Shown here: positions 1-64,000 of the stretch, in pieces
How the letters are laid out: every line of letters starts with the position of its first letter
How positions within the stretch are numbered: the stretch's first letter is position 1
NCBI RefSeq assembly: GCF_024713945.1
Contig: NC_134683.1
Location: 4,837,501-4,901,500 of the forward strand
DNA: 64,000 nt
Direction of reading: 5' to 3'
Origin: Dermatophagoides farinae
Taxonomy: Eukaryota; Arthropoda; Arachnida; Sarcoptiformes; Pyroglyphidae
The notes under the pieces: model-generated
What the model saw: the letters and a program-made list of their open reading frames with translations, nothing else
Databases searched by the model: none
What the model was told of the DNA's origin: nothing
Made by a program: the position numbers and the translations under genes

Positions 1-1005
1 TCACAAGTAGGCAGACACTTTTGATTATCGAAATTTTTCACTTTCCTTGTTCATTATCATCATCATTGATAACCAATTTATTAATAGATTGATTGATTGA
101 TATACCTCCAACAAAAAAAAGAGTTGAGTTTTTTTTCAATGAAAGAAAAAAAACGATGGCCACGAAATGATCGATGGATGGATGGATGGATGGAAGGATA
201 TCGTGATAATAATTAATTCAATGTATCCATGAATAATGTTGTTTTGGTAGATTGGTTTTGATTTTGATTTAGATTGGTTGTTGGGTTTTTGATAGATGGC
301 CATTTTCATTAGAACATTATCGTCAAATTTTCCATGAATATCTTTGTTGTAATGATCATCATTAACCATTCGAATCGATGTTAATGATGATCATTATCAT
401 GATAAATTGCAATCAAAATAAATATCAATCCACACACGTGCATCGAACAAGAAATGATAAAAAGATGAACATCAGGTACAAATGGCACTTGAAATTTGCC
501 AATTCGCCAATTCGAATGCCATGTACAAAACAATTGCAAATGATTAATGTAATGTAATGAGATAAATAAATAGAAAAGGGAATTACCCCCTTGCTACTCA
601 TCATCCTCTTCAGTTGTACTTTTGAATTCAAATTGTACATTTTTTCCATTGTGATTGTGTATGTTAGTTTCCAGCAAAAAAAATCATCAATGATTGATGG
701 ATCAAATTTAATTAAAAATTTTGAAAATTTTGGTTAGATCATTGCAATGTTTAAAGAAAAATTGGCAATAAATAAAATTCACAAGAATTATGATCAGTAA
801 ATATAGAGCACAGTGCTTTATTCTGTTCTATTTTTAGAATACAATCAAGACATTCTTTCATTCAGACGACCAATGTTTTTTGCCATTTCTTCGGTTGCCA
901 GAACCGAAATTCGGCATTAGTTCAAGCGAAGCGTTTGTTTTTTTTGTGATGAAGAGACAAAATTATTTTTGCGTGATTTTTTCACATCAAGAATACAACC
1001 AAAAA
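1..1005. other. Upstream intergenic region, no gene seen
   Basis: No credible coding exon is visible on either strand. The stretch is AT-rich with short GGAT/ATCC and CAT runs (for example around 174-195). The last 100-150 bases presumably contain the promoter and 5' leader of the gene starting at 1010. No confident core promoter motif was recognised. Confidence 0.5.
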
Positions 1006-1032
1006 ATGAATGGACCAAACGGCGACAAATGA
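1006..1032 (+). promoter_or_regulatory. Short uORF overlapping the TXNDC11 start
   Basis: An ATG at 1006 opens an eight-codon reading frame (MNGPNGDK) ending in TGA at 1030-1032. It overlaps, in another frame, the main ATG at 1010 (ATGAATGG context). Only the 1010 start leads into the long open frame. The uORF would be met first by a scanning ribosome, so it could reduce or regulate translation. That effect is inference. Confidence 0.45.
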
Positions 1033-4000
1033 GGATTATTCAAATTCGGCCATTGAAGATGATGATGAGTATGAAATATTCTCCATCGAAACACTAGATG
1101 GCAATGGCGAACCGGGATTTTTTTCATGTTCATTTTCATTGCATCGTCATCATCATCATCATCATCAACAACAACAACAGAATTCTGATCTTAAAACTAC
1201 CACAACATCGACAAGAATTAGCGACGAAAGTGAATTACAAGGATTGGTTAGCATTTGTAATAATATCGGTAATTCATCTGTGATCCCACATTCATCATCA
1301 TTTACCACCATTGCTGCCAACAATAAAAATTCGATCCATGATGATAAGCATGAATTTGAATCATCATCATCGTCATCATCATCAACGACGGTTATGACCA
1401 CCGACAATGACATTGATGAATCTGAAAGCGATGATCAAATGTCCATGGACAATAATAACAATAATAACGAAAAAGAAAATTCGAATGAAAACGTAGAACA
1501 ACAACAGGAATCTGGACTGGCCAACAGCATTGTACAAGAGAATAAAATTGATTTACAAGTAAATATTCGAATTCGGAAGAAACAGTCGCCAACGAATGGA
1601 ATGAACAAAATGGTATCTACAAAGTTGCCAATCTCGTCATCATCATCATCATCTTCAATGATTGTTTCATTAGTGAAAAATGTATTTAGTAAAAAAATTC
1701 TTTTTCCTTTAATTCTGTTGCTATCGATTCTTGCATTGGTATTGTTACACAATGGGTGAGTTGAATTTTGGATTTCAAAAGAATTTTTTTGTTTTGATGA
1801 TTTTAATTTTTCAGATCACTTAATACACGTAAAACGCCGACACCAAAGAAAATTTTTTCGACAAATAATCCGTTCATAACTGAATTTGAATTTGGTCAGA
1901 TTAAAGAACTATGGGCCCGTATCTTACAGACGGAAATAGCATTCATCATGTTCTATGCACCATGGGATTCAGATTCAATCCGAGCACGTAGTGAAATAGA
2001 AATCGTTGCTAACCATTATGGTCAACAGATATTTTTTGCCGCCATTAATTGCTGGTGGCCCGATGGTGAATGTCGAAAATATCACAATCTTCGTCGTTAT
2101 CCACATTTTGTAGCACATATTCGTAGTGAAGGCGAAATTGAATATAAAGGTCCGATATTGGCAAGTTATATAATACCATTTTTGGATAATGTAATGAATC
2201 CATTGATACCGGTACAAAATGAAGGTGAACTATTGGATCTTCGTGCGCAACACGATGTAAGTGGTATAATTTATAATTTAATAATGATAATGATAATGAC
2301 GACTGTGAAAAATCAATCGTTTTTGTTCACCATCAAACATAGGCTGTTGTATTGGGTTATTTTGATTTTAATCAATCACCAGGTGGTGGTGGCCAAATTC
2401 CAAGTGGTTATCGTGCCTATTTAACAACATCGATCAAAGCACTATCGAATGATCCATGGCGTTCAGTTGTTTTCACTGTGGTAACAAATTCTCGTGTTGC
2501 TATGAAACTAAAAATCGATCCTCAACGTGAACAATCCTCATTGATTATATTTGTTGGCAATAGTACTGAACATTTTACTGCCAAATTTTCCAAACCATTT
2601 ACATTGCTCAGTTGGATACAAAGCCGTGCAGAATTGGCTCGTACTATTCGTTGGATGAATCCATCCGGTGTTAAAAGCACTCTATTATCTGATTTCATTC
2701 GTAAAACTCCTACATTTGTATTGTTTACACCACGAAGTTTCCTATTGGGTATATCACCCTATTATGATCTGGTATGGTTTTATCCATCCATTGATCTTGA
2801 TTTTAATTTTAGTTTCATTTTCATTATATTTTTCTAATAGCTCAGAGAAATTGTTCTTGATTATAACAATTGTGATAATTCTCCCGTGATACGTTCATTG
2901 ATCCACCGAAATATTCTACGAAGACGATTGTTAGAGGAACGTTTGGCCGAACTAGAAGAACGTTGCCATGAATTACTTGATTCAAGAGATGATAATGATG
3001 ACCAATCATCCGGCACCGATTCATCAATGAAAACAAGCAGGAATAAATTTCAGGATAGTGTAGATACATGTTGCCATACACAGACGGTCAAATGGCGATC
3101 ATTTGGTGGTGCTCGACATGGAATGCGTAAAAAATGTCTTTGTACTTCATGCGTTCATATTTATCTGCCAAAATGTCCGGCTCGTTGCCAGAATTTTCGA
3201 TTGTTTTTCAACCGCTTCTCGTTATCTAGATGAATTTGATCCAAATTATGTGAATAATTCAGCGGTTTATTGTAATCAAATCAAAGATGTTTATCAGCCA
3301 AAATATACACCATATTATAAAATTGTGACAACTTGTAGTGGAAATCTTCAGGAATCATTACAACATTCCGATAGTGATAATAATCATCAACTTGGAAAAC
3401 AATGGGCGGCGGATGAGAAAATTAATCGTATGATCAAAGAATTTGAAATACAACATTGTCGTAAATTAAAACTTGGTATGAATTATACGGATCTAAATTT
3501 TCCAGAAACATTCGATCAGCAACAACAGAAATCGACGATAAATCAACGGCAAAGAATGGCAAATTTTACTGGACTTGCATGTCATACAAATCGAACATTG
3601 AAATTTATGGCATTCGATTCATTAATTTACGGTGCATTTGCCGAATCACTTGGTGTGGATGTATTCAATGTTCCTCATTCAACTATAGCATTGATTATTG
3701 ATCCTGAACGAGAATCTGTTCATCTTCTTGATCATGAAATTTTATTCGATGAAATCGAAATACGTAATGTTGATTCAAAATCAGCTGTCACTGTGCCAAG
3801 AAATTCATATTCAAAAATTGCATTTATTGAATTTATACGTAATTTTACCGATGGAAAATTACCACGTTTTCATCGTAATCATCGGCCACGTTCATCCGGT
3901 TTTTGTAATGATTATGAACAACAGCAAATGATTATCGAACGTAATGGATCGAATATTGTATGCGTACCTGAATTGAATACAATGACATTTTTGAATCTGA

Positions 4001-5057
4001 TTGTGGGCAAACCTTTGGAGAATCAAAAATTTTCACAACATGCTGCCACACAACAACATCAGCGGAATGATCGAAAATTTCTTGACAAAGACATTGTTGT
4101 CATGTATTATGCACCTTGGTGTGGATTCTGTAGTTCGATTGCACATGTCTATCTGGATGTGGCAAGGATTTTCGATTTTTCCGATGATATCATTTTTTCA
4201 AGGTGCAATCTCTATTTTTGTTTTATTCAAAGTTTTTAATTGTTACAATTTTTATACACATAGAATTAATGGCGATTCTAATGACCTGCCGTGGGAATAT
4301 ACGGTGGATCGATATCCGACGATAATATTTTTTCCAGCTCGAAAGTTGGTAGTTTTTCCATATAAAGATGAATTTAATAATAATTGCTGTTTTTGCTGTT
4401 TTTCATTGTTTTTCTTTTTCTGAAATAGACGTTCAAACTCTGTAACATATCCGCCATCGAAAGCTGTTGATCGTTCTGGACTGTTTAAATTTATTCTCGA
4501 TAATGCTCAACAATCAGTCAGACTTCGTATGTCGATAGCTTTATGTCAAAAATCCTGTTTAAAACGAAGTTATCAGACAAATTATTGGCAACGACAAAAA
4601 ACTGAGAGATGGATATCATCAACATTGAATGAATTAAGTTTTATTCATGATGAATTGCGTAAAATTGATGCAAGATTAAAAACGGCAAAAGATTTACGAG
4701 AAAGAAAACGTTTGCAAGAAAAACGAAATGTTTGGAAACGATTTGAATTCACAATGTATTCTACGTCGTATTCACCGTCACCGTCGTATACAATGGAAAC
4801 AAATTCTTTTGAATCAATTTATTCTAATGAAAATCGATCACATTCAACGATATAATTTCGATTTTGAACATTTAAATAGGCAACTACAATCGTTATTAAT
4901 GGCAACAGTATCTACTACTAAACATCGGTCAAACACAACAACATCAAGTCATCATCATAAGGAAACATCACATCGAACATTGACTATGAAACGTTCGAAT
5001 ACAACGAAATCATCACGTCTTCCAAAACTGATTAAACGGCGTAAAGATGAATTGTGA
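1010..5057 (+). CDS. TXNDC11: Thioredoxin domain-containing protein 11-like (ER oxidoreductase, DUOX partner)
   Basis: Exons: 1010-1755, 1815-2256, 2343-2771, 2841-4202 (with an internal frame break), 4264-4344, 4429-about 4755, 4880-5057. The product is about 1150-1190 aa. The N-terminus is an acidic Ser/His/Asn-rich cytosolic segment. A membrane anchor follows at residues about 228-247 (LILLLSILALVLL), so this is a type II ER protein. The first thioredoxin fold has APWDSDS near residue 297 in place of a CxxC, followed by AINCWW and IEYKGP. The C-terminal thioredoxin domain keeps YYAPWCGFC near residue 966, then NDLPWE and a DRYPTIIFFP strand. A charged helical tail ends in KDEL. In vertebrates the family assists DUOX maturation and redox control in the ER lumen. 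The open frame changes between about 3126 and 3229: either a one-base indel in the T run at 3204-3208 or an intron 3127-3229 restores it. The last intron has several in-phase GT donors (4756, 4768, 4786). Confidence 0.88.
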
Positions 5058-5485
5058 GTGGAAAACAGTGTGCCTTGATCTTTTTGGTGTTATTTTTTCA
5101 AATTTTTATTATTAATCACAAAAAAATAATTACAAATTACAAATTATTTTGTTGATTTTGATTGTTTAGTGTGAGTTTTGATGTTTGCTTTTTTTGGAAA
5201 ACGGATATTGTTCCTGTTTGTGTATGTGTGTAATTATCATCTTTATTATTATTTTTTTTTGTTTTGATCAATCTTCATTTCAAGTAACTTTATCTCTCGT
5301 GTAATTAAAATTGAATGTCATTATCGTAATTTTTTTTTCACTGATAATTTGAATTGTGATTAAATCGTCGTTGCTAATGATGATGAATGAGGTAATTGTT
5401 ATTGATTTGATTTTCTCATTTGGATTGCGACCAACCAATCAATTGTTTGATCATTGAGTCGCAAGTTTTTTTTGTTTGATTAAAA
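5058..5485. other. Intergenic, AT-rich
   Basis: This stretch lies between the TXNDC11 stop and the next start. It holds T-rich runs, but no coding exon or RNA gene is seen. It probably contains the TXNDC11 3' UTR and the leader of the small secreted-protein gene. Confidence 0.5.
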
Positions 5486-5960
5486 ATGTTGATCCAACCA
5501 CGAAAATTCATTTTATCGACAGTCATCCCAATGATAATTGTTGTGGCTGTTCATCTTCTGACCATTGATGGTAAGTGTTTGAAGTTTTTTTTTGGTTTCG
5601 ATTATTGATTTGTCCACAAATAAAGGAACAATTCTCGATGATTGTAAGGTTGATGGTGATAAAAATTTGACGGAAAAACGATACGCACAATTACAATCGA
5701 TTGAAATGGAATATTTGCTTGCTAAATCCGAGGCACAAAAGCTAATCGAAGAAAATCGAGAAAAAGGCGTACAGGATGATAATCTAATCAATCGTTATGA
5801 GGACTTGTTACGAAATTATGAACAATATGATTATATGATGAAAAATGATCCAGAAATGTGTGATGTATTCATACAGGAACTGCGGGATAATGTTAATTAT
5901 TTTGTCGAAAAAGTTTTGAAACCGCGTAAAAAAGAATTGAAAGAAATGTTTTTGGAATAA
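5486..5960 (+). CDS. Small predicted secreted helical protein, unknown function
   Basis: Exons 5486-5570 and 5626-5960, joined across a 55-nt GT-AG intron, give about 139 aa. The first exon encodes a hydrophobic N-terminus (FILSTVIPMIIVVAVHLL) that looks like a signal peptide ending near residue 28, so the protein is probably secreted. The mature part is short, strongly charged and predicted by eye to be helical or coiled-coil (runs such as LQSIEMEYLLAKSEAQKLI). It has two Cys, one in DDCK near its start and one in PEMCDVF, that could form a disulfide. No family was recognised. Small secreted helical proteins of this size occur in mites, including some allergen families, but no specific relationship is claimed. 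The ATG at 5486 was chosen because it gives the signal peptide and joins in frame to exon 2. Confidence 0.65.
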
Positions 5961-6107
5961 AATTTTTTTAAATAATCAGAAAAATTGCCGGAAAAACTAC
6001 ATGTTAATTGAATTGAATTTTTTTCTATATTTTCGAACACATGTGTTTGGTGATTTTTTTCATTTGAATAAAAATATTATATATCGAGATTATCACTCAA
6101 TTTAATT

Positions 6108-7076
6108 ATGCAATCTATTCCATTACGTCGATTCATTGGTAATTATTTACGACGATCAACTTGCAATCATCATGCATTTCGTATTATGTCAACTGCTACC
6201 GGTGGTAACTTGAATGATGTCGAATCGGCAATGGAACCAACACAAACGCAGATAATTTCACAATCGCAAGTGATTGATCCGATATTAGTGAATATTGCTC
6301 GAACCACTTTGACCGATACGAATATAGCGGTCACACCAATTCGGCAGGCATGGATTGAAAATATGTCAACGCCAAATTCAATCAAATTAGGCTTAATGGA
6401 ATTACATCCAAATATTTTTTCCATACATCCACGACCTGATGTCATTCAAGAGAATCATAAATGGCAAACATTGTATAAACACGTTGATTGGACATGTATG
6501 AAAACACGATCCGAATTGAGAGGATCAAATCGTAAACCGTGGCCACAAAAAGGTACTGGACGTGCTCGTCACGGTAGTCGTCGCGCACCAATGTGGATTG
6601 GTGGTGGTTGGGCAACTGGTCCTCGTGGGCCGAAAACCTATTTTTATATGTTACCATTTCATAAACGTTTAGCCGGTCTAATTTCAACATTGACCTCAAA
6701 ATTGGCACAAAATGATCTACATATAGTCGATACATTTGAAACATTTCCATTGGATGGAACTGTTGAACATTTGGAAGAATTGTGTGAAACGCGTGGCTGG
6801 GGTCCTTCCGTTTTGTTCGTGGATCAAATTGATGTCAGTCAATATCCAATGGCAACCAGTGCACAACATTTTCAACAAGCTTGTGAATCAATTAATCATA
6901 TGAATGTCATGCCAGTGTATGGTCTTAATGTATATTCAATGCTTAAACATGAAACACTTGTATTGACAATCGATGCCATACGTACTATTGAACAACGATT
7001 GTTATTCAATCTAAATCGAATCGATTTACGTAATGTCACCCACAAACAACATCCAAATCCTATTCGTAATATGTAA
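6108..7076 (+). CDS. MRPL4: Mitochondrial large ribosomal subunit protein uL4m
   Basis: This is a single-exon gene of 322 aa. The first 30 residues are basic and hydroxylated with no acids (RRFIGNYLRRS), as expected of a mitochondrial targeting peptide. The diagnostic uL4 loop lies in the middle: KPWPQKGTGRARHGSRRAPM followed by GGGWATGPRGPKTY. This is the rRNA-binding extended loop of the L4 family. The C-terminal half carries the uL4 Rossmann-like core (LFVDQIDV, MNVMPVYGLNVYSMLKHETLVLT). It acts in the mitoribosome and helps organise 23S-like rRNA near the exit tunnel. It begins about 150 nt after the upstream gene and converges on TAF9, with the two stops about 120 nt apart. Confidence 0.95.
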   Translation: MQSIPLRRFIGNYLRRSTCNHHAFRIMSTATGGNLNDVESAMEPTQTQIISQSQVIDPILVNIARTTLTDTNIAVTPIRQAWIENMSTPNSIKLGLMELHPNIFSIHPRPDVIQENHKWQTLYKHVDWTCMKTRSELRGSNRKPWPQKGTGRARHGSRRAPMWIGGGWATGPRGPKTYFYMLPFHKRLAGLISTLTSKLAQNDLHIVDTFETFPLDGTVEHLEELCETRGWGPSVLFVDQIDVSQYPMATSAQHFQQACESINHMNVMPVYGLNVYSMLKHETLVLTIDAIRTIEQRLLFNLNRIDLRNVTHKQHPNPIRNM

Positions 7077-7197
7077 AATGTAAATATCCTAATCAGTCAT
7101 CAGTCATATATTGTAATTGTAATAGGTTTGTTTTATTTACAAAAAAAAAATTAATCAATGATTCGAGATACAAAAAATGTGAGTAAAAATTTATCAA

Positions 7198-8364
7198 TTA
7201 AATATCATCCAATTTTCGTTTGCCAAAAACAGATTCCATAATCGAATTCTTTGTCTGATGCTGCTGCTGTTGAATATTTTGATTGGCACCAGCCGCCGTT
7301 GGACTAGCCATAACTGGAGAGTGAAGAGAAATTTTTGAATTCATAAATGACGACGATGAACTACCAGCACCAGTAGAAGTATTGGATAATAATGATGATG
7401 ATACTGTACGAACAACCGTTTTATTGATTGATTTAGCATTATTATTATTGTTTTGATTTTGATTATTATTAACTATTGTGGTTGTATTGATCGGTTTGGA
7501 AATTAGACGAAAATTCGGTGCCACAAGACTATACCGATCAGCCGGTAAACGCATACCATTATGTGATTTAATCGGTGGTAATGGTTGAGTATTTTTGTTA
7601 CGTGAAATTTCCAGCAGAATATCACGAGATGGTGGACCAACAAATGATCGATCGATTTGCATCTGAATAGCGAGACTTACATCATCGGTATCGATTACTT
7701 TTTTACGTGCATATGATGAAAATAATTGTGCATCTTCCAAAACACGTGCAACATAACGATAAGCAAATTCGACCAATTGTGGTAATACACGTGGTTCAAA
7801 TTCATTAATGCCCATCTCTTTTAGAATGGCAGCTACAACTTGTGAATCCTTTGGTGTTATTTTATTAGCCATCGATGATGACCCTGAGCTATTATTGGTC
7901 ATTGAATTGGTTCCTGTTGCTTGATTTAATTGTGATGTTGATGTTGGCTGTTGTGTTGAATGATGATGATGATGATGATGATTATGATTATGATGATGAT
8001 GTTGGGCCATATTTGTCACTATAGTGGCCGATTGTTGTGATGAATTCGTAATTGATGATGATGGATTTGAATTGGACAATAATGATGATGAATTTATACT
8101 GGATTGATTGGATATGGTACCACCACCAGTAGTAGCCGCTATCGATGCCATTGCCATTGATGATGATGTCGATACTGTTGATGAAGATGATGATGTTAAC
8201 AACATTGGCATGTTTGATGAATTATTTTGTGATGCAGCAGCTGCAGCTTCAGCTTCAGCAGCCGCTGCAGCCGATAGATTGGCTGCAATTGTACTTGGAT
8301 CTAATTTCATGATTTTGTTCGAATTTTCGAATCGGAAAGAATCAAATTCGAAAAAAAATTCCAA
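7198..8364 (-). CDS. TAF9: Transcription initiation factor TFIID subunit 9
   Basis: The frame is intronless and encodes up to 388 aa. The first 165 residues are low complexity (poly-Ala, poly-Ser, a His/Asn run). The conserved part starts at ITPKDSQVVAAILKEMGI and continues as a histone fold (VLPQLVEFAYRYVARVLEDA, then KKVIDTDDVSLAIQ). The TAF9 signature LPADRYSLVAPNFRLI follows. TAF9 pairs with TAF6 through its histone fold in TFIID, and TAF9-like proteins also sit in SAGA. The first ATG (8364) precedes a Phe-rich stretch. An in-frame ATG at 8310 (MKLDPSTIAANL) may be the true start. The C-terminal 120 residues are Asn/Ser/Gln-rich and end in KRKLDDI. Confidence 0.93.
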   Translation of the reverse strand: MEFFFEFDSFRFENSNKIMKLDPSTIAANLSAAAAAEAEAAAAASQNNSSNMPMLLTSSSSSTVSTSSSMAMASIAATTGGGTISNQSSINSSSLLSNSNPSSSITNSSQQSATIVTNMAQHHHHNHNHHHHHHHSTQQPTSTSQLNQATGTNSMTNNSSGSSSMANKITPKDSQVVAAILKEMGINEFEPRVLPQLVEFAYRYVARVLEDAQLFSSYARKKVIDTDDVSLAIQMQIDRSFVGPPSRDILLEISRNKNTQPLPPIKSHNGMRLPADRYSLVAPNFRLISKPINTTTIVNNNQNQNNNNNAKSINKTVVRTVSSSLLSNTSTGAGSSSSSFMNSKISLHSPVMASPTAAGANQNIQQQQHQTKNSIMESVFGKRKLDDI

Positions 8365-8570
8365 TTTTTTTCCACAAATTCACAATTCGACAATATCAAA
8401 TTCTGCACTGGTAAACTGTGTGTGTGCAATTTTTTCTCACTTGAAAAAATCTAGAGACGAGGAGAAGCATATAAAATAGTTGAGATAAAGTTACTCCATT
8501 TTTCACGGTTGGAAGCAAAGAAAATATACTAACTACTAACTCATCATGTGATTAAAATGATGGACGTCGA

Positions 8571-8596
8571 ATCGATAGTGACTATCGATAGTGACT
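8571..8596. promoter_or_regulatory. Tandem 13-bp repeat containing a DRE-like TATCGATA, upstream of TAF9
   Basis: ATCGATAGTGACT occurs twice head to tail (8571-8583 and 8584-8596). The second copy completes the 8-bp palindrome TATCGATA at 8583-8590, which matches the Drosophila DREF-binding DRE core. It lies about 220 nt upstream of the TAF9 start codon, a sensible place for a housekeeping promoter element. Use by the mite or arthropod in question is inference. Confidence 0.4.
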
Positions 8597-9801
8597 ATAC
8601 TGTTTTCGATTGTTTATTTGTCTTTAGATATCTTTCGAATTGGATTCCATCATTTCAAAAAAATGGTGATTCCTGCAAATCGAATATTTATGCTCGCGTT
8701 TAGCATAATTGATATTATATTTTATTCTAAGAATCGCCGAAATAATTCAAACATCGATAATATCATTGTTTGGATAATAACAAAATACAAAATCGAGACC
8801 GGTTTTTGCGTATGGTCAAATGTAAAAGGTCAAGTAGTGGTGTGAATTGAGTGAAAGTTTTTCTTTTACTATGATTTTATGAATTCTCCATATCGACCTG
8901 GACAAACAAAAAAAAAGGTCATAGATGAAACTCGTGCACCAGGTGTGTCATGATAACATCGGGTCAACTTTTCATTTCTTTCTTTCAGGATTCACCAGCC
9001 CCGATATTGTGGTGTGCGCGTCTAGGTTGAGAACCTGATTTTGTTACAATACAAATGTGTAAGAATGTGTGCAGTTGTGAATATATTGCACCAAACGATG
9101 AATTTCAAATATGAAATTGTAATGATGATGATGATGGATATATCTTATCTTATATCTCATTTATTAATTTTTTAATGATTGCCGATTGCTTTATGTTGCT
9201 GACATTGTTAAATTGCTAACCCTAAACCAGCATTATCATGTGTGTATCGCTTTTTCAATCGATCGAAAAAATTGCACACAAAAAAGTCAACATATATTAC
9301 AAATACACGTCATTTATGAACGGATGTAATTTATGAGTCACAAAAAATGAATACAGCTGCTACAACTTTAATATAGTAGCGGTATTCATTTTACAATTCA
9401 AATTAAAGCAAATGCCTGTACATCGACCAAAAAAAAAAAATCACAAAAGCTAAACAAAAAAGGTAGCAGCATTTAATGTAGCAATCATCATTGTTTAAAA
9501 TCATCATTTTTTCCCTTAACTTTGTATGTGTGTGTGCCATTCCCATCAATAGAAGTAGCATACCAATATGATACATGAATGATTTCACAAAGATACAATA
9601 AAAAAAAAATTTCTTTTTGGCCATCAACATCATCAACGTCGTCGTCGTCTTGGGTCCTTTGTCTGTTTGGTGTTGTTGTCGTCGTCGTCGTAGTGCTCAT
9701 TTTTACATTCATTTCAATGCTTCATACGTATATCCTTCTCTGTGTGGAAATTCTATTGTTGTGTATGTGGAGAATAAAATCGTCGTCGACGACAACGAAA
9801 T

Positions 9802-9827
9802 ACACACACACACACACACACACACAC
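9802..9827. repeat. (AC)n microsatellite
   Basis: An uninterrupted AC dinucleotide run of 26 nt in the TAF9-CK1 intergenic region. Confidence 0.95.
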
Positions 9828-11502
9828 TGCTTTTGTTGGCTTTTTCTTTTTTGTGTGAGAATGAGTGAATGAGCGAGTGAGCTAGCGAGCGTGTGAGTTG
9901 GATTGATGATGATGATGATGATTGTATGATTTTTCTGTTTCTGTTTCTAAAATGAATTTGGATGGTGGAAACGATAGCTTTTTTTCTTTTGGCTTTGGCC
10001 TATGTGCTTGTATATTGAGTGTGTGTTCTTTTTTCTTCATTATTTAGTTGGGTCTTTTACCTTCGAATCTATCTATCTTGTTTTTTACGTTTTTTGGTTC
10101 CATTCTTTCTTGTTCATTAACTACCATTATTATCATTCTCATTGTTTACTGAATAATATCTATTTTGCTCTTGTTATTGGGTCCCTACGGGACAAGTAAT
10201 TGATCGGTAAACCTCAACATATAATGATGATGAAATTATTGATTTTGTTTGGATAAATTTTATTTGAGGCTCAATCGTCTTGATTATTTGTCCATTTGTC
10301 GATTGTTGGTCATATAAACAAACATTATTGAAATTCAACCAGATGAATATATTTTCATAAATTTATAATAATGGTAAGTTGATTGAAACATTTTATTGAA
10401 CATATAAATGAATTGAATTGAATTGAATCGATTCGTTGTGATGATGATGTTCATCGATGAACACCTGATCATCATACCAGCTGCTAGGTCAATGTTTTTT
10501 ATTTCCATTCTCAAGATGGAATAATGAATTGATTTCCGCAAGTTGAAGGTGTTCCAGGAACAAACAGAAGCAAGAAAGCCAGCACATAACAGCAGTAGCA
10601 GCAGGCAATGGCCATGATGATGGTGTTGATGGTGGTAATGGTGATGGTGATGGTGATGGTGAGGAAAAGAATAGAAAGACAGTAAACACACATTTGCCAT
10701 CGAATCAAATTGCTGTACCCATATTTAGCCAATTGTGTGAAATGGATGCAATTTTTTTCAAATTTAGTTGATGATCAATGTTAGTTTTTTTTTCATTCCT
10801 TCTGTTCACCATCCAAATTGTGTGTGTGTGTGTGTTCAAGTGCGTTTTTTGTTGTATGTCTTGTTCCCCTTGTTTGTTTGTTCTTGAAACAAATTTTTTA
10901 AAAACCTCAAATTAATTAAAATGATATTGATTTTGATTTTGAATTCTTTTGTTCTTAGATATGATGATGATGAAATGCACTACCACCAGCATAAGACCAT
11001 AGGTCAAGTCAAAATCGCGAAAACAGTCATTTGATTGCTATTTCATTGTCATAATTTGGCTTATACTATTGACGCCATCACAATCGAATCATCAACACAC
11101 ACACGCATAGTCAACCTTTTGAAACCAAATTTTTGTCGTTTTCATCGTCATCATCCATAAACCAAAATCAACAACCACCACCATCACAACAAACACACAA
11201 TTAACAAGTAAATAGTCATTGTCAAAACAACAACTAGTGTGTGTCGTCATCATCATCGGTTATAACGATTAACATATTGATTGAATTGAACAATCTGATC
11301 AGACGATCTATATAAATTTAATCGAATATATAAACTAACCCTCTCTTGTGAAGTCATCATCATCATCATTCTCTTGAATCTCATTCTCATAATAATCCAA
11401 TTAAAAACCGTATGTCTGGTGCCATTTAAATGTTTTTGTAATTTTATTTTTATTTTTTGTTTTTCATCATCAAATATCTTAGATCATTCTCACTAAATAA
11501 AG

Positions 11503-13528
11503 ATGGAAGTACATGTGGCCAAGAAATATCGGCTCGGCCATAAAATTGGTTCGGGTTCATTCGGTGTCATCTATATTGGTAAGTGTTGAATTGGTTCGTT
11601 TCACATGAAATAACCCAATGGTATGATTATTTGGAAAATAAAACAGGAACAAATATAACGACCAAAGAAGATGTAGCCATCAAATTAGAAGATGTCACTT
11701 CGAAACATCCACAACTTCATATCGAAAGTAAATTCTATCGTGTTATGGCTGGTGGAAGTAAGTTTTTTTTGTTTATAGTTTTGAATCATACCGATAAATA
11801 ATGTTGTCGTAGTTGGAATTCCACAGCTAAAATGGTTCGGTACCGAAGGCGATTATAACATCATTGTGATGGATTTATTGGGTCCAAGCCTAGAAGATTT
11901 ATTCAATTTTTGTAATCGCAAATTTACATTGAAGACTGTATTACTATTAGCCGATCAATTGGTATGTATTTTCTCTTCATGTTGTCATTGTTTGGATTAA
12001 AAAATTGTTGGATGATAATTATGTGATATCACTCTAATGGTTTATTTCCTTGTTTTTTCTTTTTCCTTTCTCAACAAATTGTTTTATGGTTGAATGTTTC
12101 ATCCCCCTCGCATCTATCAATGATGATGATCATTACAATTACAATCAAACGAATAAACAAAACACAACAAAACAGATTAGTCGTATTGAATTCATACACA
12201 GTCGTGATTATATACATCGAGATATCAAACCGGATAATTTTTTGATGGGCCTTGGTGATCGAGGCAATCTCGTATACATAATCGACTTTGGTCTTGCCAA
12301 ACGTTATCGTGATCCAAAATCTCGCCAACATATTCGATATAGAACTGGGAAAAATCTCACTGGTACAGCACGTTATGCCAGTCTCAACACTCATCTAGGA
12401 ATCGGTAAGTGCAATGTGATCTCATGTTTAATCATCATTTTATTGTTAATGAATTATCAACACAGAACAAAGCCGTCGTGATGATCTAGAATCTCTAGGC
12501 TATGTTCTCATGTATTTCAATCGTGGTTCACTTCCCTGGCAAGGTCTAAAAGCCAATACGAAACGTCAAAAATATGAACGCATTTCAGAGAAGAAAATAT
12601 CGACCACATTAGAAGAATTATGTCGTGGTTATCCGGCCGAATTCATAGCCTATCTTACTTACTGCCGTGAATTACGTTTCGATGAAGACCCTGATTATGT
12701 TTATCTTCGATCATTATTACGCGTATTATTTCATCGGCAAGGATTTAGCTATGATTATGTTTTCGATTGGAACGTTCTCAAATACGTAAGTGGCGTTGAT
12801 TGATAATGATTGTCCATAATAATACTGGTTACTATTACTATTACTATTACTATTACTATTTGCAGGGAAATGGTAACAATTACCAAAATAATCGACAAGC
12901 CGGTCCACAACGAACACAAGCATCGAATAATCATCTCATGTCAAGTGGTAATTGTTGTAATATGACCACCCAGGTGATTGGCAACAATTCTAACACGACA
13001 TTATCGCCTAATGTTACTCCATTGAACTCAAATTCATTACAAATCAAAGCAACGACAAGCGGTCCGTCTGGTACTGTACCAGCCGGTGCAGGTATTGGAC
13101 CCGGTAATCATAGTGGCCTAGTTGGTGGCCCTAGTTCCTCACATATGCATCCATCGGTACCATTGAATTTAACGTTGAAAAGCGTCATACAGTCATCAGC
13201 GGCAATGAATATGGCCGCTGCACGTCAAACACCATTGGCAGCACAAGCATCATCAAGTGGTATGCAATCTGCTGGTGCTGTAGGAGGGGCTGGTGGTGGT
13301 CCTGGTGGTGATCCATTACATTGTACAAACTCCACGGTTGCCGGATCATCGAATGGACAACATTCATTATATCGTAAACCACACAATGTCCATATAATGC
13401 CACCGACACATTCATCGATTCGAAACTTGACCATCTATCAGATGTCGAACAAAAACAATCATTGTACAACGGCAGCAGCAGCGGCGGCCGCTTTCCAATC
13501 GAATGGAGCGCTACAAACGAAGCAATAA
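11503..13528 (+). CDS. CK1 delta/epsilon (dco-like): Casein kinase 1 delta/epsilon (doubletime-type)
   Basis: Exons 11503-11578, 11647-11757, 11813-11961, 12176-12404, 12466-12785 and 12866-13528 give 515 aa. The kinase domain starts at [14 protein letters not shown] (glycine loop). It has the VAIK lysine, [12 protein letters not shown], the catalytic [14 protein letters not shown], the DFG motif in [14 protein letters not shown], and the CK1-specific [19 protein letters not shown] in place of APE. The C-lobe motif [14 protein letters not shown] and [10 protein letters not shown] mark the delta/epsilon branch rather than alpha. The last exon encodes a Ser/Asn/Gly-rich tail, where this subfamily is normally autophosphorylated. 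The kinase acts on PER in the circadian clock and in Wnt/Hedgehog signalling. The intron before the last exon contains a TACTAT repeat array next to its acceptor. Confidence 0.96.
12829..12860. repeat. (TACTAT)n repeat at an intron 3' end
   Basis: A run of TAC/TAT triplets fills the 3' half of the last CK1 intron (12786-12865) and abuts its TTTGCAG acceptor. It forms the pyrimidine-poor acceptor region of that intron. Confidence 0.85.
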
Positions 13529-15897
13529 TTTTTCAAATTTCATTTCATCAATCCACATTCACCAATCAATATTGAACACTTTCATCGATCCTCAAACTAA
13601 TTAATGAAAATATATATACGGCGATATCAACTCGACACACACACACACACGAATACCTACCTTCATCATCATGTTATTATTTTCATGATAACGTAAAATG
13701 TCATGTTTTTGATCTTTATCATTTCTACCAAATATCTTAACAGTGATCGGTCGTCATCCTCATCCTCATCATCATTATCATTATTAAGCAATTTAATTGG
13801 TGGTCACAGCTCTACATTTTTATTTTACAATCTTCAAATGTGAGCTTCAATCACCATAATCTCTCATCATGTATATCTGTGTGTGTGTGTGTGTGTTTGT
13901 GTGCGTCCATAAGGATTTTGGTCGTTTGCTTTTTCATGATCATCTCGGTTTCAAGTTCATGATACATTTGCGTGCCTATCATTCATATTCACTCATTTAT
14001 GAATATGGAATCGCAATTTCACTTTCTTTCTTCAAACCGACCCCATAACACTCATTTTATTATACCGATCCTCTTTCAAATTGAACTTGAAATTTTAAAA
14101 TAAAAAATAGTCTAGGCAATGAAATTTGAATTACATCATCATCACAAACATACCCACACCCACTCATGCATATATTATACAGACATATTCATCTTTTACA
14201 AAACAAAATTTTTTTGCTTTCCATTCTTTGAGACATTAAAATAACCAATATTCTTGAATGGATTGTTTTTTGCTTTTTCGTCTTTAAATGTGGGTGGGTA
14301 AGTGGCTGAATGTCATACATCGTTCGACAGGTAAGTTTTTTCGATGAAATTTTTTTCAATTAATATTTCTAATGTTTTCATTTTAGGTATTTTTTCCATT
14401 ACGAAATCGATTGTAAATGAAATTTCCAACTTTGCTTTTGTTTCTGCTACAAAAAAATACAATATACATACGGTCATTTACACTTTAGGATTTCAATTTT
14501 TAACATTACTATTACTAAAAATATATTCACATATATTATCATCATTACAAAAAACATTCGTCAATTTTGTTTTTTTTCTGTTTTTTTTCCACCAACCATA
14601 CCGCTCCTGTAAACACAAGCACATTTTTACATGATTCAAGTTTGATCATCATCGTTATCAATTAACAATTGGCAATTGATGATACACACAGTCCAGTACA
14701 AACACAATGATTATATTCGATATTGTTGCGTTTTCACTCACAAACAGTATACATACATTTTACCCCGAATCACGAGCTTCAAATCAATCATCTAACGAAA
14801 CAAAAAATGATTCACATCGATCGATATTATTAGGATAAACATGTGTTGTGTTCAACAACAAAAATTCGTTCCAAATTCGAATATATTTCAACCAAGTCCG
14901 CTTCAATTATTTTTCAATTCTGTTTATCCGTCTTTCACCTGATGATAATCTCTTGTCCACGATGTTTTTTCAGCGGCAACCATCACCCATAAATTCAATC
15001 ATAAACATCTCTCTCCGTGTCTGTGTTTGTGTGATTATTAATTCAAAACTATCATCAGCTATAACAAAATGACCGAGTTCGACCATCAATGATGACGACG
15101 ATCAACCAAAATTCCCAGTCGATTTATATGGAACATACACATCACACACATGCACATTTTACACCTTATTTCCTGTATGTTTAACCCTTTTCTACCCGTC
15201 CCTGTATCATGTTTCCCTATTTCCATATTCGTTTTTATTTTGTCCTATCCATTATTATCATTATCATATGTTCCATGTTATCGACACACTATCTTTTTAT
15301 TTGCAAACAACAACCAATATTGATTAAAATTATCTTCATCATCACCTTGCTTTCTCTCTATACATATTATATATCCACACACGTTTGATTAATTTCAATT
15401 CGATCAAAAGAGAAAAAAATATTCCACAAGTTTTCTCTTTTGATATGGATAATTTAGTTACCGGCAACGACAAAAATAACAATAACACAGACAGAAATAT
15501 ATGATAAGATGAAACGACCACGACAATAATTAATAATTGATGAATGAATTTTTTCTTTTCTTTTGTAAATATTTATAAAAACGCAGAATGAAAAACTTGG
15601 ACACACGGATCATTTCTCGTGCTTTTTCTCACTCATTCTCTCTTTCTCTATATACCTGCATCATTTTTGAAATATATCAATCAAACAAAAAAAAATCGAT
15701 AATGCAAAATAAAATATCTTAGGCTTTTTGAAAAATTTAAAATTTTTTTTTTCTTCAACATTGATTTGAATTTGGAACCAATTTAACCAATTTGACCGAA
15801 TAGTGTCGAAATAGTTTTCTTTTTTCAACTCAGACTGAATCGTCGAGATTATTTGAATCGTCGGTCTGTCTTAGGTTTGACTCTTTTGTGTACCAGA
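13529..15897. other. 2.4 kb region after CK1; no coding gene, one intron-like segment
   Basis: No open frame here has protein-family features. The region holds (CA)n and (GT)n runs (around 13633 and 13880) and T-rich stretches. A segment at 14331-14386 looks like a short intron. The last 80 nt before 15898 lead into RECQL and include a CTCAG acceptor-like site near 15834. Much of the proximal part may be CK1 3' UTR. Confidence 0.5.
14331..14386 (+). other. Intron-like segment in non-coding sequence downstream of CK1
   Basis: A GACAG|GTAAGT donor, a TTCTAAT branch-like motif and a CATTTTAG acceptor define a 56-nt interval. That is the same size as true introns in this window. The flanks show no coding potential, so it could be a 3' UTR intron of CK1 or part of a spliced non-coding RNA. 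Sequence evidence only. Confidence 0.35.
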
Positions 15898-17730
15898 ATG
15901 GAACGTTTACGAACTTTACAAAATGATCTGAGTAGAGTTAAAAATGAAAAATCCTTAATCGTAGAAGAAATTGGTCGCTTACAACAACAGCGACGAAAAT
16001 TGTCAGAAAAAATTGACGAAATTAAATTGGAAATTGAAACCATACAAAGTCAAACGAATCATCGAGACATTCGTGAAAAATTTTCCAACGAAACATATGA
16101 ATGGTCTCAGAAGGCTCAATCGTTATTAGAATCGGTATTTGGTTTGAAAGAATTTCGTTCCCACCAATTAGCCGCTATAAATGCAGTATTATCCGGCTTG
16201 GATGTCTTGTTAATAATGCCAACCGGTGGTGGTAAATCGCTTTGTTTTCAAATAGCCGCTTTGATTACCGGTGGCCTCACCGTTGTCGTTTCACCATTGA
16301 TATCGTTGATAGAAGATCAATTAAGCTCACTGAAAGCATTGAATATACCGGCCAAGATATTGAACAAGGATTACAAAGAAGAATCGAATCAGATTTTAAA
16401 AAGTTTGGAACAACCGTCCATATCATTTCGAATATTGTATGTAACACCGGAAAAATTGAAACATAATACTATGCTTATGAAACAATTGGATAAGTGCTAT
16501 CGAAACGATAATCTTAAACTCATAGTTATCGATGAAGTTCATTGTTGTTCAACTTGGGGTCACAATTTTCGCCGCGATTATCAATTCTTGAACAATGTAC
16601 ATCGTCAATTTTCAAAAACACCGATTCTCGGACTCACAGCTACGGCAACTACTAAAACTATTAGTGATGTGATTAATATTCTAGAAATACCTGGTTGTTG
16701 TATATTCAAAGATTCATTTTATCGTTCCAATCTTAATTACTCAATAGAATGGCACGATGATCCGGAATTTAAGAAGCTAGCTCACTTATTGAATACAAAA
16801 TATTCTGGCCAAAGTGGTTTGATATATTGTCTGAAAACACATGATGTCGATACTGTTGTCAAACAACTTTGTTTGAAAGGAATTAAAGCTTCAAGATATT
16901 ATGCAGATTTGCCAATCGAAACGAAAAATCAAACCTATGAAAAATGGTTTAATGGCCATTTGCAGGTGATTGTCGCCACGATTGCATTCGGTATGGGCAT
17001 CAATAAGAATAATGTTCGATTTGTAATCCACTATCAAATACCAAAATCACTGGAAAATTATTATCAAGAAACTGGTCGTGCAGGACGTGATGGTCGGCCA
17101 GCTGATTGTATATTATTCATGAGATATATCGATGTATTCAATACGTTGTCAATTGTTAGCGATGAATATCATGGAATGGATAATGTTCTAAAAATGTTAT
17201 CATATTGCCTGAATGGTCAGGAATGTCGAAAGAAATTATTGGCACATCATTTCAATGATGAATGGTGTCATGAATGCCAAAATCGATGTGATAATTGTAA
17301 AAACAAATCTACTACTACTGATAATATACAACAAAAAGATCTTTACAAAGCCATGATGGAATTGGAACAGATTATTGTGAATGCATTTGAAAAAGCGGAA
17401 AAACGATTAACCCCAGCAAAACTATTGGAATTATGGATGGGCAATGGCGAGAAAAAATTACGACCCATCAATTTGAAACGAACTAGTTATAAACGTGAAC
17501 ATGCTGAAAGATTAATACTACATTTATTGGTGAATAATTACCTGGATATTAATTATAGTGCGTCAAGATATTGTATTATAACGTACATTGTCGTAAGTGA
17601 TCATTGGCCAACATTGAAAGATTCATTCAATCAATTCAATGCTATACAACAACAACAACAACAACAAACAAATGATGATGACAATCAAACGCAAACAAAA
17701 CGTTTGAAAACTATTATTACCATTGAATAA
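15898..17730 (+). CDS. RECQL: RecQ1-like ATP-dependent DNA helicase
   Basis: An intronless frame of about 610 aa from the ATG at 15898. Upstream codons back to 15853 are open but lack an ATG. A coiled coil at residues about 1-52 (LQNDLSRVKNEKSLIVEEI) resembles the RECQ1 N-terminus. Helicase motifs follow in order: motif I MPTGGGKS (K113), motif Ia VVSPLISLIEDQ, motif II DEVH at 212-215 followed by CCSTWGHNFRRDY, motif III GLTATAT, motif V ATIAFGMGINKNNVRFVIHY and motif VI YYQETGRAGRDG. A zinc-binding RecQ-Ct module with Cys at CRKKLL, EWCHECQ and RCDNC follows, then a winged-helix-like tail. The DEVHCC form of motif II and the absence of HRDC or nuclease domains favour RECQ1. The enzyme unwinds DNA and aids fork restart in the nucleus. 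The C-terminus is Gln-rich. Confidence 0.95.
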   Translation: MERLRTLQNDLSRVKNEKSLIVEEIGRLQQQRRKLSEKIDEIKLEIETIQSQTNHRDIREKFSNETYEWSQKAQSLLESVFGLKEFRSHQLAAINAVLSGLDVLLIMPTGGGKSLCFQIAALITGGLTVVVSPLISLIEDQLSSLKALNIPAKILNKDYKEESNQILKSLEQPSISFRILYVTPEKLKHNTMLMKQLDKCYRNDNLKLIVIDEVHCCSTWGHNFRRDYQFLNNVHRQFSKTPILGLTATATTKTISDVINILEIPGCCIFKDSFYRSNLNYSIEWHDDPEFKKLAHLLNTKYSGQSGLIYCLKTHDVDTVVKQLCLKGIKASRYYADLPIETKNQTYEKWFNGHLQVIVATIAFGMGINKNNVRFVIHYQIPKSLENYYQETGRAGRDGRPADCILFMRYIDVFNTLSIVSDEYHGMDNVLKMLSYCLNGQECRKKLLAHHFNDEWCHECQNRCDNCKNKSTTTDNIQQKDLYKAMMELEQIIVNAFEKAEKRLTPAKLLELWMGNGEKKLRPINLKRTSYKREHAERLILHLLVNNYLDINYSASRYCIITYIVVSDHWPTLKDSFNQFNAIQQQQQQQTNDDDNQTQTKRLKTIITIE

Positions 17731-17955
17731 TTCAATTTGGATTATATCAAATTATGGCTTTAATTAATAGGAACTTTATTGTAAAAGCTGAAAAATTGCA
17801 TGAAATGAATATATTATTGTTTAGGTAAAATTTTTAATTGTAATAAATTTTATAAATTAAAAATTTTCCATTTTCTTTCCGTTATATCCTCCTGGCTTTT
17901 TGATCGTATTTTGGTTGGTTTTCATTTTCATTTCTAAAGAAACATAGTTTTAACC

Positions 17956-19813
17956 ATGCGCAAACAATATCGTATTCGTTTGCCTCAACGTTTTCAATGT
18001 GTCCTTCATCAGCAACCTCAATCACAAACAGCAATCACATCAGCATTGACATCGAATACTGTGTGTCAGAATAATCCATCTAATCCATCGATATTGAATA
18101 ATAATCATAATCATAATCATAACAATAATAATAATATGATGACGACAAAACCGAAAAACAATGTATGTCTTATCGTTATCGATGGCTGGGGAATATCGGA
18201 TATTCAACATGGTAATGCTATTGCCAATGCTGATACACCAGTAATGGATTCATTGGCTAAAAACACTGATCAATATGTTACATTGGATGCATCCGGCTTA
18301 GCTGTTGGTTTACCCGCTGGTCTTATGGGTAATTCAGAAGTTGGCCATTTAAATATTGGCGCCGGTCGTGTCATATATCAGGACATTGTTCGTATTAATT
18401 TGGATGTAGAGAAAAAAGTATGTTTGTCATGTCATTCAATGTAATTTGATGTAATTTTGATGATCATTTTTTTATGTGTTTGCAGATGATTGGTCAGAAT
18501 GCAAATTTTGTTGGAGCTTGTGAACGAGCTAAATCACAGAATGGTCGACTTTTACTCCTCGGTTTGGTCAGCGATGGTGGTGTTCATGCTCATATTGATC
18601 ATCTTTTTGCATTGATTGAAGCGGCCAAAAGCAATGGTGTACCGAAAACATTTGTTCACTTTTTCTCTGATGGCCGTGATACTAGTCCGACCTCCGGTGT
18701 TGGTTATGTTCGTTCCGTATTAGACCGTACGAAACAATTATCATATGGATCATTATCAACAATAATGGGACGTTATTATGCAATGGATCGCGATAAACGA
18801 TGGGAACGTATTCGTGTTGCTGTCGATGGTCTTATCGATGGTGTCGGTGAAACGGCCACTGTCGATAATGTAATAGAATGTATTGAAAATAATTATAAAA
18901 ACAGTAAGTGGATCTTGTGTTTGACACCATTTTTCAGAAATTAATTAAACTCTCCCATTTAGATGTAACCGATGAATTTCTTAAACCAATCATTGTTGAT
19001 CGTGAAGGTCTTATCCAAAACAATGATACGTTAATATTTATCAATTATCGGGCCGATCGTGTTCGTCAAATCACCGAAACATTAGGCATACGACAGAATT
19101 TCGATACACCAAAAGAAAATATGCCGAAAAACATTGAAATCATAACGATGACTGAATATAAGAAAGAATTTCCATTCAAACAACTTTATCCACCTGGAAT
19201 ACCGAAAAATGTTTTGGCAGAAGTAGTTAGCTCGGCACAATGGCCACAATTTCATACGGCAGAAACGGAAAAATATGCGCATGTAACATTCTTTTTCAAT
19301 GGTGGCCAAGAGAAAGAATTTCCCGGTGAAGATCGTGTTATGGTTCCATCTCCTAAAGTAGCTACATATGATTTACAACCAGAAATGAATTGTGCTGGCG
19401 TAGCGGATGAAATGGTCAAAGCAATGGCTTTGAAAAAATATCCATTTGTTATGTGCAATTTTGCACCACCCGATATGGTCGGCCATACGGGTAAATATGA
19501 ACCGGCTGTAAAAGCTTGTATGGCTACGGATAAAGCAATCGGTGTTGTGAAAAAAGGTTGCGAAGAAAATGGCTATGTTTTATTGATCACAGCAGATCAT
19601 GGTAATGCTGAAAAAATGTACGATGATAATGGTGGCCCATTAACATCACATACGACAAATAGGGTGCCATTCTCTATGTCAAATACAACCATGAAATTCA
19701 ATGGTGGGGGTCATAATGCAGCATTATGTGATGTTGCACCAACCGTACTCGATCTACTTGGTTTGCCAATTCCTACCGCTGATATGACAGGAAAATCATT
19801 GTTAGCCGCTTAA
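17956..19813 (+). CDS. iPGM: 2,3-bisphosphoglycerate-independent phosphoglycerate mutase
   Basis: Exons 17956-18417, 18486-18903 and 18963-19813 give 576 aa. It interconverts 3- and 2-phosphoglycerate in glycolysis without the 2,3-BPG cofactor, using two Mn ions. Metal and phospho-transfer residues are all visible: Asp in VIDGWG, the nucleophile Ser in [22 protein letters not shown], Asp/His in [19 protein letters not shown] and SHTTNRVPF. The fold belongs to the alkaline phosphatase superfamily, and the length from the second Met cluster is typical of the family (about 516 aa). The N-terminal 60 residues are Asn/His/Gln-rich and not part of the enzyme. Translation may instead begin at the in-frame ATGs at 18136 or 18139. 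The gene lies 225 nt after RECQL and 323 nt before TAF5. Confidence 0.96.
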
Positions 19814-20136
19814 GCAAAAATTAAAAGATTATAGCGTTTCGTTTGTGTGTGTTTGATTAGATGATCTAGTTATTATTTTCTTATTTTCTTATTATTTTAA
19901 AATTTTAAAAAATTCTAAACAAACCAACAAAAAAAATCTTGGTATTCATTTGATTAAAAAATTAAAATGAATTTTACGTCATTTATGAGCGGTAGAGGGT
20001 ACCGAGTTCTAAATTAATTTTTTTGTTTTCGGATCATTGATTGGTGGTTATGTCCAGCACCATATGCTTGCATTCATGATCTGAGCAAAATATTTGAAAA
20101 TAAACAATTCGCTTATATAAAAAAAAATAGTTTAAA
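19814..20136. other. Short intergenic spacer
   Basis: The 323 nt between iPGM and TAF5 on the same strand hold AT-rich sequence, the presumed iPGM 3' UTR and the TAF5 leader. No other feature is seen. Confidence 0.6.
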
Positions 20137-22737
20137 ATGGATTCATTCAGCGATGCACAAGATTTACTGGAAAATCTTCAACCATCCGATCATGATGATG
20201 GTATTTCACTGAACCATGAACAGACAACAACAAATAATACGGATTTATTAACCAATGTAAATAACAATAATTCATTATTTGCCCATCACCATCATCAACA
20301 ACAACAAGAGCAATCATATCGTTCTGCGAATAATCATAATAACAATGGCCACAATTGTGGTGATGAAAAACCATCCAACAGTGATAATGAAAATGATCAT
20401 CGAATGTTGACGATTGTAATGTCAAACGAACATCCAGAACAACGACAATCATCGCCGGTAGCAACAGCCATACCGGCAACACAATTGGCAAATGTTGATA
20501 AATCACAAATTTTAACCATGATCCATTTGTTGAAAAAATATAATTTTAATGCAACGGAAAAAATTCTATTGAAAGAAACGGCGAATTTTATCAATGATGA
20601 TGATATTAAAAATTTGGCCAATGTAGACCCGTTGAAGGAGACGAATTTCTCATCACTGGTATATCAGACGGAAGAAAATCCAAACATTTATGAAGATAAC
20701 TATAAACAGTTACAACGTTTCGTCGATAGTTCATTGGATTCATATCGACACGAATTATCGAAATTGTTGTATCCAGTATTCGTGCATATGTATCTGGAAT
20801 TAGTTTGCAGTGGTCATGAAGAACAGGCCATTTCATTCATGCGATTATTCGGTAAACAACAGGAATTTTGTTACACCGATGATATCAATCGATTATCATT
20901 GATTACGAAACGTGATCATTTATCCATGTACAACGAAGTATTGGAAAGTTTTCGAAATTCACAACAATTATATACAATACGGCTGTCAAGAGATTCGTAT
21001 AATTATCTCAAACGATTTCTCCAGGATAAATCACAAACATCCAGTGGTAAAGCGACCATTTTGGTAAACATTATTCAGGAACATTTGTTCATCGATGTTT
21101 ATGAAGGATTGACTCGTAGTAAGATGAATGTCGAAGCATTATCGGGCGCAATGTTTGGTGAAGCGAGTCGAGATATAAATAAAAAACGTGTCTATTATGG
21201 CCTATTCAAAGAACCGGATCTTAAAATCGATATGTTTGATTTGGATATCGATCTCGATTGTTCAAGTCAACATAATGTCAATTCGAATGATGTTTCGATG
21301 AACGATGCAACTGGTGGATCATCGACAACCACCACTGGTCATGCATCATTTTCGATGAAGAAGAAAAAAATGAAAAAAGATTCCAGTCATTCGAAAAAAG
21401 CTCGAAACGATCCGAACGCACCGCCGTTGACAAGGATACCGATACCCGAATTACGTGATACTGAACAGCTGGAGAAACGAAGAGCGAAAAAAGAAGCTAC
21501 TAAGGCATTGAAATTAGAAAATGATCTTCTTCCATCCATATGTTTGTATACATTGTTGAATGCTCAACAAACGACGAATGAAACGAGTGCCATTTGCGCT
21601 GAAATATCAGATGATTCTACGCTGTTGGCTGTTGGATTTTCAGATTCATTCATACGGATATGGCCATTAACACCGGGCAAACTTCGTGGCCTCAAACCGG
21701 CCAACGAATTAGAACATTTGGATAAAGAATCTGACGATGTTATATTGCGTATAATGATGGACATGGGCGGTGATTTAAAGATATTATTTGGCCATAGTGG
21801 CCCTGTTTATGGTCTCAGTTTCAGTCCATGTCGTGATATGTTATTATCGTGTTCAGAGGATACAACCATTCGTCTTTGGAGCCTTTTAACATGGACCAAT
21901 GTTGTCGTCTTTAAGGGTCATTGTTTTCCCGTTTGGAATGTCAAATTCAGCCCACACGGTTATTATTTTGCATCCTGTTCACATGATCGCACAGCTAGAC
22001 TTTGGGCTACCGATAATCACAATCCTTTGCGTTATTTTACTGGTCATTTTGCCGATGTTGATGTAAGTTGGATTTGTTTTGTTGTTTTCCTAATTGTGAT
22101 ATGTGAATTTTTTGCATTTCTTTATGCCATAGTGTGTACAATTTCATCCAAATTCCAATTATGTGGCTACCTCATCATCTGATCGTTCAATTCGTCTGTG
22201 GGATTGTCTGAATGGTCAATGTGTTCGATTGATGACCGGTCATAAAGATAATGTCCATGTTTTGGCATTCGAAAATTCCGGTCGATTTTTAGCATCGGCC
22301 GGCGCAGATAAACGAATTTTGATCTGGGATCTGGCTTCTGGTCATTTGGTAGCCGATTTTTCCGGTATCCATACGAATTCCATTTATACGCTGGCATTTA
22401 ATCGTGGTCCCGAATCAATAATATTGGCATCTGGTGGTCTTGATAATCGTGTCATTCTCTGGAACATGAAAGCATTAGTGGATGATTTAGATTTCCAGGA
22501 ATTGACTCCAACATCCATGCCTACGATTAAGTATGTTTGATTTATATTTTTTACTCAATTGCCAATAATTTTGTTTGATTGTTTGATAGATCAAAAAGTG
22601 AAACCTATTTATTGGCGAAATATCCAACAAAATCCACCTATATACTATTGAATCATTTCACACGTCGTAATCTGTTGCTATCGATTGGTGCATTTCATCA
22701 ATTATCATCATCATCATTATCATCAGCATCACAATAA
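20137..22737 (+). CDS. TAF5: Transcription initiation factor TFIID subunit 5 (WD40)
   Basis: Exons 20137-22062, 22133-22530 and 22590-22737 give about 823 aa. A His/Asn/Gln-rich N-terminus precedes a LisH-like helix (ILTMIHLLKKYNFNATEKIL). The TAF5 NTD2 domain follows (YKQLQRFVDSSLDSYRHELS, LLYPVFVHMYLELV, FMRLFGKQQEF). After a basic Lys-rich linker come six or more WD40 blades starting around residue 480 (FSDSFIRIWPL, LSCSEDTTIRLWSL, ASCSHDRTARLWATD, ATSSSDRSIRLWDC, ASAGADKRILIWDL, ASGGLDNRVILWNM). TAF5 scaffolds the TAF6-TAF9 pair in TFIID. A short C-terminal segment after the propeller is typical of the family, here ending in a Ser-rich tail. Confidence 0.96.
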
Positions 22738-24776
22738 AAATTGGACAATTTTTTTCATTTATAAAAATTTCTTTGGAAAAGTAAATTCTAAAAACCCAGT
22801 CGATATTGGAAAAGTGACTACTAATGCTACTAATTTATGGTGATCACAAAATGCCCAAACGCCCACTCACATAATAATTTGGAATTGGCTAAATATATCT
22901 CAAATGATGATTCCATTGCCAGGGTGGGATGAGAACAACAAAATAATGAGGGGCACCAGGAACCGACGTTTTCCCGTCACGTATGCAGAATTTCTTATCA
23001 TTTGATTTGAAATTTTTGTGAAGGCGTCGCATTGTATCGTATCCGATCACTGTACCTGTACATGTTTGATTTTCATCACTAATTCCAGCGAATTGCCTTA
23101 AACTTCGAACTCGCGTTTTGTCATAATGTATTATTCAAAAAGGGAGAATCTCTCTGTGAGCCCAACCCATCGATGAATTGAATTGATTGATTACCCTCCG
23201 GTCTATATGTGATCACTGATTTTGCATTGAATGAATTATGAATTTAAAAAAAAACTCGATTTTCTCATTCGTTCGTGTTCACGGTGATGGTGGTGGCAAG
23301 TCACAAGACTGCATGATCCATCCATAACCGGCCTTTGTTCTATCTGAGAACTCATACACATCCATAATGACAATATGTTTCTATTTTATCATCAAATCAA
23401 TAAAAAATTTCTTAGAGTCGGCGCCCGAACTTGTTATAATGATGATTGTTTGGTCATCTCTGGTGATGGTGGTAGCAGCAGTAATATAATCGAATCGTTT
23501 GTCTATCCATAAATATCGCCATTAAATATTGGTAACCAATTGTTTAACCGGTGCGCGTGTCCGGTATGCCATACTCTTTGCAGCAACAAACAAACAAACA
23601 AACAAAAAAGGCTCCATGATATGGTCATGCTCTTTTATTGGGTACTTGATTTGCGGATAAGATCCATCAACACGCATTCCCGATTCTTCTTCTTTTTTCA
23701 ATGAGGGTAGTGTATATGAAGTAGAGCAAATGTAGAAAATAGTGACAAGAAAAAAATCGTATCAGTGAATGGTAGTAGTATTGAATCACGGCTATTTTTC
23801 AAACGGCAGAAGTACATTATACGAGATGAGATGACCACCATAATGAATGGACCACAATATCAGACCAACCACTTCGATGCTTTCATCATCACCATCATCT
23901 TCAATGAATGAATAGATGAATTTCTTCAAGTTGAACGTTTATATACCGAACCAACACTAACCAGCCGACCGACCACATTGATATATGATGATGATCAACA
24001 TTTATCCATTCATCCATTATCGTCTATTCTTCTTCCTCCGCATCGGACACGAGTCGGACAGTTTGGATTCGATTCAAATTCCAAAGAGGTGGTAGAAAGT
24101 TTCTTTGCTGTGTGTGTGTTTGTGTGTTTGTTTGTTGTGGCATTCATTCATTCATTCATTCATTCAATTTCATTCGATGATATCCACCATCATCATTCGT
24201 AGAAGAAGCAGCAGCCATTTCGGTCGTATCGCTCCAAAGTTTGAACGGGAATCGGTTGAACGGGATTTCGACTACGACAATAGCAGCCATATTTGAGTGA
24301 GAAAAATATATTTCCCATTTTGTTTGTTTGTTTATGTGTTTCATCAATTTGATCAAAATTTTCTCAGCAATAGCAGCAACAACAAGAAAAAGACATCCAA
24401 TTTTGGGTCAACTTTGGCTTACATGACAAACAGGTAAGTTTTTAACGAGAATTCTCCGAAACTGTATGTTGTGCATTTTTGATCGATTCTTGAATCATGT
24501 GTTTTTGTATTATTTTTCATCAATCGACCACTATTTTCCACTAACTTAGAACTTTCAACTCTAAAATCTAAATCTATTTCCACTTGAACATTGCATAAAA
24601 ATCGTTTTCGATTCCATATTTTTGTTGATGGAATAATTTGTTGATTGCTCATCATTGCTATATCACATCATCATCATCAGTATTAATCTTCCAGTCGTGA
24701 AAGCATTTTATTTTTATTTTTGTCCTAATCATTACTTGTTTATCGGATAAAATACATAGCGCATAGCGTTTGTGCT
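22738..24776. other. 2.0 kb intergenic region with a possible 5' leader exon of the GNAT gene
   Basis: No coding gene is recognised. Locally the sequence is less AT-rich (about 22.85-23.7 kb). A (CATT)n run is at 24139-24166. A good donor CAG|GTAAGT at 24434 and acceptors near 24680-24694 suggest a 5' UTR intron for the acetyltransferase gene starting at 24777. Confidence 0.45.
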
Positions 24777-26777
24777 ATGCCCATTCAAGCGATACAATAT
24801 AAAATTCGTCATCTTAAACGACACGAAATTGAACAGCTATTGCAACTATGCAAAGCCGAAGGACGTCATATGGGTACAGTGGCCGAAGTAGAATCCTGGA
24901 TGCAAATCGATCCAAATGGGTTTTTTGTGGCTGTCAACGAAAAAGGTATGTTATGCATGGAAAACAATTTGTTTTCTCTGTCTCTTATCATCATCATCCC
25001 GGACATTAAGATCATTTATGATTGGGATCACATATCTCTGTAAACATTATACTCTGTAGGTTCAGGAATTGAATACGTGACCTAAATTCAAGGACATTTG
25101 TGCAATGAAAGATTCGAGTTTTTTGTATTTATTTCAATGTCAAAACAAAAACCATAGACCCTCCCCGATTCTGTCAGATAGAATTTGAATTTGAAATGTT
25201 GATCATTATCGCAAACCCACTAGGTAAATTAGCCGTATTATTAGTAACGATAATCACTTTGGTTTTACGGTTGTCATGCAAGCGAGAAAAAAATTGTTAA
25301 TATTTTAGTATTCTATGATATGACAAGTTTTTGAAATCTCTATATTGATTATAATAACCGAAAACATTATCATTTTGTTATTCTTCCCATTTTTTTTTGT
25401 TCTGCTCAATGGTGTCTAGATCATCGAATAATTGGCAGCTGCTGTGGAATGTGTTTATCGAAAACTCATGGCTATGTAGGAATGTATGTGGTGAGCAAAG
25501 AATATCGTGGCCTAGGTATCGGCAAACAAGTATGGTCAGCTGCAATCAATCACCTAGGAACAAGAAATCAAGGTCTAAGTGCTGTTTCTCACCTGTTCAC
25601 ACTGTACCGGGATAAGGCTGGCTTTTCGCAGGTTGCAGATTGGACTGTTGACCTTTATCGTTTGGATTATATGGAACGAATGATTTTGATCCATTGTAAT
25701 AAACATCAACAAATTAAAAGAAGAAAATATGAAAAACGACAAAAAGCCGGTAATAATCTGATGACGACGGTCACTGTTCATGATGACGGTAACGGTGATG
25801 GTTCGACAACAACAACGACAACAACGTCGACTACTACTACAACGACTACTAAATATCAATTCGATGATGAAGATAAACGTCGACGACATGAATATGCTGA
25901 AATCATATCATCGTTGACAACCAAAGAATGTGTATTCTGCTGTCTAGGACATCAATACAAAAGTAAAGAACGAAAGTATTTACGTCAAAAACGTATGATG
26001 GTCAGCATGAATAGTAAATCGAATGTTGAATTCAGTGATGATGAATCGTATGGATTCTCATCGCTATTCTTTGGCGATGGTGAAACTGATAATGGCAATG
26101 ACGGCAACGGTAATGATTCTGTGGCCAAAGAAAATGTGATTGATCCATCGACAGCAACTACACCGGCGAAATTGAAAAAATCAAATAATTTTGGCTTTGC
26201 CGATTCTATACAGTTAGAGTCGCTGGAATTTTTATTCAAAATTCGTTTCTGCAAATGTATTCGTTGTCATGGTGGCAAAATGCGTACAGTCATATTGAAC
26301 GCCCAAGATGAACAACTGATTGAAAAAGTGGTTGAATATGATCAACGTTTACATCAATATGATCGATCACGAATCGTAGCATTAACATTGATGGAAAAGA
26401 ATTGTATCAGTCGTATCGCTATGCTTGGTCACGCCGTTGTTGGTTATGGTTGTGTGAAGCCATCACTGCAGAACATGTGGATAATGTGTCCATTGTATGC
26501 TGACAATGAATATGTTGCACGTATGTTGATGATCGATTTGATTAGCGATCTAATCCTAATCAGTCAATCATCGACAAATCTTTTCAGCAACAATACAATC
26601 ACACCAAGTGTTGTGTTGAAAGCGCCTAGCAATAATCATCATGCATGTCGCATACTAAAAGAATTGGGATTTGTCAAACAAGATTATTCATTGAAACGTT
26701 GTTACACTAAACAAGTGGTCCAAGTGCCCACACAATTCATCTATGCCCTACATACATCGGTGTTTTGTACCGAATAA
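24777..26777 (+). CDS. GNAT-family N-acetyltransferase with C-terminal YitH/DUF1248-like domain
   Basis: Exons 24777-24945 and 25420-26777, joined across a 474-nt intron, give 508 aa. The N-terminal half is a GNAT fold: HEIEQLLQLCKAEGRHM, then RIIGSCCGMC and the acetyl-CoA motif A YVVSKEYRGLGIGKQVW, then LYRDKAGFSQVADW. The middle (about residues 170-300) is a charged, low-complexity insert with poly-Thr and Gly/Asn/Asp runs. The C-terminal half (YDRSRIVALTLMEKNCISRI, HAVVGYGCVKPS, ILKELGFVKQ) resembles the second acetyltransferase-like domain of the YitH group. Substrate unknown. It converges on PGAP1, with the two stops about 270 nt apart. Family-level assignment is firm for GNAT and moderate for the second domain. 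Confidence 0.82.
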
Positions 26778-27044
26778 TTCTCATTGAAACGCCCAACCAA
26801 TCCCACCTCTCTCCGAACACAAATCTATCATAATTATTCAAAACATCATCATCAATTTTTATTCAAATCAAACACGATTAATGAAACGAATGTGCACACC
26901 AACAAAATACAAATCCAAAATAAAAACGCCCACAACAATTCATCATTACAAGCACACTCACACACACACACACACAAGAACACATCTACCACTGGCTTTC
27001 AATTGGAATTTTGCTTTTCCCACATTTCTTGATCAATTTTTCTA

Positions 27045-30000
27045 TTATTCCGATTTGAATAATTTTTCGTGGTTGATATTGACATTTTTTTGTTGCTGAT
27101 CATCATCTGCATGATTATCATGATTGATGGTGTTACTATTGATTTTGTTCCACAAGTGATTACGAAAATGGCCAATTGTAATCAATGTGATGACCATCGT
27201 AATCACCATACGTATTGATTCCCATATTAGACCGCCAATGATCATATTGATGAATGCCATTATCAACAATAAAATGTTGAAAATTTCTTGTGTTCTGTTT
27301 TGTATGGTTGAAAATGATTAGAAATCTGAGAAAAAAAATGATAATAAAAAACAAAACAAACCGATTTGAATGATAAGAGCGGAGACGCGTCTGCAGATCC
27401 AATGGATTCGAATGAAACATGGCCATAAGTATAGTCAAGAATAGAAGCAAAAGACAATCTTCCAGATAAACGGTAGAAATATTTTTGATTGCAATATTCA
27501 ATATATTGGCCTTATCATTGACGGCTATCGTAGCATGTCCAAATATCCAATCAATACAATATGGTAAATGCAATAAAGTGATGGCTAATAGCAATAGAAA
27601 CAACATTGGATATATCGCAAATACTAATGATGTCGATGTCGTCTTGCCAATTCGTAATTCCAGACTTTTAGCCTGATAAAACCAATATAACATTGAAATG
27701 GTGAAAAAGAAATGTATCAAACAATATGTCTATGTGACCAAAAAAAAAAAAAAAGATGTGAATCAAATTAATCACCACATTGAAAATGAATCAAACACAA
27801 CTTACCAAAGGCAAGAAATAGGTAGCCGTATTGATAAACATCAATACAGCGCCGATATCGATTATTGGTGTTAGTTTTTCCAATCGTATGAAACGACCAA
27901 AGCGGCCTGGAAGAAGGGAAAAATTCTGAAAAAATCGAATTCTAAAGAATATGAGACCATTGGAAAAATTATTGGCCAAATGAGTGACTAAAATGGTCGA
28001 CATGTAAATTATCGAATATGCAAATAGAAATAAAATGATACAAATAATTGTGCGATATTCAATCGAAACATTGGCCAAATTGACTAGATCATGCGTTGGA
28101 TACATTCTGTGTTAGGACCAAGAAGAAAAAAAATTTGACCATTGAAATTGGTAATTTTGGCTCATTACATTGTTCATACTTACTGTTTGATTATGAACAA
28201 GGCCAACATAGAAGCAGGTACAATTTGTATGAAACAAAATGCAAAATAATGTCTTTGAACCATCAATTCGGATGCCGTTTGGAATTGATAACATTTTCCG
28301 GCAAATTCATCTCGTTTTACAAATGTCTTGTATCGTTCTAAATCGGCATTTGAAAATGTATATCTATTGCAAAGGTTTGAGAATTGGATGGACAATACTA
28401 AGATCATGACCGAAATGGCCATTGGAACGATTAATGCAAAATAATGACGAAGTAGTTGAGCAATCGAACCGGTGAATGAGAATTTGACAAGAAAATCAAA
28501 ACCACAATTTGGTTCAAGAAATAAGTAGATTTTGGGCCGACTATTTCCAATCAGCTGAACATTGTTTGTATGTCTTGAAAAGGAAAATTGATATTGCGAA
28601 TTTTTATGTGGCTGTAATGGCCATATAAATTCATCAAGTTCAGGATTCGAGGGATAAGTTAGATGCATAAATCCATTGAATGTAGAATCATTCTGATAAC
28701 AAGAAGTGGTCTGCACGACCATCCAATATGAATCCCATACATTGTTGAAATTTTCAATAATCAATTCATAGTACAATTGTTCTTGTGAAATTAGTTTGGC
28801 AAACACTAATTTCGAATCGAATGGACTCGATGAGATCAATTTATACAATGGATTAGGCATTTCAATCGTTCGTTGACGTATCGGTTTTGTGAATCGATCA
28901 ACGATCAATGCATATCGTGATGATTGTGATGGACTTAGATTGATGATCAAATGTGTGAAACCTTGAGCCAACCATTCATCGGCATCAAATTGACCAACAT
29001 GACGATCCCATTTGGAATTCAATCTCGGCGCTAATCGTGTCATCAATGAAAGCGTATAGATGTTGCCATTACATTCGAATGCCGTTTTCGTGACGTTTGG
29101 TTCTGATTTTGGTTCACAATTACCGATCATAATGGTGTCCGGTGTAAGATTTCCTTCCAGATAAATCGCAGTCATTTCACGTTCTTTTAGACTGATTAGA
29201 TAATTGATTGGTCGAATGATTTTGACAAAAGATAAACGGACCAGCCGATCTTTGAGTTCAATCCATTCGATCTTTGCTGATTTCATCATGAATAAAGTTG
29301 ACACGTTTGTTGAGGGCAAATTGGGTGGATATTCTTTTGTGTAATGTCTATCTAAAAGATGATAATCAATGATCCTTTGACGAAGATCAGTTGATTCTAT
29401 AAATACCAATGTATCATGGTCAATAAGATCGAAAAACATTCGATTCAATTTGATCATCAATTGTCGACACCAAACGATACACAGATGATCAGCTGATACC
29501 CATACCTAATTGAATACGAATAAACAAGATGAATTTGGATTTTGATTCAACACTTACGTCGGGTATGGCTGTTGTCAATATGGACAAATCATTTGGATTT
29601 GATGAATTAAATCGGATCAGATCCGGTCGAACAATCATATCCTGATATGAACCACCGATTGAAACAAAATTTAAATCAGAAAGTTTTGTATTTCGATGGC
29701 TTTGATAGTAGTGATGAATTCGCTCATAGAATCGAATCGTTTGATAATTGTAACCGATGGCTGGATGTCGATTTGGCGTGGATAATGTTAACACCATCGA
29801 TATTCGAGGTAAGAATTGGCGAAATGGATCCTTGGTCAACAAAGATCGAATAAGAAGGCCACCCTTCATTTGAGAAGAGAATCAAATTTATTATAGAGAA
29901 ACCAAATTCATTTGGCAGAACTTACAATCGAATGTCCAATCAAAATGATTCGAATATTTGCAACATGTTTATACAGTTCTAGAACGCGACGAATCGAATG

Positions 30001-30550
30001 ATAAAGAAATCTGGTTTGACGTTCAAGCTTATCACCAATAAATGCCGATAGTTCTTCATTATAATCGATGGTAAAATAATTTAAATGCGATGTTTTTTTG
30101 GCTGACATTAGCAATGCGACAGATGCTAGTGATCGAACTTGTTTATGACTGCCGGCATTACCCGGTACGAATATGATGGGTTGACCATTGAATTCATTCA
30201 GTCGTAGTGTTTCAGCATATTGACTGATATGAGTGAAAATGAAATGAAAATGATCATCATCGAATATCATCATTTTGTTTTAATGGAGCTGCTTACCCTT
30301 CACCATAGACATATAGATGATAGTTTGAGAACATTTTCCGAACATTACGTTCCATGTCGATTTCCTAACATGTTCAAGAATGTGAGAAGAATCATAATTA
30401 TATCCATTACGATTAGCATACCACATATTCTGGAATCTGGTACATATAGGTCATTTCGCAACGATTCGGTTCATTAATGAATAAATCAATAAAACCGATT
30501 AATAATAGGGAAAATGTGGCCACCAAAAGGGTGCCACCGGTAGAGATCAT
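27045..30550 (-). CDS. PGAP1: GPI inositol-deacylase
   Basis: Exons on the minus strand: 30550-30422, 30364-30297, 30223-29926, 29863-29558, 29505-28184, 28106-27806, 27729-27362 and 27294-27045, about 1013 aa. An N-terminal signal anchor (LLVATFSLLLIGFIDLFI) leads into the PGAP1 motifs CEMTYMYQIPEYV and YHLYVYGEGQYAE. The lipase core follows: PIIFVPGNAGSHKQVRS and GHSIGGLLIRSL, where the catalytic Ser of the GxSxG motif is assembled across an exon junction. DHLCIVWCRQL is also characteristic. The C-terminal third has many hydrophobic membrane segments (ILFLFAYSIIYMSTIL, YPMLFLLLLAITLLHLPY, LLIMAFINMIIGGLIW). The enzyme removes the acyl chain from GPI inositol in the ER so that anchored proteins can exit. 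The last intron (27295-27361) was placed because it restores a hydrophobic frame. Confidence 0.94.
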
Positions 30551-31098
30551 CGTGTACGATTGATTAATGATTAATTTAAATGAGAAAATTCAGCCATAAC
30601 GATGGTTCCGACCCAAAGAACCAAAATGAAACACAAAAAAATTCTTTTAAAGTCTATTTTAACCAAAGTCATTTGAGTCTATACCAATACAGTTGAAATA
30701 GAGTTACAAAAATATTGACACGAAAATAATAAAAAAATTTCATTCATTCTTTTTCTTCATTCTTTATTTACTTCATTACTACGGTAACGATCTTGAATTA
30801 GTTTTATGGATACATGTTGAAGAAATGTCCACTTCCGAGAACGGAAAGCACTATTTGTTGTAAAATGAGGGAAATGAATTTGGTTTTCTAAAAAAAATTG
30901 AAAATTTATTCTCTTTATAGCACAGATACATGAGATAATGTTCTGCAACTAATGGATATATGCGATTTGATTGTTCTGATCAGAGATTGTTTCAACAAGA
31001 AAAGTAAATTCAAGACGAGGGCATTTTTGGTTTTTAGCATTGGCAAGATACAATATATGGTGAGTGGAGATTATGTCGATTTTCATTTTACTTTGGCT
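30551..31098. other. Intergenic between UCP4 and PGAP1
   Basis: This holds the presumed promoter and leader of PGAP1 and the 3' UTR of UCP4, both transcribed leftwards. No separate gene is seen. Confidence 0.55.
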
Positions 31099-32479
31099 TT
31101 AGAATGACGTTACACCCCATAATTTGCGTAATTTTTCATAACTTAGCCAGAATAATAATGACCATGGTCCCATACGAATCCAACATGGTATAAAACCTTT
31201 GTATAGGGACAAGAAACCTTCACCTTTCACCGATTTGATTAGGCAATCCATCGATGAACGATATAAAAGGCCACGACCATTACTATCGGTTGGTTGATTC
31301 ATAACACGTGTTTTGATTACATCGGCTGGTGTGCCCAATAATGCAGCAATCAGACCAGAACATACACTTGATAATGCATGCAGGTAGATATTGTCTTTCA
31401 TATTTGTATGTTTCAATATGAGATGTTTGGCCGTATCATATGTGGTTAGATCACCCAGATTGACGAATGCAGCACGTTGACAATTTGGCATCCAACCTTT
31501 CCATAGGCCACGTATACCACCTTCGTAGTAAATTTTCATGAATGCATGTCTTGCATTACGAACACGTGGTTCCAGTCCCTGTAATCGTCGTCTGCCTTCC
31601 ATTTGTACCTGAACTTTAACCAGATCGGCTGGACTGGCCAAAAATTGTGCTGTAACACCGGCTACAGTGCCACCGATTAATGCTTTCCACAACGGTATGG
31701 TACCATCGTCATTTTTACCCAATAATTCTTCTCGTATATATTCATAGAATGTCATTCGTACACCGGAATAAACTATAGTGATCAATGCAATGAATGAAGA
31801 ATATCATGATTATCGTCAAAATCAAATTAAAAACAAAGAAAAAGAAAGAGAGAAAGAGAATGGGACAGAACGCGGTTAAACACATGGCACCACCACTGTC
31901 GCAAGTAACAACATTGGGCCAAGGTTTCAACACAACAATGGTAATTGGTCAAGCAGATAAGGAATGAGAGAAGAAAATGCATCATTCATGTGCATATATT
32001 CATTATTCAACTTACCAACATGACGATAAATTGCAGGTGATAGACCTTGCCATAATCGTAGGAAACCTTCTTCTTGTACTTTATTCAAACGATGAATAAT
32101 TTATTAGCAAAAGAAATGTGTGCAAAAACAAAAATCTTACCAATACCGACGGCAGTGCCAAACATTCCACGTTTCGGAATATGTCGCTTAGTTTTAGCAT
32201 GCTGTTCGAATGCCAATTCACCCTGTATTTGCAGTCGCCCTTTGATTAGATCCAATGGATAGGTTACTGAATTGAAGAAGAGGTAATTTTTTAGAATTTT
32301 TGAAAAAAACTTCCAAATACTAAACTCGTCTCTGCACAGCTGGCAGCCAAAAATGAGAATGTATATTTGATGAAAAATGAGTCGTTTACATTTTTGATTG
32401 TCTTTGCTGGTGGTGTGTCTTGTATCACCAATGGATCACGTGTCGGTGTCACCGGTTTGTATGTTTCACCCAATACCAT
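31099..32479 (-). CDS. UCP4: Mitochondrial uncoupling protein 4 (SLC25A27)
   Basis: Exons on the minus strand: 32479-32326, 32266-32141, 32078-32016 and 31772-31099, 338 aa. Three mitochondrial carrier repeats are visible, each with the signature loop: [33 protein letters not shown] and [15 protein letters not shown]. The segments [15 protein letters not shown] and [18 protein letters not shown] are characteristic of the UCP4 branch. It is an inner mitochondrial membrane carrier, implicated in proton leak and metabolic control, mainly in neural tissue in other animals. The first ATG lies seven bases after a good acceptor (TTTTTGTTGCAG), so a 5' UTR intron is likely. Confidence 0.94.
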
Positions 32480-35400
32480 TCTCTACTGCAACAAAAAAAA
32501 TTAGAAAAAACCAATGTTATATACGGTTCATTAGTCACCCGAATTAATTACCTGAATTCGTTAATAATAATGCTGATGCTGATGACGATGATGATGATGA
32601 TTATAAAAGGTGAGAAATTGTAAATGATGACGATAAATTATGGACAAAAATGAAATGAAATGGTGTTTTATGCTGTGATATCCATTCATTCATTCATTCA
32701 TTCGAGAAATTCGAAATTCAATTTTTTCTGTTTTGTTTTTTGCCTGTCATCCTTACAGGAAAAATAATCGAGAGGCAAAGAAAATTTGTTCAACTATTGA
32801 ATAATGTGGATCATGACGATAAATGGATAATTTGAAGATGATTGCATAATTTGAAAATTTGTTCAAGTTAAAAGACACAAACTTATGAGATGCTATCGAT
32901 GATGGACTAGATTTTTCCTATCCACAAGTGAAAACTAGATGATATAACTGGTTTTTTTACAAGTTACCTTATGGAAATGGAAAACAAATGAGATGTGTGA
33001 GAGTAAATATAGCAACAAAGAATGAATAGTTACCTTGATCCCGTAAATATTACGGGTACAAACGTACTGTTTTTGTTTTCTCTGCTTTGTCTCTTTGCTT
33101 GGTCCAATAAAACAACGACGAATGAAAACAGTGGTGATCAGCTGATTTTAGAAAAAGTTGAATCCCCATTTGGCTATCTCTCGTGACAGCCAAAAAGTTT
33201 AGAGGTCATGACTGTTGTTGTTGTTGAATTCAATTTGCAACAATATTATTAAATGCATCACATACAAATAAAGAGCATGTTCTATAAATCATCAAGCATT
33301 TAAATGTATATAAATTGGCCATATCTATATGGAAATCAAATTTGCTTTTTGTCATTTTTGCTGCTTGAAAAATTTTGCCTTTTATCACCAAGATACAACG
33401 ATAGATGTCCGCATTGTGCTGGTTTTCCATTCATTCCAAGTGAACAATCAATGTAGATTTGAATATTTGGCTATCATCATCATCATCATCATGACCGTCA
33501 TCGTTGGCACGTTTCAAGTTGACCAACCAACCAGCTAACCCGAAAATCCGAAATAAACGGGTAATTATAACGCACACTTGTAATAACTAATGATCAAAGC
33601 CAATGACGAAATTCGATTAAAAAGCCATCAACATGGAAATAATCAACTCATATTATCTATTATTAGTATCGCATATATAAATTGTCACTCGCAATTTGTC
33701 AATGAATTGTAATAAAATTTCGACAATTTATACGTCAATTTCTTTCAATCGTTGTTGTTCATCATTTAATTTTGACACAGCTTTATTTATTTAACGACCA
33801 TAACGACCAAATGGAAAATGGAGAATTTCCCGATTCTCGGTTCAAACAGTGACGGCAATTATTGAATGAATGAAAACACGAATTTTATGTTTATGTCTAT
33901 CTGTTTATTTTTGACGACAACAATCATCATCGTCATGATCATAATGGTGATGTTGTCTTTTTGTAATAAATATAAATATAAATAAAGATGATGATGATGA
34001 TAATAAATGGAATAAATGGTAACTTTACAAAAAATGGAAATGTGCGTGCAAAACTCGATGATGGCGTGTATGCGTGTGTAGTAGTAATGTAGTAATTATA
34101 GATAGATGTTCATCATATCTTTTCTTTTTTTGTTTGAAAAATTCTCGTCCATTGCTTTTTGATATCGACAGTACCGATATAAAGTGTTTCGATATTTGGT
34201 TAATAAAAAAAATTGGACCATTTCATTTCATTTTTTTTTGTTTACTTGTTTCATTGTGTTAAATGCTAAAATCAAAAGTATCGATCACAGGCAAATCATT
34301 CTTTTTTTCGTGACCGAAATTCTTTCACGGGTCCAGGTTTGTTGCAGTTGTCCATTTTTTTCGGTTTTCTCACTATCTATCTTTTCTTTGTAATACGAGT
34401 ATATTCGGTCCATAGGGCCATCAGCATCATCATCATCATCATCGGGGTTTCGATCGAAATCGGGACGTCGTCTATATAACATACGCATATGTTTTAACAG
34501 TCAGAATTTCTTTTTTGAACATTGGATACATTGTGTGTGTGTGTGGGCGTTATACGATGGTACAGACACACGTGCGTCGTATGTGGCTGGTTTGAAATTT
34601 TCGCTTCTTCTTCTTTGGTCCGGCGCTAGATACTTTTTTTCTGGCAGGATTTTCGTTTGGCTAGCCAGCTTTACTATTCAAGTTCAGTCAGTTATGATGT
34701 CTGTCGATTGTTCGGCGTTTTTCCATTACCGATTCATTTTTCCACGATTGATTAGAACGTTTCATTTCATTCGTTGATCATTGATTCATCCGAACGAAAA
34801 TCAAATCATTCAAACAGCTTTTATCGAATATAAAAAACCAATCAATGGCACTATTGATTGTATAATGAAATTTTCTCAATTATCGATTCAATAGAAAAAA
34901 ACTCGATAGAATAATGATATTCAAATTCCGGCCGAACAAACAAATCGAAACATCAACAACAAGAGATCATCCGATTCTATTTACACCCAAGTGAATTTGT
35001 TAGTGTCAATTTTGAATCGAATTGTTTTTTGTTTTGTCTTTGTTCGATTCCGTAATTCAACAACAACAAAACGACACCGAAAAAAACATTCAATCATTTT
35101 CCTCTGATGTGTTTGTGATCAACGAAACAAATTGAATCCTGCAAAAGTCACATTTGAAGATGAAATGATGAATGTAAAGTTCATTTTTCTTTCATCATCA
35201 TCATTGTTTTCAAGTTTTAGTGTTACAAAGATAATACACCTAATAACCACTATTGAAAATTAGCCGCCACCACCAACACTCGTTCGCATCAAACATCGTC
35301 TTCATAACTGCAAAAACAACAACAACAGAGACAACAGTAACCAAACATTTGAATCATTAATAATTTAGTTCTACATGAACATACAAACACACAAACACAC

Positions 35401-38400
35401 ACACACACAGACGTTTGGATCAGATCAAATCGGCCATAAACTAACTTAACTAACATTCAAACAATTCTGTGTCTCCAGTGATAGTTCTGGTTTCCATCTA
35501 TATTTCTTTGTTATTGTTGTTTGATGGACCTCTTGGTTGTTGTGGTTATTATCTTTTATTGTGGTTGGCATGAATATTATAATGCACAATCCCAGCTCGA
35601 AAATTTCCAGGTTATTTTGTCATTTTTCCCTGTAATCATTCACCGGATGTATCTGTGCGTATGTTTGTGGGTGAAATTGACTCTTTGATTAAACAGAAAA
35701 AAACGAAACAAATTCCAACACGTTCCATCATCATCATTATAACCAGATACCAGATCCGAAAAACAACAACAAAAGTTCCTGTGCCAGAACACAATCCGAT
35801 TTTTTGTTTCTGTTTGTTTTTGGTTCCCTCCTGAGAAAATTGAACACAGGAACATAATCCTTTCTTCGACAACTTTTGATCATTTACATGTGGTATCGAC
35901 GATTGATTCTAAAACATGGTGAGTAATGTGAATTTTCTGGGTAAGCTATTCATATGAATCTCAATTCAATTATGTTTTGGACTGTTCTTGTTTCTACACC
36001 CACCTTTTTATCATCATCTCAAATTTTATTTTATAATTATTTTCATTTCATTGTGTTTTAATCATAGAAATTCTAAAATTCTATTTGTGTGTGTGTATCC
36101 ATATTCTTTCTGTGTGTATTATAATGAGAATCTTCAATAACAACAACGACAATAATCAACACAAATAACACAAGTGCATAGACATAGAGAGGGATTTCAT
36201 TTAAGAAACAAAATCTGATTTATTCTTGCTGTCTCGGTTTTCGTGTGTGTGTGTTGAAATGTATTCGATAAAGTGTGTGATGGCAGACACAAGAGTTTTT
36301 GTTGAAATTCAATTGAATTCAAATGAAAATTTTTTCCGTTCTCCATCCATTCACTTTGAAGAAAACCACCACGATGACTACGAAGATGAACATCACAAAG
36401 GCGATGATGATTGAGAATTTGAAATGAAATGAAATGTATTTAAATACAATAACAACAACAACAAACAACAACAACAACAACAACAACAACGACGACGACG
36501 ACAAAATGCCACAAATGCGAATGGATGGCGATGATGAAACGCATGATTGCACGCCCTAAACAATCTGCATTAGCAGCAGCATAAGCCAAAGAATCGAACA
36601 TTCAAATCGAATTTTAAGTACAAGTTTTTAGGGAAAAGAATATGTTTACCACCTCCCTTTGTTCGTGGTACACAACAGAGAACTTATAATTTGGGTTCAA
36701 TTCCATTTATTTGTTTGTTTTCAAGTTTTCATAACATTGAATTTTCTGTTGGTGGTGGTGGTGGTGGTGGATTGAAAATGTTTTGATGATGGAGAAAAAG
36801 AACCTCGATTCTTGATTGTGATTGTGCAGATTCTTCTGTTTTTTTTCTTTGAAATTTTTCATTTTCAGTTGTTTATTTGTTGTAGAAATATTTTGCCAGT
36901 CGTAGGTAGTGAAGAATAGATTCTAAGAGAAAGTGGCCACCATGAATGCATGATTGTATTCGATTTTCCTTTCATTTTTGATTCAACAATCCGTTCATCG
37001 GCTTCTGAAAATTTACAATGCCTCCGTATGTGTGTGTAGAAAATGGACGATGCGAATAAAAATTTAAATTCCAAACATCACTATGCGTATGTGCCATTAT
37101 TATCGACATTTAAATTTTGAATTTCAAATTTCAAATTCAACACTAAACAGCAACAACAACAAACGCCAGTCCAATTCTGAGGAAAACAAATTCTTTTGTT
37201 CTCAGTTGTTTTTTGCAACTTCCTTATTGCTGAATTCTGTGATTTTTTCTGGCTTTTATCATCATCATTGTTGAGGATGACAATTTCGTTGTCGATTCAT
37301 TTGTTTTGCTAATTAACTTCATTGTTTTGTCATCGAATTTGTTCCACAATGATGACAGCGTTCATCGTTGATCGTTGATCGTTGATCATTGATATATTGG
37401 TCTAATTTTGTTTGTTAATCGAACCGAAAATTTTGTTTTTTGTTTATTTATCCTTTCGAAGACCTTTGTCTATTCGATTATAATAAGATGAATGAGAGAA
37501 TCTCGAATTCGATGAGTAGGAATTAATTTGTTTGTTGTTGTTTTGATCCAAATCATTCAATTGGTTTTCAAGTTAATTCCCATGTCTAGAATCATTGAAA
37601 TGTTGAGAGGCCAATTGTGAAAAGCACCATCAACACACCCATATATGTTAACATTGTCCATAGATGAGTGTTTGTTATGTTGTAGAAAATGTCCACAAAC
37701 ATTGTGACATTGATCATATCATATTGTCATATTGAATGCCTTTGTTGTTTATTACTGAACGAATAATCGACAGCGTGTCTGTGTGTAAATGTGAAAAATG
37801 AACTGTCAACTGGATATTTGCCACCTATTTGTTAATATGAAAACAATCTCTATGTGAATGAAGAGGAAAAAATGAAAATGAAAAATGAAAGCCATTTTCA
37901 TCATCATTATTTGTTGTTTCTAGAAGTGATTCCATCCCTGTTCTAGTAGTTCCTGGTCACATTTGGTGGCAGTGTGTCAATATATCGATATCCATCGATG
38001 TTTTTTGTATGTTTTCAAATAGAAACATGAAGTTTCTCTTTCAATTCTGTTCTGTTTCAAAATGATTTTTTCCTTTTTCTTGTGTGTGTGTGTGTGTATA
38101 TCATCCTGAGTGAAAAAGTGAAAAGAACAAAGAACATTTTCGGTTCTCAAGATGTTCCCAAAGATGATGATGGTGTACGATGGTCATTTTTCATCAATCC
38201 AGATTCTTTTTTTCGTTTTTTCTTGTTTCGGCTCGAGCCATATCTTTAGATTTTTTATCCATTCAAAATTTTCCTTGTTACAGTGTTTGTATAAAAATAT
38301 AGCAATACGATAATCAATCTAGCACACAAAATTGAAGAATATTCTGTTTAATGGATATATATTTTTTTCCTATTGTTGCATTTTTTCTTTTCCTAACAAC

Positions 38401-39036
38401 AGCCATAGCCAAAACTCGAACGAGAAACAAATTTGCAAAAAACCGGTCCACGGATTCAGCTGATGCCCCGCACAATAAAACGATTATGATGATCACAGCA
38501 TGGTATTCGGGTTCACATCACACAAACAACAACGATGACGATGATCATAATGATCACTTTGTCGTCGTCATTTCAAGTCAAGTTTTCGGTATGTTTTTTC
38601 CCCGATTCAATTCGATTTTTTCTACTCGATTTTGTGTACATGGTGAATTCATTTTTCTTTATAAAATATTCATCTCCATTGTTTGTTTGTTTGTTGGTTT
38701 TTATACAGAGAAATAGATTTTGATCGCTAAAAAGAAATTCTCCTACTGAAACCGAATCATGATGATCATGAAAATGGATTTCTTTGAATCGTACATGCTT
38801 CCTGTTTTAGTTTATTTTTTGATGGCGTGTCTTGGTTATATTTTCTCAGTTTTAGTGCACATCTAGGTGTGACTGTGAATGTGTTCTAGTGTACATTTTT
38901 TCTCTCATGGTGTTTGTGTTTTATTATTGGTTTCGATTGGTAATATCAATGAAAATGTCCAATTCATAAATGAAATTATTCATTCATCATCTTCATCACC
39001 ACCATCTCCATCATCCTCATCATCATAATCATCAGT
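32480..39036. other. 6.6 kb non-coding region upstream of Cav3
   Basis: No gene is recognised on either strand. It holds the UCP4 promoter side and, probably, the Cav3 promoter and leader exons. Features seen: a CCCGTAA-ATA-TTACGGG inverted repeat at 33040-33056, (CAA)n/(CGA)n at 36448-36503, (GGT)n near 36752, and tandem GATCGTT copies near 37363-37388. There is a possible leader-exon donor at 35918 (ACATG|GTGAGT) and a strong acceptor ATTTTCTCAG near 38849, just upstream of the Cav3 ATG. Open frames in it are low-complexity and have no family features. Confidence 0.5.
36448..36503. repeat. (CAA)n followed by (CGA)n trinucleotide array
   Basis: A run of CAA triplets passes directly into CGA triplets in the non-coding region upstream of Cav3. 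No open frame of note depends on it. Confidence 0.85.
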
Positions 39037-42000
39037 ATGAGCAACAGCAATGGTTGTTGTGAGCCGCCGGCCGCTTCTTCAACACCATCAACAACAACCA
39101 CAACCACGACAACAAAGACCGGCCATTATTATGATCAAAATGTTCGAAATAGATTTAGTAGCCATGCTGACCAACAACGATCACAATCATCCTCCGATTA
39201 TTTGTGTAAATTGGATGATCACCAAATCCAGACATCATCGTCATCATCACATCCACAGCCATGTATATCTATAGTATCAATCGATACTGGAAATGATGAT
39301 CATGAAATGTCTCCAATATCAACACCATCGATTTCAGCATCAATATTTGTCGATCATAACCATAATAATGATAATAGTAGTTGTTGTGCAATAGCAACAG
39401 CTAATACTCAACCACAACTATCATCGCCACAATCAATTATACATCATCATTATCATCGTACGACAGGTAGCAGTAATACAAGTAGTCCAAATTATCATCA
39501 CCAACGACGCCATCACCATTATCATCATCATCATCATCATGGCCGATGTTCACAGCAATCTTCCGATAATTCCTCATCACATTATCAACATCAACATCAT
39601 AATCAGAATGGCAATAATCAGCAACAGCAACAACAACAAACATCGACTGATCAACCATTTGGCCAATATACACCGGTTTGCCTCTATATATTTAAACAGG
39701 ATACATTTCCAAGAAATATTTGCCTTCGTATGATATCGAATCCATATCCTTTTCATTTGAATGAATTTCCGGTTTGATTGATGCTTAACTTGATTCAAAT
39801 TGTTCATGTTAAATTGGGTTGCGTGTTTCGCTGAATGCAAATCAAATTAGATTGCATTAGTCTTGTGCATTCTTTTTCTTTTATATAGTCGTGATAAATC
39901 TCTGATAATCCATTCTTTTCTGAATTGAGAGCAATTTGTTCCTTTCTCGGTTTGACATGCTGGTTTTGTTTAGAATTTTTTCCCATATTCAAATAAAAAG
40001 TACTTGAATGGGGTTTTTTTGCATCCATGTTTCTGTTTCTTAGAAACTTTATTGCATCAATTAAAAAGTTTTTTCTCCTCTTAGACCAGGATGATGATGG
40101 AAAAGAAATGGTGAAAGTTGGAAAGAAACCTCAAAACCAGACGACTTTGACCCTGACGTTTTTTTCGCATTTCATTTTTGTTAGTCGGACTTTGATTGAA
40201 CTGAATTTGATTCACATATCTTAATTTGTGTCCAACATGCCTCTGTATGTGTATGGTGTTGGTATTGGTGTTTGCATAAAGTATTTTCACATTATTTGCT
40301 TCAAAACATTGCAAGTTGTTTTGTATTCCTGTGTTTGTGTGTGTATGTTGAATTAGAATTGAAGTTTTACGTTTTCTGTTTCCTTTGGTGTGGGCAAACA
40401 TTGAATCATGTATAATTTTCTGTGATAAGGAATCTAATGAAATGAGATGGTGATATGTGCAAATAATTTATCCAAATCGATTTTGATTCATTTTTTCATT
40501 GTTGTCATCAAATGCATTCGATTCTGTTTTTTTTTTTTTTTTGATTTTCTTTCAAAAATGTTTTTTGTAAATTTAAACAAATCAACAACTGCATTATAAT
40601 AAAAGCCACAGATTGAAAGATTTAGGTTCTTGGTAAACACAAGATTCTTGAATTATCGCGTTTGCAGTATACTTGATTATGTTTTGTATGTAAAGATTCT
40701 TTTATGCATGCACTTGATCCGATTTGGATTTTTCTTTCAGATTATAAGACCAACTTGTCAAGACCAACAACAACAACAACAACTGCATGTTGGGCTGTAC
40801 AAATTTTTGTTTTGTTTGTTGCTGGTCCAATTCACACGCATTTATTGTGAATGAATGATAATTCCACTATGGTTGACTTGTCATTCTTTTCCGTTTGACA
40901 TTACTGACAATTATTCATGATGATGTGTTGATGATGAGCATGATGACATTATCAATCGAGTTTATGATGATGATGATGACGATGTTTTTTGGCCGAAAAA
41001 GATGAACTTGATTTGGGTGGTTAACATTTTTCTTTTATGTTGTTGTTGTCATCCACGATATGGCTTTCAGTTTGGTAGAATTTTTTTTTATTTTTCCCTT
41101 TTTCTGGTTCCCTTCTTTGTTTTCATGGTGTTTCCCCTTTTTTTGTCATTCAAGTGAAACTTAAATTCCAGGTGGACCATTCTTCACTTTAGATGTGTGT
41201 GTGTGGCATATAATAAATTGACTTTTTTTTCTAAACATTTTTGCTGCTTGATTTTCAGTAATGAACTAACCTGGTGAAAAGAGTATTTTTTTTTATGGTT
41301 TTTTTATGAAAAGAGTATGTTCCCTAGACTGGTAGATAGCAACGGTCCATGTTTTTTGATTATTGATTTTTCCTTTTCTCTTTGTTTCTTGATGTATACC
41401 TGAGACCATGTTCTCCTGTTTGCAATGACAACAATTTGGATGACAAGAATTTGGTCTGCATCGAATAGAATTCTTTTGTGAGCCCCAGTTCATTCGATAT
41501 AGACCACAGAAAAAATTTAAATTTTGCTTGGCTACAAAAGATAATTCGATTTAATTTCGATTTTATTATTTCAATTTATACAGGTGTGTGTGTGTGTGTG
41601 TGTTGCACAGTTTTTACTTCTTTATATTTTTTATTTTTAGATCCAAGAAAAAATGAACAAATTACCTTTTCATTGCTGTAGTCAGTTTTTTCTGTTACTA
41701 CCCTACAATTGAATTAGAATAAAAAGAATCCAAGCTATGGCATGTGTGTATGGTGGATGGAATTTTCTTTCCGATTGGTTATCCCCAGAAACCTTCTTCG
41801 TCCTGATGTTGAGTCATTTTATTTTATTCATTTATTTATTGTCCCAATCATTGGGCCATTATTATCATAGTGAGGTGAATTCACCAAAGTACTTATTTCA
41901 TAGTTTAATCGGCTACATTTTTTTTATTGTTCTGAATGTGTGGCAAGTGAATGTAACAGAAAACTTTTTTCCACTCATCACCATCACCACAGACAGATAT

Positions 42001-45000
42001 TGACGATGAGAGTGAAATTGTTTGAATTTTGCAAGTTTAGACAGATCCAGACTTTTCTCTTGTTGTTGCTATTTTGATGACAGGCTATTTTCGATAAATA
42101 AGAATTGAGAGTCATTGCGTCTCTAGTTTATTCAAAGTGTCTGTGTGTCTGTGGGTCTGTGTGTGTGTGTGTGTAAGTGTAATTTACATGTTGTATCATA
42201 AAACATGGATTCTATTCGATTCGATTTCCTAAAAATCTTTTTTCGATTGCCGTTGTTTGATTGTTCATTTGATCATGATTTCAGTCATTGACAAATGTAT
42301 AATTATCACTTTTTTCCAATATTCGAATCATAGACGATTGAACAAAAATTTTATTTACTCCATAGGGAGATCTGGTGCTCTTTTTGCATCACCATTAAAT
42401 GGCATAGTTTAAATTTAAATTTTTCTTATCTCTTCACTGTAAGTGAATTGGGATCATTACCGTTGTTCATCCATATATATAATATATGTATAGAGTGATG
42501 ATTAAGTGAGATTGCTGCATATATACAGTTGATGTTGTTGTTCATCGAATTCGAATCGGAAACACAACAAGATAAGGTAGTGGCCATAAGCAACAAAATT
42601 GGTCCGAAATTTACCTTTTTTTCGCTCTCTCTCTCTCTCTCTCTCTGTCCATTGTAATATCAGTTGATTTTTGTGTATGATCAGATTCTTATGGTTCCTG
42701 TGGACAGAGATCCATTTGAAACTCTATTGGGCAATAATAACAATAATGATAAATAGAGAGAAAGTCCTAGTCTGTATTAGTTTGTATGTATATGAATGAA
42801 TGGACATGATTGGCATAGTAAGTAACAACAATTTAATGTTCTGGCTTCATACACATTCGAATAATTCTTAATAATGACGATGATGATCTGAACCCCTATT
42901 CACTTGGACTATTTGAATTACGATTACGATATGCTATTTGTTGTTGTTGTTGTTGATTCTGGTAGCTTTTTTCGAATATCATTATGGTCACCTGATATTT
43001 CTATATGGTGATGATGACAAATGAAACAAAGTGTTTGGAATAATAAACCTCTTATAACATTGCAATAGTGAATGATGATAATGATAAAATGACATATACA
43101 TGTAGATATATTAATAGATTCAATGTGAATGTATAATGATTGACATAGAGTGCTCTTCACTCATCTATTTTTCATCAACATTTTAGTTTGATTAATTCAT
43201 TTGATGATGATTGGCAAGTCCATTTGGTTGAATAAACCAGCCATCAGTGATCAGGTATTATAATGATAAATATATTATACTTGCATTTGTTTAGATGTGA
43301 AAACATTCATTTGCCACCATTTTTTCTTAGAGAAAGAGAGAGAGAGTGAAAAAATCTGCTACTAATTATCTTGTTGATGTTATTCTATTCGGTCACTTTT
43401 TCAAGTGATTTATGACTTGAACTTTGTTCATTTTTCTTTCGCCTACACTTATTCAATTGGTCCAAGTTCTTGATCATTTGTAAAGAATTTAGCTTCGGAA
43501 AAAATGAGTGCAAAAGAAGAAAAGTGCGAATGACAAAATCTATGCAAGCTGACACCGCATTATCATTAGGCCTGTGAATTGAAATAGTTTAATCAAAGCA
43601 TAGGATTGATATTGATATTGAGCTTATCACTCTACATTCTGGTGCCAGGCATCGAATTCATTATTATTTCTGTGAAAAAGAACCATGTTCTTCATGATCA
43701 TTCTTTTTCAATTGTTCGATTCATACTGTTGATGATTCTCTTTATTCGAGTCGGTTCTTCATTCAATGTTTGCATGAATGTAACTAATTTTTTCCTTGTT
43801 GAAATTCTTGTTCAGGTTTTTCTTCAAATTCAAATGCCACTAATGAATGAACAGGAACATACAATCATCTATTGCTCAAATTACTTGAAATTTTACTTTC
43901 AAAAAAAATTTGTCTTCTCTCTTCTTCTCTCTTTTTTTCTCTTTTTTCTGTTTTTCGTTGTCATCATCATGCCAGTGTAAGTTGCACTCTAGAGATTTCT
44001 ATAACGGGTGATTTGAATTTGATAAAGTGAATGATGACAATATTCACTTGTTCATTTCATTTTCCGTAGCCTGAGAATTTGTTTTGTTTTGTTTTTTGTT
44101 GCAAAATTAGCCATACTCATCTTGATGACGATGATCACATCATCACTTGAATAATAGAAACAAACATTGCCATGCATTTGTTGACATGCCATGTTATTTT
44201 GATTTTAACGAGTAAAAAATGTCATTATCATTGTCGTTTGTTTGGTTTTTGTTTCAGTTTTTGTCTCATGTTCATGTGTGATTTATGTGAATCATATGCA
44301 TGTGTATGATTTGTCCATCATCATAGTGAAAATTGATTTTTAATGTTAATGTTTCCATCATCACCATCACCATCACCATCATCATACATTCATGGACATG
44401 GATATTTATTAATGAAATGATATAAAAACAGAACCAAAATGTGTGTGTGTGTGCGAGTCAACTATCTTATATTTCCGATGGGACTAAATCCTGGAAAAAA
44501 GAAATTTTTCTGTCCATAATTCATGAAATTGAGATGTTATGATGGTCGTTATTTTGTGGTTGCTTGTTTTTTCATTGCTGATTGTTGTGTTTGTATTAGT
44601 TTAGTTTAGTGTGCTTTATTATTATTATTATTGCTGGTTTTATGTTGCTGGTTAATTTATATTACAATGCAATGATGGTGATAATAACAAAAGTTGTTTC
44701 ATTTCTCGACATTCTGGCATGGATTTTTCAAAGTGAAAATTTCCATTCATTCAAGTTTAATTTCTGCATTCCTTTTCTACTTTCAATTGTGTCGGAATTT
44801 CGAATTTCAAAAAAAAAATAAAAAAAATAAAAGTCTGAATATCCAAACTATCATCATTTGGATCATTTGATACAAAACGGCGTGTCTGGCATATGAACAA
44901 TCGTTTCTATTTCAGTTGGTTTGAAAATTTTTTATTGTCATAAGAGTTTGATGGAAAAACCATTTAATGTTGCAATGTTTCTGCAATGGTTCGGTAGTGA

Positions 45001-48000
45001 TGATTGTCATTTCTATTGTCATTTTGTATCGATTGTGAATTTCATCCGACACTCACGAAAAGAATTCCATGAATTCTGAATTTTTTCTTGTCCTGCAGTT
45101 ATTCAATCATCAGTTATCAATATCGGTTTTTCCTTTTCTAAACATTTTGATTATGGTGGCCCAATAGTGTGCTGTGTAGTTAGCATCTGCACACACACCT
45201 GGTGTTGCATTGAACTATCTGTCATTATGATTGTTGTTGTTCGGGAATAATAATTAAACAAAAATAAAATAAAATTCAATTAAACTTTAGTTCCATCATC
45301 ATCATCACTACTGACAACTCTTTTGTTTTGTTTTGTTTAAATGTATAAACAACACAAGCCTTGAACTCTGTGTGTACAAGTGAAAATCTTGTTAATTTCT
45401 ATTTGCAACATTTATACTGGTAAAAAGTTAGCGTTTGTTTGTTGTTAATGTTTGATGAAATATTTATTTTGTTAACGTCGACGTCCAAATGATTTTCATT
45501 TCTCATTTCGCATATTTGTTTTGTTTCGCTTGTTTGAACATTTCTTATCAATTTCCACGTTTGTTGTTTCATTATTATCATGGTGCTGCTGGTGGTGGTG
45601 GTGGTGGTGGTTTCACTACAATCGTACAGCAGATGAGCGCTAATCTAGACCAAACTGTGAATGGCCCTACTTAGCCAATGTACTTTTGTTTAAATGTGCC
45701 GGAGATTTGATTTGTTTTGTTTTCATTTGTAACACACAGAATTCAATTGTCTTCAATGTCATTGCATGATATTCATCTCAATTTTGTTTGGCAAAAAATG
45801 AATTTTCACCTATAGCTAGAATGTGAGCTTCACTTTCATAAATCTCTCTCGTATGAGAATTGGAGCTTATTTTGTTGTTTCTAACCTTATATCTTGCTGT
45901 TTTTTTCCTTCTAATTCCCGATTCCAACAAATGTTGTTGTTCAGGTGAAAATTTCAATATTTTATCTACCATACAACGGTTTCGGTACGCTAGAAATATT
46001 GCTGAATGAATGAATTTATTATTATTCTCCTTTCTTTGCCTTGTAGACTTTTTTTTATTCAATTCTGTCCTAGCTACTGTTACTTTACAGTGGCCACAAT
46101 CACCTATTGTTTGTTTGTGTCACTGCCATCACCATGTGTTTAATTAAAGCTTTTAACATGCTCATGATGACGGTTTTTTCTTTAGTGACATGTATTAGTT
46201 GTTGTCAACGGTTTGTTCGTTTTTTTCCTTTTCTGAGTATATTTACTACATATGTAGATTTTGTACGATCAAAGAGTGAAGAAAAAGCAACTCGTTTACT
46301 TTGACCAGAAAAACAGTAATTAATTTATAATTACGGATCGAGTGGATGAGAAAAAGTTGATCGAACAAATTCATCGTCATTAGTTTTTGGTTGCAGATTT
46401 TGAATTGTGAATTCTGGGCCATTCTGGACCATTCTGGCAATATATGCAATATGCTTGTTATAGGCGTGACCGGCCATTTTTTCACTAGTTGTTGAACAAA
46501 ATGAATGAATTAATGTCTATACGTCTATACGTCTATATGTCTATTTTCATTTGACATTTAATTTTATTCAAACATTTGCCATAAATTAGAATGGATATTT
46601 TTCTTTTTCTTTCATCTATATTTATTGCTATTGCTATTGGGCTTTTTATATTTCTCCACATTTCTACGTGTTTCCACCGAGATAACGATTTTATTTCATC
46701 TTCAGATTTGTCGATGTCATTAAAAAAAAGAGTTCAAATGGTCTGGTTTTTTCAATTTTTTCCTTGAAATGACGATGAATTTTCAGTGTCACATATCATA
46801 ATGATAATGATGATGGAAAATTCGGTCAGAAAATTTCCGGCCATTGATGATGATCTCCCTCTCTGTGTGTCAGTAATATAATATTGATACCAATAACCGA
46901 ACCAAAGACATTATCATTATTATTATTATGACTGAAATGAACAAAAAATCCATCAACCAAATATTGATGATGATGATGATGTTTAGTTGATCAATTCGTT
47001 TTACTTTTTTTTCAAAAATTTTTCATGTTAGACATGTGGAAATGTGGACATTTTATCTCTGTGTTTGTGGAGCAGGATGTGTGAGTGTAAAGTTTGGAAG
47101 ATGAAAAAATTTTTCCATTTTTTTTTCTTATGGTTTTTCTTTGGCAATTTATTTTCATTTCATTGTCTGTCTCTGTATAATATCTCACTACCGGACTAGT
47201 TTTACACCACTGGTGGATGTGTGAGTTGTATGACTTTTTTTTCGAATGTTTGTGTGTGTGTGTGTAAAGGAAAAGTTTTTTTTCCTGTAGGTCGATAAGG
47301 TCCATTAGGTTTAGGGCAAGTCTTCTTTACCAACTGTTTGTGTTTGGCTTTGAAATAAATAGACAGGAAATCGAATCTGTTCTGTTAGTGCTGGTGAATG
47401 GATGCATTCTGATGATGATGTGGTTTCATTTCGTGTTTTTGTTTGAAAATTGACAAATTTTTCTCTCCATTCAATCTGGTTGAATAGGCCAAGAATCAAT
47501 GACTTGAATCTGATGAGGATTTATTCATCGATATTGATTAGGTTATTCCATTAAGTTTGGCATGATTGACATTTTTGTCCTTTAAACTTTTCAATCAGTG
47601 GATGGTCTTTATATTCTTCATATGCATGCATTTTATGTTGATGTTTATAAATAATTTGATCGATGATTCAATCAATCATTGCTTCACCTATGTTCACCTG
47701 TGTTACATGTTTTGTTGCACTGAGCATTGAACTGATTAGAAACTATCTGAAATTGAATCACTTTATAATTATTGTGTGTTTTTCTTCATTGAAATGAATG
47801 AACATTCCATTTGGTGTGATGGAATTTCCATTATCCCTGGATTCTCGATTGATCGATGTTTATTGATGTGACAAAAAAAGTTCCATGTGTGAAATAATGA
47901 AAGTTCGATTAAGAATTTTTTTCAATTTTCTTTGGCCATTGTCACTGTCATAAATGATGAATGATTGAAATTGAATGGAACAATGTTTTTGATTGAAATT

Positions 48001-50471
48001 GAATTGCTTGCAGTAATTCTCAAATTTCCAAATTCAAAACGATGACACTTTTTTCCTCAACTTAAACCTTGGGTTCCTTTCCTTTTTTTTCTTTTTTTCC
48101 TTTTTTTGCTGGAAAATGAATTTCCCTTTCTCAACAAACAACACATGGTTCGAGCGCATAAGTATGATGGCTATACTATTGAATTGTGTTACATTGGGCA
48201 TGTATCAACCGTGTGCAGATGATGAGACCTGTACAACATCACGATGTAAAATATTGCAAACATTCGATGACATAATATTTGGTTTTTTTGCCCTTGAAAT
48301 GGTCATTAAAATGCTGGCCATGGGCATAATGAATGCACCCAATTCATACCTATCGGACACTTGGAATCGATTAGATTTTTTCATTGTTGTTGCCGGGTAT
48401 GTATTAATCGTCTTTCATTTGTTCAATAATCACCATTATCATCTTTATTCGTTTGAACAGAGCTCTTGAGTATTGTCTGGATGTTGGCAATATGAATCTA
48501 TCGGCTATCCGTACAGTACGAGTATTACGGCCATTACGAGCAATCAACCGAATACCAAGTAAGTAAAGTAAAGTGAACAACAACTCACTAGTGGTTGATG
48601 ATGATGGTGGTTAATTATTCAATAATCCAATGACAGTAATGAAGCTACTTTTGTTCAGATTTCCATTTCATTCTGTCGCATACAAGTTGATTGGTTTTTT
48701 TTGGTTTTGGTTTTTTGTTTCATGTGTGTGTAAATTAATATGATATGACAAAAGAATGGCCGTTGTTTGTTCTATTCATTTTGCTAATTGATATTGATCT
48801 CGTATTCTCATTTTTCAACAGGCATGCGAATATTGGTCATGTTGTTATTGGACACTTTACCGGTAATTATTAATATTTTGTTTCGCTCATCGATGATTGA
48901 TTCAAGTTTTAATTTTTCCCAAACAACTAATGATCAGATGCTTGGCAATGTGTTGTTGCTTTGTTTTTTCGTCTTTTTCATCTTTGGCATCATTGGTGTG
49001 CAATTATGGGCCGGTCTATTACGACAACGTTGTTTTCTATCGCTACCACCAAATACATCCATACCCGATAGGTAAGCATTTTGGTTTCTCTATTTATTTT
49101 CACATGAAAGGATTCCAGTAACAGATATGCTACCCTTTTTCAGATTTATCGATTCATCCAACAGTGGGTTTTTGTTGTTAGATTTTCTCAACCACACACA
49201 CCATGAGTCAAAATGGCCTGGTGAATGAAATGTCTTTATATCAGGATATAGGATTCTCATATTTTTGTCTGATTTCTCCATTTTTCGGTGCAAGAAGTAT
49301 ATGATTCAGATGCGCTGATATGAGTGTAGTGCGAATTTATTCATGCGATAAAAAATTTGTAAGAAACGATGAAAGATGAAACCCGATCCTGTTGAAAGAT
49401 AAAACTCCACTCGGTTGGAATTTTTCCTTTCATTCACAGGTTTTTCATTTTCATTTCACAGTGCCAGTGATACCTCGGTTATCGATGACAGGTCGTTACC
49501 TCAAACGATATCATCGGTTACCGAGGTACCATTGTACTGAATTTCTCTGTCATGCAGAATGGAAATTGTGCTATAGTCATGACAATGATCATTGAAATTG
49601 AATTCAATCGAGGCCGAAAAGCCATTCATCTCATCATCGGTCATCATGATGATCATAATTTGAAAAGCGAAATCAATTGAGCCGAAACGATAAAAATAAC
49701 AGTTTTTCTCTTTTTCACTTTCTTCATTACTATAATACATGTTGGCCCCACTTAATATAATGACCCGGAAAAAATATAAAAATATCCAACTACCTCCTAC
49801 GGCCCGACACAAACAACTCATTCATTTGTTTGGCCCAAAAAAATCATAATCGGAAAAAATATTCGATCCGTAATCACCATCAGGCCAGATCATCATATTG
49901 GGCAAATTTTTATGACTAAAAAACGTCTTATATAGTAAGAAATGTCGATCCAACCCTTAATGAGCTTCTTTTTTTTGTTGAACCCAAGCCAATCTGCTTG
50001 CTTATTACAAACAAGATGCTTAAGCAAAAATTATTGCCAATAATGATGACGGATGTCATATGAATTGTTTCTTTGAGAAACGGAATTTTTCTCTCAGAAC
50101 ACTGCATAAGCTTCTCTTTCATTCTGATGAGACCTGATTACAGAATTTTTAGGTGAATTTTTTCGGGTATTATTATTAGGATAATAGTTTCTTTGTGTTA
50201 AAATATTCTTTGCCTTGAACGAAAATGATGATTAATCAACTCACACACACACACACACTGGCATATTGTTTGTAGCATTATGGTATTATGTAATCGTTTA
50301 AGTTTGCCATAAATTATCCAATCTGGTTGCAAGTATGAAGAAAACCTTGAAAAAATATATACATTCATATGCGATGGCCTAGGATCAACACGACAAAAGA
50401 ATCGATGATAGAGTAGAGTAGAGTAGAGAATGGTTCTTAGGTGAAACAAACTTATGAACGTCATAGACATC

Positions 50472-50513
<42 letters not shown>

Positions 50514-53500
50514 GCCGAATAAATGGCTGTCATTTATGTGTGTGTTTGTGTTGTCGTTTTTGTTGTTTTCTTTTATGCTCCAATCTCTAATGGTTTCTTG
50601 GGAAAAGAGAAAGAATTATTATCGCTGTAATGTTATTCTTTTTGTTTAGACTTTCATTAATTGTTTTTCGTTTACTTAACTTTTGTTGCTGTTTGGTCAT
50701 TATGCCATGGCTGCGGATTTAACCCTTTGTTATAGATTTGAATATTGAAATTGATAATTGTTCATTGTTCATTGTTCATTATTACTGCAGTTCAATATCG
50801 GCATTTTATCAAGATGAGGATGGGGATAAAGATTACATATGCAGCATGGAGAAAGACAATGGAGTGCATCGTTGTAATAATCTGCCTAAATCGCGTTATT
50901 ATCATCTATTGTGTTCGGAAAATGCCTTACCAATGCCCGAAACAAATGAACCGAACGATAGTAGTTGTGTTGATTGGAATCAATACTACACTGATTGCCG
51001 TCCGGGTGATCATAATCCGTTCCAGGATGCCGTCAGTTTCGATAATGTCGGCATGGCATGGATTGCCATTTTTCTAGTCATATCATTAGAAGGATGGTCC
51101 GACATAATGTATTATGTACAGGATGCTCATTCCTTTTGGTCGTGGATCTATTTTGTTCTCCTCATTGTGGTATGTATTATTCTACACTTGATCGTTTGCC
51201 CACAACCAAATTGAAAATGGTCTTGATCTTGAATTAGATTGGATCCTTTTTCATGATCAATCTTTGCCTTGTCGTTATTGCTACGCAATTTTCCGAAACA
51301 AAGAAACGTGAAATGGAGCGTATGCGTCAGGAACGAGCTAGGTGAGTCAGATTCATCATTCATTCGATTCAATAATTTATTTATCACCATCATCATCGGA
51401 CAGATGTCAGTCACTAAATTCGTTGGCCAGTTTTAGCCTAAATGAACAGCTTAATTGTTATGGTGCAATCATACAATATTTATCATACTTGGCCAGAAAA
51501 ATATGGCGCAACACATCACGTTGGTATCTAAAACGTTATGGTCGTAAAAAACACCGTTTCAAATCCAATCAACATCCACATTCACATCATTATCACATGA
51601 ATATCAACCAGACAGTTTGTTGCCATTGCAATAGTGGTGCCATTATTACGAAAAATTTATCACCACAACTATCCATTCGACAACCACAACCACAGCCCCA
51701 ACAACAACAACAACAGCAGCAGCAGCAGCATTCAGTGAATAAACAAATTGATGTTGACCATGAAAGTAGTGATCATGGTGTCGTTATTGTCAGCAGTGGT
51801 GGTCGTAAAAAATCCTCGACAACATCAACATCGAATACGAATGGTAGCCAAATACAAATGAGTAATGTGCCTAATACCAATGTGAATCCATTGATGATTG
51901 GCAATAGTGATATTGTTGTGGTTGATTGTCAATCAATAATCAATGATAACAATCTTGTTGAATCATCAAATGCAGCTGCCAATGATTTGGTTGTCATCAC
52001 ACCACCGCCAGAAACGACGAAAACAATAAAGTCAAAAATTAAGAATACAAATCGATCGAAAAATGGCGGCAAAATGCGTAAACGTTCCACTAGTAGTAGT
52101 ACTAGTAAACAATCGACTACGAGTCCAACAACAAAATCCTCATCATCAGCCATTCTCAATGACAACGATGTCGATATGATGATGATCATTCATCGTGATG
52201 ATGGCGATGATAACGACAGTACAGCCATGATCAAACGTGATCATCGTCGTGGTTCGGTACCGAATCTTTATCATCACGGTAATGGTCACCGAAACCAAAC
52301 AAATCATCATCGTTATCATCATATGGCATCACAGTTATCGTCATCACATGCCACTTCTGAATTTCATGATGCTTGTCGTCGATCGCCTTGTAAATGTCAA
52401 CACTATCAACATTCACATCATCATCATCATTCACATCAGCATCAGCATCATTATCACCATCGTAATCGGAACAAGAAAGAAATGGATCGATCCAGCTGTT
52501 CAAGTGTATTGAGTACGAATCGTAATCGTTATGCACGTCGTGCATCATCAATGATATCTGTGGGTTCATGTCGTCGTTGCTGTCCAAAGGCCTGTACACG
52601 ACCCTTATGTCAAACATGGAAACGTATTCGTCGAATATTGCAGAACATTGTGAAACATAATTATTTCCAACAAGCAATTTTTCTTGCCATTCTGCTGAAT
52701 ACGTTTTCAATGGGTATCGAATACCACAATCAACCGGAATCATTGTCGCATGCGGTTGAAATAAGCAACATTATATTCACCATCGTATTCTGTATCGAAA
52801 TGGTGCTCAAATTATTGGCCGACGGTTTCTACGAATACATCAAAAGCGGTTTCAATGTATTTGATGGTTGTATTGTCATCCTTTCACTGCTCGAATTGCT
52901 TGAAGAACATGGTTCTGGCCTATCCGTATTGCGTACGTTTCGTTTGCTGAGAATTCTGAAACTTGTACGTTTTATGCCTGCATTACGGCGACAATTGGTC
53001 ATCATGTTACGTACGATCGATAATGTGGCCGTATTTTTTGCCTTGCTCATGTTATTCATCTTTATATTCAGGTTTGTTCACTTGAGTGTATAGTTTAGTT
53101 TAATAAATAAATAAAAACAAAAATAAAAATTCAATTCCCATTGCAGCATACTTGGCATGAATCTGTTTGGTTGTAAATTCTGTGACCGTAATCCAATCGA
53201 TCAAACATTAGAATGTGATAGGAAAAATTTCGATTCACTGCTATGGGCATTGGTCACCGTATTTCAGGTAGGTGACTTTACAGCCAATATATCATTGCTG
53301 TACATTAATCATTTTAAGCCCTTTTTTCGGGTGAATTTATAAAAATCATTCCCGTTTAGCGATTGGCAATTTTTTTCGTTAGCATATTCAACCGAGTCAG
53401 TCACATAAACACACAGTTAATGTCTAAAGTTGACGTGGAAATTTTCCTACATGAATGGCTAGTTGGTTGGTCATAATATTTATCAATTTTTCATGTTCAA

Positions 53501-55358
53501 TCGAAAAACAAACCGGTGAAGCAATGCGTCAGTGTGTGTGTGTGGAGGGGTTTTATTTTCCTCTTGATTTGAATAAAACTACAAATATCAAAGAGGGGAT
53601 TGTTTGCTGATTCATTTTTTATAATTAACAATTAGAGTCAAACTTTTTTTTTAAATAAATCCTGCGACTTGCTTTGTGTGTGTCGACATGAAACAATCAT
53701 TTGTTATGTGCATGAATTATCCATCCATTCATTGTGATTGTGTTGACATTTCTTTATAGTTAGCTGTGAAAATTTATGAATGATTGCCGAGAAATAATGA
53801 GTTTATGTGAATGAATGAAAAATTATTCTTTAACAAAAATTCTTTGTTCTGCTCGTTGATCGTGCAGTTAAATTTCAGTCTATTACCACTGTGCAACAAA
53901 ATAAACATAAACAAGCCTGAGGTTTGTGTCTTTTCAGATGTTCTCGGTATTGTTGGGTCTAATCTTTCTGTATGATCGATATTCTTTTGTATTTGTCGAT
54001 GAATTTTCAATTTTTTTTCTCTCACTGAATCGACCAAAAGGTGAAAACGATTAGAAATAAACTGTGTGTGTGTGTGTGTCTATTAGCCTTATTATTATTT
54101 AACATTTTTTCCTTCTTCTGCTTTTTTGTGATTGGTGTGCACTATTCTCAGATACCCTGCTGCTGCTGCTGGTGATTTTCCCAATGAATTTTACTTTTTT
54201 TCTCTCCACGTTTTGCTATTTAGTTCGCAAATAGCTTCAGTAACTGGATTCTTATTTTGTTTGTGCAATGATAGTGTGATAAGAGTGCCAAAAGTGTTTG
54301 GAAAACGGAATTTTACATGCAGACAATTAAGACCTGAATCCGATAAAAAATTTTTCAATACAACATTGTATGATGCAAAAAAATGCTGCCTATTTCTCCC
54401 TCAAGGGCTTGAATTGGAATCATATAATATCTGGATGGATGTAAGGGATTCAAATGAATCGAATGAATACGTTGCATTCATTCATCGCTCGACAATTCTC
54501 CGGTTTTTTTTCCATGCGACCGAAACAAAATGAAACCCTTATAAATAACAAAGAAAAATATCAATGAAGGAAATCTGCTCGAATCACATTCACTAACAAT
54601 ATGCTTAGCTAAGCATCTTTTTGTTGGTGATTTCTTACCCGATTTCTGATTTTTTCGAATCGAATCACAAGAGCCACTAAAAAATGTTGCATTGAATCGA
54701 ATGAAATGAATGGTAAATATTGGAGCGAAAGAAGAATTTTTATTTGATTCTTTCTCCCACACACACACACACACACTTATATATTTCTATTTCTATTTAT
54801 ATAGAATAAACTGTCGTTAATGAATCTCATTTACTTGCGAAATGATGATATTGGATGAATTGATTTGAAAATTGAAAAGATTCAAGTGAAATAAATGACA
54901 TTAATAATGATTATTTTCTTCATACTTGATCATTGTCGTTCATCGATTCTCTCTTGGGCCCATCATCAATTGCATACTGATCCAGTGCAATTGCTGACAG
55001 TTTTAGTTTTAATTCAGTTTTTTAGTTTGTTTCCCTTTTCATTCAATTATAAATGCCATGATGATCATCGTCGTCGTCGTCAGTTGGTCTGTTGGTCTAT
55101 TGGTTGTGTGAATAATAATTGAAAAGATTTGCCTCGTACATCAATCCACATTCGAACGAATTGATGATGGCAAATCAAAATCGATCGGTCATGCATAATT
55201 TTACACAAGAATAACTTGATGACAAACAAACAAGAGACAAGTTTGTGGTCAATAAACAAAACTGAACAGCCAGAATAAAAAAATCGATAATTTGATCCTT
55301 GCTTTTACATTCACAATCCTCATCATCATAATCATCTGGTCTATTGTTTTCCACGTAT

Positions 55359-55418
<60 letters not shown>

Positions 55419-58400
55419 ACTTGCTACCGCCAATTATCTCCGTTTACAAACAAACAAAAAGAAAAGGAAAGGGATTTGTTTTTGAATTCAGAATTTGTTG
55501 CTTGCTGTATTGTGGACTGATGATACCCCCTATTTATATAATGGCCATAATTCAACAAACACGACGACGATGATGATGAAAAAGAAATTACATAGAACAA
55601 CAATGAAACTGAAACAATATGCAATCACATCAGATGCTTTGTAGTTGTTGTTGTTTAGATAATGATAATAATAATAATAATCGAGACATAAGCAGCAATC
55701 TCGATTTGTTTGTTTGTTTTTTCCTTTTTTTCTTTTTCTTTTATTCGTGATGGTGATCATGATCCCGAAACATTGTGGGCGTTGCACATGTTTAAATGAA
55801 TAAACATTACTTTCTATGTTGTGTGTGTGTTTTGATTTTTGTTTTGTTGTTTTGTTGTTGTTGTTTTTAATGTTTGTTGTTATTATTCTATAACGATCTT
55901 CATTGATGATGGAAATTAGATGATGATGAAACTAGATCCAGATGAATGGTCCATTTGCATTCTTTACATGGGCTTATTGAATTACTTAAGAATTACTCGG
56001 GAAATTCAATTTAATTTTCTGGTTCTTATTGAGAATCAAAACTTTTATAGAGAAAATGGCCAATTTTCAAATCATCTCTCAAGGTCCAGGTTGCTTTTCA
56101 AACACAAACTTGAGACCAAATTGTGTTGTTGTTGTTGTTGTTGTTATTTATAATCGATTCTTTGTACAAAAATAGATACTGACCCAAGAAGATTGGAATG
56201 TCGTACTATTCAACGGTATGGAACGTGCATCACCATATGCTGCCCTTTATTTTGTCGCTTTAATGACATTCGGGAATTATGTCCTATTCAATCTTCTGGT
56301 CGCCATTCTCGTTGAAGGTTTCAGTCAGGAGGTAATGTTTAATGTAATGTTTACTTTTGATTGCTTTTCTCATCTGACCCACTAATCTTTAGGACGAATT
56401 GAAACGATCGATATCAAGTTCAAACGATAAAGTCGAACAAATCAAACAGGAACGTTTAATTTATTTCTATAGCCACAATGATGACCTGGAGAGAGGTAAG
56501 TGTTTAGTAAACACTGTTTACTTGATGATGATTATTATTATTATCATTGTGGCTAGAAATCCAAACACTTGAGAACCCACCAAATCGTATTGATGATCTA
56601 TTGGTTTATCATGCGAAAAAAAGTCTTTCAAATCAAGGTTCTTCCATTGGCATGAATCGAAATCCATCCACATCGGTCACTGCTGCAAATAATGATTTAA
56701 TCAATACTAATGATGAAAAAATTTTGCCCGAAATATCGATCGGTACGATAGCCACATCATCATCGACAAATGTTGGAAATAAGAATGTTGTACGAATTAG
56801 TCATGATCATGATACAGCAGCAGCAATGCCAACACCGACTGGACTGATTCCACCACCATTGATTACACGTACAGCAGCTACACCACAAGGATCACCACCG
56901 ACAAGTATTAGTGATGGATTTTTCCCACCATTTCCATCATCAATTCCAACGATGATTAAATCACCAACCACACCGATTGATATGATGGTGGTCGATCCAT
57001 CATCGTCATCATCCTCATCATCATCACCATCATCTCTATTAATCGATGATCAACAACAACAACAACATCATCAATCAATGGTAAGAACTATTTTTCGCAA
57101 TACATAACTGAACATGAAATGAATTGTTTACATCAAACATAGCTTATCGTTAGCTATAAAGATGGTGAATCCCATTCGCCCACAACATCGGTACTGCCAA
57201 CCCAGTCGATGCTTTCACCAAGTCATTCGATTGGATTCCAGCCACCACCACCACCACCATCGGTCGATATTTCGTCATCAGTTTCATGTGATGGTCGTAT
57301 GAGGTCTGGATCTGTCAAAAATGTATTGGGATTTGGTAATCTGCAGATTATTCGCAGCAAAAGTCATGATGGAAACAATGAGGAATCAATGAAACGGCCG
57401 AAAACAATTCGACAACTTTCGACCACCGTCTACAGCAGTTCTGTTCATCAACATGGCTTTCCATTACGTAAAGAGCTTAGTTGTAATCAAATCAAAAATC
57501 TTGGCCTGGATTCTGAACAATCGACAATGATAGTGAAACCGGTGACAAAACGTCCCGTAACGGCTAAACAACGTCGGAAAAGTTTCTTTCAATTTCGTCA
57601 ACGTTCATCACAGGGATCCATGACGAACGATCAGAAAAATATAGCTTCATCTACTAGTATTGTGGGAGAAGATTCTTTCTGTCCAATTTATGCCAAAAAG
57701 AATATCGTATTACGACGAAAAAGTTTGGCTGCCGATTTGTTGTTACGTTCAAAATCGGTTGCACATGATGATTATTATTATGGTGATTATGGTGATCCCG
57801 GTGATAATGATGAGAAGTCATCAAAACAACAGCAATCGATGAGATCGGATAGTCATCATCATCCATCCATATCGATATCATCAAATATGTCAACCGATGG
57901 TGATCATCGTAAAAATAGTTTAATACATGAAGTTCGTGTGCTTAGCCCAAGAAATTCATTGAAAGGAGTATTCTATTCGTCCAGTGTCATTTCGATTCGT
58001 AATTCAAATTCAAATGAACTATATGGTGGTGGTGGTGGTGGTGGTGCCTGCTTTTATGAAATGCTTACGTTGGGCAAAAAATCTGATAGTTTTGTTGTGA
58101 ATCAGCCGTCATCATCTATCACAGCAGCAGCAACAGCAATAGAAACCGAAACAGCCCAAGCAACGACAACAACAAAAGCATCTGAATTGAATGAAAAAAT
58201 ACAAAAATTCTGCATCTATTTCAAATGGACTTCGTGGATGACAGTACGGGAAGAATATTCACTGTTCATATTTTCGCCAACAAATCGTTTCCGTCGTTAT
58301 TGTGTTTGGCTTGCTGATCATCCTTATTTTGATTACATTGTTCTCATATTCATTTCCATGAATTGCATAACGTTGGCAATGGAACGGCCCAAAATTCCTC

Positions 58401-61400
58401 CGCATAGTAAGGAACGCGAATTCCTTACCATTGCCAATTTCGTCTTTACACTCGTATTCGGCATTGAAATGTTGATAAAAGTGATTGCGAAAGGCTTATT
58501 CTATGGCCAGAATGCCTATTTCCATAATGGCTGGAATATAATGGACGGTTCATTGGTCGGTATATCATTGTTTGATATATTTCTTTCGTTTTTTGCTCAA
58601 CGTAGTCCACGTATATTTGGTATACTTCGCGTATTTCGTTTACTACGATCATTACGGCCATTACGGTATTTTTAATCTGATCATCATTTTCATTATTTGA
58701 TTGATTTTCTTTCCATTACATGAATAGTGTCATTAATCGTGCGCCGGGATTGAAATTGGTTGTCCAAACATTGTTATCATCACTGCGTCCTATCGGAAAC
58801 ATAGTGCTCATTTGTTGTACATTTTTCATCATATTCGGCATACTTGGCGTTCAGGTACATATGTTATCACTGGTCGACAACAATCCCTTCCCATCCCATC
58901 TTATCTGAAACTGACAAAAACAATTTCTTTTTCTTTTTCTTTTTCATTTCCAAACTAAATTTTCATCATTCAGCTATTCAAAGGAAGCTTTTATTATTGT
59001 GGTAAGTGATTTCATTGTCATCCTGTTTTTCTCATTTCATGTATGTTGGTTTTCTCCATTTTCTCCATTTTCTCCATTTTCTCCATTTTCTTCATTTTCT
59101 CCATTCTCTCAATAATAATAACAACAACCCGATGACAATAATTGTATGAATACGAACAGACGGGCCTAAAGCGAAACACGTTCGTAACAAGACTGAATGT
59201 CTTTCCGATCCGCGTAACACATGGATCAATAGAAAGTATAATTTCGACAACCTAGGTCAGGTAATTTTAATTTGCCTTCCAGTCCATTTAAGATTTGTTT
59301 ATTTATTTTCTTTTTTTTTCATTTCAACATTGGTTCATCGTCTGTTTTTGTCATCTTATTGTTACTACACAAATGGATTCGTGTTTTTTAATTGTTGTAA
59401 AATGGAACTAATAGGCACTAATGTCATTGTTTGTATTATCATCGAAAGACGGATGGGTAAACATCATGTACACCGGACTAGATGCAGTCGGCGTGGATCA
59501 ACAACCAATCGAGAATTATAACGAATGGCGTCTATTGTATTTCATTTCGTTCCTGTTATTGGTTGCCTTTTTTGTTCTCAACATGTTTGTCGGTGTTGTT
59601 GTCGAGAATTTTCACCGATGCCGCCAGGAACAAGAACAAGAGGAAAAGGCATTTCGAGCGATGAAACGTGCCCAAAAAATGGAAAAACGACGTAAAAGTA
59701 AGAAAACTAGTACAGTGGATACAGTATCGTGTGTGTGTATCGTCTTGAGTCTTGAGCCATTATATTCTCATTATTCTCATTAATTATAATTGATTGACTC
59801 GAATCGGATCAGATCGAATCACAGTCGACAAACGGTACCCATGGGTGATGGTGGTGGTGGTTCATGATCATCAATTTAATAACACTTGCCCCTCATTTAT
59901 TCATTTGATTCATAATGAGCAAAACACACTGGATCGATTCTAATGTTGTATATATCTTATATCTTATCTTATTTATCTATTGATGAATAGAAATGCGTGA
60001 ACCACCGTATTTTATTGGCTATGGACGATTCCGTCTAAACATTCATCGCATTGTGACGGGCAAATATTTTGATCTGGTAATAGCATTGGTGATCGGATTG
60101 AATGTTATCACGATGTCTCTGGAACATTATATGATGCCTATGGTATGTTTTGTTTTGTTTTGATTGACATGCCCATTTCAATTCCATTTCATTCTCTCCT
60201 ATTCACATTTACTTGTCGTGGCTAAATATTTGTTAGGAGCTGGTATATGCATTGAAACTATTCAATTTCATTTTCACCACTGTGTTCATTGTTGAAGCAA
60301 CAATGAAAGCGGTTGCATTAGGTTTACGACGATATCTAAAGGATAAATGGAATCAATTGGATGTCATCATTGTCTCATTGTCGATAATGGGCATCATATT
60401 GGAAGAAATGGAATCCACCCTCATACCGATCAATCCGACCATCATACGTGTTATGCGTGTGGCTAGAATTGCTCGTGTGCTCAAACTATTGAAAATGGCC
60501 AAAGGAATACGACAATTATTGGATACGGTGATGCAGGCATTGCCGCAAGTGGGCAATCTAGGCCTCTTGTTTTTTCTATTATTTTTCATATTTGCTGCAC
60601 TTGGTACCGAATTATTTGGCCGTTTAGGTGAGTGCTGGTGACTGAGTGTTTTTAATTTTTCGTTTTTTAATTCCACTGTTTTCATTACATTAGAATGTGA
60701 TGAAGAACATCCATGTCAAGGTCTTGGGGAACATGCTCATTTCCAGAATTTCGGTATGGCATTCTTGACATTGTTTCGTGTGGCCACCGGCGATAACTGG
60801 AATGGCATCATGAAGGTATCTGTACAGATGAATGGTGATTGTTTGTCGAAATTGATTGTTTTCATTATGACAGGATACGTTACGTGATAAATGTGATTCA
60901 TCCAGTGATTGTTTACGAAATTGCTGCATTTCGCCGGTAATTGCACCACTTTATTTTGTCGTATTCGTATTGATGGCGCAATTCGTATTGGTCAATGTTG
61001 TGGTTGCTGTACTGATGAAACATCTGGAAGAATCACACCATCAAATGGATGAAGATGAAGATTTTGAAATTGACCAGGAAATTGCTCGTGAAATTGAAGC
61101 CGAACGTCGTGCGTTGGCTGAAGCAATCGAACGACGACAACGGGAGAAAAATCTCAAAGTACGACGTCCACTGCTGAAAATGGCGTCCTTGCCATCGAAT
61201 TTTACGTTCACATTCGCTGGCCCAGTAACACCGTTAACACCGCCATATGTAATAAACACTGAACAAAACAAACAAAACCCAAATTCAAAGAATCGTTCGT
61301 TGAGGAAAAAAAAGAAACCATTTCATCATCATCATCATAATTCATCAATATCGTTGAATGATGAACCACCAAAATCGGCGACCATCCTAAACAGTGGTGG

Positions 61401-62293
61401 CAATTATTTCAATTTTCCATGCCAACAATCAAGCGGATAAACTGACGAAATTGAATGGAATTTTGAAAAAATCACATAGCCTCAGAGTGGCTAAAACAGC
61501 AGCAGATCGATATCGAATACAAACGAATAGTAATCATAATTGTGGTGAACAAAAAGCTTTGCTAGTCAAAATGGCCAAATTCGATCATGATGATGAGAAT
61601 GGGGTAGGAAATTGCGATCGTTATTGGCCCAGTTCGAGATCAATGACGGACAATTTTAATTACCATTACTGTTCGTTGAATAAATCATCTAATGCCATAG
61701 ATGAACCATCACGATCATTGCAATTATCAAATGATAATGATGATTTTCAGTCGTCTCGAATCATTGATTTGACTGATCATCATCATCATCATCATCATGA
61801 ACAATCATCAATCATGCAAAGTCCACCCGTTATGATCAAGATTGACGACTATTATCGGGCAAGCAATGATGATGATAAAAATCAAACGAATCGAATTAAA
61901 TGCAATGAAAATTCGATTCATCAAAAATCGGAAATTGTGATCGATCATGCTAGTGGTAGTGGTGGTGGTGGTGGTGGCCTACATCATCTTGGTGGTGATT
62001 TACTGACCACCACGGTTGCAACAACGACGATTGCATCGCCATCTAGAAATGTTTCAACAAAATATCGGAAATTGAGTGACTTTCTTGATGAAGAATCCGG
62101 TCCATTAAGTCCGGCATTGTTTGGCACATATCCTGAATTGTTCAATTCAGATGCAGCCAATACCTACAATGATTACAATGAAGATGACGATCTCAATGAA
62201 GATGATGATCAGCAACCGAAACGGAACAATGAGGAAAATACAAGTCTTGCCTCGATTGAAAGTTGGCCATCCGGCGATCCTGAAGATGATTGA
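39037..62293 (+). CDS. Ca-alpha1T / CACNA1G-like: T-type voltage-gated calcium channel alpha1 subunit (Cav3)
   Basis: About 22 coding exons, about 2800 aa: 39037-39743, 48145-48396, 48461-48558, 48822-48862, 48938-49071, 50791-51169, 51238-51341, 51404-53071, 53147-53267, 56176-56331, 56393-56495, 56557-57080, 57143-58665, 58728-58854, 58974-59001, 59160-59260, 59415-59697, 59991-60142, 60237-60627, 60694-60815, 60874-61393 and 61434-62293. The last junction is uncertain. It has four six-helix repeats with voltage sensors ([60 protein letters not shown]). The pore filter is [32 protein letters not shown]. This is diagnostic of T-type channels. The I-II linker begins with the Cav3 gating-brake-like segment ([16 protein letters not shown]) and is followed by a long His/Ser/Gln-rich stretch. 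The protein is a low-voltage-activated plasma membrane Ca channel. The N-terminal 230 residues are low complexity. Confidence 0.95.
39744..48144 (+). other. First coding intron of Cav3: U12-type AT-AC intron
   Basis: The preceding exon ends in codons for CLRMISN plus CC, and the next exon supplies A then TGGTTCGAGCGC. Joining 39743 to 48145 gives NPWFERIS, the highly conserved Cav3 entry to segment IS1. The intron begins ATATCCTTTT and ends ACAACAC. This is an AT-AC boundary with a perfect U12 donor. A branch-like TTTCTCAAC lies at 48127-48135, with its last A 10 nt before the end. No GT-AG alternative keeps the frame and motif. The 8.4 kb inside holds simple repeats and short low-complexity open frames, and no gene is seen. 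Confidence 0.85.
48863..48937 (+). other. In-frame 75-nt intron in the IS4-S5 region of Cav3
   Basis: Donor CCG|GTAATT and acceptor GATCAG bracket 75 nt that contain no stop and are a multiple of three. Removing it joins LLLDTLP to [11 protein letters not shown], the conserved Cav3 order. Retention would insert 25 residues between the S4-S5 linker and S5. Confidence 0.8.
49459..49539 (+). ncRNA. Candidate pre-miRNA-like hairpin in a Cav3 intron
   Basis: The left arm 49459-49490 pairs with the right arm 49509-49539 around an 18-nt loop. The pairing gives roughly 26 Watson-Crick pairs and two wobbles, with four single mismatches and one bulge. The longest unbroken helix joins TACCTCGGT (49471-49479) to ACCGAGGTA (49520-49528). 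Length, loop and mismatch pattern fit a microRNA precursor in the sense orientation of the host gene. It does not match a microRNA I recognise. A small inverted-repeat element is the alternative. Confidence 0.45.
50474..50511. repeat. (TG)n microsatellite in a Cav3 intron
   Basis: An uninterrupted TG run of about 38 nt. Confidence 0.95.
54601..54616. repeat. Perfect 16-bp palindrome
   Basis: ATGCTTAGCTAAGCAT is identical to its own reverse complement. It lies in a Cav3 intron and no function is assigned. Confidence 0.8.
55364..55416. repeat. (TC)n microsatellite in a Cav3 intron
   Basis: An uninterrupted TC/CT run of about 53 nt, the longest dinucleotide tract in the window. Confidence 0.95.
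59052..59107. repeat. TTCTCCATTT 10-bp tandem repeat in a Cav3 intron
   Basis: About five slightly degenerate copies of a 10-nt unit fill the middle of the intron 59002-59159, providing a long pyrimidine-rich tract. Confidence 0.85.
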
Positions 62294-62828
62294 TCAAACT
62301 ACCTGTCAAATTGTCAATGTCTTGTCAGATTGATCATGTTGAGTCTATTTTTCTCTTGTTGGATGATGTTCTGTTATTGTGTGTGTATAATTTTGTTTCT
62401 GTTTCTGTTATTGGTGTTTATTTATTTATTGTTATTTTTGTTGTTATTGTTATTGTTTTTGTTATTATTATTATTCGATCATGGTGAAGGCATATATTAA
62501 ATGATGATCATATTAAAAAAAAAAAATCCAACTGTTCTATTTGCATCTAGTATGTTTCTATGTCAGCCTATACTATATATAGGATTGTTCAACATTTACC
62601 ACTGCTTTTATGAATTTTGTGAAGCTTACCAGGACCGTAGGATATATTTGAAAATATGGTTATTGTTTATTTGTAGGATGCTACCGTCATTATATAATAT
62701 ATACAGGTATGTATGATATGTGTGTTATGATGTGGAACACATAAATCTAGCATCACGAGCCAATTCGGACAATCAGATGGACTCTGCCAATCACCCCCGC
62801 CCCAACGAACATTTTGTTTTTGTCACAG
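62294..62828. other. Intergenic between Cav3 and the gamma-like gene
   Basis: The 535 nt hold the Cav3 3' UTR and the leader of the next gene. A donor CAG|GTATGT at 62707 and the acceptor GTCACAG at 62828 suggest a leader intron. The ATG at 62678 before that donor is out of phase with the next exon, so it is probably not the start. Confidence 0.5.
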
Positions 62829-64000
62829 TCTAGTGGTTATCACATGATTGAACAACTGGAACTAGAACAGGAATCGACACCGATATTCAAGATGATGTCA
62901 GTAAAATCAATACGGGCATTACGTTTATTGATGCCAATGGTTGCCATGATATCACTGCTCACACAATCGGTTGCAATCATAACCAACGATTGGCTACATA
63001 CGATCGAATCGATGCCCAATACGAATTATGAGAAATTCTCAATGCCAGCTGAAATGGAATTTTTCAAAAAATCTACATCATCTGGCCTATGGACATTGTG
63101 CTACAATGAACGTGAGTTTTGCAAGAAAAATATGTTGATGACGATTATTTCATTTCATTCATTTCGTAAACACTCATAGCACCGGATACAGAACTTGAAT
63201 GCAAGAAAATTGATTACTTGAGCCAAGAAGAGTATATACCAGATCAGAACGATTCGACAATGGCCATTCCATGTAAATATATGATATGATTGATTTTCTA
63301 TTTCTATTCTTACCTTTACATCATGTTCCTGTTTCAGACGCTGTAAAGCAAGCGGCCATTTATTTTCTAGTCAGTACCGGTCTAATGATAGCTGGACAGA
63401 CAATTTATCTAATGAGTCAGTTGTGTCGTTCACGTCGTATCTATATATTCGTATCGGGTATACCATTCATATTGTCCGGTAAGTGGATGATAAATGATTC
63501 ACTCTCAATGAATGAACATGATCATGGATTGTCCTGCTTCTGTTATTTCTGTTGTGTTAGGTCTATTAATATTGACTGGCATTGTGGTCTATATATCGAC
63601 ATTCAAAAATGAAGTTGGCTATAAACTACGGCCAATTTCACAATTCCAAGATGCACTATTCGACTATCGTTACGGTTATTCATTCCTATTTCTCGTCACG
63701 AGTCTATTATTATCCGAACTGACCGGCACATTGGCCATATTTCTGTATGTTTCACAAAAACATTTCAAAATTATGATCGACACTGAACGCGATCAAGTTC
63801 TTACACACAATATCATCAATTTGCTCCGAAACCAACAACAGGAACAAAAAATGGTAGACGATGACGACGACGATGACCACCACGTTAGAAACAAAGATGG
63901 TGTTGTTTCCAGTTATCCAAGACTAGGAGTCATATCGAGTAGCGATAATGATCAAGGTTATCACATGAATGATGGCGATGCAGCCGATGTAACAGTGACA
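62829..64000 (+). CDS. CACNG-like (stg1-like): Voltage-dependent calcium channel gamma subunit / TARP-like protein (partial)
   Basis: Exons 62829-63111, 63180-63272, 63338-63478 and 63561 to beyond the window end. The first usable ATG is at 62844 (MIEQLEL); an upstream coding exon cannot be excluded. The four-helix claudin-like fold is visible: TM1 LLMPMVAMISLLTQSVAIIT, an extracellular loop with the family motif SGLWTLC and a second Cys in ELECKKIDYL, then DSTMAIPYAVKQAAIYFLV (TM2), FVSGIPFILSGLLILTGIVVYIS (TM3), and YGYSFLFLVTSLLLSELTGTLAIFLYV (TM4). DSTxAIPYAV and the Cys spacing are typical of stargazin-type gamma subunits. These regulate AMPA-type receptors and calcium channels at the plasma membrane. 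The cytosolic tail (Asp/His-rich) continues past 64000. Confidence 0.92.

What the first reader, a model, noticed from the sequence alone, without database searches (positions are those of the whole stretch)
39744..48144. U12-type AT-AC intron of 8.4 kb at the IS1 boundary of a Cav3 calcium channel gene
The intron starts with ATATCCTTTT, a perfect match to the minor-spliceosome donor consensus. It ends in AC, with a branch-like TTTCTCAAC ending 9 nt upstream. Using it restores the conserved NPWFERIS with exact phase. No GT-AG choice does so, because no AG occurs between the poly-pyrimidine tract and the conserved codons. AT-AC introns are a known feature of voltage-gated Na and Ca channel genes. 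Finding one retained in a compact, short-intron genome implies a working minor spliceosome. All other Cav3 introns here are GT-AG, so this one appears selectively kept. It is also by far the longest intron in the window.
Basis: partly seen in the sequence, partly recalled or inferred. Interest (0 to 1): 0.75.

Follow-up and report, generated by a model that had tools for sequence, protein, structure and literature searches.

The report
Rare-class intron in mite calcium-channel gene
A dust-mite calcium-channel gene carries one very long intron of the rare kind removed by a second, minor splicing machine; introns of this kind are already known from such channel genes in other animals, mites among them, and the mite genome still holds at least part of the RNA machinery for it.

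Summary
Window 39744-48144 is an 8,401-bp AT-AC intron at the IS1 boundary of a T-type (Cav3) calcium-channel gene, by its assembly that of the house dust mite Dermatophagoides farinae. The donor ATATCCTTTT equals the U12 consensus and occurs once in 64 kb, both strands. Splicing there gives LRMISNP|WFERIS, which aligns without a gap to solved human Cav3 sequences. Of 25 GT donors and 32 AG acceptors tested, 8 pairs keep a frame and none keeps WFERIS. The other 19 introns of the model are GT-AG. The branch-site match (7 of 9) is weak alone. The genome carries U6atac and U11 above, and U4atac below, Rfam's cut-off; U4atac and U6atac share 13 perfectly complementary bases, and U11 and U6atac pair far better with this donor than with the gene's other 19. 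U12 snRNA was not found, and minor-spliceosome proteins and Cav/Nav paralogues could not be searched because the genome server stopped answering. The intron is no surprise: published work describes a U12 intron at D1S1 of almost all Cav/Nav genes, and Aculops and Tetranychus mites keep a U12 intron one in a calcium-channel gene. New member of a known kind.

The parts
39037..39743 (+). Coding exon 1 of the Cav3 gene (ATG 39037; His/Gln/Ser-rich N-terminus, ends LRMISN + CC)
   Evidence: Translation; alignment of its end to human Cav3
39744..48144 (+). U12-type AT-AC intron 1, 8,401 bp, phase 2
39744..39753 (+). U12-type 5' splice site ATATCCTTTT
   Evidence: Only RTATCCTTT in the window, both strands; pairs with mite U6atac at -11.5 and with U11 at -9.7 kcal/mol, the 19 other donors at best -3.4 and -2.8
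48127..48135 (+). Probable U12 branch site TTTCTCAAC (branch A 48133 or 48134)
   Evidence: 7 of 9 to consensus, 9 nt from exon; weak alone, 4.8% of ACs score as well
48143..48144 (+). 3' splice site AC
48145..48396 (+). Coding exon 2, from IS1 on ([22 protein letters not shown]...)
48461..61440 (+). Coding exons 3-21 of the Cav3 gene with the introns between them, all GT-AG; the 3' end of the last exon is uncertain
48116..48118 (+). In-frame ATG inside the intron end ([16 protein letters not shown]); possible but unsupported alternative start

Best explanation
The stretch is an ancient U12-type AT-AC intron, the D1S1 intron of voltage-gated calcium and sodium channel genes, kept in the Cav3 gene of Dermatophagoides farinae. 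In the pre-mRNA, U11 binds the donor (CCTTTTC with GAAAAGG), U12 is expected to bind the branch site, then U4atac/U6atac joins, U6atac replaces U11 on the donor (TCCTTTTCA with TGAAAAGGA), and the intron is removed to join codon CC|A (Pro) in LRMISNPWFERIS. Shown: the sequence elements, the frame, the lack of a GT-AG pair that keeps WFERIS, and the presence of U11, U6atac and a U4atac-like gene with matching pairing. Inferred: that the intron is actually spliced, that U12 snRNA and the proteins exist, and that the intron is the same one by descent as the D1S1 intron of other animals. The order of the splicing steps is textbook knowledge, not tested here.
For: Donor equals the U12 consensus ATATCCTTT as given in PMC6259924 and is unique in 64 kb. 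The joined protein aligns across the junction without a gap to solved T-type channels (6kzp alpha-1G E 3.4e-60; alpha-1I and alpha-1H likewise). None of the 8 in-frame GT-AG pairs (25 donors by 32 acceptors) keeps WFERIS. Genome: U6atac 60.7 bits (gathering 33), U11 45.7 and then 51.8 bits (gathering 39), U4atac 45.7 bits, below its gathering 53. U4atac/U6atac share a 13-nt perfect complement; U6atac differs from the Rfam consensus at 4 of 17 positions there; duplex energies are mite/mite -27.8, consensus/consensus -24.6, mite U6 with consensus U4 -22.0, consensus U6 with mite U4 -11.5 kcal/mol. U6atac and U11 pair with this donor at -11.5 and -9.7; the 19 GT donors reach at best -3.4 and -2.8; 12 of 20,000 random 14-mers do as well with both. 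Published: D1S1 U12 intron in almost all Cav/Nav genes; AT-AC U12 intron one in a calcium-channel gene of Aculops, RNA-seq supported, with a U12 orthologue in Tetranychus.
Against: U12 snRNA was not found in five searches; the Rfam search scored 42 of 5,722 candidates, and its 14 controls rang in 0 at E 0.001 and in 7 at E 10, none over the cut-off, so absence is not shown. U4atac is below its curated cut-off. The wider U4atac/U6atac duplex is not beyond all shuffles (-36.6; mean -20.8, sd 4.0, lowest of 500 -38.9). The branch site is imperfect and pairs poorly with the recalled consensus U12 loop (-2.8 against -9.5 kcal/mol for the consensus branch site). No transcript data were available.
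Confidence: 0.95

Rival explanations
1. The intron has AT-AC ends but is removed by the major (U2) spliceosome, as reported for AT-AC intron 21 of the sodium-channel gene SCN4A.
For: AT-AC U2-type introns exist in sodium-channel genes (PMC2831892 passages). The acceptor has a pyrimidine-rich tract at about 48070-48108.
Against: Those introns all have G at +5 (PMC2831892); here +5 is C. The donor pairs with the mite's own U11 and U6atac.
Confidence: 0.03
2. Exon 1 and exon 2 are not joined: transcription starts inside the intron and the channel begins at ATG 48116.
For: The frame is open from 48017 and ATG 48116 is in frame.
Against: Exon 1 encodes a segment before IS1 that aligns to human Cav3 ([22 protein letters not shown]), and the U12 donor sits at exactly the base that keeps the frame.
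Confidence: 0.01
3. A GT-AG intron joins the two sides, for instance GT 39772 or GT 39676 with AG 48154, perhaps with a small extra exon between.
For: 8 GT-AG pairs keep an open frame; GT 39772 with AG 48154 keeps exon 1 whole and puts read-through residues ending PFHLNEFP before RISMM.
Against: All 8 lose WFE of the conserved NPWFERIS; acceptors up to 48013 meet the in-frame TAA at 48014 whatever lies upstream.
Confidence: 0.01

Closest known systems
D1S1 U12-type (AT-AC) intron of Cav1, Cav2, Cav3, Nav1 and Nav2 genes (PMC6259924, passages)
   Same: Place in domain I segment 1, AT-AC ends, donor consensus ATATCCTTT
   Different: Imperfect branch site TTTCTCAAC against TTCCTTRAC; 8.4 kb long where the other introns of this gene are 58-2,908 bp. 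The exact column of the published junction could not be compared, because figures are not held
U12 intron one of calcium-channel gene aculy03g00270 of Aculops lycopersici, and its Tetranychus urticae orthologue (PMC7738191, passages)
   Same: U12 intron one of a mite calcium-channel gene; in Aculops AT-AC, very long (12.5 kb) and supported by RNA-seq
   Different: The passage does not say that the gene is Cav3, nor the end dinucleotides in Tetranychus; in Aculops this intron was the only evidence of a minor spliceosome, whereas here U11, U6atac and a U4atac-like gene are seen as well
Drosophila Ca-alphaT-RC AT-AC U12 intron (PMC2831892 table)
   Same: T-type channel gene, AT-AC U12 type
   Different: Listed as fly intron 1 and human intron 23, so it may be another position

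Membership tests
U12-type AT-AC intron | Donor RTATCCTTT | tested here: met
   ATATCCTTTT at 39744, the only RTATCCTTT in 64 kb, both strands
U12-type AT-AC intron | Branch site TTCCTTRAC some 10-20 nt before the exon (spacing recalled) | tested here: inconclusive
   TTTCTCAAC, 7 of 9, branch A 10-11 nt before the exon; as good in 318 of 6,692 ACs of the window
U12-type AT-AC intron | Terminal AT and AC that keep the reading frame | tested here: met
U12-type AT-AC intron | U11 and U6atac snRNAs in the same genome | tested here: met
   Both above their gathering scores
U12-type AT-AC intron | U4atac snRNA in the same genome | tested here: inconclusive
   45.7 bits, E 3.1e-5, under gathering 53; backed by a 13-nt perfect complement to U6atac
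U12-type AT-AC intron | U12 snRNA in the same genome | tested here: inconclusive
   Not found; no U12 hit in Rfam scans of 2 of 2 and 20 of 32 pattern matches
U12-type AT-AC intron | Minor-spliceosome proteins (RNPC3, ZRSR2, PDCD7 and others) | not tested
   The one attempt, PF16021, did not complete
U12-type AT-AC intron | Removal in cells | not testable with these tools
   No transcript reads available
Cav3 T-type channel | Closest relatives are alpha-1G, H, I | tested here: met
   Domain I: 2.8e-210 to 6kzp, best outside Cav3 2e-85
Cav3 T-type channel | Selectivity filter E-E-D-D (motif recalled) | tested here: met
   Model reads SLEGWSD, TQEDWNV, SKDGWVN, TGDNWNG in domains I-IV (reading is mine)
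Conserved D1S1 intron of Cav/Nav | Same column and phase as other animals | tested here: inconclusive
   Same segment (IS1) as described in PMC6259924; exact column not compared, no animal relatives at hand

The most novel reading that the evidence does not exclude
This intron is one of the last few U12 introns of the dust mite, and its minor snRNAs have drifted to fit it: U6atac reads TGAAAAGGA, the exact complement of donor +4 to +12 (TCCTTTTCA), and U12 would have changed its branch-binding loop towards GTGAGAAA to fit TTTCTCAAC, which would also explain why consensus searches miss U12. The minor spliceosome would then be kept for a handful of genes, a T-type channel among them.
Probability: 0.12. 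Interest if true: 0.65.

Novelty: new member of a known kind. Interest (0 to 1): 0.3.

Why it matters
Mites are among the animals poorest in minor introns, and complete loss is reported for two of them (PMC10639083 passages). Another mite that keeps an AT-AC intron one in a calcium-channel gene, together with U11, U6atac and a U4atac-like gene, helps make the question 'how few introns can keep a second spliceosome alive' testable in a small genome, and fits the idea that the channel intron is among the hardest to lose. It also warns gene predictors: a GT-AG-only model would lose or misjoin the N-terminus of the channel.

Tried and rejected
U12 snRNA: Rfam RF00007 at E 0.001 and at E 10, a 24-mer of the conserved 5' part with up to 3 mismatches (0 matches, control 0), TGCCTTN{5,15}GTAAGGA (2 matches, 6 for the reversed control; no U12 hit in Rfam scans of both), TATGAGTAAGGANAA with 1 mismatch (32 matches, 45 for the reversed control, so chance). 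Of these 32, 30 had loci and were looked at with a search for an Sm-like site (5 of 30 have one: L009, L019, L020, L029, L030), and 20 were scanned with Rfam, L009, L020 and L030 among them, with no U12 hit. L019, L029, 8 further loci and the 2 matches without a locus were not scanned.

Rfam on the whole window gave nothing at gathering scores, so no known RNA family was seen in the intron. Tandem repeats in the intron are four short arrays. I considered and rejected a GT-AG junction, a U2-type AT-AC intron and a start inside the intron, as given under rivals.

The shared element upstream of the three snRNA genes ([AC]CNGTAA at -65, -61, -63) was chosen after looking, so I use it only as support; 4.4% of 30,000 random 120-mers have it anywhere and 0.3% at -66 to -60.

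Not done because the genome machine did not answer: Cav1/Cav2/Nav paralogues (PF00520), PDCD7 (PF16021), a U12 pattern for a changed loop.

Papers: passages only of PMC10639083, PMC7738191, PMC6259924, PMC2831892, PMC8487952, PMC11074847, PMC11039992; others only as search listings. Wu and Krainer 1999 and the Tetranychus genome paper are not held. That I found no paper on U12 introns in Dermatophagoides rests (5 papers, all listed) and (2,675 papers, 12 listed), so it is weak.

Full report
What the window is. It lies at contig C7:4837501-4901500 of a 62,435,336-base assembly in 22 contigs. Contig C4 is 7,117,990 bases long, exactly the scaffold N50 printed for the last assembly (...024713945.1) in a table of PMC11074847, which gives 62,428,314 bases in 21 scaffolds. 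I take the organism to be the house dust mite Dermatophagoides farinae; the 7,022-base, one-sequence difference is unexplained.

The observation. The donor ATATCCTTTT holds the only RTATCCTTT in 64 kb on either strand. The acceptor side is weaker: the branch-like TTTCTCAAC matches 7 of 9 consensus positions, and 318 of 6,692 AC dinucleotides do at least as well. The weight therefore rests on the donor and the frame.

The gene. From open frames I built 21 exons, 39037-61440, giving 2,526 aa. Twenty introns: one AT-AC (8,401 bp) and 19 GT-AG (58 to 2,908 bp). The last exon may be longer or spliced; an open frame 61391-62290 suggests more C-terminus. Domain I matches solved T-type channels best (alpha-1G 2.8e-210; best outside Cav3 2e-85). 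The pore residues E, E, D, D mark Cav3 (recalled motif, read). Across the junction, [15 protein letters not shown] aligns to CLRTVCNPWFERISM of alpha-1G without a gap.

GT-AG alternatives. I paired all 25 GT donors in the open frame of exon 1 (39037 to its stop at 39775) with all 32 AG acceptors in 47001-48200. Eight pairs stay open and in frame, all with acceptors inside the exon (48154 or 48162), and none keeps WFERIS. The last AG before the exon, at 48013, is followed at once by TAA in the WFERIS frame, so no acceptor at or before it can enter that frame, whatever exon lies upstream. An in-frame ATG at 48116 leaves a start inside the intron formally open.

The machine that would remove it. 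Of the four minor snRNAs, three gave a covariance-model match in the whole genome: U6atac 60.7 bits, U11 45.7 and in a smaller search 51.8 bits, U4atac 45.7 bits, below its gathering score of 53. They lie on contigs C4 (U6atac) and C7 (U11, U4atac), outside the window. U4atac and U6atac have 13 perfectly complementary bases. Against the Rfam consensus, U6atac has four changes in 17 positions there; mite with mite pairs at -27.8, consensus with consensus at -24.6, mite U6atac with consensus U4atac at -22.0 and consensus U6atac with mite U4atac at -11.5 kcal/mol. This looks like matched change in two separate genes, though only one of the two mixed pairs is much weaker. Over the whole 5' parts the duplex energy is -36.6 against a shuffle mean of -20.8, sd 4.0, with at least one of 500 shuffles as low as -38.9. 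All three genes have [AC]CNGTAA at -61 to -65, a candidate promoter element chosen after the fact.

Donor recognition. The mite's U6atac and U11 5' ends pair with this donor at -11.5 and -9.7 kcal/mol. The other 19 donors of the gene reach at best -3.4 and -2.8. Of 20,000 random 14-mers of the window, 43 do as well with U6atac, 144 with U11 and 12 with both.

What is missing. U12 snRNA was not found by five searches. The Rfam search scored 42 of 5,722 candidates, and the controls named in its answer are prokaryotes, which should not have U12, so this is not evidence of absence. The branch site pairs weakly with the recalled U12 loop. Minor-spliceosome proteins and the Cav1, Cav2 and Nav paralogues were not searched: from then on the genome machine answered nothing.

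Comparison with what is known. [quoted passage not shown] PMC7738191 (passages) reports for the russet mite Aculops one canonical U12 intron, AT-AC, 12.5 kb, intron one of a calcium-channel gene, with RNA-seq support, and its orthologue among three U12 introns of Tetranychus. The same paper gives a median intron of 75 bp in D. pteronyssinus. PMC10639083 (passages) calls Acari generally very poor in minor introns, with apparent complete loss in two mites. So the present intron is a new member of a known kind. What I add is the exact junction in D. farinae and the pairing of the mite's own U4atac, U6atac, U11 and donor.

The bold reading. The 9-nt match TGAAAAGGA/TCCTTTTCA could mean that the snRNAs have fitted themselves to few remaining introns. 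But the Rfam consensus already reads UGAAAGGA, so the mite differs by one added A, and the number of U12 introns in this genome is unknown. I give it 0.12.

Noticed in passing
window about 62840-64000, + strand: The gene directly downstream of Cav3 encodes a calcium-channel gamma/TARP-like protein (gamma-7 structure 9s41 E 7.8e-15; claudin families; the piece joins two exons by eye). I recall that human Cav3 and CACNG genes share chromosomes, so this may be an ancient linkage; not tested.
   Followed up: partly
L001 1501-1607, L002 1501-1630, L003 1501-1706 (minus strand): Three minor snRNA genes share [AC]CNGTAA at -61 to -65, a candidate snRNA promoter element of this mite.
   Followed up: partly
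L003 1501-1706: The U11 match spans 206 nt, against 134 model positions, with long insertions.
   Followed up: no
window 6108-31785: Gene-dense stretch: ribosomal protein L4, a TAF9-like TFIID subunit (minus strand), a RecQ-like helicase, a metalloenzyme-family fragment that looks like phosphoglycerate mutase, a TAF5-like WD40 protein, a protein with two GNAT acetyltransferase matches, PGAP1 and a mitochondrial carrier (some names are mine).
   Followed up: no
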